Source: Fragilaria crotonensis
Taxonomy: Eukaryota > Bacillariophyta > Fragilariophyceae > Fragilariales > Fragilariaceae
Direction: 5' to 3'
Assembly: GCA_022925895.1 (NCBI GenBank)
Contig: JAKSYS010000149.1
Coordinates: forward strand, 41,582-105,581
DNA length: 64,000 nucleotides
Each line of letters begins with the position of its first letter. Within the stretch, counting starts at the first letter, position 1. The position numbers were made by a program, and so were the translations under genes. Below the pieces are notes generated by a model that was not told where the DNA came from, did no database searches, and saw only the letters and a list, made by a program, of their open reading frames with translations. Positions 1 through 64,000 of the stretch are shown here, piece after piece.

Positions 1-67
1 AAACAACGGACGAACAGCAAGAGATGCAGCCACCGTTGCGCAAAGACTGCAGTGAGGATTGTTTGCC

Positions 68-1423
68 TTAGACCGGTATGGAGTCAACATGATGAATATC
101 TACTCCAGTGAGCATCGCAGGGTCGCCCTTCTGAAGATCTTCTGAGGCTAAATCGACGTCCTTGAGAAAGAGAGCCAATTCAGTTGTATCCACGTCTCCA
201 ATGTCCATTTCTATTGGATCTTCGGCTTTTTGGTACTGGAGAGTATCTAATGATGCTGCTGATGCATCAAGTTCTCCTTGATTGTATGCGACAATATCAC
301 ATGGAATGGAACTTGTCACTACATCAAGCTCATGGAGCTGGTTCATTTCGCTGCTTCTAACAGTTGGGAGTGGTATTGGTGTATTTTGAAAACAATCTCC
401 CGATTCCATGAACGTCATTTCATAAAAGTTAGGCTCGTCATGTGGGTTGCTTGACGTTCGAACTCCAGTCCCTTTCACCCGCGTCCTATGCATCTTTGCT
501 GTCAAGTCAGGACGACCACGCAAAAAGAATTCGTTGTAGTAGCCCCCTCGGTCCGAGCTTTGCCCAGTGAGGCGGCAGAAACCGTAAAGGTTGAGTTGTC
601 TTTGGAAAGACGAAATTTTTGATTGGCGGAAGAACTTCGGCATCACTTGTTCGACGAAGCTCTTCGAGTCGTACACCGAAAAGGCTCTCCCGTGCGGAAG
701 CCATGAGACAATACTGGAAAATCCCTGGTCTTCCGCTGAATCCAGCATATTGTACAAGACAAGTGGGAACGGTGTGACAACTCCACCTTTGGCGGACAAG
801 GCATTGACGTTACCGGCCGTGAAGATTGGGTATTCCTCCCTATCTTCAGAGTGGTCGTGATAATTGTGATGCACGAAGTGCCGCCTATGATGCTTGGCGG
901 TCCAGCCAGGGTCAGCGGGGGTTGGCTTGCCCCGCGCCGACCTTCGGCGTGTATAGCTCTTGCGACAACATACCACGTCGTTGCTCTCATCACCCTCGTT
1001 AGGGTTGTACTCGTCGTCGCTGGGAGTGTCATCTTGTTCCGCAGAGTAGGGATACAAATAGAGTGGATCGTCCTCCGCGGACGAATTATATTCCCCAAAG
1101 TGCATGAACTTTGACGCAGTTGAAGTTGGACTTGATACGCAGTAGTTTGCGTATGACTTCACCTGCTCGGGGCGTATCTGCCTATTTCTCAAAGTGATTT
1201 GCAGCTCGGGTGTCCGATTGCTCTCCATGGGAATGAGATCGTTTCGTATGCCTCCCATGTTAGTAGTTGGTTTTGTGAGGCCGCTTGTGGTAGCGCACAT
1301 TTTATGATTCCACCAGCTGTTTGGCGAAAAATTGAGTTGAATTGTGTTGTTGCTCTGTTCAGTGTAAATGTTCTTCGGTCTTCTTGTTGGCTGAAATGTG
1401 AGCTGTTCCTGTCGTGTTCCCAT
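68..1423 (-). CDS. HSF-type DNA-binding transcription factor
   Basis: Intronless 451-residue protein starting at ATG (MGTRQEQ). The HSF-type winged-helix DNA-binding domain lies at about residues 213-325, with the hallmark FRQSKISSFQRQLNLYGF recognition-helix region at about 265-282 and GGYYNEFFLRGR at about 293-303. Just upstream are a Cys/Arg-rich stretch and an NYHDH motif (about 187-191), also found before the domain in the second HSF protein of this window. The C-terminal 120 residues are acidic, which would suit an activation region. I see no clear HR-A/B coiled coil. HSF-domain proteins bind nGAAn heat-shock elements and are strongly expanded in diatoms, so the name does not prove a heat-stress role. 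The family call is secure; target genes are unknown. Confidence 0.93.
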   Translation of the reverse strand: MGTRQEQLTFQPTRRPKNIYTEQSNNTIQLNFSPNSWWNHKMCATTSGLTKPTTNMGGIRNDLIPMESNRTPELQITLRNRQIRPEQVKSYANYCVSSPTSTASKFMHFGEYNSSAEDDPLYLYPYSAEQDDTPSDDEYNPNEGDESNDVVCCRKSYTRRRSARGKPTPADPGWTAKHHRRHFVHHNYHDHSEDREEYPIFTAGNVNALSAKGGVVTPFPLVLYNMLDSAEDQGFSSIVSWLPHGRAFSVYDSKSFVEQVMPKFFRQSKISSFQRQLNLYGFCRLTGQSSDRGGYYNEFFLRGRPDLTAKMHRTRVKGTGVRTSSNPHDEPNFYEMTFMESGDCFQNTPIPLPTVRSSEMNQLHELDVVTSSIPCDIVAYNQGELDASAASLDTLQYQKAEDPIEMDIGDVDTTELALFLKDVDLASEDLQKGDPAMLTGVDIHHVDSIPV

Positions 1424-2402
1424 ATCGCCACAAGGCTACTTTCTACGCGCTGTAAAAGGTATCTTGCATTCTCAAACGAAGAATCGCTCTACGGACAAAT
1501 GTTGGTTCATGTCGTGAACATTGCTTCGCATTTGCTACCTCCCAAGCGGGTGGTTTGGACGTCGATGATGGTCGCCAGATTGTCTCCTTGTATCAACTTG
1601 GCGTAATTTCGAGACCATTAGTGTTGAGTGCCGCTTGATCAGGCATCTCGTTTTTGTCCTGGAATTCAAACGAGTTCGAGGAAGGCAGCACATCATGAGG
1701 TGAGACATGTGACACATCAACATTTAACTGCAAATTGCAGTGAACACCACAAAGCATTCAAGCGATTCCTACTACGAGGTAGTACGACATATTCAACTCT
1801 TGTACAACCACTGTCCTACTGAGACTTACTCCGAGTACAGCAGGTGCCAATGGCCACATACCCTGTTACCGTATACTCCGGTACGAATGATAGTGCTTGC
1901 TGAGGGAGTCGCTTACGAGACTGTGGCGGACTGTCGTCGGCTGGCCTTGATTCACACTTGAAGGAACCACAATGCCGTATCGTCGAGCTCGAGTTTCGAC
2001 AATTCCAGAACCCACTTCGTATGCCCCGTCGAGGTTCGCTTTTCAATGGTCATGGCCGAACCATGTGACTGAGAGTGTTCAGAATCATTGCTGAATCGTA
2101 CTTGGTGACCATGCCAACCAGTAGTTGTGTGACATCAGCTCGAAAGAGACGGACGATGTCGAACAATTGGCTTTGTTGAGGTCGTCGTTTGACACTCTAC
2201 ACAAAAGTGTACACGTCCGGCTAGACCATGAATGCCGCGGGAGGCTTGTAAGGGTAAGCGTGTATCCCTTCATGTTCGGTAAGTCTGCGCTTGCGAGTTG
2301 CTACCTATCCTGTTAATGAGTTATGACCCACCGCTAATTGCTGTCAAAACCTAAGTTGGTCATAGCAATTCTATTGCTTTTAGAGCCCACGAAAAAACCA
2401 AC
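1424..2402. other. Intergenic, no gene recognised
   Basis: About 1 kb between the 5' end of the HSF gene and the 3' end of the RCC1-like gene. The open frames here are short and unlike any family I know. It must hold the HSF promoter; I see no recognisable repeat or RNA gene. Confidence 0.5.
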
Positions 2403-4367
2403 CTATTTGCTACTGCTGCCGAAGGCTGCACTGAAAACCCGTCCGATGGAAGACCTCGAGGACGGCTCTCCCGTCTTCTTCTTCTCGGAACTGCTGGTTA
2501 GTTTTTGCATGAACTTGGACATGCTTGACGTCCTGGGTTTCTTTTGAGACAAAGGCGTGTCTGGGGCGATCATTTGACCCCGCGGCGGCGAACGTGTGGT
2601 ATTTGACTCTGGTGACATTGCAAGAGGACTAGACACGTCCGCAGCTGACTTGGAATCAGGAGTGAAATTCAAATTCGTTGCAAAAGACATGGCATCCGTT
2701 GCCGTAGTGACGGCATCTGTCTCACCCGAGTATGAAGATAACTCATCATCTTCATTTCTTAACGGTACAACCATCGATAAACGGCGCGCTTGTTGGACTT
2801 CGTGTAAAGTGCGTCCAATCGTCGGGATTTGGTCAGGGTCGCGGACCTTGCCGTACACAAGCAGATGACTAGGACCACCTGCCAGCAATTCAATGTCCAG
2901 GTCACTGAGAGCATCCACCCTTTTTGGTAACAAGACGTTGTGACGCGAATCAAAAGATTTGGCCTCAAGAGTCCGACTCTTGATTTGAGCTATTGTCGTC
3001 GCATTTGACACAGCTTCCATGACTGGCAATTCAGAAGAATGGGGCAAGCCCAGAGTGCCAGGGTCGTTATAGCCCCATGCATAGACATGGCCTGAGGACG
3101 AAACTGCAAGACTGTAGCAACCGACTGCGTGAATGCTTGTGACCTTGGGCACATTGGCAAGCATGTGAGAAGCGAACTGCCCCTGTTCTTTGGAAGCCAC
3201 TTTGGAAGCGTCCATCGACCCCGTTGCCGCCGATTGATCTAATGACCAGCGTCTGACTGATTCTGATCTCACAGATGCATCTAGAGTGGCAGCACTTTCT
3301 GTCGCTTGTGCAGTGTCCATTTCTTCATCGGGTGGCTGGCTAACAATACCATGTGACGAAGCGTCTGCTAGTTGTTGTCCCGCGACAATAGCGACAAAAT
3401 CAAGATCCCCGACCAATTTGGGGCGCGGAATGATGGAAAAAGCTCCGCCCATTCCCAACTGTCCTTCAGGACCAAGACCCCACGAAAAAACTCTCCCACC
3501 GCCCGTCAAGGCTAGTGAATGCGAATCTCCGGCAGCCACGCTGACAATCACGACGCGTTGCAGTGCTTCCAGTAGGCGAGGAGTCGGTACAGTTGTCCGC
3601 CGAGAGGAATGGCCACATCCTACGCTGGAACCCCAGGTGAAGACACGGCCAGTGTCTTTTTCGAGTGCGACATTGTGTCCCTTGCCACAGGCAATTTGAC
3701 AATAATGACCTTCGACGACTTCAGGAAACACAATAGTCGACGGAGCTTGAAACCCACATTGATTTCTTCGATTCGAACCCCACGTATACAGTCGGCCATC
3801 CTGTAACAGTGCTGCTCCGTGCCAGGCACCGCATTCAATGGAAATGATTGGCGACCCACCGGTGGCTTGCGGCATCAAATGTGCGATAATTTGCGGCTTT
3901 TCCAACAAACTGACATTGGGACCGTGTCCGAGCTGTCCAAAGTGGCCAGCGCCCCAAGACGCCACCACACCGTGTTCGCTTCTTGCCAAGCAAAAGTGCC
4001 GACCTCCGGCAAGCTGAACGATCCTTTGATTGAAATAAACTCGTTGAGGTTTCTCTCGTAATAAACCGTGTAACATGCCAACTTGGAGAATCTTTCCCGA
4101 TTTCGTGAGAATTAGCGACGAAGTAGTAGTACAGCAGAGTTGATGGACATCAAAACCGTCCAAATATTCGCGAGCAGGTACGTTATCGAGTGAGACTTCA
4201 GTGGAGCCACCCAATGCGTGGAAATAATTCGAACCGAAACCAATCAATCGATGCTGAGGTTGTCTAGGATGGCGACCGCGACCGGCACTGCCACTGCGAT
4301 TACCATTCTGAATTTGAACATTTTTTCTGTTATCGCTGCTGCTTTGACTTGTCATGTTCGTAGCCAT
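2403..4367 (-). CDS. RCC1-repeat (beta-propeller) protein
   Basis: Intronless, 654 residues from the ATG at 4367 (MATNMTSQ); the frame stays open further upstream but only from a GTG. RCC1-type repeats are recognisable from about residue 40 to 340 by recurring W-G motifs: VVASWGAGHFGQLGHG, LYTWGSNRRNQCGF, VFTWGSSVGCGHSS and VFSWGLGPEGQLGMGG. A further blade follows a 90-residue linker (VYAWGYNDPGTLGLPHS, then a final LLAGGPSHLLVYG). This would make a seven-bladed propeller with an insertion. The C-terminal 150 residues are Ser/Thr- and Lys-rich and low complexity. RCC1 folds act as Ran exchange factors or as general scaffolds. Without other domains I call it an RCC1-like protein of unknown role, not RCC1 itself. 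Confidence 0.9.
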   Translation of the reverse strand: MATNMTSQSSSDNRKNVQIQNGNRSGSAGRGRHPRQPQHRLIGFGSNYFHALGGSTEVSLDNVPAREYLDGFDVHQLCCTTTSSLILTKSGKILQVGMLHGLLREKPQRVYFNQRIVQLAGGRHFCLARSEHGVVASWGAGHFGQLGHGPNVSLLEKPQIIAHLMPQATGGSPIISIECGAWHGAALLQDGRLYTWGSNRRNQCGFQAPSTIVFPEVVEGHYCQIACGKGHNVALEKDTGRVFTWGSSVGCGHSSRRTTVPTPRLLEALQRVVIVSVAAGDSHSLALTGGGRVFSWGLGPEGQLGMGGAFSIIPRPKLVGDLDFVAIVAGQQLADASSHGIVSQPPDEEMDTAQATESAATLDASVRSESVRRWSLDQSAATGSMDASKVASKEQGQFASHMLANVPKVTSIHAVGCYSLAVSSSGHVYAWGYNDPGTLGLPHSSELPVMEAVSNATTIAQIKSRTLEAKSFDSRHNVLLPKRVDALSDLDIELLAGGPSHLLVYGKVRDPDQIPTIGRTLHEVQQARRLSMVVPLRNEDDELSSYSGETDAVTTATDAMSFATNLNFTPDSKSAADVSSPLAMSPESNTTRSPPRGQMIAPDTPLSQKKPRTSSMSKFMQKLTSSSEKKKTGEPSSRSSIGRVFSAAFGSSSK

Positions 4368-5281
4368 GTGAGTTTGAACGTTGGAACGCAAACAGTAATA
4401 CTCGGAAGTACAGAGTATCGGGAGCACACGACTCGTGCCAAGCGTAGTGCTACGGCTGATGCTGCTCTTCCGACCACAACCAGTACTACCGCCCAGCCCT
4501 GCCTACCAGCGTGTCGATCCTGCGACTCAATCGTTGTATCGTTGTACCACCAACGTGTTGATGCTGGCTGAAGGCCTTGCTCTAGCAAGTAATAGCACTT
4601 GTCTGATGCAAGAGCCGTCAGTCTTGGCGGGTCGCCTGCGATGAGTGTGCATGAGTCAACCTGGATTTTGGCATTTTTTACGATACGATGGGTAGTGTCG
4701 TCCGTAAAATGGAATGCTGCATACTCATACATGTATATATGATTTCCGTTCAGTGTACAGTGTACAGTAACATATACTCGAAGTACTCCAGTAGTCCAGT
4801 ATTGCAGTACCATGTTTTGGTATGCGGACTACAAGAAACATACGGACACCCGAACACGCACTTTCGGTCCATATCATACGATCACTGGGAGGTGCGCCAA
4901 CCAACAAGAAATATACATGTACATAGCGCTATCTTCGCTCAGGTTAACAACAATCATTTGTCTGACCTGCGTTCAGGATAAATCCCAGAAAACGCGGGCG
5001 TGTTAAAAAACATATATGATAAAACACAACCGTATTTTTGATTTGTTGCCACAACAGATTACCAGGTATGAGTACTCTATCAAGTTTCGCATACTACCGG
5101 TACATTGTAGTACATGTAAAAAACATACGTAGTACCTGGTACCAAATTCCGGAGATTGTCAAGGTACATACAAGTACAAAGCGCAGGGTTGGTGATGCTA
5201 CCAGTACTAGGTACTAGTACTGGACCTCCAGTTACCAGTTAACAACAGGTAAAATTAAAAAAGAGAATGAAGTAATTTCTA
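4368..5281. other. Intergenic with many GTAC-containing words
   Basis: Upstream of the RCC1-like gene and up to the target TA of the pogo-like element. It is rich in short self-complementary words such as AGTACT, GGTACC and CCAGTAC (for example around 4740-4810 and 5085-5235). No gene is supported. Confidence 0.5.
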
Positions 5282-5307
5282 CCGTAAATTGCGCCCATTA
5301 AGAGATG
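5282..5307 (+). repeat. Left terminal inverted repeat
   Basis: 26 bp starting CCGTAAATTG, preceded by the TA target site. Perfect inverted match to 8242-8267. Confidence 0.93.
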
Positions 5308-5541
5308 GGGAATGTACTGTACATGAATCACTTTCAAAATCTCTTAATCACCACAAACTTTTAATTTTTGCATGTACAAGATTCCTGACAGTAGGAGTAG
5401 TCAACGACTACTACAGTACCTTGCAACTTGCAACACGTGAAGACAAAATGGCGCGTTTGTTGCTCATACTACTACCTGGCGCTGTTTCATTGTTTCAACT
5501 CAAGCCGCTTTCATTGTGGGCGCTACTACCTCAACAAAATC

Positions 5542-6926
5542 ATGGCTTCTGATAACGAGGATGACAATGTTGAGCCTATGAACAGAGAGGCACGTAAAAA
5601 GGGACGAAGAAGGTTCACTATCCAGGAAAAGGCTTCAATTATCCGGACAGTGGCGCGTCTGATGGAGCAGCATGGCATGACGCGGCGCGAAGCGTGTGAG
5701 GACCTCAACATCAACCCTGGCATGCATTGGGCATGGACAAAAAGTATTGATGCAATGCTTGAAGTCAAGAAGAACAACATCAAGGCAAAATGCATTCATC
5801 GCGGAAAGGACTCTTGTTTGACACAACACAAGCAAGAATTATTGCAGTTTATCTTCGAACTCCGCGAGCAAGGAATGGCGGTGTCAGTCCCTATGGTGTC
5901 GATAAAAGCTGCTGGAATTTCTGAGCAATTCCGCATGAAATCAAAGGATGCACAATATCACTCAGCCCGAAGGTTTATCCGTAGCCAGGGGCTCGTGTTT
6001 CGTCTTGGGACAAATGAATCACAACGTTCACCTGCAGAGGTTGCCGCCGAGGCCTTGGATTATATACAAAATGTTGCACGTCCAAAGGTATCACAACATG
6101 GTGTCAGACATGAAGATTTCATTCTAAACATGGATCAGACACCGATTCCATTTACTTACAACCCAAAGAAAACCATTGAAGTTGTGGGAAGACAAGGCGC
6201 ACAGTTCACATTCGAAGGTCAACCGGTGATACGAAGCGCGCCACATTTGCCATGACTGTCACTGCTTCTGGTAAGGTTCTCAAGCCTGTGCTTATATTTA
6301 AGGGTGCTCGAAATGGCCGGATTGTACAACGTGAATTTCCATTGTATGAAACAGACATGATTTACTTGTGTCAGCAAAATGCTTGGATGGACGAGGAAGC
6401 GATGATTGTTTCGGTTGACCACGTGCTTCGCCCTTACATTGAAACCGCGCCAGCTGGCATTCTTCCTATTTTATTTTTGGATGCATATCGCTGCCTGTCA
6501 CATGATGGCATCAGTTGTCGGCAGAATCCAAGATTTAGGAGTTGAGGTTGAACACATCCCTGGGGGGGTGTACTTCATTGTGCCAACCTGTCGACATCGG
6601 AGTGAACAAGCCCTTTAAGAACCGGATTAGAGGACAGTGGGAGGAGTGGAGGATGATTGCAGAAGGATTAGCAAATGGTACGACATTGCCACCAACAAGA
6701 CAGAACATAATTGAATGGACTCGGATTGCAATGAACAGCCTCCCCTGCACAAATGATACAAAATGCTTGGAGGCATGGCGTGTACTCCTGGTTTCCAATA
6801 GCAGCAGCAGAACAACCACCGGAAGCGCAGCATGCTGCTGACGAGGAAGCAATTCCTGCTGCTCTTGATGTACAAGCTGAACGCGAGGAAGACGAGGAAA
6901 GCAATACTGACAGCGTAGATATTTAA
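5542..6926 (+). pseudogene. Pogo/Tigger-like DDE transposase, frameshifted
   Basis: The reading starts at ATG 5542 (MASDNEDDN), passes a basic helix-turn-helix region (RRRFTIQEKASIIRTVARLM, then REACEDLNI) and enters a DDE_1-type catalytic domain. The three acidic residues are visible in order: NMDQTPIPFTY (about 6130), FLDAYRC (about 6478) and QPVDIGVNKPFKNRIRGQW (about 6590). The frame must change at least four times: near 6200, near 6495 (a few extra bases between AYRC and HMMASVV), in the G7 run at about 6559-6565, and near 6780. The tail is acidic and ends at TAA 6924-6926. The spacing and the QPVD..NKPFK motif match pogo/Tigger transposases. The gene is inactive as sequenced; some indels in homopolymers could be assembly errors. 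Confidence 0.88.
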
Positions 6927-6996
6927 TCCAATAGTAGGTTTATCTTTTGAACAATACTTTTTACTAATAGTAACTACGATTCTACTTATCTTGATA

Positions 6997-8117
6997 TTAA
7001 TAGCTATCGTCTTCAGCAACATAATCTTCATCATCACTATCATCACTAAAACACGCATACACCTTTGTTCCATTCCTTGTGTATTGGACTTCTAAATCCT
7101 CCAATCGTACCTTCTTCTTGTCCGGCAAACCAAATCTCTTCTTCCTCTTCACCGGCAGCTTCCTTGCTGTGGTGGTAGCTGGTGCTGGTGAGGACGTTCG
7201 AACACCAAGCACTTGTTCCTCTTCACCTGTTCTTTTTCCCGAAGCAACTTTCTTCCGACTGGTACTCTGTATGTTCCTTGTTGTATCAGTAGAAGCAGCA
7301 ACGGAATCATTGTTGTTCTTCTGAAGAGTAGCATTTTTCTGCGCCAATGCCACCTTCTCCACAATACGGTTGCTATGTCTGGGACGGCGTCAAATCATTC
7401 CTTTCCTTGATTTCTCTTCTTTTCTTTGCAAACGCATTTGAATCCTTTGCAGGCGGAGGGGTGTGACACTGTTGTGGGGCAGGTGCATCTGTTGTTGTTG
7501 CGTTTGTAAAATCCTGCTGCACATGATTTTCATGCTGCTGTTGTGTCCTCATCGTCGTCAAGGAGTCAATGTTCGCGCCTCGTGGATCGTCGTCATAGGA
7601 CACAAAAAATGTCTTCGTCTCCTCCCAAACGGGTGAGGAGCGCCATTTCTTCTGCACTGTCTTCCTCTCCTTTTGCAATGTTAGCCAAGAAAGCGGTGGT
7701 GGCCTTGCTGGTAGTGCATTTTGCAGCAGACGAAAAATCAGAGATAAGCGCTGCCAGACAACAGCCCATGTTGTGTCGCCACTTCTTTCGCTTGATTGGA
7801 CTGTCGCTCCCAGCAGAATACACCTCTGTGACTTGTGCCAAAACTCCATCAAATGTTTTGGCGTGGGCAACAAAGTGACGTTGTAAGAATCCAACACGAC
7901 ACTGGTCAATACCATCTGAAACATGGTACGCAGCAATCGAGGTCTCTTCTCTGCCAACACAGTTGAGAATTTGTACCTTCCTAAGCCTCAGAACAACATC
8001 TTCCTCGACGAGGGTGCCACAAACGTCATGTTGACAACACGATCGACCGTTACTGTTGGCTTCAATGCCAACTATTTCAACGGTGATGCCAGTCGGGTGA
8101 TGAATGCTTGCGCTCAT
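6997..8117 (-). pseudogene. Convergent second gene of the pogo-like element
   Basis: Lies inside the inverted repeats, tail to tail with the transposase (70 bp apart). The likely start is ATG 8117 (MSASIHHPTG). About 170 residues read well (VVLRLRKVQILNCVGREETS, then IAAYHVSDGIDQCRVGFL and SPIKRKKWRHNMGCC). The frame must shift near 7610 to continue with FFVSYDDDPRG, and again near 7375 to join a basic segment (KRKKRFGLPDKKKVRLEDLE) that ends in an acidic tail (DDSDDEDYVAEDDSY). The total would be about 370 residues. I do not recognise the family. The conserved-looking N-terminal half and the place inside the element suggest an accessory transposition protein rather than captured host sequence; that is inference. 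Confidence 0.6.
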
Positions 8118-8241
8118 GGTCAATGCGTGGTGCTGTTGTGTGTGGTTGCATACTTAGCATCTCTTAATCACCACAAGATTGCGTATTTTAGGATGTACAT
8201 AAGATTCCGTCAGAATTCCGTGAAAATCTCTTAATCACCTT

Positions 8242-8267
8242 CATCTCTTAATGGGCGCAATTTACGG
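8242..8267 (-). repeat. Right terminal inverted repeat
   Basis: Exact reverse complement of 5282-5307, ending TTTACGG and followed by the TA target site at 8268-8269. Confidence 0.93.
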
Positions 8268-9448
8268 TAGAGTGAAATCCTGCCCTTTAACAACCGGGAC
8301 CACTCCATTAACTACTAAACTAACAATAGTGCAACGTTGTTGGTTACAGAATTACTGCAACCTCCAATAGGATACTCCTGCAACAGTGCTTTGGTTAACT
8401 TAGATTAACTGGCAGGCACTTGGTGCGAGGAAGAATTGACTTGTAAGAGTTTGAAGTGTAATGCATGGGAAACAGATTGCTGGTGCTTGTAACATCCTTG
8501 AGCCAATTGAATGTTGATATTGATTATGAGCAGAAGAATCCTTAAATACTCAAGTAGTGTTGCATGTAGGAACTGCATTTTGCAGTATGCTTCTCAGATG
8601 TCAATGATAAGTTATGGGTGATACTATACTGTCAATTCGGGAATTTCTGAAAATATGCAAGAACCCATGAGCCCCCCCCCCCCCCCCCAACCTACTGAGC
8701 GCGCCATTTGTTCTAATTTGCGGTGATTAAGAGATTTTGAAAGTGATTTATGTACATTCCCCATCCCTTAATGGGCGCAAATTACGGTAGTACAAAAGTA
8801 CCATAACCCTCCTCGCGAGTGCCCATGGTGAAACCAGCCATATGCATCAATACATACCTTTCATTGTTCATAGAGAGGAATCCGATTCTGCGTCACCTAT
8901 CACCTATCACTCTACCGGTAGTAATAACATCACTCCAACATTCAATATGTGGTATTGTAGTACTGTAGCTCTACTAGGGCGCTGTCTGCAGTCTGCAGGA
9001 TACAAAAAAAAAAATTAGCTGCCTCCAATCTATGAGAATCTATGTCATAGTAGTACTTGTAGTAGAGTTTGAAATTGGCACTTGCCGGACTGAACAGCTG
9101 GTGATGTATGATGTGAATGATGTTAGAGCGTAGTATTGGTGTACCAGGTACAAGTACTCCGCATTACTCCACCACACTTGTACTTGTACCAGAGAAGAAC
9201 CAAACTTGCACCTTGAAGCGTTTCCTTCATCATGAAATGCCGTTACGTGGTTCTCATTTCGAATGACACGCATCACGCATTATCTTCGCAAACGAACGTG
9301 ATTCGTGTATGTTCAATCGGCACTGAACGTGTCATCGAAGGTGACTGGAAACGCTGAGATTAAGTATCATACATACGTAAACGATCCTTTAGGAGATTGG
9401 TACTGTAGTTTGGTCATACATGTCATCCTAGGTATTTGTGATTCGTAT
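8268..9448. other. Intergenic with a 17-base C run
   Basis: No gene recognised. Contains a pure C run at 8672-8688, an orphan transposon end (listed separately), an A run near 9005-9014, and scattered GTAC palindromes. Confidence 0.5.
8717..8787 (-). mobile_element. Orphan end of the pogo-like element
   Basis: Reverse-complement match over about 70 bp to the left end of the pogo-like element (5282-5356), including the terminal repeat with one or two changes and the GGTGATTAAGAG subterminal word at 8722-8733. It ends TTACGG with TA at 8788-8789. The match to the left end is longer than the one at the true right end, so this is either a remnant of a second insertion or an alternative right terminus of a larger element. 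Confidence 0.75.
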
Positions 9449-9622
9449 GTACCGGTTGAAGTTACGTCACAGCAACCGCGATCCATTGATTCGGTGTTGG
9501 CTTCTCTCAAATCCTCGACGGGGCTGTACTGGCAGGTACCGGTTTCCGCTACGTCACTGCAACCGCGATCCATTGATTCGGTGATGGCTTCCCTGAAATC
9601 ATCGACAGCGCTCGTAATGAAA
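9449..9622. repeat. Two-copy tandem repeat, 87 bp
   Basis: Two adjacent copies (9449-9535 and 9536-9622), each starting GTACCGGTT and sharing GCAACCGCGATCCATTGATT. The frame stays open through both copies on both strands, but no domain is visible, so I do not call a gene. Confidence 0.8.
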
Positions 9623-9864
9623 TTGAACTGTGCATGCAAGGTCCCGATTGTCAGTCAAATTGTCGACGAAGGCATCCTGTTTTTGTGTGTGCTTTGACAC
9701 GGAGAAGTGGATCTACTTCGAAAGGCACATGCATGAACTAGTAAGCAACACCATAGGAAGCAGCATGTGATCGTGCAAAAAATAGTTATGGATGTGTATT
9801 ACAGGAAAAGCCAGCTTCATATGTATAACAGGAAAAGGCAGCGTCAAATATGAATGTTGCAATC

Positions 9865-9946
9865 GACGACACAAGCTGCCATAGGTCCCCGAACTTGGTG
9901 GTTCTTTGCAGATCTTTCGAGATGTTCATTTGTGAAAGGAAATGTT
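9865..9946 (-). pseudogene. Degenerate copy of the HSF gene's 3' end
   Basis: This stretch repeats the last ~100 bp of the HSF gene (9950-10052) with an internal deletion. Both share CATAGGTC-CCGAA and the block AGATCTTTCGAGATGTTCA plus GTGAAAGGAAATG. It sits immediately downstream of the stop codon, so the 3' end of the gene has been tandemly duplicated and has decayed. Confidence 0.75.
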
Positions 9947-10879
9947 TCAATCAACTACACGCTGCAATAGGTCTCCGAAATTGGAGTCGCTGTCGACAGA
10001 ATCGACGATATCTTGATAAAGATCTTTCGAGATGTTCAGTTGTGAAAGGAAATGCTCCATATCAGAGTGACTGAAGTGATCCACATTCATCAGTTCCCGC
10101 TCCATGAGGTCCGAGTGACTCAGGAGATGAAATTTCATTCCTTCAAAGTCTGCCAGATCTCTGTCGTCGAACATGTTGTATTCCTCGTCATCAGAGTCAG
10201 AAAGTGATTTCGACAGTGGTGTATCCGGTCCTTCTCGTCGTACATCAGCACGGCTCATGTCGCCTTTGCACGTCAAGGAGGATGACACATCAACAGGTGG
10301 CATCACCGTGAAGTCTGGCTCGGTTTCAGGATTGCTTCTGGCGCGAACACCAGTGCCCTTGACTCGCATTCGTTGGATGCGATGGGCCAAGAACACCTTG
10401 CCTCGGAGGAAGAGTTCATTGTAGTATCCTCCCTTGTCAGGACCTCTGGTGATTCGTTGGAATCCATAGAGGTTCAACTGACGTTGAAATGATGGGAACT
10501 TGCTCTGTTTGAAATAGGTTGGCATGATGTGGGTGACAAACTCTCGTGGTTTGCGGACGACAAAGCATCGACCATGTGGTTGCCATGATACAACATCCGC
10601 ATACCCATCACGTTCGATCTCGTCCAACATTTCATGGAGTTTGATAGGGAAAGGCGTTGTAACACCTCCTCGAGCGAGGGGCTCTGGAGATCCATTGTCG
10701 ATATCATCACGGTGATCATGATAGTTATGACATACAACTTGGTGCCCATGATTACGACGTGATGGTCGGAAAACGAGCTCTTGAAGCGACGGCTTGTCCG
10801 CAAAGCTCAAGTCCTTGGCGTTCGATGGCACAGCCAAGGGGGTGGCAACACGAGGATTCAATGTTCGTGAAATGCACAT
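9947..10879 (-). CDS. HSF-type DNA-binding transcription factor (second)
   Basis: 310 residues from ATG 10879 (MCISRTLNPRV); the longer open frame begins only with TTG. The HSF-type domain covers about residues 70-180, with YFKQSKFPSFQRQLNLYGFQ in the recognition region and GGYYNELFLRGK following. An NYHDH motif precedes the domain (about 52-56), as in the other HSF protein here, and VKGTGVR-RSNP follows it in both, so the two are related paralogues. The C-terminal third is acidic. The last ~100 bp of the gene are duplicated just downstream. Regulation and targets cannot be read from the sequence. Confidence 0.92.
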   Translation of the reverse strand: MCISRTLNPRVATPLAVPSNAKDLSFADKPSLQELVFRPSRRNHGHQVVCHNYHDHRDDIDNGSPEPLARGGVTTPFPIKLHEMLDEIERDGYADVVSWQPHGRCFVVRKPREFVTHIMPTYFKQSKFPSFQRQLNLYGFQRITRGPDKGGYYNELFLRGKVFLAHRIQRMRVKGTGVRARSNPETEPDFTVMPPVDVSSSLTCKGDMSRADVRREGPDTPLSKSLSDSDDEEYNMFDDRDLADFEGMKFHLLSHSDLMERELMNVDHFSHSDMEHFLSQLNISKDLYQDIVDSVDSDSNFGDLLQRVVD

Positions 10880-13296
10880 AGTGTTGTGTAATAATGGGTT
10901 GTTTGCTTTCGATGGAATACGAATTATGAGAGAACACAACACAGTGTTCTAAGCACGAGGTTGTGATGTCACTGCGGAGAATCTAAAGAGAAACCATTGC
11001 CACTTGAACGTTCGGTCACTTCTCCCTTTTCACGTTACAGACTCAAGACGATATAACTTCAAGCACGACAAAGATTGTCCGAATGCACGATTTCGCAGGA
11101 AGCATGCTAACTAAAAGCAGATGGAAGACATTCAAAGGAGAAAAATATAGCTTTTTTCGCTCTAAGTGATTTAGTTACTCATCTGATCTTCAAGTGCCCG
11201 CTCATCAGTACTCCTTTTAACTGGTACTCTAGTACTAGCACCGAAATACGCTGAGAATTGCGCATCCATTACTTACTGTACTGGTACCGGAACTTCACTC
11301 GAATCTTGTCCACCCAGTGATTTATTGTGCATGAAGACATCAGGAGAAATGATATATATATACTTAAGGAACGTCAGCTTCCGAATGGCAGCCATGCTTT
11401 GAAACTGCCAGCGATATCTCTGCATTTGTCATTGCACTTTCGTGCGATGGTGACCTCGAATGACTCTCTCCGAACTCTGTCGGGATTCTGGAGATTTGGC
11501 ATGGTTCGACCGTTAACTTCTAGGGTTTTCCTCGCACAGGAGCGGTACAAGAAACAAGTAGGGCGTACGCCGAGTACCATTGGTACAGTACTATTCAGAA
11601 AATGCATTCTTCTACGGTATTCGGAGTACGTAATCCTAGCACGGACTAGTCTACTTTACGAATGACTCCATTCAGAGTTTCTGGGTCATTCTTGATTGAA
11701 GTAACGAATGACTGCATAAAGGCGGCACTGGCTACGTATCGAGGGCACAAGTGCGAATGGGGATGAGGACTTGGGTCAGATTAGAGTGCAACGTAATGAC
11801 GTCACGTCGGACCAATCAGCATGCTTTCCATGCGTTAGTTACTGGAGTACTGTACAAAATGTTGGTAGTACGCCACGACCAAGTACTGTCAAAATGTGAC
11901 GTCTATTGCGTGATATCATTTCGTTGCAGTATAGATCCTTCGTACATGGAAATTCGAACCTTTTAGAGACAGTTCCTGGTCAAGTGAAATCTCTTACTTT
12001 TCTCTTATTTTGTTCTCAAAATCGGTTCTGAGCACAAGATAAGAGGAAACCGCAAGAAATTTCTCGTATCGATAGTCACTATTCGCCAAATTTCGGGCAG
12101 AATATAAGGGAAATGAATTTCTTGATGTGTCTAACACGTGGCATTTGATTTCAGTGCAGTGTTAGTGGGGTTCAGTACACTTGGGCGAACGAGAGGCGAA
12201 AGGCGGGAGGTGGGAAGTGGGAAGTGTGATTTTGAAGCACAATTCTGGCTCCACAATCAGCAGAAAAGAAAAACAATGGCAATGAAATACAGGTAGTAAA
12301 GGCCGCTCCCATCCCTGAGGATCCAATCATGACAGTGACTGCTGCTGAGTCTTCCTCCTTCCAAAAGGACTGGCGTACACGTCGGCTTCCCTGAACGAGA
12401 GTGACAGAGGAGTTCATGCAGAATTCGATCAAAGCGCGAGACGAAATACTTCTGTATTGTCGTTATCAGAGTATCCATGCGTTCCGAAAAGGATTTGTGG
12501 ATGCCGGTCCACCTTGCCCCGTCATGATTGTGCTCGAGAGTCGTGACTGCCGTCTCGAGGAGGTCCGAGATTTGCAACCAATATCTGCAGTTGTTTGGAT
12601 ACAGAGTCGGGTGGTGTCGTTGTTTGCAATGCTTTTTCTATATGCTCGTCGCTTGCTCAATATTGAAAGAACTGAAGCAAGGCTGACATGGACCGACACA
12701 ACATGAACGAAAGTCATGCTCAAGAGCACTGTGGTGGTAGATTCTCATTTGCATGTTCCGCATACCTGGTAATCGAAACGTTATGGTTGCCATTGCGCAA
12801 CGGCAATTGATCCAAATCCAACCTTCCAAAGCCATGCTTTATTGCTGTCTCGTTCCAAACAAACCGGTCTGTGGGATTTTTGACAAAAGAGCCGACGCAC
12901 CATTCTGTAGCGTTGCCCCAATATTATCTTCTTTTAATCTCCGATCTAGCGAGTTAAGTACAATGATCGCCTAAGATAGCCATAGCGCTGGTGACGCTCC
13001 TATTCCTTGACCAGTTGCGCCATTGACCAAGTCTGCACTGTTGGAGTTAGGTTTGACCTTGGGAGCAGCGCGGGTGGAGCAAACGTTGTGTACGATCACA
13101 GGTACGGAGTAAAATGAAACTTCTCGTTTCTATGATTGTGCTCCAAGAAATCTTTTTTGCTCGTCAAGGTGGTGATTCTGACGCACGACTACCTTGTATT
13201 GTAAGTTTCGATCTCATAAAGGTTGGCAAGGCCACAGTTTTGGACTTATGCCGCTTTGGCCTACCGAAACAGCAAGAAGATTTGGTCGTTTCATCT
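10880..13296. other. Intergenic, no gene recognised
   Basis: About 2.4 kb between the second HSF gene and bystin. Contains a degenerate small MITE (11781-11932). Open frames near 12170-12830 overlap on both strands without recognisable domains. No RNA gene seen. Confidence 0.5.
11781..11932. mobile_element. Degenerate copy of a TGACGTCA-bearing MITE
   Basis: Resembles the intact MITE at 17961-18110: it starts TTAGAGTGCAACG with AATGACGTCACG, continues with ACCAATCAGCATGC (also in the intact copy), and ends with imperfectly inverted CATTTCGTTGCAGTATAG. The inverted ends have diverged. Confidence 0.6.
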
Positions 13297-14607
13297 CTAA
13301 TTCAATTCCATGCGCTCTTCCTTGTATGCTTGAGCGCCAAATAATTCGCGGCGGCATTCGGGTGTGATTTTGGGGTGAAAGTGCTTCTTCATGAGTCGCC
13401 TCAGGTCATCCTTTCGCTGGATTTCGTTCTTGTAGCGTTGCAAAAAGACTAGTAGGGCTTGGTGCCACAAGACAGGTAGGGTTCGATCGTCGTGGAGGAA
13501 GGCTACAAAGTGCTGCACCAGACTAGCGAGCACCGGTGCCGGCAGGGAGTATTTCTTGTCAAGCAGCGTCTTGATGAAAATTGACGACGCGCCGGAGTAT
13601 TCCAACTGTGCCAACTTGTGGAGCGCAACCGCCGCATGATGAACAGGAATCGACACCCGAGATAATACTGAGGAAATGATGGCAGCCTCTCGGAGGGTGC
13701 AATTTTCCTTGCAAAGAGGCAAGAGGATCCCTTTGAAGAACGCTGCTGGCTTGTATACACTCTTTTTCAGCGCCATAAAGTAGTGATAGTTCAATTTCTT
13801 GTTCGTAACAATGTCAGCTCGGACTGCATCCAACAAAACTAAGTTGTAGAAACGTTGCGCCATTTTTGGGTTGAGATTTGACGCAAAGATGCGTGTTGCA
13901 GCAAACATTGCCATTGGGGACCACAAGTCAGGGCGTGTGAGGTACAACACGTCTTCCCAGTTGGAGAGCGAAGGAATCACTTTGAAAGCTTTGGGAAGCT
14001 TTCCGGAGGTATACCTGGACAAAATCTTGCCTATGTCAGTGTACACTTCAACAACTTTAGCCGGCATCTCTGGCGCCAGGTCCTGGTCGTCCTCCATGTG
14101 TTCACCACGGGCTTCCGATTCTTTCTCGGCAATCTTGGCCATGATGATATCTGCCAGCGTCTGTTTTCTTTCACCACCACCCATCATACTTGCTACAATT
14201 GCCTCATCTTCAGGTGAGAGCGCCCCATCTTGGACGGTGACATAGCCATTGTCGTGGGCGACCATGTCGTCGTCACATTGCTCTTCCTCGAATTCTTCAT
14301 CGTCCTCCTCGTCTACATCAACTGCAGTATTGTTTCTCCCTCTCTCTCTCCTCGCCTCTTCCAATTCTACTTCCAATCGTTGTTCCCGCGAAAGTTGCAG
14401 AATCTTTCGCGTCGTCTTTTCGTCGAGCAGTTCTTCGGGATCGTCATCATCGTCATCACCTTTCCCTTTTCCTCGATTCTTCCGTCGATTTCTCACAACA
14501 GCAAACTTATCTCGGTGCTCATCTTCGACAATCGTTTGCCCCAGGGGAGCGTGGCGAGTCGTCTGAGCAGCCAAAGCGGCGGCACGGATCTTCTTTACTT
14601 TTGGCAT
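13297..14607 (-). CDS. BYSL: Bystin / ENP1, 40S ribosome biogenesis factor
   Basis: Single-exon 436-residue protein from ATG 14607 (MPKVKKIRAA). The N-terminal ~170 residues are charged, with runs of Asp/Glu and Lys/Arg (GDDDDDDPEELLDE), as in other bystins. The bystin domain runs from about residue 185 to the end, with YTSGKLPKAFKVIPSLSNWE, LYLTRPDLWSP, FYNLVLLDAVRADI, KKSVYKPAAFFKGILLPLC and PVLWHQALLVFLQRYKNE. Bystin/ENP1 acts in the nucleolus and cytoplasm in processing of the small-subunit rRNA precursor and pre-40S maturation. Length and all landmark motifs agree with a complete, functional gene. Confidence 0.96.
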   Translation of the reverse strand: MPKVKKIRAAALAAQTTRHAPLGQTIVEDEHRDKFAVVRNRRKNRGKGKGDDDDDDPEELLDEKTTRKILQLSREQRLEVELEEARRERGRNNTAVDVDEEDDEEFEEEQCDDDMVAHDNGYVTVQDGALSPEDEAIVASMMGGGERKQTLADIIMAKIAEKESEARGEHMEDDQDLAPEMPAKVVEVYTDIGKILSRYTSGKLPKAFKVIPSLSNWEDVLYLTRPDLWSPMAMFAATRIFASNLNPKMAQRFYNLVLLDAVRADIVTNKKLNYHYFMALKKSVYKPAAFFKGILLPLCKENCTLREAAIISSVLSRVSIPVHHAAVALHKLAQLEYSGASSIFIKTLLDKKYSLPAPVLASLVQHFVAFLHDDRTLPVLWHQALLVFLQRYKNEIQRKDDLRRLMKKHFHPKITPECRRELFGAQAYKEERMELN

Positions 14608-17600
14608 GACGAGGTGGATCGGGATGTTACGACCTATGTTCTATGATGTATAGAATAGATGATCGAGTATTGATACCGATGTTGAGGGGAACGACTCCTC
14701 AAGACGATAAGGGGTAGAAAATGATTGGCAGGTGTAGTTCGGAGAAGAACCCAGATCAGGATATGGGCCATTGAGGCTCTACGGTCGTCTACTCCTTACT
14801 GGAGTACTACCAGTAGTACAGTGAAATATGCTGGAATTAAACGATTCGAGTGACAATGTCATACTGTACATACTACATAGCGTACTTAATTTGCTGTCTC
14901 TTCCTACATGCTGTACATATGCCATACGGGGTACGGGGAGAGGACGAGTACTTGTACACAGATACTCCAGTACTAGCTAGTACCCTGTTATTTGTAATGT
15001 ACTCCAGTACAATTGTACTCTCTTTATGGAGTTGTGGTGCGTATGACCTACTACTAGCCGCTATAGAAGCAAAATGACATATTGGCAACCTAATGTTTCC
15101 AAAAATCATGCAAATCTACATTGGCACACATTTCAATATCTGAATAGGCCATTTGATAGAGCTTGCTGAGTTTCCTAATTTCACTTTTCATTTTGAATCG
15201 ACAGTTTTCTCAGAATTGCCAGTCGTGTTTCCCGGGAATCTCGGCCCAAATTCAAGAACCAGAATAAGTTGGCACGCACCACGGTGATTTGCTGTGTTAA
15301 ATCATCAACACCAGCCTTCAGTTACCCTGTCACCCAAGGTCACAATAGTATTGCAGATTTGGAGAGAAAAGATTGTTCCGTTAAGCAACGTCAGTGAACA
15401 AAACAAAAATAAGCATGTGCTTCTCTACGGTGAAATTTGATGAAAACTAACCAAGCCTATGTCTGTTCGATACCCGCCGTAGTACTGTCAAAGCGTACTG
15501 TTACACAGTATCGCTGTGGTATGCATACTCTGTACTCGATCCGGACTCCTCAAGAATAAGTCATATTATATTGATAAGGTCTACATCATTGTTTTGTATC
15601 CTTGCCCAGTATTGATGAAGTAATCAAGACCCTGGAAAGTCTGGAGTAGTAGTTATAGTTGCTCTATAATACTAGCATGCTATTGGTCCATCTCTTGAAG
15701 CAATCAATTAGTTTATGACTTCCGTGATAAGGTCCGGCTTCTTCATCGTTCTTGACATGCCCTTAAGTCTGGCACCGTAATAGAACTTGAGAATCTCCTT
15801 GAGCACCTTAGCAGAAAGTGCTTTGTTCCCACCAAAGTTGTCACAGTCGGCAGTCTCAAAGAGCCCCGTCAATTCCTTATGAACGGGTATCACCTCACAA
15901 GCAGAAGCAAGAAATGAATGCTATAATTTGCTGACAATGCACTATGTGACTATCATGCTCAGGGCTGTTTATTTTAGCTGATCTCCCGGGTTCCCGCCTA
16001 AATTACCTAAATTAAGGATTGAAATAGCGCCTACTAAATTAAGCGTACTGAAGGGCAGATGATACGGTCGGTTTTGGGGAACATTGTTGTCACATATTAG
16101 TGCATTGTCAGCACATTTGCATTCATTGCTTGCTTCAGCTTGTGTCTCCAATCAATGACTACTCAATGTTCTTTTCCTCCAAAGATTGCTTGTACACCCT
16201 CACCACTCCTGGTCAGTGATATTGACTGGCTAGTCTGAGTGTTGTTTTTTACTCTTGTAACTCAGTTGCTTTCTTTGTGTTCAAGCATTCCATGGTGGAG
16301 GATTGGAAGCTGGAGTTGACGTATTAGTAATACTTAAAGCTTGGAAAGCACACAGAAGGACCTTCAGCACAACAACATTTCACTTGCTTATGTTGCTGCT
16401 GGCTTGCAATCCTGACCAAATTGATGACAAGAAGATCTTGCCAATCAACAGTGCAAAATCTTCCATGTGCTGGTGATCCCAGTTCTCGCCCTCCAGTGTC
16501 ACCGCACTAACTTATCAAGTGTGATGCTGCTGAGTGCTTGCTTGCTTCTATGCAAAATTTGTTGGCTTCTTCTTATCATCAGATTGGAGTACTATTATGC
16601 AGACAGTTTCACAGATGGACATCTTTGCCAACAAACACAACGCACATTTACTTGGTGCCTAGTAGCATTGGTATCAGCCTTGAAGAATGGGATGAACTCC
16701 CTGTCCAGTTCATCAAACTGAGGATGACTGGTCTTTATTGCAATGTTCTTGTAGTATTCCCTGAATAAAGTACCACCTAAAAACTGCTTAGACCAATAAT
16801 TTAATGCATGATATGACTCAATTTATCTATTCCTTCAAGCTTCGCACTCTATTTCCGTTCCGTTCCAACTTATTCTTCGTATACTAGTTCTCCACGTTAC
16901 GATTGAATCAATCTTGTACTGGAGCAGATATTCATCGAGGGATGGAACGATTTCATCGCCTCGTTTTGTGATTATTGGTTCAAAGTGATACATAAAAATT
17001 TTACCATGCATGAGGAAAAATTTATATGTGCGCGCGTAATTTTTTTCACACGTTCGCCCAAAATCGATGTAATTTTCGGTCTACTGGTACGCTGGAAGCC
17101 ACGTGTGTCTTGTACCACCAACGTTGGACCACAAGAAAATACGAGGGGGTATCGTTTGTCACGCGTTTCTATAAAAATCGCAACATTGAAAAAAATACTC
17201 CGAGCATTCATGGGAAGCCCACCTCGATGTGTTAGAATCGTGAGCTGGATTTGAGCTCAATTGCCAAAATACAGTTTGAAATATTGAAGCGACCGCTCAC
17301 TCAACCTCACATTCCTGCAAGTATACAAAGGCTGTAGGATGAATAAAGGAATGAGGTCCTCATACATATTCTTTGGGAAAAACATAATTTGAGCAACTCT
17401 TGTGTAGGGGATACGGATTTTAATGCGTTTATTGGTTCTAAGTGATATTATTGGTTCTAAGCAGTTTTTTGGTGGTACAGGGTTCGAGTCTGCTGGCTCA
17501 TCCATCCATTGCGTGAATTCCTAATGGGTCACTTTATTCTGGATTCTTTGAAGCAGTGCTACAAGCAAATCAGTTTCTCTTAATGGATGATGAGAGCAGT

Positions 17601-17960
17601 GACATACGTTAATGTCAACCAAATCAACACCATTTCACCCACAGCATACTTGGGAGTTGGGAGTACCCGGTACTCCTGTACAGTACTGGTACCTTGCGGG
17701 AATTTCCTTCCTTCCGTTCGTAAATCGTACGTACAATTTATACCTGCCTAGAATTAGCCTAGAATTAAGCCTCGACGAGCGCCTAAAGTAAGCTACTGGT
17801 CATACTACTATGTCATATGCCTTGTGTAGTTCATTTCTACTTCGTGCTATGATGCGCCTACTATACAAAATAATTAATTGATAGACGGGTTACATTTGAC
17901 GTTTATTTTTGTCAGACAACGACATTTTGTCAGACAACGACATCCTCCGGATGTGTACCG
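14608..17960. other. Gene-poor region, decayed repeats
   Basis: 3.3 kb upstream of bystin with no convincing gene. The first 450 bp contain many AGTACT/GGTACC words. A 61-residue minus-strand frame at 15708-15893 (VLKEILKFYYGARLKGMS) could be a remnant of a longer protein but has no intact start context or partner exon that I can support. 16370-16800 resembles old transposon debris. Confidence 0.45.
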
Positions 17961-18110
17961 ATTAGAATGCAGTGAAATGACGTCATGACGTACCAATCAG
18001 CATGCTCTCCGTATGGTACTGTCGTACTGGAGTACTGTATCACCATAGGAAGTACATGCAGGCCTCAGTATTGTGACGTCATAGTTGACGTCATTTCACT
18101 GCATTCTAAT
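17961..18110. mobile_element. 150-bp MITE with perfect 25-bp inverted repeats
   Basis: The left end 17961-17985 (ATTAGAATGCAGTGAAATGA plus CGTCA) is the exact reverse complement of 18086-18110. If the TA at each end is the target duplication, the termini are GAATGCAG, consistent with a Tc1/mariner-type MITE. The element has three TGACGTCA palindromes (17978, 18073 and 18086). A diverged relative lies at 11781-11932. Confidence 0.85.
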
Positions 18111-18411
18111 GGAATCCGGTACTCAGTTTTTCCGGATGTCCCAGAAAAATTCTACCTGATACATTTCCTGTTCAGATATGGTGCGAGTGAACATACCACG
18201 TGCAGGTAGCAATCTGTTACAAGCGAGAGGAAGGAATCTTTTTAAATTTATGTAGAGAAGTGTGCGACGATTATAAATGAGCTTCCCAGCAGTATAGTGT
18301 AGGTGTGTAGTATATGCAGTAGAAATTACAATTCTTGTGTTCCAGTTGAGACAAGGCACAACTCTTATATCCACACGATTGGAGGGGAAAGGATCGAATG
18401 AGGCTCTAACT

Positions 18412-19101
18412 CTAACACTCGTCCACTTGTTGGTAGATGCCCAAGATAATGCCCAAAGCGGCAACAACATGCTCATCTTGCTCAGCAACACTCGTTAGGT
18501 CGTCCACTTGTCGAGTTGTTGGATCCACAACGGAGCTGTACCTCCCCTGGTAGTCCGTTGATCTATGGTAATCGATGTCAGATGACTGTGACGAAGCGGC
18601 GTCATGATCGTGCAGAACTAGGCTTTGGCAGTCATACATCGTGAGCCTCTGCAATGGGCGTGCTTGGTGCGTATTCGGAGTAGAAGGTTTGTCCTCGGTA
18701 CATGGTGGGCGGAAGTCATGTGGAGGCGTGTCGGTGTCCGGACCACTAACGGCTGTATCAGCCTCGTGCAGGGCATCACGAAGCGCATGGTTTACTTTCT
18801 TTTCGATGAGACGCGAAGACGCTTGCACCCATGTTCCTGTGAAAGATCGGAGGAGAAAGCGACATCCTTTCTCTTGTAATTCACTCACTAACGACTTCAC
18901 CATCGATGTTTTCTTACCTCGAAGCACTGCATTCTGGTACCGACGAACTTTTCCTTTGATAAATTTCCGAAACATAACGTTGCCTGCGTTATTGAAGCAT
19001 GTGGGACCTTTACCGATCATAATACACGTGAACTGATCCCAAGTCGTACTTGGAACATCCTGTTCATCGACGCATTGCATGACATGGTTCTGAGGATTCA
19101 T
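18412..19101 (-). CDS. DUF6824-domain protein
   Basis: 229 residues from ATG 19101 (MNPQNHVMQC), no intron needed. Residues about 22-110 fit the DUF6824 pattern common in diatoms: MIGKGPTCFNNAGNVMFRKF, then KSLVSELQEKGCRFLLRSF, a W, and a short helix with KKVNHALRDAL. This family usually reads as a G-N-x-x-F-R module followed by I/V-x-x-I/V-x-x-x-G-x-R-F and is thought to be nucleic-acid related, but its function is unknown. The remainder is Ser/Asp/His-rich low complexity. A MITE with TGACGTCA sites lies 300 bp beyond its 3' end. Confidence 0.75.
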   Translation of the reverse strand: MNPQNHVMQCVDEQDVPSTTWDQFTCIMIGKGPTCFNNAGNVMFRKFIKGKVRRYQNAVLRGKKTSMVKSLVSELQEKGCRFLLRSFTGTWVQASSRLIEKKVNHALRDALHEADTAVSGPDTDTPPHDFRPPCTEDKPSTPNTHQARPLQRLTMYDCQSLVLHDHDAASSQSSDIDYHRSTDYQGRYSSVVDPTTRQVDDLTSVAEQDEHVVAALGIILGIYQQVDEC

Positions 19102-20303
19102 GGTTAGGACTTGTGCTGTTTGTGTGGGGAGTGGTAATCAATATCAGTGCGACTCGAGTTCGGGTTGTAAGAAAGATTTCTGTGTAATCTTTCGTCAGGA
19201 TATGACCAATGAATGATTGCACGTTTACGACATTTCGGAATTTGACGAAATGGGCAGTTGACGTGGTTACAGAACGCATATCGCATATGTCATCGAGAAA
19301 TCATTCCTCTTCTACTGTACCAGCTGTCTTTTGGTTGTTGCAGTTCAACACGAATACTAGCGGGAGTCGTAGTCATGAATGGAGACGAATCATAATTCCA
19401 AATTCTCTAAAATCTGGACAACGTTCAATGAGTCATTTGTCACCGATTACGGCAACGAATTCCGAATTGTTCCCGACGCCTTATTGCAGCGTCAACGTGT
19501 ATGAGTGCATGACGAAACCAATCGTATGCTGCCTTAACTGATTTTCCACAACAAATTAATTAGACTTCAATCCTGCCCTTCCAAAAGCACGCAATAGCCC
19601 TTGGCGTTGTGATTAGCAACTCATGTGCACAGTCGAACGTCACCAGTTCGTATCACAGCATCACAAATAGTCGATCGTGTTACAAAAATTTCAATCCGTC
19701 ATCATTCTCGGCGTCCAGATTAGCGATTCAGAATTTGCTCGAAAATTTGATATGCCCGACCATCGTACATATGACATACTTGGAGCTTTGTGTACCTGGT
19801 ACCTGGTACTCATTCTTGGCGTCCAGAATTTGTTCGAAAATTTGATAAGCCTTTTCCTTCTCCAGACCATTTATTGTCAACATTGGTAGTCTTCATTCGT
19901 GGCGTCCGTTTCGCGTTCAATTCTTGTTGGAAATTTTTATGATTTGATAAGCCTCCTCCTTCACCAGTTCGTTATCACTCCATATGTTCAGAAATGAAAG
20001 TGTCATCTGGTCCTCGTAGGGTTTCTTCTTGTACGCATTCTCCAATTTATATGTTTACATCTTGGCGATACATGCGAACTGTGTTAAAGGCCGTACATAG
20101 GCTTCATTTGGATCTGTGAAACAAGAAAATTCATAATAAACATTAGTAGTTTTATTGCTGTATGCTTTCCAATATAACAATAGCTATTGAACAGCATCTA
20201 ACCAACCTTTTCAATAACCTCTGTTCACCATCATGATCATGACAAAAATTAGATAGAACAAGTAAGCAAGGAATCACTTCCAGAGAATAATTTTACTAGA
20301 AGA
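19102..20303. other. Intergenic with diverged short repeats
   Basis: No gene recognised. Three diverged copies of a word family GGCGTCC..TTCGAAAATTTGAT occur near 19705-19755, 19815-19850 and 19900-19960, spaced about 100 bp apart. Confidence 0.45.
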
Positions 20304-21130
20304 CCATCCACTTGGGCAACAAGTTTGCCTTGATAGTGGTACCCCATCTTGGTATACAAGCAACATTGTTCCTTGATTTTTGGAACTACCTTGTCAGTCA
20401 TCGTGACTGTGCAATCATATCATTCAATCGTGACGCTTGCTGCTGATCCACTTGGGCAACAAGTTTGCCTTCATAGTGGTACCGCATCTTGGTATACAAG
20501 CAACAGTGTTCCTTGATTTTTGGAACTACCTTGTCAGTCATCGTGACTGTGCAATCATATCATTTAATCGTGACGCTTGCTGCTGATCCACTTGGGCAAC
20601 AAGTTTGCCTTCATAGTGGTACACCATCTTGGTATACAAGCAACTGCCCTACGCGCGAAGTAATCAATTTGTTTGTAGTTTAATTTGTAGTTAGTTTTTA
20701 AGGGGTAATAATTGTAGACTATAAAAAGTTATGAGACTGATCAACAACAAGTTGAGATCAGTCCCATCCCTGGTGGGATTGAACTGATCCTCTTGGATTA
20801 CCTAGGAGACTCAGTGAGTCTCCAGGAGTTGTCAACCAGTTCTCATTTCTACTACTGGTTACTCACTTAATGTGTACGGTTGTACTGTTGTACAGGATCA
20901 GTGTTGCATTGTTACACTGTACTGTTGTATAACTAGTCTACCGGTATATCCAAGTACTATACATGGCCATTGTATTGTAGTACTGGATACTAGTAATTAT
21001 AATATACTGTATTGCTCTACGCTAAGGGCACATGCAGTGTACTGCAGCAACATTGTTCCTTGATTTTTGGAACTACCTTTTCAGAAATTGTGACTATGCA
21101 GTCATATCATTCAATCGTGACGGTTGCTGC
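20304..21130. repeat. 140-bp tandem repeat array split by a solo LTR
   Basis: The word CTTGGGCAACAAGTTTGCCT recurs at 20311, 20451 and 20591, an exact 140-bp period. The third unit is broken at 20644 by a 402-bp insertion and resumes at 21047 with GCAACATTGTTCCTTGATTT, continuing to about 21130. The first two units are almost identical, so the array is young, and the insertion is younger still. Confidence 0.9.
20645..21046 (-). mobile_element. Solo LTR (402 bp)
   Basis: Read on the minus strand it starts TGCAGTACAC and ends CAGGGCA-type, i.e. TG...CA, and it is flanked by the 5-bp direct repeat GCAAC (20640-20644 and 21047-21051). It matches, in inverted orientation, the 384-bp insertion at 38407-38790. 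TG/CA ends, 5-bp target duplication and lack of coding sequence together identify a solo LTR of an LTR retrotransposon. It sits within the third unit of the 140-bp tandem array. Confidence 0.85.
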
Positions 21131-22784
21131 TGAACTTGTAATTATAATCCCTCTTGGAAAGGGTACACATCCCTTTTGGACCCGATGTGAAACAATGGGG
21201 ACAATTTTTGCAATTAACAATTTGCTAACAAAGCGTTAAAGTACTATGTGTGTAACAACCCAAAATGCAATAAAGATTATGACACTCAAATTAGTTTCCA
21301 ATGTTACTGTTGAGGACGAATCAGAATGCGTTCCTGAATCATTGCACTACACCACCAGTTGTGCATGATGAGTTCTATGGACATTTGCTAACCAAAATCA
21401 CATACATACTTGATTTGATGCTTCTGCATTGCAATGTCCTGGTGGTATTTGGTTCTATAACTATGCATATGATGAATTCCAGATTTGTGTTCTGAATGGC
21501 TGGCATTTCCATTAGCAAGCCAGGGAGATTTTTTGTTCTGTGGTAGTTGTACTTTTGGTCATGGCCAGCAACTTCTTGGTGAAAAGCATGTAAAAGTGAT
21601 GGAATTTGCATTCCTCAACCATACCCAAGTAAAGGATGTCCTTTACAATTGAAAAAATGCCACCATTCTTTCCAATAGCTCAAATCTGAGCTGGCTTGCC
21701 TGGATCCCTCCTCTGGGTCCAACATTCTTCCAGTAACAAGGTGCCTTTGAGGTTGTCAACTTCCTTGTAAATTAGTGCTTTTGTTAAAAAATAAAGTCAA
21801 GGAATACTGTGGTGTTCCCACTAACATTATGCTGGAGTCGTATTTCCTGTGAGCTGTAGTGATATTGTCCCAGCCATCTGACATTGAACAACATTATGTA
21901 TACTACTAGCCTAAGAAAATGCAGCTGCAGATGGTCTTTATCCTGTCCATAATAATAATGGGTGCACATTGAATCATCAATGTGCCCATGCTGCTATGAA
22001 CTCTTTGAAGTTAACAGTTCATGGAGAGCTCAGAGTTCTGAATCAATTTCAATACCAATTAGTATCCCACTTGGATATCATTGGGTTGTTGTATTCAACA
22101 CTTCACTCTTGCTTTGTCTCAGATTCTATTTGAGTAGTGCTTGTTCTTAACTTCAAAGAGGTTGAAGATTGCTCAATCACAAAGGTTGGTCAACAACTGT
22201 ATCTGATTGAAAGGCATGCTTTCAGGCAAAAAAGTAGTTTTTGCGCTACATGCTCCTACTGGTGTGCACTGTCTCCCCAACAAGAATGATGCTGTAACAA
22301 TTCTTGAATTCACTCCCATGCATTGTTGATCATGGTTGCTCAAACTGGGCTTTACATGTTTTCACTGCCTTGTCTTATGCACTTGCTGCCTACTATGCAC
22401 TCTAAATGTCAATGATGTTGGTCAGGACAGTGTCAATACATGTTCTTGGTGCACAAAACATAGCCTCCTTCTAGGTAGCAGTTCAAACCACGGTAAAACT
22501 GGTTCCTCGGGTGGCACAAGATGCCTTTTCCTTCAAGTCTCAATCAACTTGAATTAACATCACTCCACACTCCTTTCACCAAGCAACTACATTTCCATCT
22601 TAGCATAAGAAAGCTCATCATTAGTAGGGTTAAATGTGAGGCTATTTGTGAAATAACAAATGAATGATAACAAGTCTGAACAAGTCTATTATACCTTACT
22701 TCGCCAAGGTGCTGTCTTGCGTATACACTCCTCCTGTCGAGATATCTCGATCCGACAAGTGTTTTGCAGAGACGGGAATTTCTA
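21131..22784. other. Gene-poor region, no gene recognised
   Basis: 1.6 kb of AT-rich sequence with only short, overlapping open frames. Its style resembles the noncoding part of the segmental duplication, and it may be decayed transposon sequence, but I cannot name it. Confidence 0.4.
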
Positions 22785-22796
22785 AAAATAAGCAAT

Positions 22797-23045
22797 GCAT
22801 GCCCACATAAGCCCAAACCCACCCAGAACCCACATGCTCAAGCAAAACCTACCCAAAACCCATTGTCAGTACTGTGGAGAAAGCAAGGTTCTACTACTAC
22901 TGGTAGCACTCTCCCACTGTGATTTTTGGCTATATGCTGATTTGTCGGCCCACCCAGACGACCCACCCATATAATCCTGAGCTCAGCCAAAACCCACCCT
23001 TTTACCCAATGCTGGGTTTGGGTGGGCTGGGGCTGGGTAGGCCTC
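22797..23045. repeat. CCCAAACCCACCC inverted repeat with G-quadruplex motif
   Basis: C-rich arm at 22797-22860 (repeated CCCA/CCCAAAACCCA words) and G-rich arm at 23011-23045, with further CCCACCC words at 22950-22970 and 22990-23000. 23014-23037 reads GGGTTTGGGTGGGCTGGGG, which meets the four-G-tract rule for an intramolecular quadruplex. Confidence 0.65.
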
Positions 23046-23262
23046 GGCAGGGTAAGGTAAACGGTAAAGGGTAGAAGTGCTGAGGTCCTTTACCTTAACC
23101 CTTTAGGAAATTACCCTTTAAGGAAAATTGTTACCTTTGCCTTTACCCTTTAAGGAAATGCTTTAACTTTACCCTTTAAGAAATTACCCTTAAAAAAAAA
23201 TGTTACCTTTACCGGTTAAGGAAATGTTTTGCCTTTACCCTTAAGGAAATTACAGGTAAGAA
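23046..23262. repeat. Minisatellite of TTTACCCTTTAAGGAAA type
   Basis: About seven imperfect copies of a 17-27 bp unit built from TTTACCCTTTAAGGAAAT, alternating with TTACCTTTG. It is low complexity and noncoding. Confidence 0.75.
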
Positions 23263-23715
23263 TTGGCGGTGTCGACAGAAATAAAAAAATGAAACTGGAA
23301 GCCTGCAAAATTCACTTTCGTTTCGTTTTGCTGCACACGTAAGAACCACCTTATGCAGGGTCAAGCCGTCAAGCCTTGCTCAGAAAGTATAAGATACAGT
23401 ATACTCGAGTATGAGTTAACTTCTTGTAATGACTTTTACTTTCTGAAGTAAGTCCTCTTCCTCCTGGTTCCTTTTCGTGGTCCTCATCGGCTGTCATAGA
23501 GGAAGGGAACAAGTTATGCACCGAACTTTCGTAGAGGATCGGCAGCTGCAAAGTCTGATCCGCAGTGGTTCCTGCAAATGTGAACCTTGCACGCCACCTA
23601 CAGCGCCGCAATGGCATCGCAAGACTGATCAGGACAATATTAATGCATAAGTCTGCCGACGCCCAACAGGTTGTGCAATTCTCGCGATCTATCGTTTTAA
23701 TATACAACTTATCGT

Positions 23716-26557
23716 TCATTTACCAGCAACTCGAGGATCTTTTTCATTGACACCATCAAACGCGGCCTTCCGCGCGGCATTGACTGCATTTTCCGTCGCC
23801 TTAAAGGTTTGAGCGCTCTGATCAGCAGGTGTCTTGTTATCGGACTTGAGCTTTTCACGCGCAATTTCATACGCCAGTGCTGCCTTTTCTCTTGTGTCAA
23901 AGACTCCAATGTAGCGAGACTTTCCGGCGTAGTAAAGCTGAGCTTGCTGCATATTGCCGAAAGGGGATAAAAGATTTGTGAGATATCACCAAAGCAACTC
24001 ACACTCAAAACTGTCAAAATCAATTACTCCAGTACTACGTACCCATTTCCCCGACGGCCGCATAGTGACTCCCCTCAAAATGGCTGCCGCTAGCGCTGCG
24101 GCTCTATCATTCATTCCGCCACTCGCTGCGTTGACGGCTGCAATCGTTGCTGCGGCCTTGTGTCGGTCAACAGGGTCCGCAGGAGCCGCCGCAGCAGGCG
24201 TGACAGCAGCTTTCTTTTTCTTCGCCGAGCCCGATTCTTTTGGTGGAGCTTTGCGAATCTTTTTGGACGGAGATGGCTTCTCGCTAACAACGGGATCAGC
24301 AACGACCGGCGCCGGTCTTTTCGAGCCAGCAGCCGGTGCTTTCGACGTCTTTGATCCCTTCACCTTTTTGGAATTTCCCTTGCTAGTAGAACTTTTGGAT
24401 GGTGGCTGCGAATTAGGATACATGGGAGGAATGTGGCGTGGTGGCGGGTGAGGATAGTGTCCGTAGGGTAAGCCCATGTGCGGCGGAGGGTGGTGGTAAT
24501 GTGGAGGTGGATACATGGAACCAGGTGGAGCGCCGTAGCCATCGGGTGGCATATGATAATGAGGATGGCGTCCTGGCGAGCCTGCAGGACCCCCCGTGTG
24601 ACGAAGGGGAGAGCTGGATGAGTTTGAGGAGCTTTTGGAACCCGACCTTGAATTCATTGGAGGTGGTCCACCAATATGAATTCTCATGCTACCACCAGGG
24701 GGCATCGCCGGCATCCCGCTGGGCATGTAATAGGAACCATCGGCCGATCGTGCTGGGTAGGGAGGCATAGCATATCCTGCTTGCGGAGCGCCCTTGCGGT
24801 TTTCTTGTTCTTCGAGTTCTTCTTCTTTGGAGGTGGCAAATCGGACGAGGCTTCGTCTTTCAAATGCGGCTTGCCTCGGTTCTCGCTCACATTGTCCCGT
24901 GAAAAGACATCCCTTGATGCACCTGACGAACTCGATCGGATAGGAAGTGGAGGTGGCGCAAAATCCTCAGCACTTGGACTCTCCCGGGACGCCTTATGCG
25001 AAAGTTTCGAGGTGCTGCCAGGCCCGTCGCTTCGACCAATCAGCGGTAATTGTAACGCAGGATTACTACTATCCCGATCGTAGCCCCCTTTTCTGCCTCG
25101 GGGAGATCGAAAGACATCACTGCAAGAACGAATAGGAAAGTAAGATACAACTCCAACCATCGCTTGTGATTGACAGGCCACTATGTCCACGTACCCCCCA
25201 TCTTTTGATCGCGGTGTGTTGGAATGCGACGCAAGTTGCAATAACACACTCAAATCCTCATCTTCCAGCAAATCTCGATCGGCCATATTCATGACATCCA
25301 TTTTTGGAGATTCACCCAGTAACGGCATACTCCGTGGCTGGACAAACTTCCGCTTGGGCGCCAAGGGCGAAATCGAGATCATGCCCGGCCGTTTATTCTT
25401 AGGAGACGCAAATTCCCCATTCCGGGGGAAGGAAGCCACGTCGGAAAAGAAAAACGAAGTGTGTGTTGGTGTCCGAGGGGTCCGAGGAGCCCGCGGTGTG
25501 TTCAAGGCAGAACCCAATCCTCCCGGCGAAAACAAGCCGTTCGATGAGGGTGACTGCAGCCAAGCCAGGACTATTCAACGCATAATGGTTAGGAGTGAAT
25601 AATTCAATGAATACCAGAATTCAAATTATTCAAGAAGCATCATTGTACTCACCATTGGATGCATCGAAAGATGCTGATGATTGATGTCCCTTGCCGAAAT
25701 CTACAGCAAAATCTGTGGGCGTTGCCACTGCTCGTTCCCGCTCCTCACTTTTCGTCTTGGTGGACTTTTCCTCTTCATATTCATCCCGAAGAGGGCCAGC
25801 AATGGTCGCATAAGCGGAAGGCGAAGTTGGACAAGGCGATAAAAAGATTCCGCACGGCGAGCTAAGTTTGGCATCTCGAAGGGACGGCAAATTGTGAAAA
25901 TGATTCCTCAGGGGTGACCGAGTTGGCGTTTTCTTACTTGTCTGCGTCGATAGAAAACACACACTTTGAGACGATGGGGCAAAAAGAAGAAATGATCACG
26001 CCCAGAGAACCACTCACCTTCTCAAGTTGCGACCCTTCATTGGGTCTCGGGGAAAAAGTAACGTTCCGACTATCAGCCTTCGGAATTTTGGAGGGTGACT
26101 CTTCGGTCAGCGGCGATGTTGTTTCACCTTCGCTGCAGGAAATCATACTGGGAGCCTCCCTGAGGTTGTCGCAATTTGAAGAGCAAAGGGAAGGAACGCC
26201 ACCGTCCGATAACGAAGTTTCTTCCCTCTTGGGCGACCGATACGTCTTGTACTCTGTTGCTGTCGTCGACGTTGTCGGTGGCGTCATCCTTGACGGTGAT
26301 CCATACCTCCCACCTCGTCGGCTGACGAGCCCTCGCTTCATAGACACATCTGCATTTTCTTTATCGAATCTAACCTGCTTGCCGTTTGGTGTCGGAGGCG
26401 TAACTGTGGGACATTCTCCTGCAACCGCTAAGGATTCTTCGGGTAGGTCGAGCTCTGCCGACTCGCGATCCGGTGTTTCAAAGGCAGCCTTCTTCGAGCC
26501 CTTCAAGGTTGCGGAACTGTCAGTCCCCGTGGTCGTGGGCTTGGGTGATGCTGTCAT
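23716..26557 (-). CDS. AP2-like domain transcription factor, multi-exon
   Basis: Exon model, all on the minus strand: 26557-26018, 25941-25653, 25570-25195, 25119-24043, 23946-23716. The introns are 76, 82, 75 and 96 bp, each starting GTGAGT or GTACGT and ending AG; phases agree across all joins. The C-terminal join gives RPSGKW|QAQLYYAGKSRYIGVF followed by REKAALAYEIAREKLK, an AP2-like DNA-binding module seen in diatom proteins. Upstream exons are Ser/Pro-rich and carry NVLAWLQSPSSNGLFSPGG and TPRTPTHTSFFFSDVA. A His/Pro/Gly-rich segment lies mid-protein. The large exon needs a one-base frame change near the T4 run at 24800-24803 (between PPPKKKNSKNKK and GAPQAGYAMPPYPA); the summed length is one base short of a multiple of three. 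That may be an assembly error, a recent mutation or an unrecognised splice. Nuclear location is inferred. Confidence 0.72.
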
Positions 26558-28397
26558 CCTTTATTTCCAAGGAAAGCAGTGGCATGCAGAGAGGGAACAA
26601 GAGCAACGAAAGCGTGAGAAACACAGATGAAACTCGAGCGATCGATCGACGATCGACGAACAACGAAAACGCCGTTTGTCGTTTGGGATCAATCTTATCC
26701 AGAAGACAGAGGCGCAACGGAGGGCACATGGTCACGACTGGATGGCGAGACAGGGCTGCTAAGAGACGCCCAACGGAGCAGAGGAAAGAGAAGCAGGTGT
26801 TTCCCTTAAGCGCAGAATATGATGATGGCTGGTTGCCATACACCAATAATCGTACCAACAACAATGTTCGTTTTCACTTTGTTTTTCAAGCAACACTTCC
26901 TTGACATCCTGATATCGGATGTCATTCAGAGCTTTGCCATTAAATCTCATCTTCTTCCGTTCTCAAACAAGATCCAGAGCCCCAATTGCATGTACGGTGA
27001 TCCGTGATACCTACATTTTTGAAAGTCAGTAGAACCGCTGTAGCCCCGTACGGAATATCAATAGTGCTACACCCAAACACAACACACGGTACTGGAATCA
27101 GTCGTAGGACTCGAATTGAGAATCTGAAGCAATCAATCAATTTCTCTCTGTTGCTTCTTCTCAACCTTTCTTCCAGTCGCAACAGTCAATAACTCAACTA
27201 AGAATACGATATTGGACTCGGTCGCAAATCAAGCAATTGTGAAGAAACGTTGTTATCGTTGTTGTCGTTGCAACAGTCTTTGTGGAGGGAGAGTTTGTTT
27301 CTGGGGGGTGCTGGTGGTGGCGCGGCCAGTGGGACGGAACAAAGGTGTCGTGTCCACTATTTTTTTCGATACTCTTGTGCGGATTAACGGCGAGGCAGGC
27401 GGTCTGTCAGACGGGAACTAGATACTTCCATCCATACGAATATACGAATATGTACAACATGTACAAATCAAAACTCTTCGCTGAAATAGAGGACACATTC
27501 TGCTGATGTGTCCACTTTGAATTTATACCGTTTCATGTGAGAATGGCCGACGTGCCAAAATTTTAACTCCCTACAGGGTCGTGCAGTTGTTTGTGAGACT
27601 ACACGCCCGCCACCCACTACAAAAAGGCGCCAAGGCAAGAGCAAAGAGACCGTTGGTGATTTGGTTCTCGCGGGAAATTTGCCCTTCAGACTGAGTGTAC
27701 GGAACCTTTACGGAGTCGACAGCCAGTATACAATTCTTCGAATAAGTATCCACGCATTTCACAATTCCCTTCTATCATTACATGATTACAAACCTGTACA
27801 ACAATCGTCACACACATCCAAAATCACAACACACTGGCCGCTGGCCGTTTGTGACGCCGACGAATTACTACCACTTACTACTCGGAGTTCGGAGTAGACC
27901 TTCATCATACTCGAAGTTAGGAGTATTGTACGCAACATTGAGTTCCAATCACAGTGTCCATTGTCCATACTCCATCGAGATGCGGCGGATGGGCTGACCA
28001 TCAAATTCCCGATCGTATCTTTGAAAGTTTTGCCTGTAGTCGTAGTCTAGAGTCCTCCGCCATGTATTATCGCCTCCAGAACACAGCACTGCAAAATGAT
28101 GTCATGCCGCATTCGAACACGAATCCATAGTTATACAAAGGAGAAATGTGGCTCCAAGAATGGAGATGAAAGGAAGGGTATACTCCAAGGGAAGAAACAA
28201 GATGCCGATCCCTGTAAAACAGTATGGCTTAGCAAAACCTTGTGCCTTTACATATACATTACCAGCAGTAGACACGCATTCATTTTACAAACTTCGGACT
28301 ACTTCTGCAGCTGAAGCTGCAATCAAAGCTAGGCTTGGAGATTCCAAACTTCGCCCACTATGGACAAACTTTGCCACGAAGCGTCGCGGAATATCTT
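26558..28397. other. Intergenic, no gene recognised
   Basis: 1.8 kb between the 5' end of the AP2-like gene and the 3' end of the first methyltransferase-like gene. Short open frames on both strands lack recognisable domains. 27840-27960 has GGAGTA-type words like other intergenic DNA here. Confidence 0.5.
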
Positions 28398-29498
28398 TTA
28401 ACCAAGATCACCGTGTCCCCAACTGCCGACAAGTCGTTTATCATCAAACGTGTCTTTTGGCAAGGTCGACATTTCCAAGCTCAGTTCAATCGCCGGCTCG
28501 TCATTTCTCTCAAAAACACAAATGTGCATCTCACAGTGAATACTGGCAAGAAGCGGATGTAGAGTTGGAAAGAACAGTTCATCCTTCTCCTGTTGGGGAT
28601 CTCCACAGTAATGAAGATCAATCATCATCTTGGGAAGAAATCGAGTGCGGAACCAATTCGCCTCCTGAATTGGCTGTACGTCTTCGACTATCATGAGACC
28701 TCTCGGCTGGATCCTGGGGAACCAATAAAACACGGATTGGGCCATGTGTGCTGCCAAGTGCGCACCGTCGTCGACGACAATCTTCAGCGGTGGAGCGTCC
28801 TCTCGCCGCATCTCTTTGGTCCACACTTCATTCAACCAAGTCACATTCGTTGCATCACCACAGTGCAACCTATTGGCATCGAGAAGCTTTTGATAATCTC
28901 GGTGCTTTGCAGCGAAGTTACCCCAGGGCCATTTTCCTTCTTCTCGGGGACCCTCCGGTAGGCAGGCGATTTCCATTGAGTGAACTTCTCCGTTTGGTAA
29001 AAAGTTCCGGTAGGTCTCAGCTCCAGCTCCCTGAAAGAATCCAATCTCTAGGAACTGAAAGGGCTCAGCGCTTGCTTTAGAATACTTTCCAAGCCGAGAT
29101 TGGTACATGGTCTGGTAGTAATGTCCCCAAGGTCTGCATCTTTCATTCTTGCACCCGGCACGTGTGCACGTGTCCTGTTTGCTGTTTTTGTAGCACCCTT
29201 CATGAGAAATCGCTGCGACCTTGTCGGTATAAGTCTTCAATCCAAGGCTGTAAAAGTCCAATTCTGGGTCTCCAGATGCGTCCAGTTCTTCGACAGATGA
29301 TTTCAATTCTTCGACAGATGACTCCAGTTCTGTCTCCGTCTCCAGTACGCGTTCCAATGCCTGTCCTTCTGGTGGACAGATCAGAGCACCTCCATTCCAC
29401 AAATGCATGCACGCTGCACCAGCCACAAACGAGAGCAATGATTTGATGGGTGTTGCACGAGCAACGACTCCGCCACGTCCACGTTGAGCTACCTTCAT
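28398..29498 (-). CDS. Membrane-anchored SAM methyltransferase-like protein, copy 1
   Basis: 366 residues from ATG 29498 (MKVAQRGRGG). Basic N-terminus, then one hydrophobic segment (about 18-36, SLLSFVAGAACMHLWN) suggesting a signal anchor. A short tandem peptide (SSVEELKSSVEEL) follows, then a Cys-containing block (GCYKNSK, C111, C116, C121) and a Rossmann-type domain: FLEIGFFQGAGAETYRNFLP (about 149-168, motif I-like), HSMEIACLPEG, LHCGDATN, and LKIVVDDGAHLAAHMAQSV followed by RGLMIVEDVQP. The VVDDGAH and E-x-G pattern fits class I SAM-dependent methyltransferases of the kind found beside sugar-modifying enzymes (Methyltransf_24/CmcI-like). Substrate unknown; a secretory-pathway lumenal role is inferred from the anchor. 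It is head to head with a close paralogue at 30209. Confidence 0.72.
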   Translation of the reverse strand: MKVAQRGRGGVVARATPIKSLLSFVAGAACMHLWNGGALICPPEGQALERVLETETELESSVEELKSSVEELDASGDPELDFYSLGLKTYTDKVAAISHEGCYKNSKQDTCTRAGCKNERCRPWGHYYQTMYQSRLGKYSKASAEPFQFLEIGFFQGAGAETYRNFLPNGEVHSMEIACLPEGPREEGKWPWGNFAAKHRDYQKLLDANRLHCGDATNVTWLNEVWTKEMRREDAPPLKIVVDDGAHLAAHMAQSVFYWFPRIQPRGLMIVEDVQPIQEANWFRTRFLPKMMIDLHYCGDPQQEKDELFFPTLHPLLASIHCEMHICVFERNDEPAIELSLEMSTLPKDTFDDKRLVGSWGHGDLG

Positions 29499-30208
29499 GC
29501 TACCTCCAATGTCGTCTCTCTATTTTTCTCAATGATGCTTCAATACAAAAATGTGCACAGTTGGAGAACTTTGTTGTGTGATTGATACGCCAATGATCAT
29601 TGACTGCACTCCGGTTCATCTTAAAAGACACCAGAAAAGTGCCGTGCCTGCCTGTATCATAGTTCTTACAGAATACTTCTCTATGCATACTTGTACTATA
29701 CTTCTGCACTCTGCGAATATAGGTTACAGGTTACAGGTTACTGTACAGCACTCATTCACGGTCGAAGATATCGTAATTAAGCACTCAATTGTGTCATATT
29801 GGGTTACGTGTTCTGAAACCGTAGATATGAAGATACACGATAACACGATAACGCATGATTGCAGCAGAACTCCAGTACGAGGGTCCATTTGTCATAGTCC
29901 AGGGGCCATTGTGTACAGTACACACTACGTACCAATACCTGGTACTGGTACAGTACAAGTGAACCACGGCCCATAGCAGCCAACAGCCAACACACACCCA
30001 TCGTCCATCGTCCATCGTGTTGTTGGTCTTGCAGGTCGGAGATTCTCTACCTTCGAGTTGTACTGTAAACTCCAGTACCCGGCGTATGAGGACGACTACG
30101 CTGGTACATGCACCATGTGTCTTTTGTGTCGTTAACAATGGTACCTGGTACTCAGAACATATACAGGGAGTGCAGTACAAGATTCCTCCCTCGTTTTTGC
30201 GAAATACC
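29499..30208. promoter_or_regulatory. Shared intergenic of the divergent methyltransferase pair
   Basis: 710 bp between the two start codons. Must contain both promoters. Rich in GTAC words (29930-29960, 30130-30150), with a direct GGTTACA repeat at 29724-29741 and a CATCGTC triplication at 30000-30018. No defined element recognised. Confidence 0.45.
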
Positions 30209-31273
30209 ATGGTGGACATGAAGATGCCAAGAGGCAGTCAGCCAAAGGGAGGAGTTGCTCGTGGTGTTACTTTAGAAACCATCAAAACGTTTCTCACTTT
30301 CGTTGCCGGTGCAGCTTGCATGCATGTGTGGAATGGGAGTACTTTGTTTTGTCCACCCCCGGAATTTCAGGCACCATCCGCACGATTACTGGAGTCATCT
30401 TCAGACTCAGAACTGGATTTTTATAGTCTTGGATTGAAGACTGCTACCGACAAGGTCGCAGCGATTTCTTATGAAGGGTGCTACAAAAACAGCGAAACGG
30501 ACACGTGCACACGTGCTGGGTGCAAGAACGAAAGGTGCAGACCTTGGGGACATTACTACCAGACCATGTACCAATCTCGGCTTGGAAAGTATTCTAAAGC
30601 AAGCGCTGAGCCCTTTCAGTTCCTGGAGATTGGATTTTATGAGGGAGCTGGAGCTGAGACCTACCGGAACTTTTTACCAAATGCTGAAGTTCATTCAATG
30701 GAAATCGCCTGCCTACCAGCGGGTCCTCGAGACGAAGGAAAGTGGCCCTGGGGCAACTTTGCGGCGAAGCATCGAGATTATCAAAAGCTTCTCGATGCCA
30801 ATAGGTTGCACTGTGGTGATGCAACCAATGTGACTTGGTTGAATGAAGTGTGGACCAAAGAGATGCGGCGAGAGGACGCTCCACCGCTGAAGATTGTCGT
30901 CGACGACGGTGCGCACTTGGCAGCACACATGGCCCAATCCATGTTTTATTGGTTTCCCAGGATCCAGCCGAGAGGTCTCATGATTGTCGAAGATGTACAG
31001 CCAATTGATGAGGCGAATTGGTTCCGCACTCGATTTCTTCCCAAGATGATGATTGATCTTCATTTCTGTGGAGATCCCAAGCAGAAAAGGGACGAGCTCT
31101 TCTTTCCAACTCTACATCCGCTTCTCGCAAGTATTCACTGTGAGATGCACATTTGTGTTTTTGAGAGAAATGACGAACCGGCGATTGAACTGAGCTTGGA
31201 ACTGTCGACCTTACCAAAAGACACGTTTGATGATAAACGACTTGTCGACAGCTGGGGACATGGCAATTGGTAG
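30209..31273 (+). CDS. Membrane-anchored SAM methyltransferase-like protein, copy 2
   Basis: 354 residues from ATG 30209 (MVDMKMPRG); the ATG at 30218 matches the paralogue's start best. Same architecture as copy 1: hydrophobic anchor (TFLTFVAGAACMHVW), Cys block (GCYKNSETDTCTRAGC), motif I-like FLEIGFYEGAGAETYRNFLP, HSMEIACLPAG, VVDDGAHLAAHMAQSM and RGLMIVEDVQPIDEANWF. It lacks the SSVEEL tandem insertion of copy 1. From HYYQTMYQ onward the two proteins are nearly identical, implying recent duplication or gene conversion. The 3' two thirds of this gene are also part of the 5-kb segmental duplication whose other copy is the pseudogene at 44983-45754. Confidence 0.75.
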   Translation: MVDMKMPRGSQPKGGVARGVTLETIKTFLTFVAGAACMHVWNGSTLFCPPPEFQAPSARLLESSSDSELDFYSLGLKTATDKVAAISYEGCYKNSETDTCTRAGCKNERCRPWGHYYQTMYQSRLGKYSKASAEPFQFLEIGFYEGAGAETYRNFLPNAEVHSMEIACLPAGPRDEGKWPWGNFAAKHRDYQKLLDANRLHCGDATNVTWLNEVWTKEMRREDAPPLKIVVDDGAHLAAHMAQSMFYWFPRIQPRGLMIVEDVQPIDEANWFRTRFLPKMMIDLHFCGDPKQKRDELFFPTLHPLLASIHCEMHICVFERNDEPAIELSLELSTLPKDTFDDKRLVDSWGHGNW

Positions 31274-33700
31274 TAGTAGGTATCGGGCGATACAGTGAAT
31301 TATTGGCAGTGGATTGGATCCGAGACCTTACCTGAGTCTGAGACAATGTGATGGCTGATCAGGTAGAGGATTGTGGGATTGGGCATTGGGATTGGACCCA
31401 ACGGTGGAAGGTTATTGCGAGGCTCGTTTTGCAAGTGCAGGAGGTCATCATCGCGACGGGTGTTGATTGGCAAGATGATACCATTGCGGGTGGTTTGGTA
31501 ACGAATACTTGCTGGTTGGTAGAATAATGTACAAGTTAATGACCACGATCAAAATATCAACCTTGATTCAGTTCCACAGCTCGAGAACAAGATTTGTCGA
31601 TAGATCAGTTTAAGTACCATAATCCGCACCAAACTAGATTCATCAAGGCATTCTTCACAGATACGAATCCATTGACAAAGCGCTAAGGCACTCAATTAGT
31701 GGTGATATAGACAATCAATCCGGCCCCCCTCCCATAGGACCTGCAAGAAGCCTGTTGCTTGCTTGCCCTTGCTAGCCTTTCTTTTTCTTGTTGGTCCAAA
31801 GGCTTTACTTATGAAGGATCTTCGGGTTCATAAGCAACAGAAAGGCTAGGGAGCCTCCCTCAAGAGAATCCAAGAACAAGTAGCAACAACAGCTCCCTCA
31901 GTCATTGGCTGCTCCACCAGCTACTAGATCTCCATCTTCTTGAATCATCAGCCAGTAACCACTTTGATGATTACAACAAACTCTGAGTCATGCATTTTTG
32001 CCCTGTTGATGTCAGACTTGGTTATATGGAGGTGATGATGAAGTTGTGAACTCTCACTATAGTTAGTGTTCCTCAATTCTTGACATCAAAAGGATGTATT
32101 CTGATCCTTGGCATCCTCGGGGAAGAGTTCGACAAGGAACCTCAAGAGAGGGCGCTTCCGGCACTGGATGTAAGGATTTGGATGAGGGAAACACTGGAAT
32201 TTCTGGAAGACCTTACTCCAGTTTACAATGGTCTTGAAGAAAGCAGCTTTTTTAATGCCAAGACAGTTTACTTGCAACAGTAGTGCCATCATGTGACTTT
32301 TGTTCATGCTAGATAGCATCAACTGATGTGTACAACACATAATGTTGATCTCTGCCAAATCTGAAGAAGCAATCTTGCTCAAGCTTGGTACAGTAATTGT
32401 TGACATGATGTCTTCAGATGATGACATTTCTCCACCCATCTTTGCTCTCATTGGCAGATTGTAACACTCAGATTCTTTGCTCAAATGCCTCCTTTGCATT
32501 TTCATACGCTGGTGTTGTATCAGCATGGCCAGCAGCAGGTGCTGCTGAGGAGCTTTTTCTCCTCACCCTGGTGCTAGCAGTTCTCCCTTCACTTGTCAGT
32601 TCTTGAAATCCTGGTGGGCCTTAAGGCTGTCAGCCCAATACAACACTGCTGTGTTTGTTGGTTGTTGATGCATGGTGATGATCTTTTGCTCTACTATTCC
32701 TCATTCCTGGCGTGTTTGTTTGGTGACGGTTTGTCATTTCATTTGTGCTTTCTGTGAGAGGATCAGGTTGCATTCTCACCTGGTGGAAGGAGTTAACAAC
32801 ACATTTGGTGCTTCTTCAAGCACTCTTACCTTCCAACAAGCTTGGCTGGTGAAGCCAGATGATCTGGATACTATGTCATCTTTTTTTGAACATGCCAGTG
32901 GTGTTGTTAGATCCATCAAATCTCAACATCACAGTTTCAAATGAACGTGCTTGATTTTGCCTAGGCTGCATTGAATTCTTGGACATCAAATTCATCAATC
33001 TGGGTACACATGTTGGATCTAAACAACTCAACATTGCAGCCTTGTTTGTCAAAATGGTGTAAATTGCATCATGCTGGTCAGCCGTCATGACAATCTAGTA
33101 GTACCCAACCCATTCAGTTCTTTGATAGTTTACAGAGCGAAAGTATGTGAAAGGTAAATCATTTGGGTTGGGTAGCTTACTAGTAAACAGAGTGGAAAGG
33201 GTGCACACGAGGGCATGCAATTTCTAATTGCTGCCGGGACTTGGCTCCTTACCGTAGTACTTGGAGTACAAAACACTGGTATGGTAAACATTTGCTGAAA
33301 GTCTATGGGCGCTCTACCAGCTAGTAGTAGTAGAGTACAGTAGTAGTGGAGGTAGCATAGTACGGCATCGACTCGTCAAGTCCACAAATCCATTTCTACG
33401 TTGATCGTACTACAGGCGTCCATGGTACGCTCTAGAGTACCTGATACCAGGTAGAAATTCTAGCTACTTGGACTCAGAGTTAGACTCCGAATATGCAAGT
33501 CATTACTTTCCTTCTTCAAATCGCTCTCGTTCACTGCAAGTTGTTCCCTTTGTTCATCAATCACCCTATCACCAATCCATTGGTTTCGTCCGAGTTTAAC
33601 AGGCCATCCTAGTACACTTCGCATATTGTTCATTGCTTCCTCCTGCAAGCTACCAGGTATTGTATTCATGACTTTACTACAAATCGCCACTCGGCATCAG
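31274..33700. other. Noncoding part of the duplication, with UUCG hairpin
   Basis: Present in both duplication copies. 31771-31850 forms nested inverted repeats: outer CTAGCCTTTCT with AGAAAGGCTAG, inner CTTATGAA/TTCATAAG closing on a GATCTTCGGG loop. A 147-residue minus-strand frame at 32086-32526 is open in both copies but lacks domain signal and is simply preserved by recent duplication. I see no supported gene. Confidence 0.55.
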
Positions 33701-33779
33701 CGCCTCCTACTACTTCGTCATTGCGATTGGAATTTAAGTTTCAATCGTATCGTGGCAGTGCACTGCTTCTCCAGCCACA

Positions 33780-34154
33780 TCGAGATCAACGCCCAGTCAC
33801 GCCAAAGTCGTCAGTTTGGCCAAAGAAGCACTTGCAAAACTTCCGTCCCTCAAAGGCATTACCATTGCCGTCGGCGGATTCGGTCTGGGAGGAAAACCTG
33901 AAACGCTATTGGACGAACTTTGCAATGACGACTCGGTGTCGGACTTGACTAAAGCCACCTTGACCGGAGGTGTTCCAGGACAAGGATTGGGAAAGCTCAT
34001 TGAAGATGGCAAGGTAAAACGTTTCATCAGCTCCTAGTACGTGGGAGAAATTCCAATCCTCGAACATGCCTTCTTTTCCGGCACCATCCAGGTCGAATTG
34101 ACCCCACAAGGGACGCTGGCCCAACGTCTCTTTTCGGCTGGAGCAGGCATTCCT
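33780..34154 (+). pseudogene. SCOT (3-oxoacid CoA-transferase) N-terminal fragment, copy A
   Basis: Reads HAKVVSLAKEALAKLP, ITIAVGGFGLGGKPETLLDE, then GLGKLIEDGKVKRFISS, a TAG stop at 34035, and on in the same frame with YVGEIPILEHAFFSGT and VELTPQGTLAQRLFSAGAG. This is the start of the alpha half of mitochondrial succinyl-CoA:3-oxoacid CoA-transferase (compare GGFGLCG-x-PE, KRMISSYVGEN and ELTPQGTLAER in the family). The gene breaks off at about 34154, where Copia gag begins in the same frame. It is only about 120 of the usual ~480 residues and has no catalytic Glu region, so it cannot be an enzyme. Confidence 0.85.
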
Positions 34155-34679
34155 GATAATCCTCGATTTTATCGTGAGTTGAAATCCTTCACCGTTAACG
34201 GTGAGGGATGGCCTTATATCAAGAAATTTGAGAGGTCACAGGACGGGCAAAAGGCGTACCTGGCCTTGAAGACGCAGTGTGAAGGCACAGCCTCAAAGAT
34301 CACCCGTAAGAATAGGGCATATGCTTCAATAGCAAATGCGACCTATACGGGTTCACGCCGCCAATTCAAGTTCCAGGACTATATAAAAACCCACCAGACA
34401 GCCTATTACGAAATCCTTGACTGCGACCCCACCGAAGCTGTGCCCGAATCAAAAAAGATTTCATACTGCCAGCAATACCTCTTGACCACAGTTGAGAATC
34501 GGGCGACCCTAGAGAAGAGCAAGGAGCAAAACATCTCAGGATTGAAGAGCCGCACCGATAAATCTGACAAGAAGAAAGGAGAAAAAGGGAGGCCACCAAA
34601 TTCGAGTGTGGATGACGCCACAGGCAAGGAATTTGGCCGTGGGGCACACAAAAAGAAGAGCAAGAAGGATAATGCCTGA
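34041..34679 (+). CDS. SCOT-Gag chimeric open frame
   Basis: A single open frame of 213 codons joining SCOT residues (GEIPILEHAFFSG to LFSAGAGIP) directly to a Copia Gag-like region (DNPRFYRELKSFTVNGEGWP, KKFERSQDGQKAYLALKTQC, FQDYIKTHQTAYYEI), ending in a Lys-rich tail (GAHKKKSKKDNA). It begins at a GTG codon; the nearest upstream in-frame stop is the TAG at 34035. The Gag half matches the pattern of diatom Copia (CoDi) gags but has an internal deletion near 34470, judged from copy B, which still has FLKGITDP. Expression is not shown; treat as a chimeric relic. Confidence 0.6.
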   Translation: MGEIPILEHAFFSGTIQVELTPQGTLAQRLFSAGAGIPDNPRFYRELKSFTVNGEGWPYIKKFERSQDGQKAYLALKTQCEGTASKITRKNRAYASIANATYTGSRRQFKFQDYIKTHQTAYYEILDCDPTEAVPESKKISYCQQYLLTTVENRATLEKSKEQNISGLKSRTDKSDKKKGEKGRPPNSSVDDATGKEFGRGAHKKKSKKDNA

Positions 34680-37600
34680 CAAAAGGACGTCACCGTCGCG
34701 ATGCTATCGAGGAGCGTATATTCAGTTAACGATGATGCAATGCAGTCAGCCGACCATCGATCAGGTAGAAGCCTACTTGCCAGATTATCCCTCGAAACGA
34801 ATCCCCATCGCAACGGTGTCGACGGCATATGATTGTCCTACTACTGGTGCAGTGTTTAATTAATTATAAATGAAGCTCTTTACTTCGGATCATCACTTAA
34901 CTTCTCACCACTTCTTTCTCCCAACCAACTCAGAGACAACGATTTGTGTGTTGATGAACGTCACCGTCAACACGCACAGGACTCTATCTTTGGAATACAC
35001 GTCCCGTCCGATCAGCTGACGACCCCCTTCATTCTCGACGGCGTCGTCGCCGGATTTGACACACGAGTTCCCACTCAAGATGAACTGGACGACACAAGTC
35101 TCCACGTTGAGTTGACCTCGGACGTCGAATGGATCCCGGCATCTTTCGCGCACTCGCTTGCGGAGGAGGAATCAACAGCTGACCCTGTCAACGAACGAGT
35201 GTCAAGGTTGCAAACTCGGCGCTTAAAAGTTCTCGCATCAAAGGAAGGAAAACACCGAATCAAATGTTGCCTTCAAACCCTGTCCGATACCCAGTCCCTG
35301 TTCGAAATAGAACTCGCCAATGAGGTCAACATGCTGAACACTGGTGATCCTGTCTTAAAGAGGGTAGCAGCTTTGACGACCGGAGGAGATGATACACCGA
35401 ACAGGAGGACATTTGCGATCAGGACTGGCGCGTCGACCTCGGATGTGACCCCCGAGAATGTTGCGAAGCGATGGATGATTCGAGTTGAAGCTGCCCGTAC
35501 AACTTTGAACGTCACAACTCAAATGGGCATTCGATCGATTCCGAATCCTGCAACTCGACGCTTCAAAACTCAGATGGCGCACTTGCGATACCCGAGGGTG
35601 AGGGGTATGTTTCATGCCGACATCATGGATCCGCAAGTGAAATCTCTGGAATCCCATAGATATGCTCACATAATTTCTCCAAAGCCTACCCCATGGAACG
35701 CAAGAATGAGACAATTTACGCGCTCGATGACTTCGTGAAAAAGGTTGGAATACCGGAAGTCTTATTATGTGATAATGATGCTACAACGGAGGGATGGAGC
35801 GAATGGAAGAAATGGATTCGGAAATACTCAATTGATCCTAAATACCCCGAACCATATTGCCATTCCAAAATGAGGCAGAATTAGACATAAGGGAGTTGAA
35901 AAGGATGGTGAGACGTTTTCAAGGCAGGACTCAATCCCCAAAACGACTTCGGAACTACCTTGTGAATTTGTGCACAAGAATAAGGTCATTCGTCTCAGGT
36001 TCACACCCGGACTTGCAAGGGAGGAGCGCATTTGAGCAGGTTCACGGATGGACACCAGACATATCACTCTATGTGATGCACGGTTGGTACGAGGTTGTCT
36101 CATACCTGGAAAGTGATAACGAACGAAAATTGGCCTGCTGGCTTGGGCCAGCAGAAGATTACGGCGGCGGGGACACAGTCTTCTTGCTTCCAAAAACAGC
36201 CAAACCCATTGTGCGAAGCACAGTCTGGTCTCTGACTCCTGATGAACGTGTAGATAAGAAGGAAGAAATAGAGCACTTATTGCAATCGATTCAAGAGAAA
36301 ATCGGAGATGACCGGACAAACGATGAAGTGTATGCGGAGCTCGGTAATGACATACTGCCACACGTTGACCTTTTCGGAGATGTGGATGACGCGACTCAAG
36401 GCGATTTCGAAGGGAATCGAGCCGATGCTCAAGATTACACACCCGGAAACGTTCGACACATACCTGAGTACGCAGCAGGAGATCGTGACAGACCGAGGAG
36501 GCGAGATGCTCCGCGGCACCTTGAAGAGCCGAAAAAGAGACAGCGACGGAAAGCCAATCGGATCTTCAAATCCAAACCTGATTCTCGACACAAGGGAGTA
36601 CCTTGTTTGTTTTGAGGACGGAACTGAGAAAACGTACACAGCTAATTTGATAGCGGAGTGTATCTATTCTCAGATCGATGACGCAGGTCGGAGACTTTAG
36701 TTAATGAAGGAAATCATCGACCATGAAAAGCAACAGAACGCAATGTCTGAAGGAGACGCGTTCTACTCCACCACCAAGACGGGCCCACAACCGAAGCGTA
36801 CAACACGAGGGTGGCGCTTATTGGTGGAATGGAAAGATGGAAGTACTTGGGTACCACTTAAGGACCTCAAAGACTCCTATCCGGTGCAAGTAGCGGATTA
36901 CGCGGAACTAAACAACTTAACGCAAGAGCCGGCATTCCGATGGTGGGTTCCTCTTGTCATAAAGAAACGGAACCGCATTTTAAAGAAAGTAAAGTCCAAA
37001 TATTGGTCGACTTCCCATTAATACGGTCTCGAGCTTCCGAAAACTGTCGAGCAAGCGTTGGCGATTGACAAATGGACGGGTACAGACTTTTGGCGAAAAG
37101 CAATTGAAAAAGAAGTTCGTAACATGTTCTCTGCTTGTGACTTTTTACCTGATGACGATACACCGATTCCTCCGGGATACCAATTTGTTGACACCTACTT
37201 TGTCTTTGACATCAAATGGACTTAACAAGAAAAGCCAGATTGGTGGCGAGGGGTAGCATGACAGAGGCAACCAAAGAGGAAACGTTTGCATCGGTGCTGG
37301 TTAGTAGAGACACGGTCAGAATCTTCTTCCTTTTGGCGGCACTCAACGACTTACTAGATATGTTATCGTGCAATATTCAGAACGCCTATTTAGCCGCTCC
37401 AAATAAAGAGAAAATATGGATGTTGTTCACTGATCAACTTGGACAGGAGGAGTATACCGGTAGGAGCAGAGCGATAGCTAGTTGCGAAAGCCCTATACGG
37501 CGTAAGGTCGAGTGGACGACGATCATTCCGTGACTACCTGCCTTGCACGAAATTTAAGAGGTATGGGTTTTTCATCCTCAAAAGCGGATCCTGATCTTTG

Positions 37601-37857
37601 GATGAGAAGCGCGAAGAAAGCGAACGGGGACGCAATTTACGAGTACGTCATCTCATATGTTGATGATCTTGTATTTCAAGGAGTTAACCCGAAGCTTTTC
37701 ATGGACGCGGTATCACAACGTTTCACGTTTAAAGATGGGAGCAATAAAGAACCTGACACCTACCTCGGCATCAATGTGAAGAAATTCCGAATTCCTAGCA
37801 GTGACGACCCTGACAAGGTGAGGTGGGCTTTTGAATTGACTTCCACTGCTATGTTTC
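34155..37857 (+). pseudogene. Copia (CoDi-type) gag-pol, copy A
   Basis: Order: Gag (34155-34679), remnant of protease (34760-34960, active-site region deleted at about 34766), pre-integrase (TPENVAKRWMIRVEAARTTL, RRFKTQMAHLRYPRVRGMFH), integrase with LCDNDA and QNEAELDIRELKRMV (35765-35905), C-terminal integrase region (GWYEVVSYLESDNERKLACW), then reverse transcriptase (MDLTRKARLVARGSM, NIQNAYLAAPNKEKIW, ISYVDDLVFQGV near 37660). Frame changes or stops occur near 35720, 35880, 36600, 37019, 37215 and 37530. RNase H is missing: sequence changes at about 37857 into another transposase. No LTR found next to either end. Confidence 0.85.
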
Positions 37858-40184
37858 TACGTTCACATCGGCTTGAATTGATGAGCTTGACAACTACTTG
37901 GCGATGGATGAGATTGCTAGGCTTTCAGTACGACAGTCGCAAGAAAAGTTTCTACGTTGATGGGCATGAACGTGATGACGTAGTTGCAAACCGTTCTATA
38001 TTTTGTAAACGATACTTGACTGAATACGAACCGTATTGCAATCGTTGGATACAACTATCTTTGAATGAGGCGAGGACAATCAAGAACTTAAATGTTACAT
38101 TTGGCTATTCGTACTTCGACGTTCAAAGAAACGAGGAAAGGATTGAAATCCATGTTGATTACTGGAATCGTATTTCTTCGCAGCAGCGGAGGAACCAAGA
38201 CAAGGAACGAGGACACCAAAATGCAGCTGCAGACAGACTGAACAATCACCACGAAAAGAAAGCGACCACAAGCATACGTGTTTCGGCAACAATGAAGCCG
38301 ATTATGATCGTTGGACAAGACGAGAGCGTCTTCGCTCAGTATCACCTTGGAAACAAGACTTGGGTGGGACCGAAAGGTCAGCGACCACTTCTTCCAAAAT
38401 CCGAAGTGCAGTACACCGCACGTGCCCTTAGCGTAGAACGATACAGTATACTACAATTACTAGTATCCAGTACTACAATACAGTGGCCATGTATAGTACT
38501 TGGATATACCGGTAGGCTAGTAATACCATAGTACAGTGCAACAGTAAAGCACTGATCCTGTACAACAGTACAACCGTACAACAGTAGAATGAGAACTGTT
38601 TGACATCTCTAGGAAACTCACTGAGTTTCCTAGATGAATAAAAGAGAACAGTCCAATCCCATGAAGGATGGGACTGCTCTCTTGTTTTAAAAATTAGTCT
38701 CATAACTTTTAATAAGGTACAACTATTAACCCTTTAAAATTAGCTACAAATTAAACTACAAACAAAACTGATTACTTCGCGCGCAGGGCACGAAGGCAAC
38801 GGATACATGCTTTCCGCGTTTGTATCTCGTGAGTTCGGTTTTGGACGAGACCTTTCAGAAGATGTGTTAGCAAAGATCAACATGAACAAAGAATTGGCAA
38901 GACTTACATCGATACCCAAGCTGCAATGGAGGAGGTTTTGAAGACAACCGAGAAGCCATTGTTGACAGAGTCACCGTTTGTACGATACTTGTACATAGGG
39001 GCTAACAATGAAGGTTATTGGAACAGCTTTCAAATGAGTGTGCAGTTGGAGGATGTCGTTGATTGCCTACGTGTCTTGTACCCTGAATATGACATTGTGT
39101 TTCTCTTCGACCATAGTCAAGGGCATGCCCGAAAACGAAATGGTGCACTTAACACAATTCAAATGTCACGAGCCTATGGAGGAGCACAAGCAATCATTAG
39201 AGACACAACAATACTGGATGCAGACGGCTTTCTCGGTCCTTACTTACCTCGTTTTCTCAACATACATCGGCGATGTTCAATCATTTGTTTTCAAGCCTGG
39301 TGATAGCGGACCATTTTATCTGACACCTGAACAGCAAGAAATCCAGCGGCACAATAGACCAACAGGGAAAATCAAACGAGTTGAACGGTCAAAAAAGCAG
39401 CTCGTAAACGCTCTGACCGATGCTGGAGTGACTTTCCACCAGCAGCGAAGCAACACAAAAAAGAACTGCAAGACTTTGCGAGGATACGAGGTATCGACCT
39501 TCATGAAGATAAGGAGCAAATTCTACTCGGGTGGGAGGGACAACCGAAAGGTCTTCTCCAAGCTCTGTGGGAGCGAGGGATGATTGATGAACAACAGTTA
39601 GAAAGGTATACGCTTGACGGACGAAAAATCCATTTACAGGAATTGTTGACTTACAATACTCACTAAGGCATCTTCTTTTGGAATGCAAAGACTTTAAGGA
39701 CGAGGAGACGGCACTTCAATACTTGGGGACTCAACTTGGCGTGACTGTTGATCTCACTCCAAAATTCCATGCTGAGCTTGCCGGTGAGGGCGTTGAATAT
39801 TGCTGGGCTCAGGCAAAATCATACTACCGCCGTGTCCCTGTTTCACGCAAGAGAGGTAGGGAAAACTTCAAGGCACTTGTTAGAGAATGCACTTCTTCGC
39901 AAAATGTGATAACAAAGGGGAGAGTTGAGAAGTATGCCGCCCGGGCTCGCCGAGCATATATATGCACTTACCATCACCTGGAGCAGGCGAGGGAAGTCCA
40001 TCCTCCTGCTGCTGCTGCCGCCGCTGCTCATCCCAAAGAGAAGCTTCTCTTAACTGACATTGAGAGGGTTTCAAAGGCCTTAAGAGGTCACAGGTGTGTC
40101 CTTGACTTTGACCTTGGCTTCGTCAATTCTGTTCTGAAGGAAGAAGGAATGGAAGCAGAGGATCAGAACGACAATGTTGCTTAA
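37858..40184 (+). pseudogene. DDE transposase of the YVDGHER type, interrupted by solo LTR
   Basis: Begins abruptly against Copia RT with TWRWMRLLGFQYDSRKKSFY then VDGHERDDV; catalytic-type motifs are MIVGQDESVFAQYHLGNKTW (about 38300) and FLFDHSQGHARKRNGALN (39100). Between them sits a 384-bp insertion at 38407 that splits LLPKSE from GNGYMLSAF; ignoring it and one duplicated 5-bp target, the frame continues. Later parts shift frame (near 38890, 39220, 39480, 39660) but keep GDVQSFVFKPGDSGPFYLTP, KKQLVNALTDAGVTFHQQ, GWEGQPKGLLQALWERGM and a long C-terminal segment to the stop at 40182. This transposase type recurs in diatom genomes to my recollection; I cannot assign its superfamily. The 5' end is missing. 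Confidence 0.7.
38407..38790 (+). mobile_element. Solo LTR (384 bp)
   Basis: Starts TGCAGTACACCGCACGTGCC, ends GCGCGCAGGGCA, and is flanked by the 5-bp direct repeat CGAAG (38402-38406 and 38791-38795). Same family as the inverted copy at 20645-21046. It lies inside the coding region of the transposase pseudogene and so dates to after that gene's arrival. Confidence 0.88.
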
Positions 40185-40657
40185 TGGAAGTGTTTTTTTA
40201 ATTATGACGACTGTGGAGGGAGTTCAATTTCAGAAAGATCTTCCAGAATTTTACTCTATAATTTTGTATGCGTGGTACAAATTTCACATATCTGTACGCG
40301 AGGACGGTCGAGGTTGAAACCTGCTGTATCGTACCACTCCGGTACTACCTTGTACTGGCCTTTTTGCAACAGTAGTGTTGGCAAATTGACTTTAATACTG
40401 TACGCTCCCTCTACGGTAGTACTGACGTACGAGGGTTTTTCCCCTCTTTTTCTATGCTCTCCTTCTGTCACTCTTTTTTAACAATGAACACTAAACGCCT
40501 TACATAAGCCTTGTTCTCATCAATGATCCCAGTTTCTCGATCCCAATTTCTCCGATACATTTCTCATTGAACTGATGCTGCACATCTTTGACTGTCCTTT
40601 TCGGACTCGCAATGCTTTTCTCATCTCTGACATAGCACCGACAACGTTCTTCGAATT
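40185..40657. other. Intergenic, no gene recognised
   Basis: Between the transposase pseudogene and the membrane protein gene, tail to tail. AT-rich, no repeat recognised and no terminal inverted repeat that I can pair with another site. Confidence 0.5.
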
Positions 40658-42310
40658 TCATTTGATCGCCCTGCCACCGATAGCTATTACCGGTGTGTCG
40701 AATGGCCACGCTGTTGTCCGTCTGAAGGAACCGTAGGCATAGCCATCCTCCACGCCCTCCACCATGAATAACCTAGGCGTTGCCTCCGATTCGTGCCCTC
40801 GCACATTTGCAAGCAACCCTCTGGAGTACTCTATGTGTCCCAGCTCAGCGTCAGTGTTCAGTCGCGATACCAAGAGGCCGTCACAGGGGATGCCAGCTGG
40901 TCCAGCAGAAGCACCGTCATACCAGCAAGTGTTAGTCGAATATGGGCATATACCGGCTCGATAGCATTGTACGACGACATCATGCGTGTCGTTGCCGATA
41001 CACCACCGCCCGACGCCATTCCCCACTTTCCGGTAGCCATCGAGTATTATTAAACCCCAGCCCCCCTGGTCGGATAGAGCCGCGACAATGGCTAGGAAGA
41101 CGGCACCCAACAAGGTGCCATATGCTGCAGTGTCGGCAGGCCCTATCAACACGATGGCCAAAATGGCACCTGCCACAACCGCTATCGTCAACAGGGCTGC
41201 CAGAAACTGGTACCATCTGCCCTGTACTTGAAGTCGCATCCCACTATCCACCCTTATCTTTCTCGATTCCTTGACACACCTTAACTTATCGTTAGGAGCG
41301 ACGCACCGCGACTCGGTGTCTCGGAATTTATAGTAACCTACTCCGCTGCCACAATACAGGCTATCCACAGGCCACTTCTCCATCTTGTCCATTTCTAACA
41401 TTGAATCCAGACCTGGTACCGTCACGCCTAAGCCAAGCAATACTGCGAGGTTCCTAGCGAACTTGGAGGGGTAGACTCGCAGTCCAGATACGCCGCGATA
41501 CTTGATGATATATGCCTCTGCTTCTTTAGCCACACCGATACCGTACCTCCACTCTCGGCCAAGTATCGGTATGGAGAGTGAAGAATTCTCGGAGGGTGAA
41601 GGATTTTCGCAGCGTGAATACCTGTCGGTCCGTGCTATTTCTTGTAGGCCGTCATCCAGCAACGATTCAAGGAACGAGGCAGACACTCGCTCGATTGCGC
41701 ATGTGTTGTACATTGCCACACAGGCTTCCAAATCTATACCGGCCGATTTCTTCACTTCAGCCTTAAGCTGTGGCAGGTCAGCGAGAACGTAGTGGGTCAA
41801 CCCCCCTAGATAGGCGAACAGTGTCGCGGCACGCAATCCGAACTCAGAGCCGGTCCTTACGGCTAGCGTTAAGTTATGGATCACCACCTCCTTAGTGTCA
41901 TGCTCATCTAAACCCCTGGCATCAACGTCGAGGCCTATAGCGACTGCCAGAGAAAACGCAACACTCCTATTGTATGTCTGCCCTGTGTCCGGGCCAGAGA
42001 ATCCCCAGCGCCTAGGAACAGTGTTCGACACCATGGATTCGCCAAAGCTTGAAGTCCTTGCTTCGCAGTACATGTATATTTGGAAAACGGCGCCGAACAG
42101 CATTCGGGGACGACCAATTCCTGGGTTAGGGGCCAATGGCTCAATTTCCCGCCCCACCTGACATCGTATACAGTCGTCGACAATATCTACATAAGGCTTG
42201 GGGGGTCGAGGGAGCCTAGTCAGCCACAGCGCCACGCTGTTAGTGGTACTGTCACCCGACTTCAAGCCACGGTTCAAGTGTACGTCAAAACGAGGGTCTT
42301 CGAGCCACAT
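40658..42310 (-). CDS. Unknown 550-residue membrane protein
   Basis: Uninterrupted frame from ATG 42310 (MWLEDPRFDV) to 40658. I do not recognise the family. Two hydrophobic segments lie together at about 367-389 (FLAALLTIAVVAGAILAIVL) and 396-413 (AYGTLLGAVFLAIVAAL), with a Gln/Arg-rich approach and a Cys-containing tail (CYRAGICPYSTNTCWYDGA). The N-terminal ~350 residues look soluble and may contain helices; no enzymatic motif is visible. The N-terminus lacks a signal peptide, so a tail-half membrane anchor with cytosolic N-domain is one option. It stands alone between transposon debris. An intact frame of this length amid decayed sequence suggests a recent arrival or selection. Alternatives: a gene carried by an unrecognised mobile element, or horizontally acquired. 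Confidence 0.65.
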   Translation of the reverse strand: MWLEDPRFDVHLNRGLKSGDSTTNSVALWLTRLPRPPKPYVDIVDDCIRCQVGREIEPLAPNPGIGRPRMLFGAVFQIYMYCEARTSSFGESMVSNTVPRRWGFSGPDTGQTYNRSVAFSLAVAIGLDVDARGLDEHDTKEVVIHNLTLAVRTGSEFGLRAATLFAYLGGLTHYVLADLPQLKAEVKKSAGIDLEACVAMYNTCAIERVSASFLESLLDDGLQEIARTDRYSRCENPSPSENSSLSIPILGREWRYGIGVAKEAEAYIIKYRGVSGLRVYPSKFARNLAVLLGLGVTVPGLDSMLEMDKMEKWPVDSLYCGSGVGYYKFRDTESRCVAPNDKLRCVKESRKIRVDSGMRLQVQGRWYQFLAALLTIAVVAGAILAIVLIGPADTAAYGTLLGAVFLAIVAALSDQGGWGLIILDGYRKVGNGVGRWCIGNDTHDVVVQCYRAGICPYSTNTCWYDGASAGPAGIPCDGLLVSRLNTDAELGHIEYSRGLLANVRGHESEATPRLFMVEGVEDGYAYGSFRRTTAWPFDTPVIAIGGRAIK

Positions 42311-43624
42311 CTTCAGATGACGGTTGGGTTAACTCGTCAGAAGTCCTGAGATTCCCTTAGGTGTGGCGATTTATCTTGGGATCTGTGTGAATAGCACTGG
42401 TCGGCTTATTGCGCGATAATCGGAATGGAGTGCACGATTCTTACTGTACCTGATGTAATTATTAATCAAAAGGTGATCTTGAAGGTGAAAAGTTGTTCAG
42501 TTGTTAAATGAAATGACAGATGCACTACTGGTAAAGTATAAGAACGATATTTTATGTCCTATGTGCGAACCGTCCGGAATGCACTGTTCGGATTTGGGCC
42601 GGGCGCCGGGCTTCGCTTCGCATTTCGGTGTTCAGGTTACCAGTAACAAGGACTGCAACCGGTACCCAAGTACTGGCCACCAGATGACGTAGGGCGGACG
42701 GACTTGGGTACGGAAACGTTAACCTTGGTAGGAGACGCCATGGAGGACGAGACGGGGGACGCGAACGCGGTCTTTAACCCCAGGGCAGCGATGCAGACAA
42801 GGCAAACTTACCAGCTATGAACCTTTCTAATCGGCCACACCCTGCTGGCTTGAAGCGTCGCAACGGCGCAGCAACTTCCAGGAATCTTTTGTGTCGAACC
42901 ATTTGTTCTGAAGGATTTTTCTTGACACCTGATCATGTCGAACATGATACACCTTTTTTGCATCTAAGTAATTATATTACCAAATTCATGTTTGTATGTT
43001 TTATTCCATTGAACATACAATAACCTCATTTCTATATAGGATATAAGTACTATCCTAGAGTCATATCTTAGGTATGATTTCCTCCCTTGCTTACAGATAC
43101 GCAAAGTATGTACCACAACTGTGACGTACATCTGAACTAACTTTTTAGTAATTCTTGTTTACCCTTTGCCGGGTCCCCTTATCATAGTTGTAATGAGCGG
43201 TTATTTTTTACATTGCCGGGCTTTACGGTACCAAACCCCTAACCCCTGGTAGTGTCTAAAGGCCCGGACCACTTGCCTTCATGTTTCTAATAAGTTTAAT
43301 TGAAACATTGAAACTCAACCTTTGTCGTAAGCATTGAGAGATCTGTACAATCTAAGCAGCATCTGCATCACTTGGTCTAAACTTGAGGAAATATATTGGT
43401 TCAAAGCCATTTTTATGTGGTACTGCAATCCAGTATTCTGTGGTTTCACGGTTTCACCATATTGCAGGTGCATTTGGAATTTGGATCATATTAAATCATG
43501 GGGGAAATTACAATATCACGCATTTTTTTGCCACTTTACATCAAAATACAGTATTACTACGTATGACTTATTAGGCCGCATCTTAACCAGACACACAACG
43601 CAGACACACAGAGAATTTTTCCAT

Positions 43625-43676
43625 CTTTGTTCACACATCACACGAAAACCCCCTTTTGTGTGTTGTGTGAACAAAG
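43625..43676. repeat. Imperfect hairpin
   Basis: CTTTGTTCACACATCACACG pairs with TGTGTTGTGTGAACAAAG across a GAAAACCCCCTTTT centre; arms of about 23 bp with two or three mismatches. Confidence 0.7.
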
Positions 43677-43867
43677 TTGTATAACACACAAGTCCCCTTT
43701 TTTACATTAGGGATACCATTTCGAGATAGTTTCTGACGACAAAATTATTAAGTGAACCAGACTGGATATGTGCGGCCCAAGGCCGCGTTGATTCTGTGTA
43801 GATTTTTAGTGTTCAGTTTTTATGGTGTGCGTTGTTTTAGTAGTTTTAGTACGATCTGTACATGTAC

Positions 43868-44165
43868 TGTATGCCTACGGCAATGAGTACGAATAGATTC
43901 GTGTTTCGTCCGGCAACAGAGACGTTGAAGGACATTCGGCGTCTGGTCGGGCTTTCCGTACCTGGGCTACGCCAGTATTTCGTCCGTTGCGGACGGACTT
44001 AAGAAAATCTTTTTTGGATGTTTGAGAAGTAACAGTTCGTCCATTGCCTACGGCAATGAGTACTAATAGGCAATAGAGACGTTAAAGGACCGGCGTCCCT
44101 TATCACAAAAGTCTGGCCGGGCTTTCCCTATCTGGGCTACGGCAGTATTTCGTCCGGACCGGAAA
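43868..44165. repeat. Imperfect direct repeat, two copies
   Basis: GCCTACGGCAATGAGTAC at 43872 and 44048; GGGCTTTCC(G/C)TA(C/T)CTGGGCTACG and CAGTATTTCGTCCG follow in both. The copies differ in the middle by indels. Confidence 0.7.
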
Positions 44166-44514
44166 AGAAAATCTTATTATGTTATTATGTAAAGTAATGT
44201 GTTGTCCGAAGATATATGATACTCGGAGTACAGTGCAGTACTTGTAAAAAAAACCGAAAGCCTAAATTAACGTGCTGCCGCCTGCCGCTGTCCCCTTGAA
44301 TTTGGGAACTCGACTCGCACACGGATGACCACCACCCGGGAGCCGGGAGTGGGTGGCAGCCACCATAAGTACTGTACTTATTCTGCGTTATGTTGTCGTG
44401 GCCGAGTTCGGTAAGGGGTGAAAATAGGTGCGAATAGACCGGACTCCCTTCAATGCCATTCTTCGAACTTTCTTTATGTTTTCCCTAAAGATGGGGGCTT
44501 TCATTCGTAGCCAG

Positions 44515-44889
44515 TTAGTTCACTGTAACATGTAGGGGCTGAGTGGTATGGGCCTCCGGATCCCGTAATAACAAGGATCGTACGCTCGGATCCATGAATT
44601 GTTGCTTCGCGTATATTTCCCCTAACTGCCTCTGTGCTTCCTGACGCAATTGAGACTGTCTTTGCTGTGCGTCTCTACCATGGAGATCGTGATTCCTATC
44701 ATCCCAGAGTAGGTACCACTGATCCCAGAGAACTGAGATGAGACCGATCAACCACTGTTCCGGGGTGCGTTTAGGTTGAATCTCGCTATTTGTTGCTCTT
44801 GTGGGTTGAATGATCCGTTCGGAGTAACGGGCTTGAATTCTTCGCCATTCTGTCGCGAAACGACCTAGCATGACATGGTTCCATCCCAC
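44515..44889 (-). pseudogene. C-terminal fragment of a reverse-transcriptase ORF
   Basis: 124 codons reading GWNHVMLGRFATEWRRIQARY, then EQWLIGLISVLWDQWYLLWD and DRNHDLHGRD. The W-x-x-L-W-x-x-RN-x-x-LHG pattern is one I associate with the tail of diatom retroelement reverse-transcriptase proteins. No RT domain lies upstream, so this is a severed fragment. Family assignment is from recall and tentative. Confidence 0.5.
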
Positions 44890-44982
44890 CTTGTTTCATC
44901 AGAAGGTGCGTTTTGTTTAGGTTGTCATTTTTTGTTGCGAAATTTGTTGCATAGTCACAATAATTGTTTAGTTAGTAATATT

Positions 44983-45754
44983 CGTGCACCCGGGCTGGGT
45001 GCAAGAACGAAAGATGCAGGCCTTGGGGACATTACTACCAAACCATGTACCAATCTCGGCTTGGAAAGTATTCTAAAGCAAGCGCTGAGCCCTTTCAGTT
45101 CCTGGAGATTGGATTTTTTGAGGGAGCTGGAGCAGAGACCTACCGAAACTTTTTACCAAATGCTGAAGTTCACTCAATGGAAATCGCCTGCCTACCAGCG
45201 GGTCCTCGAGACGAAGGAAAGTGGCCGGGGGCAACTTTGCGGCGAAGCACCGCGATTATCAGAAGCTTCTCGATGCCAATAGGTTGCACTGTGGTGTTGC
45301 AACGAATGTGACTTGGTTGAATGAAGTGTGGACCAAAGAGATGCGGCGAGAGGACGCTCCACCACTGAAGATTGTCGTCGACGACGGTGCGCACTTGGCA
45401 GCACATATGGCTCAATCCATGTTTTATTGGTTCCCCAGGATCCAGCCGAGAGGTCTCATGATTGTCGAAGATGTACAGCCAATTGATGAGGCGAATTGGT
45501 TCCGCACTCGATTTCTTCCGAAGATAATGATTGATCTTCATTACTGTGGAGATCCCAAGCAGAAAAGGGACGAGCTCTTCTTTCCAACTCTACATCCGCT
45601 TCTCGCAAGTATTCACTGCGAGATGCACATTTGTATATTTGAGAGAAATGACGAACCGGCGATTGAACTGAGCTTGGAACTGTCGACCTTACCAAAAGAC
45701 GCGTTTGATGATAGACGACTTGCCTACAGCTGGGGACATGGCAATTGGCAGTAG
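44983..45754 (+). pseudogene. Methyltransferase-like pseudogene, copy 3
   Basis: Lacks the first third (no anchor, starts at the GC-KNERCRPWG block). Frame shift where copy 2 has AAGTGGCCCTGGGGC and this copy has AAGTGGCCGGGGGC (about 45222-45235). It otherwise preserves FLEIGFFEGAGAETYRNFLP, VVDDGAHLAAHMAQSM and the tail to SWGHGNWQ. The truncation point equals the edge of the segmental duplication, so it was born truncated. Confidence 0.88.
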
Positions 45755-48320
45755 GTATCGGGCGATTCAGAATCATGGTACTCGTGAATCATTGGCAGTG
45801 GATTGGATCCAAGACCTAATCTGAGTCTGAGACAATGATGGCTGATCAGGTAGAAAATTGTTGGATTGGGCATTGGGATTGGACCCAACGGTAGAAGGGT
45901 TATTGCGAGGCTCGTTTGCAAGTGCAGGAGGTCATCATCGCGACGGGTGTTGATTGGCAGGATGATACCATTGCGGGTGGTTTGGTAACGAATACTTGCT
46001 GGTTGGTAGAATAATGTACAAGTTAATGACCACGATCAAAATATCAACCTTGATTCAGTTCCACAGCTCGAGAACAAGATTTGTCGATTTCATCAAACAT
46101 TGAGACAACGCAATAAAAGATCAGTTTACGTACCATCATCCGCACCAAACTAGATTCATCAAGGCATTCTTCACAGATACGAATCCATTGACAAAGCGCT
46201 AAGGCACTCAATTAGTGGTGATATAGACAATCAATCCGGCCCCCCTCCCATAGGACCTGCAAGAAGCCTGTTGCTTGCTTGCCCTTGCTAGCCTTTCTTT
46301 TTCTTGTTGGTCAAAAGGCTTTACTTATGAAGGATCTTCGGGTTCATAAGCAACAGAAAGGCTAGGGAGCCTCCCTCAAGAGAATCCAAGAACAAGTAGC
46401 AACAACAGTTCCCTCAGTCATTGCTCCACCAGCTACTAGATCTCCATCTTCTTGAATCATCAGCCAGCAACCACTTTGATGATTACAACAAACTTTGAGC
46501 CATACACTTTTGCCATGTTGATGTCAGACTTGGTTTAATGGAGGTGATGATGAAGTTGTGAACTCTCACAATAGTTAGTGTTCCTCAATTCTTGACATCA
46601 AAAGGATGTATTCTGATCCTTGGCATCCTCGGGGAAGAGTTCGACAAGGAACCTCAAGAGAGGGCGCTTCCGGCACTGGATGTAAGGATTTGGATGAGGG
46701 AAAAACTGTAATTTCTGGAAGACCTTACTCCAGTTTACAATGGTCTTGAAGAAAGCAGCTTGTTTAATGCCAAGACACCAGTTTACTTGCAACTGTAGTG
46801 CCATCATGTGACTTTTGTTCATGCTAGATAGCATCAACTGATGTGTACAACACATAATGTTGATCTCTGCCAAATCTGAAGAAGCAATCTTGCTCAAGCT
46901 TGGTACAGTAATTGTTGACATGATGTCTTCAGATGATGACATTTCTCCACCCATCTTTGCTCTCATTGGCAGATTGTAACACTCAGATTCTTTGCTCAAA
47001 TGCCTCCTTTGCATTTTCATACGCTGGTGTTGTATCAGCATGGCCAGCAGCAGGTGCAGCTGAGGAGCCTTTTCTCCTCACCCTGGTGCTAGCAGTTCTC
47101 CCTTCACTTGTCAGTTCTTGATATCCTGGTGGGCCTTAAGGCTGTCAGCCCAATACAACACTGCTGTGTTTGTTGGTTGTTGATGGCGATGATCTTCTCC
47201 GGTACTTTTGCTCTACTATTCCTCATTCCTGGCGTGTTTGTTTGGTGACGGTTTGTCATTTCATTTGTGCTTTCTGTGAGAGGATCAGGTTGCATTCTCA
47301 CCTGGTGGAAGGAATTAACAACACATTTGGTGCTTCTTCAAGCACTCTTACCTTCCAACAAGCTTGGCTGGTGAAGCCAGATGATCTGGATACTATGTCA
47401 TCTTTTTTTGAACATGCCAGTGGTGTTGTTAGATCCATCAAATCTCAACATCACAGTTTCAAATGAACGTGCTTGATTTTGCCTAGGCTGCATTGAATTT
47501 TTGGACATCAAATTCATCAATCTGGGTACACATGTTGGATCTAAACAACTCAACATTGCAGCCTTGTTTGTCAAAATGGTGTACTTAGTTGCATCATGCT
47601 GGTCAGCTGTCATGACAATCTAGTAGTACCCAACCCATTCAGTTCTTTGATAGTTGACAGAGCGAGACTATGTGAAAGGTAAATCATTTGGGTTGGGTAG
47701 CTTACTAGTAAACAGAGTGGAAAGGGTGCACACGAGGGCATGCAATTTCTAATTGCTGCCGGGACTTGGCTCCTTACCGTAGTACTTGGAGCACAACATA
47801 CTGGTACTATGGTAAACATTTGCTGAAAGTCTTTGGGCGCTCTACCAGCTAGTAGTAGTAGAGTACAGTAGTAGTGGAGGTAGTATACGTCATCGACTCA
47901 AGTCCACAAATCCATTTTTACGTTGATCGTACTACAGGCGTCGTCCATGGTACGCTCTCAGAGTACCTGATACCAGGTAGAAATTCTACTCGGACTCAGA
48001 GTTAGACTCCGAATATGCAAGTCATTATTTTCCTTCTTCAAATCGCTCTCGTTCACTGCAAGTTGTTCCCTTTCATCAACCACCCAATCACCAATCCATT
48101 AGTTTCGTCCGAGTTGAACAACCATCATAATTTTTGAAAGTAACAGGCGATCCTAGTACACTTCGCATATTGTTCATTGCTTCCTCCTGCAAGCTACCAG
48201 GTATTGTATTCATGACTTTACTACAAATCGCCAGCACTCGGCATCAGCGCCTCCTACTACTTCGTCATTGCGATTGGAATTTAAGTTTCAATCGTATCGT
48301 GGCAGTGCACTGCTTCTCCA
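45755..48320. other. Noncoding part of the duplication, copy B
   Basis: Counterpart of 31274-33780. Retains the nested UUCG hairpin (about 46287-46366) and the open minus-strand frame (46598-47041) with one extra codon. About 30 bp present here near 46086 (CATCAAACATTGAGACAACG) is absent in copy A. Confidence 0.55.
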
Positions 48321-48326
48321 GCCACA

Positions 48327-48604
48327 TCGACATCAACGCCCAGTCACTCCAAAGTCGTCAGTCCGGCCAAAGAAGCACTTGCCAAAGTTCCGTCCCTCAA
48401 AGGCATTACCATTGCCGTCGGCGGATTCGGTCTGGGAGGAAAACCTGAAACTCTATTGGACGAACTTTGCAATGACGACTCGGTGTCGGACTTGACTATT
48501 GCCAATCCAATCCTCAAACATGCCTTCTTTTCCGGCACCATCCAGGTCTAATTGACCCCACAGGGGACGCTGGCCCAACGTCTCTTTTCAGCTGGTGCAG
48601 GCAT
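48327..48604 (+). pseudogene. SCOT N-terminal fragment, copy B
   Basis: Same fragment as 33780-34154 but lacks about 90 bp (the segment around GKLIEDGKVKRFISS), joining SVSDLTIA to NPILKHAFFSGT, and has a TAA stop before LTPQGTLAQRLFSAGAGI. It is joined to Copia gag at the same point as copy A. Confidence 0.85.
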
Positions 48605-50918
48605 TACTGATAATCCTCGATTTTATCGTGAGTTGAAATCCTTCACCGTTAACGGTGAGGGATGGCCTTATATCAAGAAATTTGAGGGTCACAGGACGGG
48701 CGAAAGGCTTACCTGGCCTTTAAGACGCAGTGTGAAGGCATAGCCTCAAAGATCACCCGTAAGAATAGGGCTTATGCTTCAATAGCGAATGCGAGCTATA
48801 CGGGTTCACGCCGCCAATTCAGGTTCCAGGACTATATAAATACCCACCAGACAGCCCATAACGATATCCTTGACTGCGACCCCACCAAAGCTGTGCCCGA
48901 ATCAAAAAAGATTTCAGACTTCTTGAAGGGAATTACCGATCCGAAACTCTAATCACCCGTGTGCGTTGTAGTAGGCAATCCAAAGATGCTTAATGACTTC
49001 CAAGCATGCCAGCAATACCTCTCCACCACAGTTGAGAATCGGGCGACCCTAGAGAAGCGCAAGGAGCAAAACATCTCAGGATTGAAGAGCCGCACCGATA
49101 AATCTGACAAGAAGAAAGGAGAAAAAGGGAGGCCACCAAATTCGAGTGTGGATGACGCCACAGGCAAGGAATTTGGCCGTGGGGCACACAAAAAGAAGAG
49201 CAAGAAGGATAATGCCTGACAAAAGGACGTCACCGTCGCGATGCTATCGAGGAGCGTATATTCAGTTAACGATGATGCAATGCAGTCAGCCGACCATCGA
49301 TCAGGCAGATGTGAGATGGACTCTCACGCCGACACTTGTGTGGCCGGTAGCAATTGCGTAGTACTTGAATATACTGGGCGCAAAGCAGAGGTAGAAGCCT
49401 ACTTGCCAGATTATCCCTCGAAACGAATCCCCATCGCAACGGTGTCGACGGCATATGATTGTCCTACTACTGGTGCAGTGTTTAATTAATTATAAATGAA
49501 GCTCTTTACTTCGGATCATCACTTAACTTCTCACCACTTCTTTCTCCCAACCAACTCAGAGACAACGATTTGTGTGTTGATGAACGTCACCGTCAACACG
49601 CACAGGACTCTATCTTTGGAATACACGTCCCGTCCGATCAGCTGACGACCCCCTTCATTCTCGACGGCGTCGTCGCCGGATTCGACACACGAGTTCCCAC
49701 TCAAGATGAACTGGACGACACAAGTCTCCACGTTGAGTTGACCTCGGACGTCGAATGGATCCCGGCATCTTTCGCGCACTCGCAGGAGAGGAATCAACAG
49801 CTGACCCTGTCAACGAACGAGTGTCAAGGTTGCAAACTCGGCGCTTAAAAGTTCTCGCATCAAAGGAAGGAAAACACCGAATCAAATGTTGCCTTCAAAC
49901 CCTGTCCGATACCCAGTCCCTGTTCGAAATAGAACTCGCCAATGAGGTCAACATGCTGAACACTGGTGATCCTGTCTTAAAGAGGGTAGCAGCTTTGACG
50001 ACCGGAGGAGATGATACACCGAACAGGAGGACATTTGCGATCAGGACTGGCGCCTCGACCTCGGATGTGACCCCCAAGAATGTTGCAACACCACTCTCGA
50101 GCGGTTATCGACCGGAACTAGATCTCTCCCCAGAACTTGGGAGCAAACAGCTGAATTACTACCAGGGTCTAATCGGTGTGCTACGTTGGATATGCGAAAT
50201 TGGAAGAATTGACATACTTATGCCCGTATCGATGATGTCACGCTATCTCGTGTCAGCTCGATAGGGACATTTAGAACAACTATTCCATATATTTGCATAC
50301 CTCAAGCATCACACGCGATCAACTATGGTATTTGACGACACAATCCCAGTATTTCGAGGCGAACGCTTTGTGAGATGTGATTGGTCGGAGTTCTATCCTG
50401 ACGCAGCTGAGGCAATCTCAGAGAATATGCCGAAGCCGCGAGGTAAAGAGGTCGTTATGTTCTGTTTCGTCGACGCTGATCACGCTGGGTGGTGCAGAGA
50501 GACCAGAAGATCACATTCGGGAATCATTATATTCGTGAATAGAGCACCGATTATGTGGTTTTTGAAGCGACAAAACACGGTAGAGGCATCGACATATGGT
50601 TCCGAATTGCTTGCGATGCGCATATCAATCGAAATGATTGAGGGTTTACGCTATAAATTGCGTATGATGGGTGTTCCATTGACCGAAGAGTGCGCAGCTT
50701 TTTGTGACAATTCAGCGGTCGTCACAAATACTCGACCAGAGGCAACGCTCACGAAGAAGCACGCAGCCATAAACTTCCATAGAGTGCGTGCGGCAATAGC
50801 TGCGGGGACAATTAAAGTGGCCAAAGAAGGGACTCAGACAAACTTGGCGGATATTCTGACAAAAGTCATGCCAGGTCCGAAGATGAAGGAGTTGCTCGAA
50901 CATACTATATTGTGGTAG
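48605..50918 (+). pseudogene. Copia (CoDi-type) internally deleted copy B
   Basis: Gag with FLKGITDP retained (48915-48950), Lys-rich tail, then an aspartic protease active-site region DSHADTCVAGSNCVVLE (about 49318-49365) that copy A lacks. It continues to pre-integrase (EIELANEVNMLNTGDP) and at about 50089 jumps to the end of the RT/RNase H junction (TPLSSGYRPELDLSPELG). RNase H follows: FCFVDADHAGW, MWFLKRQNTVEASTYGSELL, FCDNSAVVTN and ADILTKVMPGPKM, stop at 50916. Integrase and most RT, about 2.4 kb, are missing. A TAG stop at 50262 and frame changes make it inactive. Confidence 0.87.
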
Positions 50919-51221
50919 CATAGGGGATGTGAAGCCCGGGGACATTGCCAGGAGACTGTCCTAAAACAGTAGGGGTTAGGGAGTTAAGAATGGCAGGTCG
51001 GGCGACGATACCAGCGTTTGTAATTGTGTAATTTGTGATGTGAAAAGGGTCACCCCCGTCCCCCGTCCCCCGTCTCATGGAGGAGTACAGGGGTGAGGGG
51101 ACTATTCATATCTCGTGTTGATGTTACGATACCGGTGGTACAGTGTTTAGTACTACGATACTACGGTACAAGCATGTGACATGGTTGCCCCAATATGATC
51201 TCACTCTTTTCCACATGGTTA
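50919..51221. other. Copia 3' untranslated region / possible LTR remnant
   Basis: Follows the RNase H stop. Contains a purine-rich GGGGATGTGAAGCCCGGGGA start and a CCCCCGTCCCCCGTCCCCCG direct repeat at 51048-51068. I cannot pair it with an upstream LTR. Confidence 0.4.
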
Positions 51222-51456
51222 GGCCAGTCCCAACGGACTAACAAAAATAAAAGCGAAAATCACCGACAGCAGTTTTATTTTTATTTTTGTTCGAAGAGAG
51301 GAAGACCATCCAAATGGGCAGGCAACAATATAACCACTGGCAACCACACAATTTTTTAGGAATCTAGCAAATCAAAATTCACGGCTGTCTGCCGAGGAGT
51401 GTTCAAGTCCACATTTGCTTCGCAACAAATTTCCAATAACATCTCCACGCAGAACA

Positions 51457-52909
51457 ATGCCCCCAAGACAGGTCTTCAGAGCACGATGCGCACTTGCTCC
51501 TTCAGCATGGCAGAAGGAACTACAACGAACAATCGCAGTCTCATGTCTCGATGAAATCTCCCAAGGACCGCTTCTCAAGGTTGACATCCTCAAAAAGAAA
51601 ATGGCAAAACTCTATCACGGTGATAGGAATGTAGTGGATAGCCTCGGTTATGCAGATCACCTCTTGGCGGGAAGACATCAGTTTGAGTATCTATGGGAAA
51701 AGGAAGAAATTTCTAGCAATGGCACAGACCGCAACAGTAATCAACCTTCCGCCTACGACCTAGTGTTGTCCACCGTGTGTTCTCGAGATGAGTCGGTTCG
51801 ATACTTAGTTGGAAAGCAGTTCACTGCTCAATCGATCAAAGGTGCAACCCAGAAAGGACATGCCGTCATATCTGGAACAACCCTTCTTGGGCAGGCGCAG
51901 CTGGTGTTGAGAAATTGGAAGAAAGCACTGGCTTATGGCGCAGAGTTCTTACTTCCAGATGGAAGCCTACGCTCTGGGACGGACACCGCAGATTACTACA
52001 ATCACGTACTCAAGGAAATGTATCGTCATCTGAATATTACTACAACCATAACTGCCATTCTTGATGACAATGGTGATGATGATGACGACGATCAACCTCC
52101 AATTGCCGTGAATGGCCTTCCTATTGCTATTGCTGGTGACAATGAAATGCCAGAATCCTACTTTTCCCGGGTTTTGTTTCATTTGTCCTGTTCGGGCCTT
52201 TCGCACACGATGAAGAGTACAAATCAATCTTACTTCAGACAAAGGACTGTTCATACGAAGTTGGTGAGAAGGCATCCGCTGGTCGAGCCGCTGCAAAAAA
52301 AAGGCAAGTGATGAGAGGACCGCAAGCCGATCGAGTGGCATGACTCTAGAGGGTTCGATGGATGGAAAGCGTGGCGTCTCTTCTGCTGCAACCAAAGAAT
52401 CTGCCGAGAGGGCTGCCAAACTGGCAATGACAGATGATTTAGTGAGTAGCACCATTGTCAGCAATTCAATCATGGCGCTTTCCCAAATGAGTCAATCCAA
52501 ACGTGACCGAATTGACCGAATGATGAAACAGCAGGAAAGACATGCTGTTGACTCGCCATTATACATCACAATACAAGGTAAGATCGATCAACTTGACAAG
52601 GAAATTGCCTTGACTGAAGACCGACTATGTGGTTTAGCTACCAATTCCAAACGCAAGCGTGAAGCCATTGTGGACTTGGGTTTCATTGCGATTTCTCATG
52701 ATCACCAGCAGCAGCACAATGCCGGCGGGGGACTATCCAGATTTTCATCACCCGCTGAATACAGGAGTAATGGATCATCTCCAGGTGATGATCATTCACC
52801 AGAACACTCCTTGCTTCCAGGTGTATTTTCACCTCCATTGATTGAAGGTGTGTTCTCACCTGTGGCACGCCTGCCTCGTCCTTCGTACGAGGATGATGCA
52901 TCACTATAG
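51457..52909 (+). pseudogene. Second gene of the Harbinger-like element
   Basis: From ATG 51457 (MPPRQVFRARCALAPSAWQ) open to 52311, then a one-base frame change in the A8 run at about 52295-52302 lets it continue (EGSMDGKRGVSSAATKESAE) to the stop at 52907, about 480 residues. Features: a possible helix-turn-helix-like helical stretch (LKVDILKKKMAKLYHG), an Asp run (DDNGDDDDDDQPP), a central coiled-coil-like helix (SQSKRDRIDRMMKQQERH to QGKIDQLDKEIALTEDRLC) and a Pro/Ser tail with repeated GVFSP. Harbinger second genes are usually Myb/SANT-like DNA-binding proteins; I see no clear SANT motif. If the A run is a sequencing slip the gene may be intact. Confidence 0.55.
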
Positions 52910-52940
52910 TAGTTTGAGTATTTTATCGACATTTGTTTGG

Positions 52941-53497
52941 ACCATATCTCAATCAATATAGGTCCAATCACAACGTTTGAAATTGATCCAGTGTCGTGAA
53001 AGCACAACGAAGAGAACTGCCGCCTCAGATTAGTACTGAGTACCTTTTTTGAAAATCACATTATCTATAGACTCGGTGCTATTATCGAACTCCAGTCGGA
53101 TTCCCGACTAGATTTCATGACCTCCTTTCGAACCATATCTCAATCAATATAGTAGGTCCAATCATGACATTTGAAATTGATCCAGAGTCGTGAAAGCATA
53201 ACGAAGAAAACTGCCGCCTCAGATTAGTACTGAATTCCTTATTTGAAAATCGCATTATCTAGACTCGGTGCTATTATCGCACTCCACTCGGATTCCCGAC
53301 TAGATTTCATGACCTCCTTTCGAACCATATCTCAATCAATATTGGTCCAATCATGACATATAAAATTGATCCAGAGTGTTGTGAAAGCATAACAAAGAGA
53401 ACTGCCGCCTTAGATTAGTACTGAGTAGTACCTTATTTGAAAATCGCATTATCTAGACTCGGTGCTATTATCATCGCACTCCAGTCGGATTCTCGAC
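52941..53497. repeat. Tandem repeat, three copies of ~192 bp
   Basis: Units begin ACCATATCTCAATCAATAT at 52941, 53132 and 53324 and end with GGATT(C)CCGACT. They lie between the convergent 3' ends of the two Harbinger-like genes; the last unit runs into the transposase stop codon region. Confidence 0.9.
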
Positions 53498-55127
53498 TGC
53501 TGGGGTTTTCAATCGGCGAGGCCATACAATATCATTGCGCAGCCACATGATATCAAAGTGCTCCACAAGTTTCTTTATAAAATATGCTTGTGGAAGCTTT
53601 CTCACAACTCTAGCCCCATTCTCCGTCGCACCAATGATATCGGCATTTGCATTCGGATCAGGTCCAGCTGCATCTCGCACCTGTTGAGACACCTGTCCTG
53701 GTCCTGGGCCAATGCCCGAGGAATCATATTGACGGATCTGCCGTGAGTTAAGCCGTTGCATGGCAAATGGTTGCTGTGATGATGGCCTTGATGCAAGTAG
53801 TAGTGCATCCTCGGCACTGTGCATACCAAGCTCGCCTTCCCAATCACTGGCAACGCCATTTTCCCAGCAGTGTTCGTCAAGTCCATCCACCTCAAGCAGC
53901 CAATTGTGCAGTGCACAGCAGGTCAACCAAACTTTATCTGGTTGTGACACACCGTGGAGTCGAATTCCCGTCTTCAGAATACGCCATCGGCCCTTCATAA
54001 TTCCAAAAGTGCATTCAACGTCTTTGCGCATAGCAGATTCGAGCCATTGTGACCATCGTTGCTCCTTCTGGGTAAGTGGCGATTTTGTTGGAGGGATTGT
54101 GGTAGACCACCTAAGATAGCCATTGTCAACAAGTAGATAGCTATCCCTCCTGTACCTGACTTCTATCACAGAACCATTCTCATTGCGTTCACAAAGAGTA
54201 AACTCCACATCGTTGAGAGGGTTGTTACCGTTTTGAAGTCAAAGAGCAAATTTGTCAAACAAAATGAGGGTCTTGTCGTTCCATCTGCATGGATGTCCAG
54301 TGGTGGTGGATAACATGCGCCGTCTATGGTTCACGGTGACATTGTATGTTTTGGCAGTCCCAGGCAGCTTCTTTGCTGTGTGTTGATTCTTCAGCCGGCT
54401 GCTGCACTTCTCAATAAGGACATGGGTAGCATCGCAAGAGCCAATGCACCTGGGAAACCTGCTATTTGCATCTCACGCATATGATTGTGTGCATCAGTCA
54501 ACGTTAATGGTTGCAAGACATACTTCTTAAAGATGGCTGGAGCCAACTTCAATAAAGCAGTGGAAAACTGTCGATGGGTTTCTTCATCAATGCCTGTGCT
54601 CTCTTCAATATCATCAAACGTCCATCCTCTGCCGAGGTATCGTAGAGCTCAAGTATCATAAGTGCAAGTGGAGACGATGGCTTTCCGCAAGCATCCCTTG
54701 AAGTCCACCGTGGAAACCAATTCTTTTCTTTAGATTCGGCAAGTAACTCAAGGAACTGCAGGAAGGGTAAACGAAATCGGCGACGGAATTTCTTTTGGAA
54801 AGTGCGCTGGGTTGTTGCTGGGTGTAGGATGTAAAGCAAGTACCAGTTTGACTTGAATGGTGTCAAACGATGAAGTTGACCATCTGCATCAATATATTCA
54901 CAAACATTGGTACGCCCTCGCTTTCTAGTTGCTGGTTGCTGCAAGGGTGTTGTACTTGATGGCTGAGCAGATGGTGGCACCACCTCATCAACAAGTAAAT
55001 CACGACAACAATCAACCATGTACCTTTGGTACCTCACGAACTTTGAAATATCAATTAAACCATTGGGAGACATACATGCCAGGATAGTCTTGGGGCGAAG
55101 TTCATCAGAGTCCAGGAATTGATTCAT
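53471..55127 (-). pseudogene. PIF/Harbinger-like DDE transposase
   Basis: Starts at ATG 55127 (MNQFLDSDELRPK). N-terminal part: RKRGRTNVCEYIDADGQLHR and FRRRFRLPFLQFLELLAESK. The catalytic domain is split: ASCDATHVLIEKCSSRLKNQ lies in a different frame near 54440-54400, and LLVDNGYLRW, KDVECTFGIMKGRWRILKTG and CCALHNWLLEVDGLD in the frame 54208-53471. The three acidic residues (SCDA, VDNG, VECTFG) match the DDE_Tnp_4 layout. Damage: a frame change near 54580 and an in-frame TGA near 54238. C-terminal ~100 residues low complexity. Confidence 0.82.
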
Positions 55128-55463
55128 AGTTGAACTGTGAGGTGATGAGGGCGCTCCGCCAGCATGTTGGGCATTGTTGGCTACTACTAGTAGCTACTAC
55201 TGTAGGACTATCAGTAAACAGAGGTTGGTTGGGTCGAACAAGTCATGATGGAATCTCTCGTTTCATTTTTTTTGTTTGTTTCAATAAAACTGATCTCCTG
55301 TTTTATTGGATAATGGGATATGAGTGCATTTCAACTAAACTGATTCGCATTTTTATTGAGATTTGGGCTCCCATTGGGACCGATAAATTGTCGGTGAGTT
55401 CTGTATGGAGTGTCATCCTTACATACAGGCAGTGAATCATCCCTTTTCAAACACGATGATTTC
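55128..55463. other. Right subterminal region of the Harbinger-like element
   Basis: Upstream of the transposase start; contains two diverged blocks of TCAA(T/C)(A/T)AAACTGAT(C/T) at 55278 and 55329, then the right end at 55383. No gene. Confidence 0.5.
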
Positions 55464-55466
55464 TAA

Positions 55467-56248
55467 GAGCATCCCCACCGCTGGAGCGAAATCTGAATCG
55501 GACATATTGGTCTCGAGCCTTTAGAAACCTATTTTGGACATATTGGTGGTATCTTTCTCGCACCGCGTGCAGATTTTTTCGAGCAGCACGATGAAATTCT
55601 GACCCCCGCTCTGTAAATTAGACTGCTTTTTCTGTCGGATTTTGTGGTATTCTACCTACAGAATGTGGAACTTGACGTACTACCAGTACCGGCAAACTAG
55701 AGGTTGCGTCCCTAATGTGTGTGATGTACAGGGTTTAATAGCATATACAGTAGTAGTACATTGATGTCATACCGTTGTTACGAAACAAAATCATCGACAA
55801 GGATGCTGGCACGTATGTAAAGAACAGGCAATGCGTACCTCCGCAATCGTACCACTCAATTTACTACTACATACGCATTCATTGCTTCGACGTCGTTTCA
55901 ATGGTGTTACGGTGCTCGTCCGGGATGATGTCAATTTTTTGCATACAGATCACAGACAAACTGACATGAGTCACAGTGTGAATGTGGCATCCGTGATAAA
56001 ATCCTATTGGTTAATTTTTTATTCGAATGGGTCGAATAGGACAAAACGAGGGGCGCCAGAATCTGGACCCGGCTCGAGAATTCAGCAATTTGGTTCTATT
56101 CTCGAGCCCCAATTCAGATTTCGAGCCCCTCGGGCGCGAAATCTGAGGTATCGAGCCCAAGCGGTGCCATGCATTTTGGACAAAATTGTCGACGCAAATG
56201 GTCCTATCGGGCCATATCTCAGATTTCGCTCCAGCGGTGGGGATGCTC
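55467..56248. mobile_element. Harbinger-type MITE, 782 bp
   Basis: Ends GAGCATCCCCACCGCTGGAG (55467) and its inverted copy at 56219-56248, about 30 bp, flanked by TAA on both sides (55464-55466, 56249-56251). A 3-bp TAA duplication is typical of PIF/Harbinger. Internal GAAATCTGA and TCGAGCC words recur inward from both ends. No coding capacity; open frames inside are chance. Confidence 0.85.
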
Positions 56249-56323
56249 TAACAGCGCATTTTGTACAACTTACCAGACACTTCAGAGATTCCGGCATCCC
56301 AACACTTTTGTCTTGTATCATAC

Positions 56324-56897
56324 GGATTCTGCCTTAACACTGACAATACAACAGATAACACGAAAGTATATCGATTCGACTAGTTAGACCTAGCCACTCG
56401 CAATATCAGGAGACCCACTGATTGGTCCCTGATGTCGCAGTATTCGTTGGTGATATCTCATCGTCCCAGTCATATAGGTAGTATAACTCGGACGGTGTAA
56501 TGGGGGAACAGTAAAACAGAACTGGTATACTGTCACGCAGTATCACCGAACTGCGTAGCGTTACGACAGTGGTGATCGGCACTCCAGCAGTGCATCATGA
56601 CAGTACAACAGTACTGCAACAGTATATATCCCTCCTCAGGTCATGCATCAGTGCATGGGTTCGCGAAAGCCCTTCTCAAGACCTGAAAGGGTTGTTCTCC
56701 TTTAGCCCCCCTTAAACCCTCGCTCGTCGGACCTAGGTCAACGGCCGAGTGGGATTTAAGTTGGGAGGAAATATACCTGCTCGCATGCATCGTCTCGTGA
56801 GAGACTATCATTCGATCGATCAGTCCAAGATCTGAAACTTTCAGGTCCGAGTTATATCAATCGATCTTATAACCCGGACCCTGAACTCGAAACCCCC
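56324..56897 (-). repeat. Terminal block B2 of the Ngaro-like element
   Basis: 574 bp, near-identical and same orientation as 57375-57942 (568 bp); starts GGATTCTGCCTTAACACTGA and ends CTGAACTCGAAACCCCC. The copies differ by a few single-base and two-base indels (for example GTCACGCAG here against GTCGCAG in B1). Confidence 0.93.
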
Positions 56898-57374
56898 TCG
56901 GAACAGAAATGGATCAACCGAGGAAAGAGAAAGGGATGGTGGGTGGGAAATTAAAAACTGCTTGATGGCTTCGCTAGCGATAGGCCTTGGATGTACGGTC
57001 CGAAGATAAAAGCTAGGGCCAAAAAGAGTGAACAAAGAATTGTCCTGCTGTCTTGAATTCATTGCTTGGTCGTGAAGAGTCTCGATCAAGTAACTGGTAA
57101 CCAGGTTCGACGAACCCGGTTGCCTCTTTGAAAACAGCCATCGAGTAACCTTTGTGGCTTGGTTCGTGCTTCCTCAGAAGCCACTCCTCGTATTTTCGTT
57201 TTGCTCCTTATTTTGACCATCTGTCCGTGACACAGAGTCATGATAGAATCTCAGACCTGATGGTAATATAAGTTAGCGAAACATGAGAGAGCAAGTCGAG
57301 TCGCTGTACGATCTTAGTTACCGGTGTACTGTCGTTTGTCTCACAGTATCCAACTTGACCTGTAGGTACGCGAA
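56898..57374 (-). repeat. Putative A2 block between B copies
   Basis: 477 bp of noncoding sequence separating the B repeats. Includes an inverted repeat GGTAACCAGGTTCG/CGAACCCGGTTGCC at 57096-57124. Predicted to match an A1 block at the element's other end outside the window. Confidence 0.6.
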
Positions 57375-57942
57375 GGATTCTGCCTTAACACTGACAATAC
57401 AACAGATAACACGAAAGTATATCGATTCGACTAGTTAGACCTAGCCACTCGCAATATCAGGAGACCCACTGATTGGTCCCTGATGTCGCAGTATTCGTTG
57501 GTGATATCTCATCGTCCCAGTCATATAGGTAGTATAACTCGGACGGTGTAATGGGGAACAGTAAAACAGAACTGGTATACTGTCGCAGTATCACCGAACT
57601 GCGTAGCGTTCGACAGTGGTGATCGGCACTCCAGCAGTGCATCATGACAGTACAACAGTACTGCAACAGTATATATCCCTCCTCAGGTCATGCATCAGTG
57701 CATGGGTTCGCGAAAGCCCTTCTCAAGACCTGAAAGGTTGTTCTCCTTTAGCCCCCTTAAACCCTCGCTCGTCGGACCTAGGTCAACGGCCGAGTGGGAT
57801 TTAAGTTGGGAGGAAATATACCTGCTCGCATGCATCGTCTCGTGAGAGACTATCATTCGATCGATCAGTCCAAGATCTGAAACTTTCAGGTCCGAGTTAT
57901 ATCAATCGATCTTATAACCCGGACCCTGAACTCGAAACCCCC
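57375..57942 (-). repeat. Block B1 of the Ngaro-like element
   Basis: Direct copy of 56324-56897; adjoins the element's coding part, 200 bp beyond the recombinase stop. Confidence 0.93.
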
Positions 57943-58141
57943 ACCACGAGAACCACCAGACCTAGCCCAAATTTTGCCAGGGATTGTTTTGCTACCTGCT
58001 GTGATTGTGAAAAGCATTTGAGCGGGAGCAAACTTTCATCTAGAAGTTTACCATCACGAACCAGGGGCACTTCCTGATTCTTGATGCAGCGTTTTTTACT
58101 TCCTCGGCTGCAATTGGCGGGGTCACCTGGTAATCCCTCTT

Positions 58142-59494
58142 TCACATGGCATCCGTATATCTCATAAACGCCTCCTTCACTAAATTGATATCCACGTAAT
58201 GCTGATCAATGGCGTGGGATGTCTTGTTGGAGCCCGCTGCCTCCTTCTTCTTCCATCTATTCACCACGTAGCGGTCGGCCTCAGACACTTTCATAGCTAC
58301 CGCTCTCGATTCCGAACCTCGACGGAAAGACCGAAACACATTGAACTTGTCTGGCAAATCGCCTGCGTCATCGATATCAATACCGAACAAACCGGGGTGC
58401 TCTTCGTAGATCTCTCCGAGCACCTGAAGAAACAGTTCGTTCATCTCAGAAGTAGTGAGCTGATATCCCTCTTCATTTACAAATACCGGTCCGGTCGATC
58501 GATTCGACGCTCGATGCACCGCAAGCATTCTTCTGACCCACTGTTTGACTCGGATTCCTGAGCCTGTAATGCCTCTAGACATAAGCAAGTGTTGTTTGAC
58601 GTGATGTTCTCCTTTGAAACGCCCCAAGAGTGGAATTACAACTTCGTCTTTCGTTTCCACATGGTATTTTATCAAACCCTCTAGGTCTGCCATTAGTCCC
58701 TCAGGGCTTCGCAACGACAAGACAAAACATATGCAAAAATATCCCCCAGCGAGGATCCATCTCTGCCGACCAGCCAATTCCAGTTCCTGCTTCGCTCGCT
58801 CTTCGGTCCTTCGCAACAATTCGTGCATCAATTTTACACTTATGGCCTGGTTTGGACGCCAGTCTTGACCCATCCGTTTACGGCATCCTAAAGTGAATCT
58901 CTGGAACCACAGTGAACCGCAAGCGTCTCGTCCGATCCGCTGATAAGACTTCCCGTCGGCATCCGTTAGTACGATTGGGTTTGCGTTTGCGTCTCGCGCC
59001 GCCCTGACTTGGTTAGAGTAGGATGATCGGAATCGCCTTACAGTGTCCCATTGCTTGTGCGTTTTTGAATACCTCCCAGAGCCTAGAGAGGACACCACAA
59101 TCTGGATTGCCACTTCGTATCCGCAGTGATCTATACTCGGGAGCGGCCCGGGTGCTTCAGCAGCTCCTCTCATACCCATGCTTCTTGACAAATTCAACGC
59201 CTCTCTCGCCTTCGCCGTGTTAGCGTCAACGGTTGACCGTGCTCGACTCCAGAAGGCATCCAGGATGACCCGTCGGATGCAGGCTAAAGCGAACACATCT
59301 TTGCTGTCCGTTAAGATTGGCTCATGATCAAACAACTTCCCAAACACGCAATAATCGCATTCGAAAGGTACCATCAGGTTGTCTCCGTTGCGAGCCGACG
59401 TGAAACGACCTATGTCAGATTTTCTTGGTGCCCATCCCGATAAAATTCTGTCTTCGTCATCAGCCTCTGTCATCGGTTGATCTCCCATGGCCAT
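58142..59494 (-). CDS. Tyrosine recombinase of the retrotransposon
   Basis: Intact 450-residue frame from ATG 59494 (MAMGDQPMTE). C-terminal catalytic region: first Arg in FVLSLRSPEGLMADLEGL (R262), a Lys-containing hairpin region (RFKGEHHVKQHLL), second Arg in NVFRSFRRGSESRA (R391) and the nucleophilic Tyr in IDQHYVDINL (Y433). In place of the usual His of the H-x-x-R box there is Arg, a variation known in eukaryotic tyrosine recombinases. N-terminal half resembles the SAM-like core-binding part (SYSNQVRAARDANANP). It would integrate the circular or linear cDNA in place of an integrase. Being open while RT is decayed, it may be the youngest surviving function or luck. Confidence 0.85.
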   Translation of the reverse strand: MAMGDQPMTEADDEDRILSGWAPRKSDIGRFTSARNGDNLMVPFECDYCVFGKLFDHEPILTDSKDVFALACIRRVILDAFWSRARSTVDANTAKAREALNLSRSMGMRGAAEAPGPLPSIDHCGYEVAIQIVVSSLGSGRYSKTHKQWDTVRRFRSSYSNQVRAARDANANPIVLTDADGKSYQRIGRDACGSLWFQRFTLGCRKRMGQDWRPNQAISVKLMHELLRRTEERAKQELELAGRQRWILAGGYFCICFVLSLRSPEGLMADLEGLIKYHVETKDEVVIPLLGRFKGEHHVKQHLLMSRGITGSGIRVKQWVRRMLAVHRASNRSTGPVFVNEEGYQLTTSEMNELFLQVLGEIYEEHPGLFGIDIDDAGDLPDKFNVFRSFRRGSESRAVAMKVSEADRYVVNRWKKKEAAGSNKTSHAIDQHYVDINLVKEAFMRYTDAM

Positions 59495-59656
59495 GAAAAA
59501 CTCTGGCTCATCACTTGAAGTATAGCAACTTCCGCACCACAGGTTCCGACATATCTGCGAGGTCGATACAGCGTGTCCAAAATTCGCGCAAAAGATTGCT
59601 TGCGTCCATTGGCGTTTCTTTAAACACCTGACGCAACTGCCTTCCCATTGCGTACA

Positions 59657-62379
59657 TCATCTTGGGGTTCCGCGAAGCTGCCAAGGCTTAACTCTGACAA
59701 AGGGAAAAATTGCAATTAGCAGCGGTTCGTGCATCGCAGTCAGCCACATAGCTGAACCAACGGGTACCTCAAAAACAAAATCAGCCGCTTTAAACAAGTG
59801 TCTCAACCACTGGCTGGCACAAACGCGGGCACAAAGCGGGGAGGATCGCTGTCGTTTTATTCGAGCCTTTCTCATCTCAGACAACGCTACCTCCGCCGCC
59901 ATTGGAGCGGGTGCCCAAACATATGTTTTTCCTTTGCGAGAAATGACAGGTCGCGAAAATCCGTCGACCCCGCAAATCCATCCCTCGATATCGTGCCCTT
60001 CCTCAAACCATCCCATTTCCTTTAACAAAACCGCATCCCTTCCAGCCCACTCTCGAATCCAGGGCACTAGACTCTGGGCCGACCTCTCAACCGCTGACAG
60101 ATGAACTGGTACAAACGCACTCATTGCTTCACCATCCATCACTCCTTGACCAAGAAAACCTCGAGACACGCCGTCAGTCCCTTGGGCAATCATTCTGGTC
60201 CCTGCAATGTGAATCACGTTAATCTTTATTCCGACTCTCATCGAGAGGGCTTGCAGTCGAACCACCAACTCAACAATTTTGGCGACGTAGATGATCCTCT
60301 GGACACGCATGATTCCACAGTAGAGTTGTCGGTGAACATGAACACCTCTGAGTGATCCAAATTGCCTTCCCGGCCTTCTTCCTCCAGCGATTCCACAACA
60401 TTTGTAAACTCCTTCCAGTTCGACGACTCTGGGTCCTCCTTCGAACCCCATACTCCAATTCGAAAATTCAACCCCGACCCACAAGTGAACGTGGCCCCAA
60501 GGCCTGTTCCCGAAGCGTCACCAAAACCATATACGACGGTGATAACGTGCTTGGATCTCACGCCGACCACTGGTACCGAAGTTGGAGCGAAGATTACTGC
60601 CAACGCGCCCACGTCGCTTGCCAGACTAATGCTCGCCTTGACAAGGTGAGGAGCAGCTGACTCCTCTTTTCCGAAAAGCGCGGTGTCCAATTCCGTCTCC
60701 GTGATTTCGTCATTAGCAAATTGTGCAAACAGAAGTCGCTTCCACCGCTTATCCGTCATCTTCCAATCTCCCTCATCCCGTTGCGTTCGCCAGGAATTCA
60801 TGGTCAAATAAAACCCTTTTAGAAAGGGTGTTACAACATCAAACGTCATCGCAAGGTGATTGAGAAACCCGGTTTCCTTCTCCAACTGTTTTCGATCTAG
60901 GACTGGTCGGTCATCAGAGTCAGCCTCAATTTTGGCCACCAGACCCTTCACCATCGCCTTTCCTTTGTTCCACTTTTCTTGAGACACGGACTTGGAGATG
61001 ACTGTAGGCGTGATCTTGAAGATTGTTCCTGTCCAAGCTCCTGCATTACTTTGAGATGGGGGGCGAAATTTTCGGGTGCATCCTGCATTCCCAAGTATTG
61101 TATTCTGCTGGCAAACTGCCGATGAACCTTGTGGCAGTTCTCTTTTGAGAATCCCGTGATTCTCACGTCGTCAACAAACGTCAATACATCGCCCGCTACC
61201 ACACTCAGGTCAGACCGCCACTTCATCACTTTGGGCTTCAATGGATCGTATCTACTCATTCCTGGCAGGTTCAGCCGAATAGAATCGTATCCCATCGGGT
61301 TGTCTTTTAAAGACGGATCTCCCCGAGCGAACTCCTCCCCCCAATAGTAATATCTTACCGCATTGTATGGACTGGGCCTCATTCCCATGAATAGACGCGT
61401 CCACCTCAGCATGCTGACGGCTCTACTTCCGCCACAGGACTTTGTTTCCACTTCCACTCCAGAGCACCGTCGAAGTTTCTCCTCCATCGGGAAATTATGA
61501 AACATCTCCCCAAAGTCCATGTCGGACATCCATGTTTGGAAAGTCAGTAACATCGCTGCCGAAGAAGCTGACGGCAAGAAGAAGTTCGGTGCCCATAATG
61601 TGTCATTCAATCCACAGGATGTACCGTCAAATACAACTCTGATATCCTCGTCGCCCTTTGGAACTGCGAAGTAGTCAAGCGAGTTACTCACATGACCGAC
61701 TGACTCCAGATAGTAACGCCTTTTCATTCCCTCGATCTTGTCCTCTACCAACGCTCTGACGTTCTGGCTTAACCATCTTCTTCAACCGCTTGCGACCCAC
61801 AGGAAGAGAACTGAGAATGTACGACCGCATGCCGTCCCGAGCCGCCACTCTTTGCTCCTCCCCATTCCACCGCCAGAATATAAGCGCGGATCCATAAGAC
61901 CATTCCCACCACTTACTCTGTAGCAGCTGCTGAAGGACCAATCGACCCTTTATGATATCCCGGTCCAGCTCGGCATAATCAATTGAGGGCTCAGACTGGG
62001 CCCTACCAGCACTACCACCCCCCTCCTCGTTCGCTGATGTCAACGCTGACACACGAACCTTCCTCCGCTTCAACATCGGCTGAGAGGCCGCTATGTCGAG
62101 CGCCGCCGTGGCATGGCGTAATTCAGGATCAGCCCATGTCACCCCATATTGGCGTCGCAGATAGGTCAAAAAGGACGACACAAGACCACGCTTCCATCGG
62201 CGGAGGCCAAACTCTTCAAAAATCGCAATTGTGGCCTGTCGACATGGCAGAACCAGCATGATGCGCTGATTCCACGGATGAAAGTCCACCGTAGCGTTGT
62301 CGGATTTTACCGCTTTGTGAGCAATAGCGGTTTCAGTCCAGGACCCAGGGAGCCACTTTTGCAATTGTGGTATCCACAC
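59657..62379 (-). pseudogene. RT-RNase H of the retrotransposon, frameshifted
   Basis: Reads from upstream WWEWSYGSALIFWRW (about 61900) into RT: YFAVPKGDEDIRVVFDGTSC, TRLFMGMRPSPYNAVRYYYW and the active site VAGDVLTFVDDVRITGFSKE (about 61180, VDD in place of YxDD). RNase H follows: VYGFGDASGTGLGATF, NWKEFTNVVESL, FMFTDNSTVES, then HIAGTRMIAQGTDGVSRG, giving the D-E-D-D set. Frame changes occur near 61745, 60985 and 60270, so the gene is broken at three or more places. The order RT, RNase H, then recombinase with no integrase is diagnostic for DIRS-class elements. Confidence 0.83.
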
Positions 62380-62427
62380 GATCCAACGGCAGCGCCGGAC
62401 TCGACCGATGACCCTTCGGCAGCAGAA

Positions 62428-63406
62428 TCACGCAATTTGCGACGACCTTGACCAGCCCCTGCCTGCGAATCTGGGTCGAACATCCCAACTACCCCATCGA
62501 GTACCACCCGAAACATCTGAAGGGGACCATAAAGTCCTCCATTCCTGTTTCCCACGGGATGAAACTGGGTAGATCAAAGGCGTGTGCCAGCTCTGCGGCG
62601 ACCAACGGTCGCTGTCCCCAACCGGTACGTGAGAATCCACTAGAAAGACCACCGGAAGATGCAGTTTGTGCATCGACAGGTGATCAGCTACCGTGTAATG
62701 AGGTTCTCCAAACGAGGGGTTGCACAGTGGGCCGGACAGAGTATTTATGATGTGTCCAATCGATCGGCGAATAGGGTCCTCAGGGATCACGAGTGACCCA
62801 AGACCCGCCGTACAAAACATTCCCACGGCTTTGGTGACCCCTCCCACCTTGATGTGCGCAACGCTCGTCCAATTCCAGACAGAGTCCTCAATGTTGGGTT
62901 TCCTTCGACCGCCGTCCGACATCCAGCCAACCATCGGTGTGGATCTCGAACCCTCGAGTTGCCGTAGAAATTTCAGTGTGCCGCTGACCAACCACAACAC
63001 AACCGATGGCGGGTTGCAGCTTGACTCATCGCCAGACATTATTACGAGTTTGGATCTCACCCATTCCCGTAGAAAAGTGATACTGACGAAGACGAACCTC
63101 GTCTGTATCGGTAATATGGATCTCTGACCATTCTGCCAGCCTAATGGTCCACAACCAAAACGGCCACCCCTCAAATACGACTCCACAAGCGCGAGCAACA
63201 ATTGCCTCTCGATGGCCTCGCTTACACAGCTTCAGGCGCTCATAAACTGGTGGATCATTTCCACTAACACTCCTGTTCAGGAACACACGATCGCTTCGTT
63301 CACGTTGATTGACAACAAGAGACCCTACACCGTCTCTGATTTCGGGTAGCGACTTGCTGCTACTAAGATTATCCTTCTTCAACCCGATAACCTTCTCATT
63401 ATCCAT
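62428..63406 (-). pseudogene. Unassigned segment between gag and RT
   Basis: Two overlapping frames (63406-63026 and 63201-62428) appear to be one protein broken by a frameshift near 63110: ERLKLCKRGHREAIVARACG, then WMSDGGRRKPNIEDSVWNWT, HIINTLSGPLCNPSFGEPHY and PVVFLVDSHVPVGDSDRWSP. DIRS-class elements often have an extra domain here (Dam-like methylase in some); I cannot identify such motifs and leave function open. Confidence 0.45.
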
Positions 63407-63433
63407 CCCGTGTGTGTCGTGTGCTCCTGCTTG

Positions 63434-64000
63434 TCACCTGCTCTCAAGCTTAGTGACTCGCTTTGTCAATTCAGCGAGTCCTTTGATTGCTGAGGATCCG
63501 GCACTCGCTGCGCCGTCAGCAATCGATCGTGCTTTTGTCACGTCTGATACCGCCTTATCAACTTGTGACTTTATTCCACTCATCATCGTCTCCATGCGCT
63601 CAACTTTGTCAAAACCCGAATTGGTAGCCAAGAACTTCACATATTCGGCTGAAATAGCCGGATGATTTTCAAAATTGACTTCCAAGTATGTGGCCATGAT
63701 GTCATGAGTTCGAAAGCAGGACCACAGCACATGTGCACAAATGGATGCCGGCTCCTCTACGTTCATTGCCACAACAACTCCCTCTTTTGGGGAAAACAAG
63801 TCCTCGCAAATACGATCCAGAATCTTCATGGTCAGAGACCACCCTTGCTCCGCCGTAAACTTGGATGCGGACACCAATTTGTCATAAATTGTGTCCACAA
63901 AAGCCAACATCTGCGTCAGGAAAGTAATCGTCGCGTTCAAGCACATAGTTGCTAACAACTGACCCTTTGGATCGCCGCCGAGAACATATCCAATGTCTTG
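63434..64000 (-). CDS. Gag-like gene of the retrotransposon, partial
   Basis: Open from the window edge (QDIGYVLGGDPKGQLLATMC) to the stop at 63434, 188 residues visible; the start is outside. Helical sequence with a C-terminal coiled-coil-like stretch (GLAELTKRVTKLESR) preceded by an Ala/Ser-rich linker. Position at the 5' end of the element suggests Gag; no zinc knuckle is visible in this part. Confidence 0.6.
   Translation of the reverse strand, partial: QDIGYVLGGDPKGQLLATMCLNATITFLTQMLAFVDTIYDKLVSASKFTAEQGWSLTMKILDRICEDLFSPKEGVVVAMNVEEPASICAHVLWSCFRTHDIMATYLEVNFENHPAISAEYVKFLATNSGFDKVERMETMMSGIKSQVDKAVSDVTKARSIADGAASAGSSAIKGLAELTKRVTKLESR

Follow-up and report, generated by a model that had tools for sequence, protein, structure and literature searches.

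A probable Ngaro-like retrotransposon with split direct repeats and a CCT insertion core in the diatom Fragilaria crotonensis

Ngaro retrotransposons are the closest described counterparts of the element reported here. Those of Cafeteria burkhardae (PMC8547959) and Xenopus (PMC9210276) share with it the layout A1-[ORFs]-B1A2B2 and the gene order gag, reverse transcriptase/RNase H (RT/RH) and tyrosine recombinase (YR), and they encode no methyltransferase, for which no match was obtained in the present element either. Split direct repeats are also known from VIPER and SIRE of T. cruzi, where the repeats are shorter (A 173 bp, B 219 bp) and SIRE is described as the A2-B2 piece of VIPER with an exclusive block of about 30 bp in between, resembling the solo units described below (PMC6681497). 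DIRS1, in contrast, is reported to have inverted terminal repeats, an internal complementary region and a methyltransferase domain (PMC3266345). In diatoms, CryptonS of Phaeodactylum is likewise a mobile element encoding a YR, but it is a DNA transposon with terminal direct repeats of 5 or 6 bp rather than long split ones (PMC3212892). Ngaro-type elements have been reported from other stramenopiles, namely Ectocarpus (PMC3145265) and Cafeteria (PMC8547959), while for diatoms 14 copies of DIRS-order elements were counted in Phaeodactylum (PMC5859163) and 'Gypsy/DIRS1' elements in Chaetoceros (PMC8613185). In the open-access literature searched, we found no description of a Ngaro-type or split-direct-repeat element in a diatom.

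The window analysed here is a stretch of 64,000 nucleotides from Fragilaria crotonensis, corresponding to positions 41582-105581 of contig C58. The genome gave strong silicon-transporter matches (19 to PF03842, 18 of them above the curated cut-off, best E 4e-193), in agreement with the diatom host proposed in the initial annotation. Window position 64000 is the last base of the contig, which is 105581 bases long, and the element, lying on the minus strand, runs off the window there. The window therefore holds the 3' three quarters of the element, and the 5' end of this copy lies beyond view.

Two direct copies of a repeat, here called B, had been annotated at 56324-56897 and 57375-57942, and they were found at precisely these positions. 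The first is the terminal 3' copy, B2, whose outer end at 56324 is the 3' terminus of the element, and the second is the internal copy, B1. In a global alignment of 574 columns, B1 and B2 differed by no substitution and five small indel events, a similarity far above chance level. The pair lies just 3' of an open recombinase frame (58142-59656, minus strand), as had been proposed. The 477-bp block between the two copies (56898-57374) had been described as unique, and it does occur only once in the window; it is, however, composite, consisting of an internal copy of a second repeat, A2 (56947-57374, 428 bp), and a 49-bp spacer, c, between A2 and B2 (56898-56946). A C-rich box, CCCACCCACCATCCC, lies at the boundary of A2 and c (56933-56947), and the junction of B1 and A2 carries the trinucleotide CCT (57374-57376; AGG on the plus strand), the presumed recombination site. 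Near this copy, but outside the element, there is also an inverted pair at 55451-55496 and 56219-56264.

A whole-genome search with the 477-bp block led to a near-identical, complete copy of about 9.95 kb on contig C353. As had been predicted, a copy of the block lies upstream of gag: 430 bp of the A block (C353:12282-12711) match at 100%, and this A1, to which A2 of the window is identical, ends 12 bases ahead of an ATG in the gag frame. The remaining 49 bp, that is spacer c, are missing from it. Thus, the block consists of A2 plus c, and the element has the layout A1-gag-RT/RH-YR-B1-A2-c-B2. The expected A1-ORFs-B1-A2-B2 order was also seen in five further, diverged elements, in each of which A1 is followed by gag. 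Within C353:1-16000, repeat B was found only at the 3' end of the element. Only direct repeats were present within the C353 element and inverted terminal repeats were not found there, by which we rejected a DIRS1-like structure.

To survey the family, a protein search with the window recombinase was performed, which gave 57 matches. The best 30 had loci and represented 25 distinct recombinase copies, and from the other 27, weaker matches, C549 and C547 were inspected. Full-length recombinases among the best 30 were 100% to 52% identical to that of the window. A direct pair of the B1/B2 type followed the recombinase on its 3' side in 17 of the 25 copies, within the 1.5 kb available; as some of these are close copies of one another (C478/C760/C33 and C643/C67b), the 17 loci are not all independent. 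No B pair was found within 1.5 kb in the remaining eight (C223, C30, C255, C533, C244, C218, C414 and C90), though in C223 and C414 repeat A is matched on the 5' side. The far lineage C549, with 31% recombinase identity, has the same 3' layout, and C547 ends after B1.

Both ends were fetched for six elements (C353, C133, C307, C109, C383 and C67), which were selected because the A block had turned up twice in them in a separate search. A1 and A2 were 99.3-100% identical over 398-464 bp in all six, and a relative of gag, 29-100% identical to that of C353, lay 3' of A1 in each. In the stretches seen, repeats within one element were mostly 98-100% identical, with C643 (96%) and C760 (84%) as exceptions. 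Between elements they diverge: the C383 type, represented in this comparison by solo units that are almost the same as C383, shares only about 74-80% identity with the C67 type in both A and B. Repeats that are alike within an element and divergent between elements therefore fit a renewal of both copies from one template in every cycle.

The genes of the element lie on one strand in the order gag, RT/RH and YR. In the window, the C-terminal 188 amino acids of gag (63434-64000) continue past the contig end, and in C353 gag is an open frame of 801 amino acids. The RT/RH frame spans about 63433-59657 and is split into several frames, with its N-terminal part in broken frames at 61684-63433. The reverse transcriptase core (60948-61781) contains an FVDD motif and gave an RVT_1 match (E 5.6e-4) that does not reach the Pfam cut-off. 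No RNase H match was obtained in Pfam for the region at 60238-61170, which we take to be RNase H-like from its motifs. The open stretch leading from RNase H to the recombinase (59657-60517) is part of the same ORF2. Across the corresponding stretches of C353, C133, C478 and the window, no methyltransferase match was found in Pfam at E<=1, which, with proteins as divergent as these, is weak evidence that the domain is absent.

The recombinase frame, annotated as intact, is open. It is 504 amino acids long from stop to stop, and it presents the residues R316, K348, R442-x-x-R445, W468 and Y487 in this order, all of them invariant in the 15 YRs aligned. The tyrosine is thus accompanied by RxxR instead of HxxR: arginine occupies the histidine position in 15 of 15 aligned YRs and at 26 of the 27 loci scanned, the lone exception being a glutamine in the damaged C90 copy. 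HxxR is the form reported for the Cafeteria Ngaro recombinases (PMC8547959). Because some groups of bacterial YRs are described as having another residue in place of this histidine or as conserving it weakly (PMC8138268), the arginine is treated here as variation and not as a ground for excluding the element from the Ngaro-like ones.

Similarity searches with this recombinase were negative. The window sequence had no match in Pfam or PDB, a profile of 15 sequences had none in PDB, and no match was found to phage records. The Cafeteria YRs, in contrast, were assigned to PF00589 (PMC8547959), and a search of the present genome with that family listed 62 other places, the recombinase described here not being among them. 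In a profile comparison (hhalign) with another YR from the same diatom, itself a weak Pfam match, the score was 20.5 against 18.4 for the best of 30 column shuffles, a modest excess to which the program itself gave a probability of only 1.4%; in the alignment, RSFRRG...NRW stands in register with HSIRSG...GRW of the other recombinase. Against six phage integrases the profile scored 18.1 (best shuffle 18.4), which is not above chance, while the other diatom recombinase scored 29.9 against the same six. The single-sequence structure model, with a mean pLDDT of 33.6, was too poor for use. Viral and GTDB contigs yielded 46 and 54 pattern stretches, none of which was confirmed as a relative. As Pfam and PDB gave no match, the assignment as a presumed tyrosine recombinase rests on the motifs and on the products of integration.

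These products could be read at an unoccupied counterpart of the C353 insertion. Over 1644 bp, the left flank of the C353 copy is 98.2% identical to contig C829, which then continues, without the element, into the right flank (87.9% identity across 1580 bp, gapped); C829 is either allelic to the site or derived from it by recent duplication. The empty site reads GGTAATGC-AGG-CATC and the filled one GGTAATGC-AGG[element]AGG-CATC. The trinucleotide common to both is CCT in the direction of the element, and beyond this shared CCT there is no target duplication. These sequences show recent movement of the element. Insertion at CCT without further duplication is what a tyrosine recombinase would be expected to give, and the same outcome appears in the published model of DIRS1, in which a proposed circle recombines at a 3-bp junction without target duplication (PMC3266345).

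In six of six elements, the B1-A2 junction carries CCT once and equals the two termini joined through one CCT. Seven 5' ends were compared, those of the six elements and of a solo site; CT occupied positions two and three of the core throughout, and the first base was C in four, G in two and T in one. With C456 and the window copy added to these seven sites, nine 3' ends could be compared, in which the core began with C in all and had C as second base in eight, the third being variable; the exception, C109, has A as second base and a core of CAG. In these counts C98 and C10 are a single site, as they share their flanks, the truncated end of C360 is left aside, and C549 and C547, for which A1 was not seen, are omitted. 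In both of the latter, B ends in ACC, and the C549 junction reads ACCT. A pattern of this kind would be expected if a circle and its target underwent one exchange inside the core. A local repeat beside C383 holds the target of that element unoccupied, with CCT. For C109, two paralogous unoccupied stretches, about 10% diverged, are compatible with simple insertion, though the core is not clean. Empty sites were also looked for, and not found, for C133 and for the window copy, the flank of which is a high-copy repeat with 58 matches.

Two long direct copies around a unique block, beside a retroelement, might also be taken for an ordinary LTR retrotransposon to which a solo or tandem LTR had been added at the 3' end. 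For C353 this is refuted, since the repeat upstream of gag is A and B is absent there; the outer ends of the element thus differ, with A at the 5' and B at the 3' end, whereas LTRs would place the same repeat at both, and B does not flank the whole element as LTRs would. The recurrence of the layout in 17 of 25 copies and the unoccupied C353 site, with no duplication beyond the shared CCT, speak against it as well, so that we give this explanation next to no credence and agree with the initial annotation that the repeats are not ordinary LTRs. The affiliation within the split-repeat elements is a closer question. A PAT-like or VIPER-like element, from another branch of the DIRS order, would show the same A1...B1-A2-B2 layout (PMC6681497, PMC4157794), and the exclusive block of about 30 bp in SIRE, the A2-B2 region of VIPER, is comparable to c (PMC6681497). 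Against a PAT-like element stands the negative methyltransferase search described above. In VIPER the YR precedes the RT, whereas here it lies 3' of the RT. We therefore regard a PAT-like or VIPER-like affiliation as unlikely. The annotated Ngaro type agrees with the repeat layout, the gene order and the negative methyltransferase search. As these features are structural, and the layout of the repeats is common to PAT-like and VIPER-like elements, the element is called Ngaro-like, not Ngaro. It is also larger than the Cafeteria Ngaro, at about 9.95 kb compared with about 6 kb (PMC8547959).

The frameshifts raise another alternative, namely that the element is a decayed relic and its repeats are a fossil. 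The RT-RNase H region of the window is indeed frameshifted, as the initial annotation had observed, and in the C353 copy, too, breaks of frame separate RT, RNase H and YR. The decay that this seemed to imply was not borne out by the comparison of the two copies. Over about 7.7 kb they differ by only 2 substitutions but by 30 indel events; in 25 of these the window lacks bases, 22 of the 30 fall in runs of at least two identical bases, and the repeats are hit as well. With such a ratio, errors of sequencing or assembly look a likelier source of most breaks than decay does, and on this ground we rejected relic status as a reading of the frameshifts. In addition, the C353 insertion is recent enough for a near-identical unoccupied site to remain. 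A relic is thus very unlikely in our judgement. Since both copies contain frame breaks, a working RT cannot be claimed for either.

Returning to the Ngaro-like element, its spacer c is 47-67 bp long in the six elements with a known A1 and begins, at the edge of A2, with CCCACCCACCATCCC or a close variant of it. Neither a spacer of this size nor a C-rich box between A2 and B2 is mentioned for Ngaro in the available parts of the Cafeteria and Xenopus reports (PMC8547959, PMC9210276). The pattern CC[AT]CCCACC was present once at each of the 17 loci with a B pair, 35-66 bp ahead of the start of the B2 match, and at none of the eight recombinase loci without one. In C109 and C350 the 15-mer is present in variant form, and in the far lineage C549 the sequence CCCACCCACCC stands immediately before B2. 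Genome-wide, the exact 15-mer occurred 23 times, compared with no occurrence of the reversed control. Elements account for 16 of these, C456 contributing two; four belong to units that are solo or solo-like (C10, C98, C360 and C252), and two lie at A-block loci known by similarity alone (C496 and C596). An occurrence on C797 is unexplained, its surroundings having no similarity to 13 element references. Priming by a host RNA with an exact 15-nt match to the box was considered and is not supported, as 20 of the 23 genomic hits belong to elements or to units of the solo type.

No other non-coding piece seen is as well conserved as the box, which marks the inner edge of A. We infer that it may set this edge, as a site either of priming or of a strand stop. 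A further suggestion, which we put forward tentatively and consider doubtful, is that the box is a dedicated cis signal of split-direct-repeat retrotransposons, fixing the inner edge of A in every cycle in the way that the primer-binding site and the polypurine tract fix the edges of LTRs, and that together with the RxxR recombinase it would set apart a diatom lineage whose replication chemistry is its own.

Units consisting of A, c and B without genes were found on C98, C10 and C360, with one common left flank; B is shortened in the C360 unit. The C252 unit is similar, piece by piece, to A and B of several families, and on C456 an additional A-c-B follows B2. Solo AB units are reported from the host genome of the Cafeteria Ngaro as well (PMC8547959). 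Recombination of A1 with A2 could give rise to such units, and it might be homologous or carried out by the recombinase itself.

Taken together, we consider it highly probable that the locus is a very recently active Ngaro-like tyrosine-recombinase retrotransposon of the structure A1-gag-RT/RNase H-YR-B1-A2-c-B2, for which a cycle through RNA, circle and integration can be proposed. Transcription would run from A1 across the genes in the direction of B2, and Gag, RT-RNase H and the recombinase would act on the RNA. As this RNA would be without the outermost parts of A1 and B2, the internal B1-A2 junction would serve as the template by which reverse transcription rejoins B to A. The product would be a circle in which the end of B abuts the start of A at CCT. 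The recombinase would then exchange strands between the CCT of the circle and a target containing C/CCT, so that the circle opens in the target without a target-site duplication beyond the shared core.

The replication and insertion of split-direct-repeat retrotransposons are still largely a model. The genome of F. crotonensis offers recent copies, an empty counterpart to one of the insertions, from which the point of exchange can be read, and solo A-c-B units, along with an element that carries an extra A-c-B unit and a boundary motif in every repeat-pair element inspected. Both the recombination core and the model of B1-A2 as template thereby become open to direct test in an alga.

The Ngaro-like element (window 56324-64000) lies next to a DDE_Tnp_4 / Plant_tran transposase open frame on the minus strand, which occupies window 53474-56264 together with inverted repeats and which we take to be of PIF/Harbinger type. 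The arms of this inverted repeat pair lie at 55451-55496 and 56219-56264, and the second arm is separated from the start of the Ngaro-like element by 59 bp. Searching the genome with the 600 bases preceding the element returned 58 matches. The open frames at window 49737-50918 resemble a Copia-type RNase H region, and their Pfam search gave no match at E≤0.1.

A distant lineage was found on contigs C549 and C547 (L069, L070, L081), where recombinase identity was 31-32%. C549 contains B1-A2-B2 with a C-rich box, while the C547 element ends directly after B1. The element at C456:24600-26700 (L082) carries an extra A-c-B unit behind B2, giving a tandem A-c-B arrangement, as if a second unit had been added where B meets A. 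The C-rich 15-mer also occurs once in exact form at C797:29561-29575 (L084), a locus showing no similarity to 13 element references. On C97, one 1456-aa open frame holds three silicon transporter matches in a row (L043, L046, L047).

A genome search also revealed a second, abundant recombinase group in F. crotonensis: at E≤1, PF00589 matched weakly in 62 places, all of them short of the profile cut-off. The canonical HxxR (THSIRSG...GRW) was present at all four fetched loci (L072-L075, on C40, C22, C722 and C665), and upstream of these recombinases lies a stretch that resembles RNase H. The group probably represents another YR-retrotransposon lineage of this diatom.
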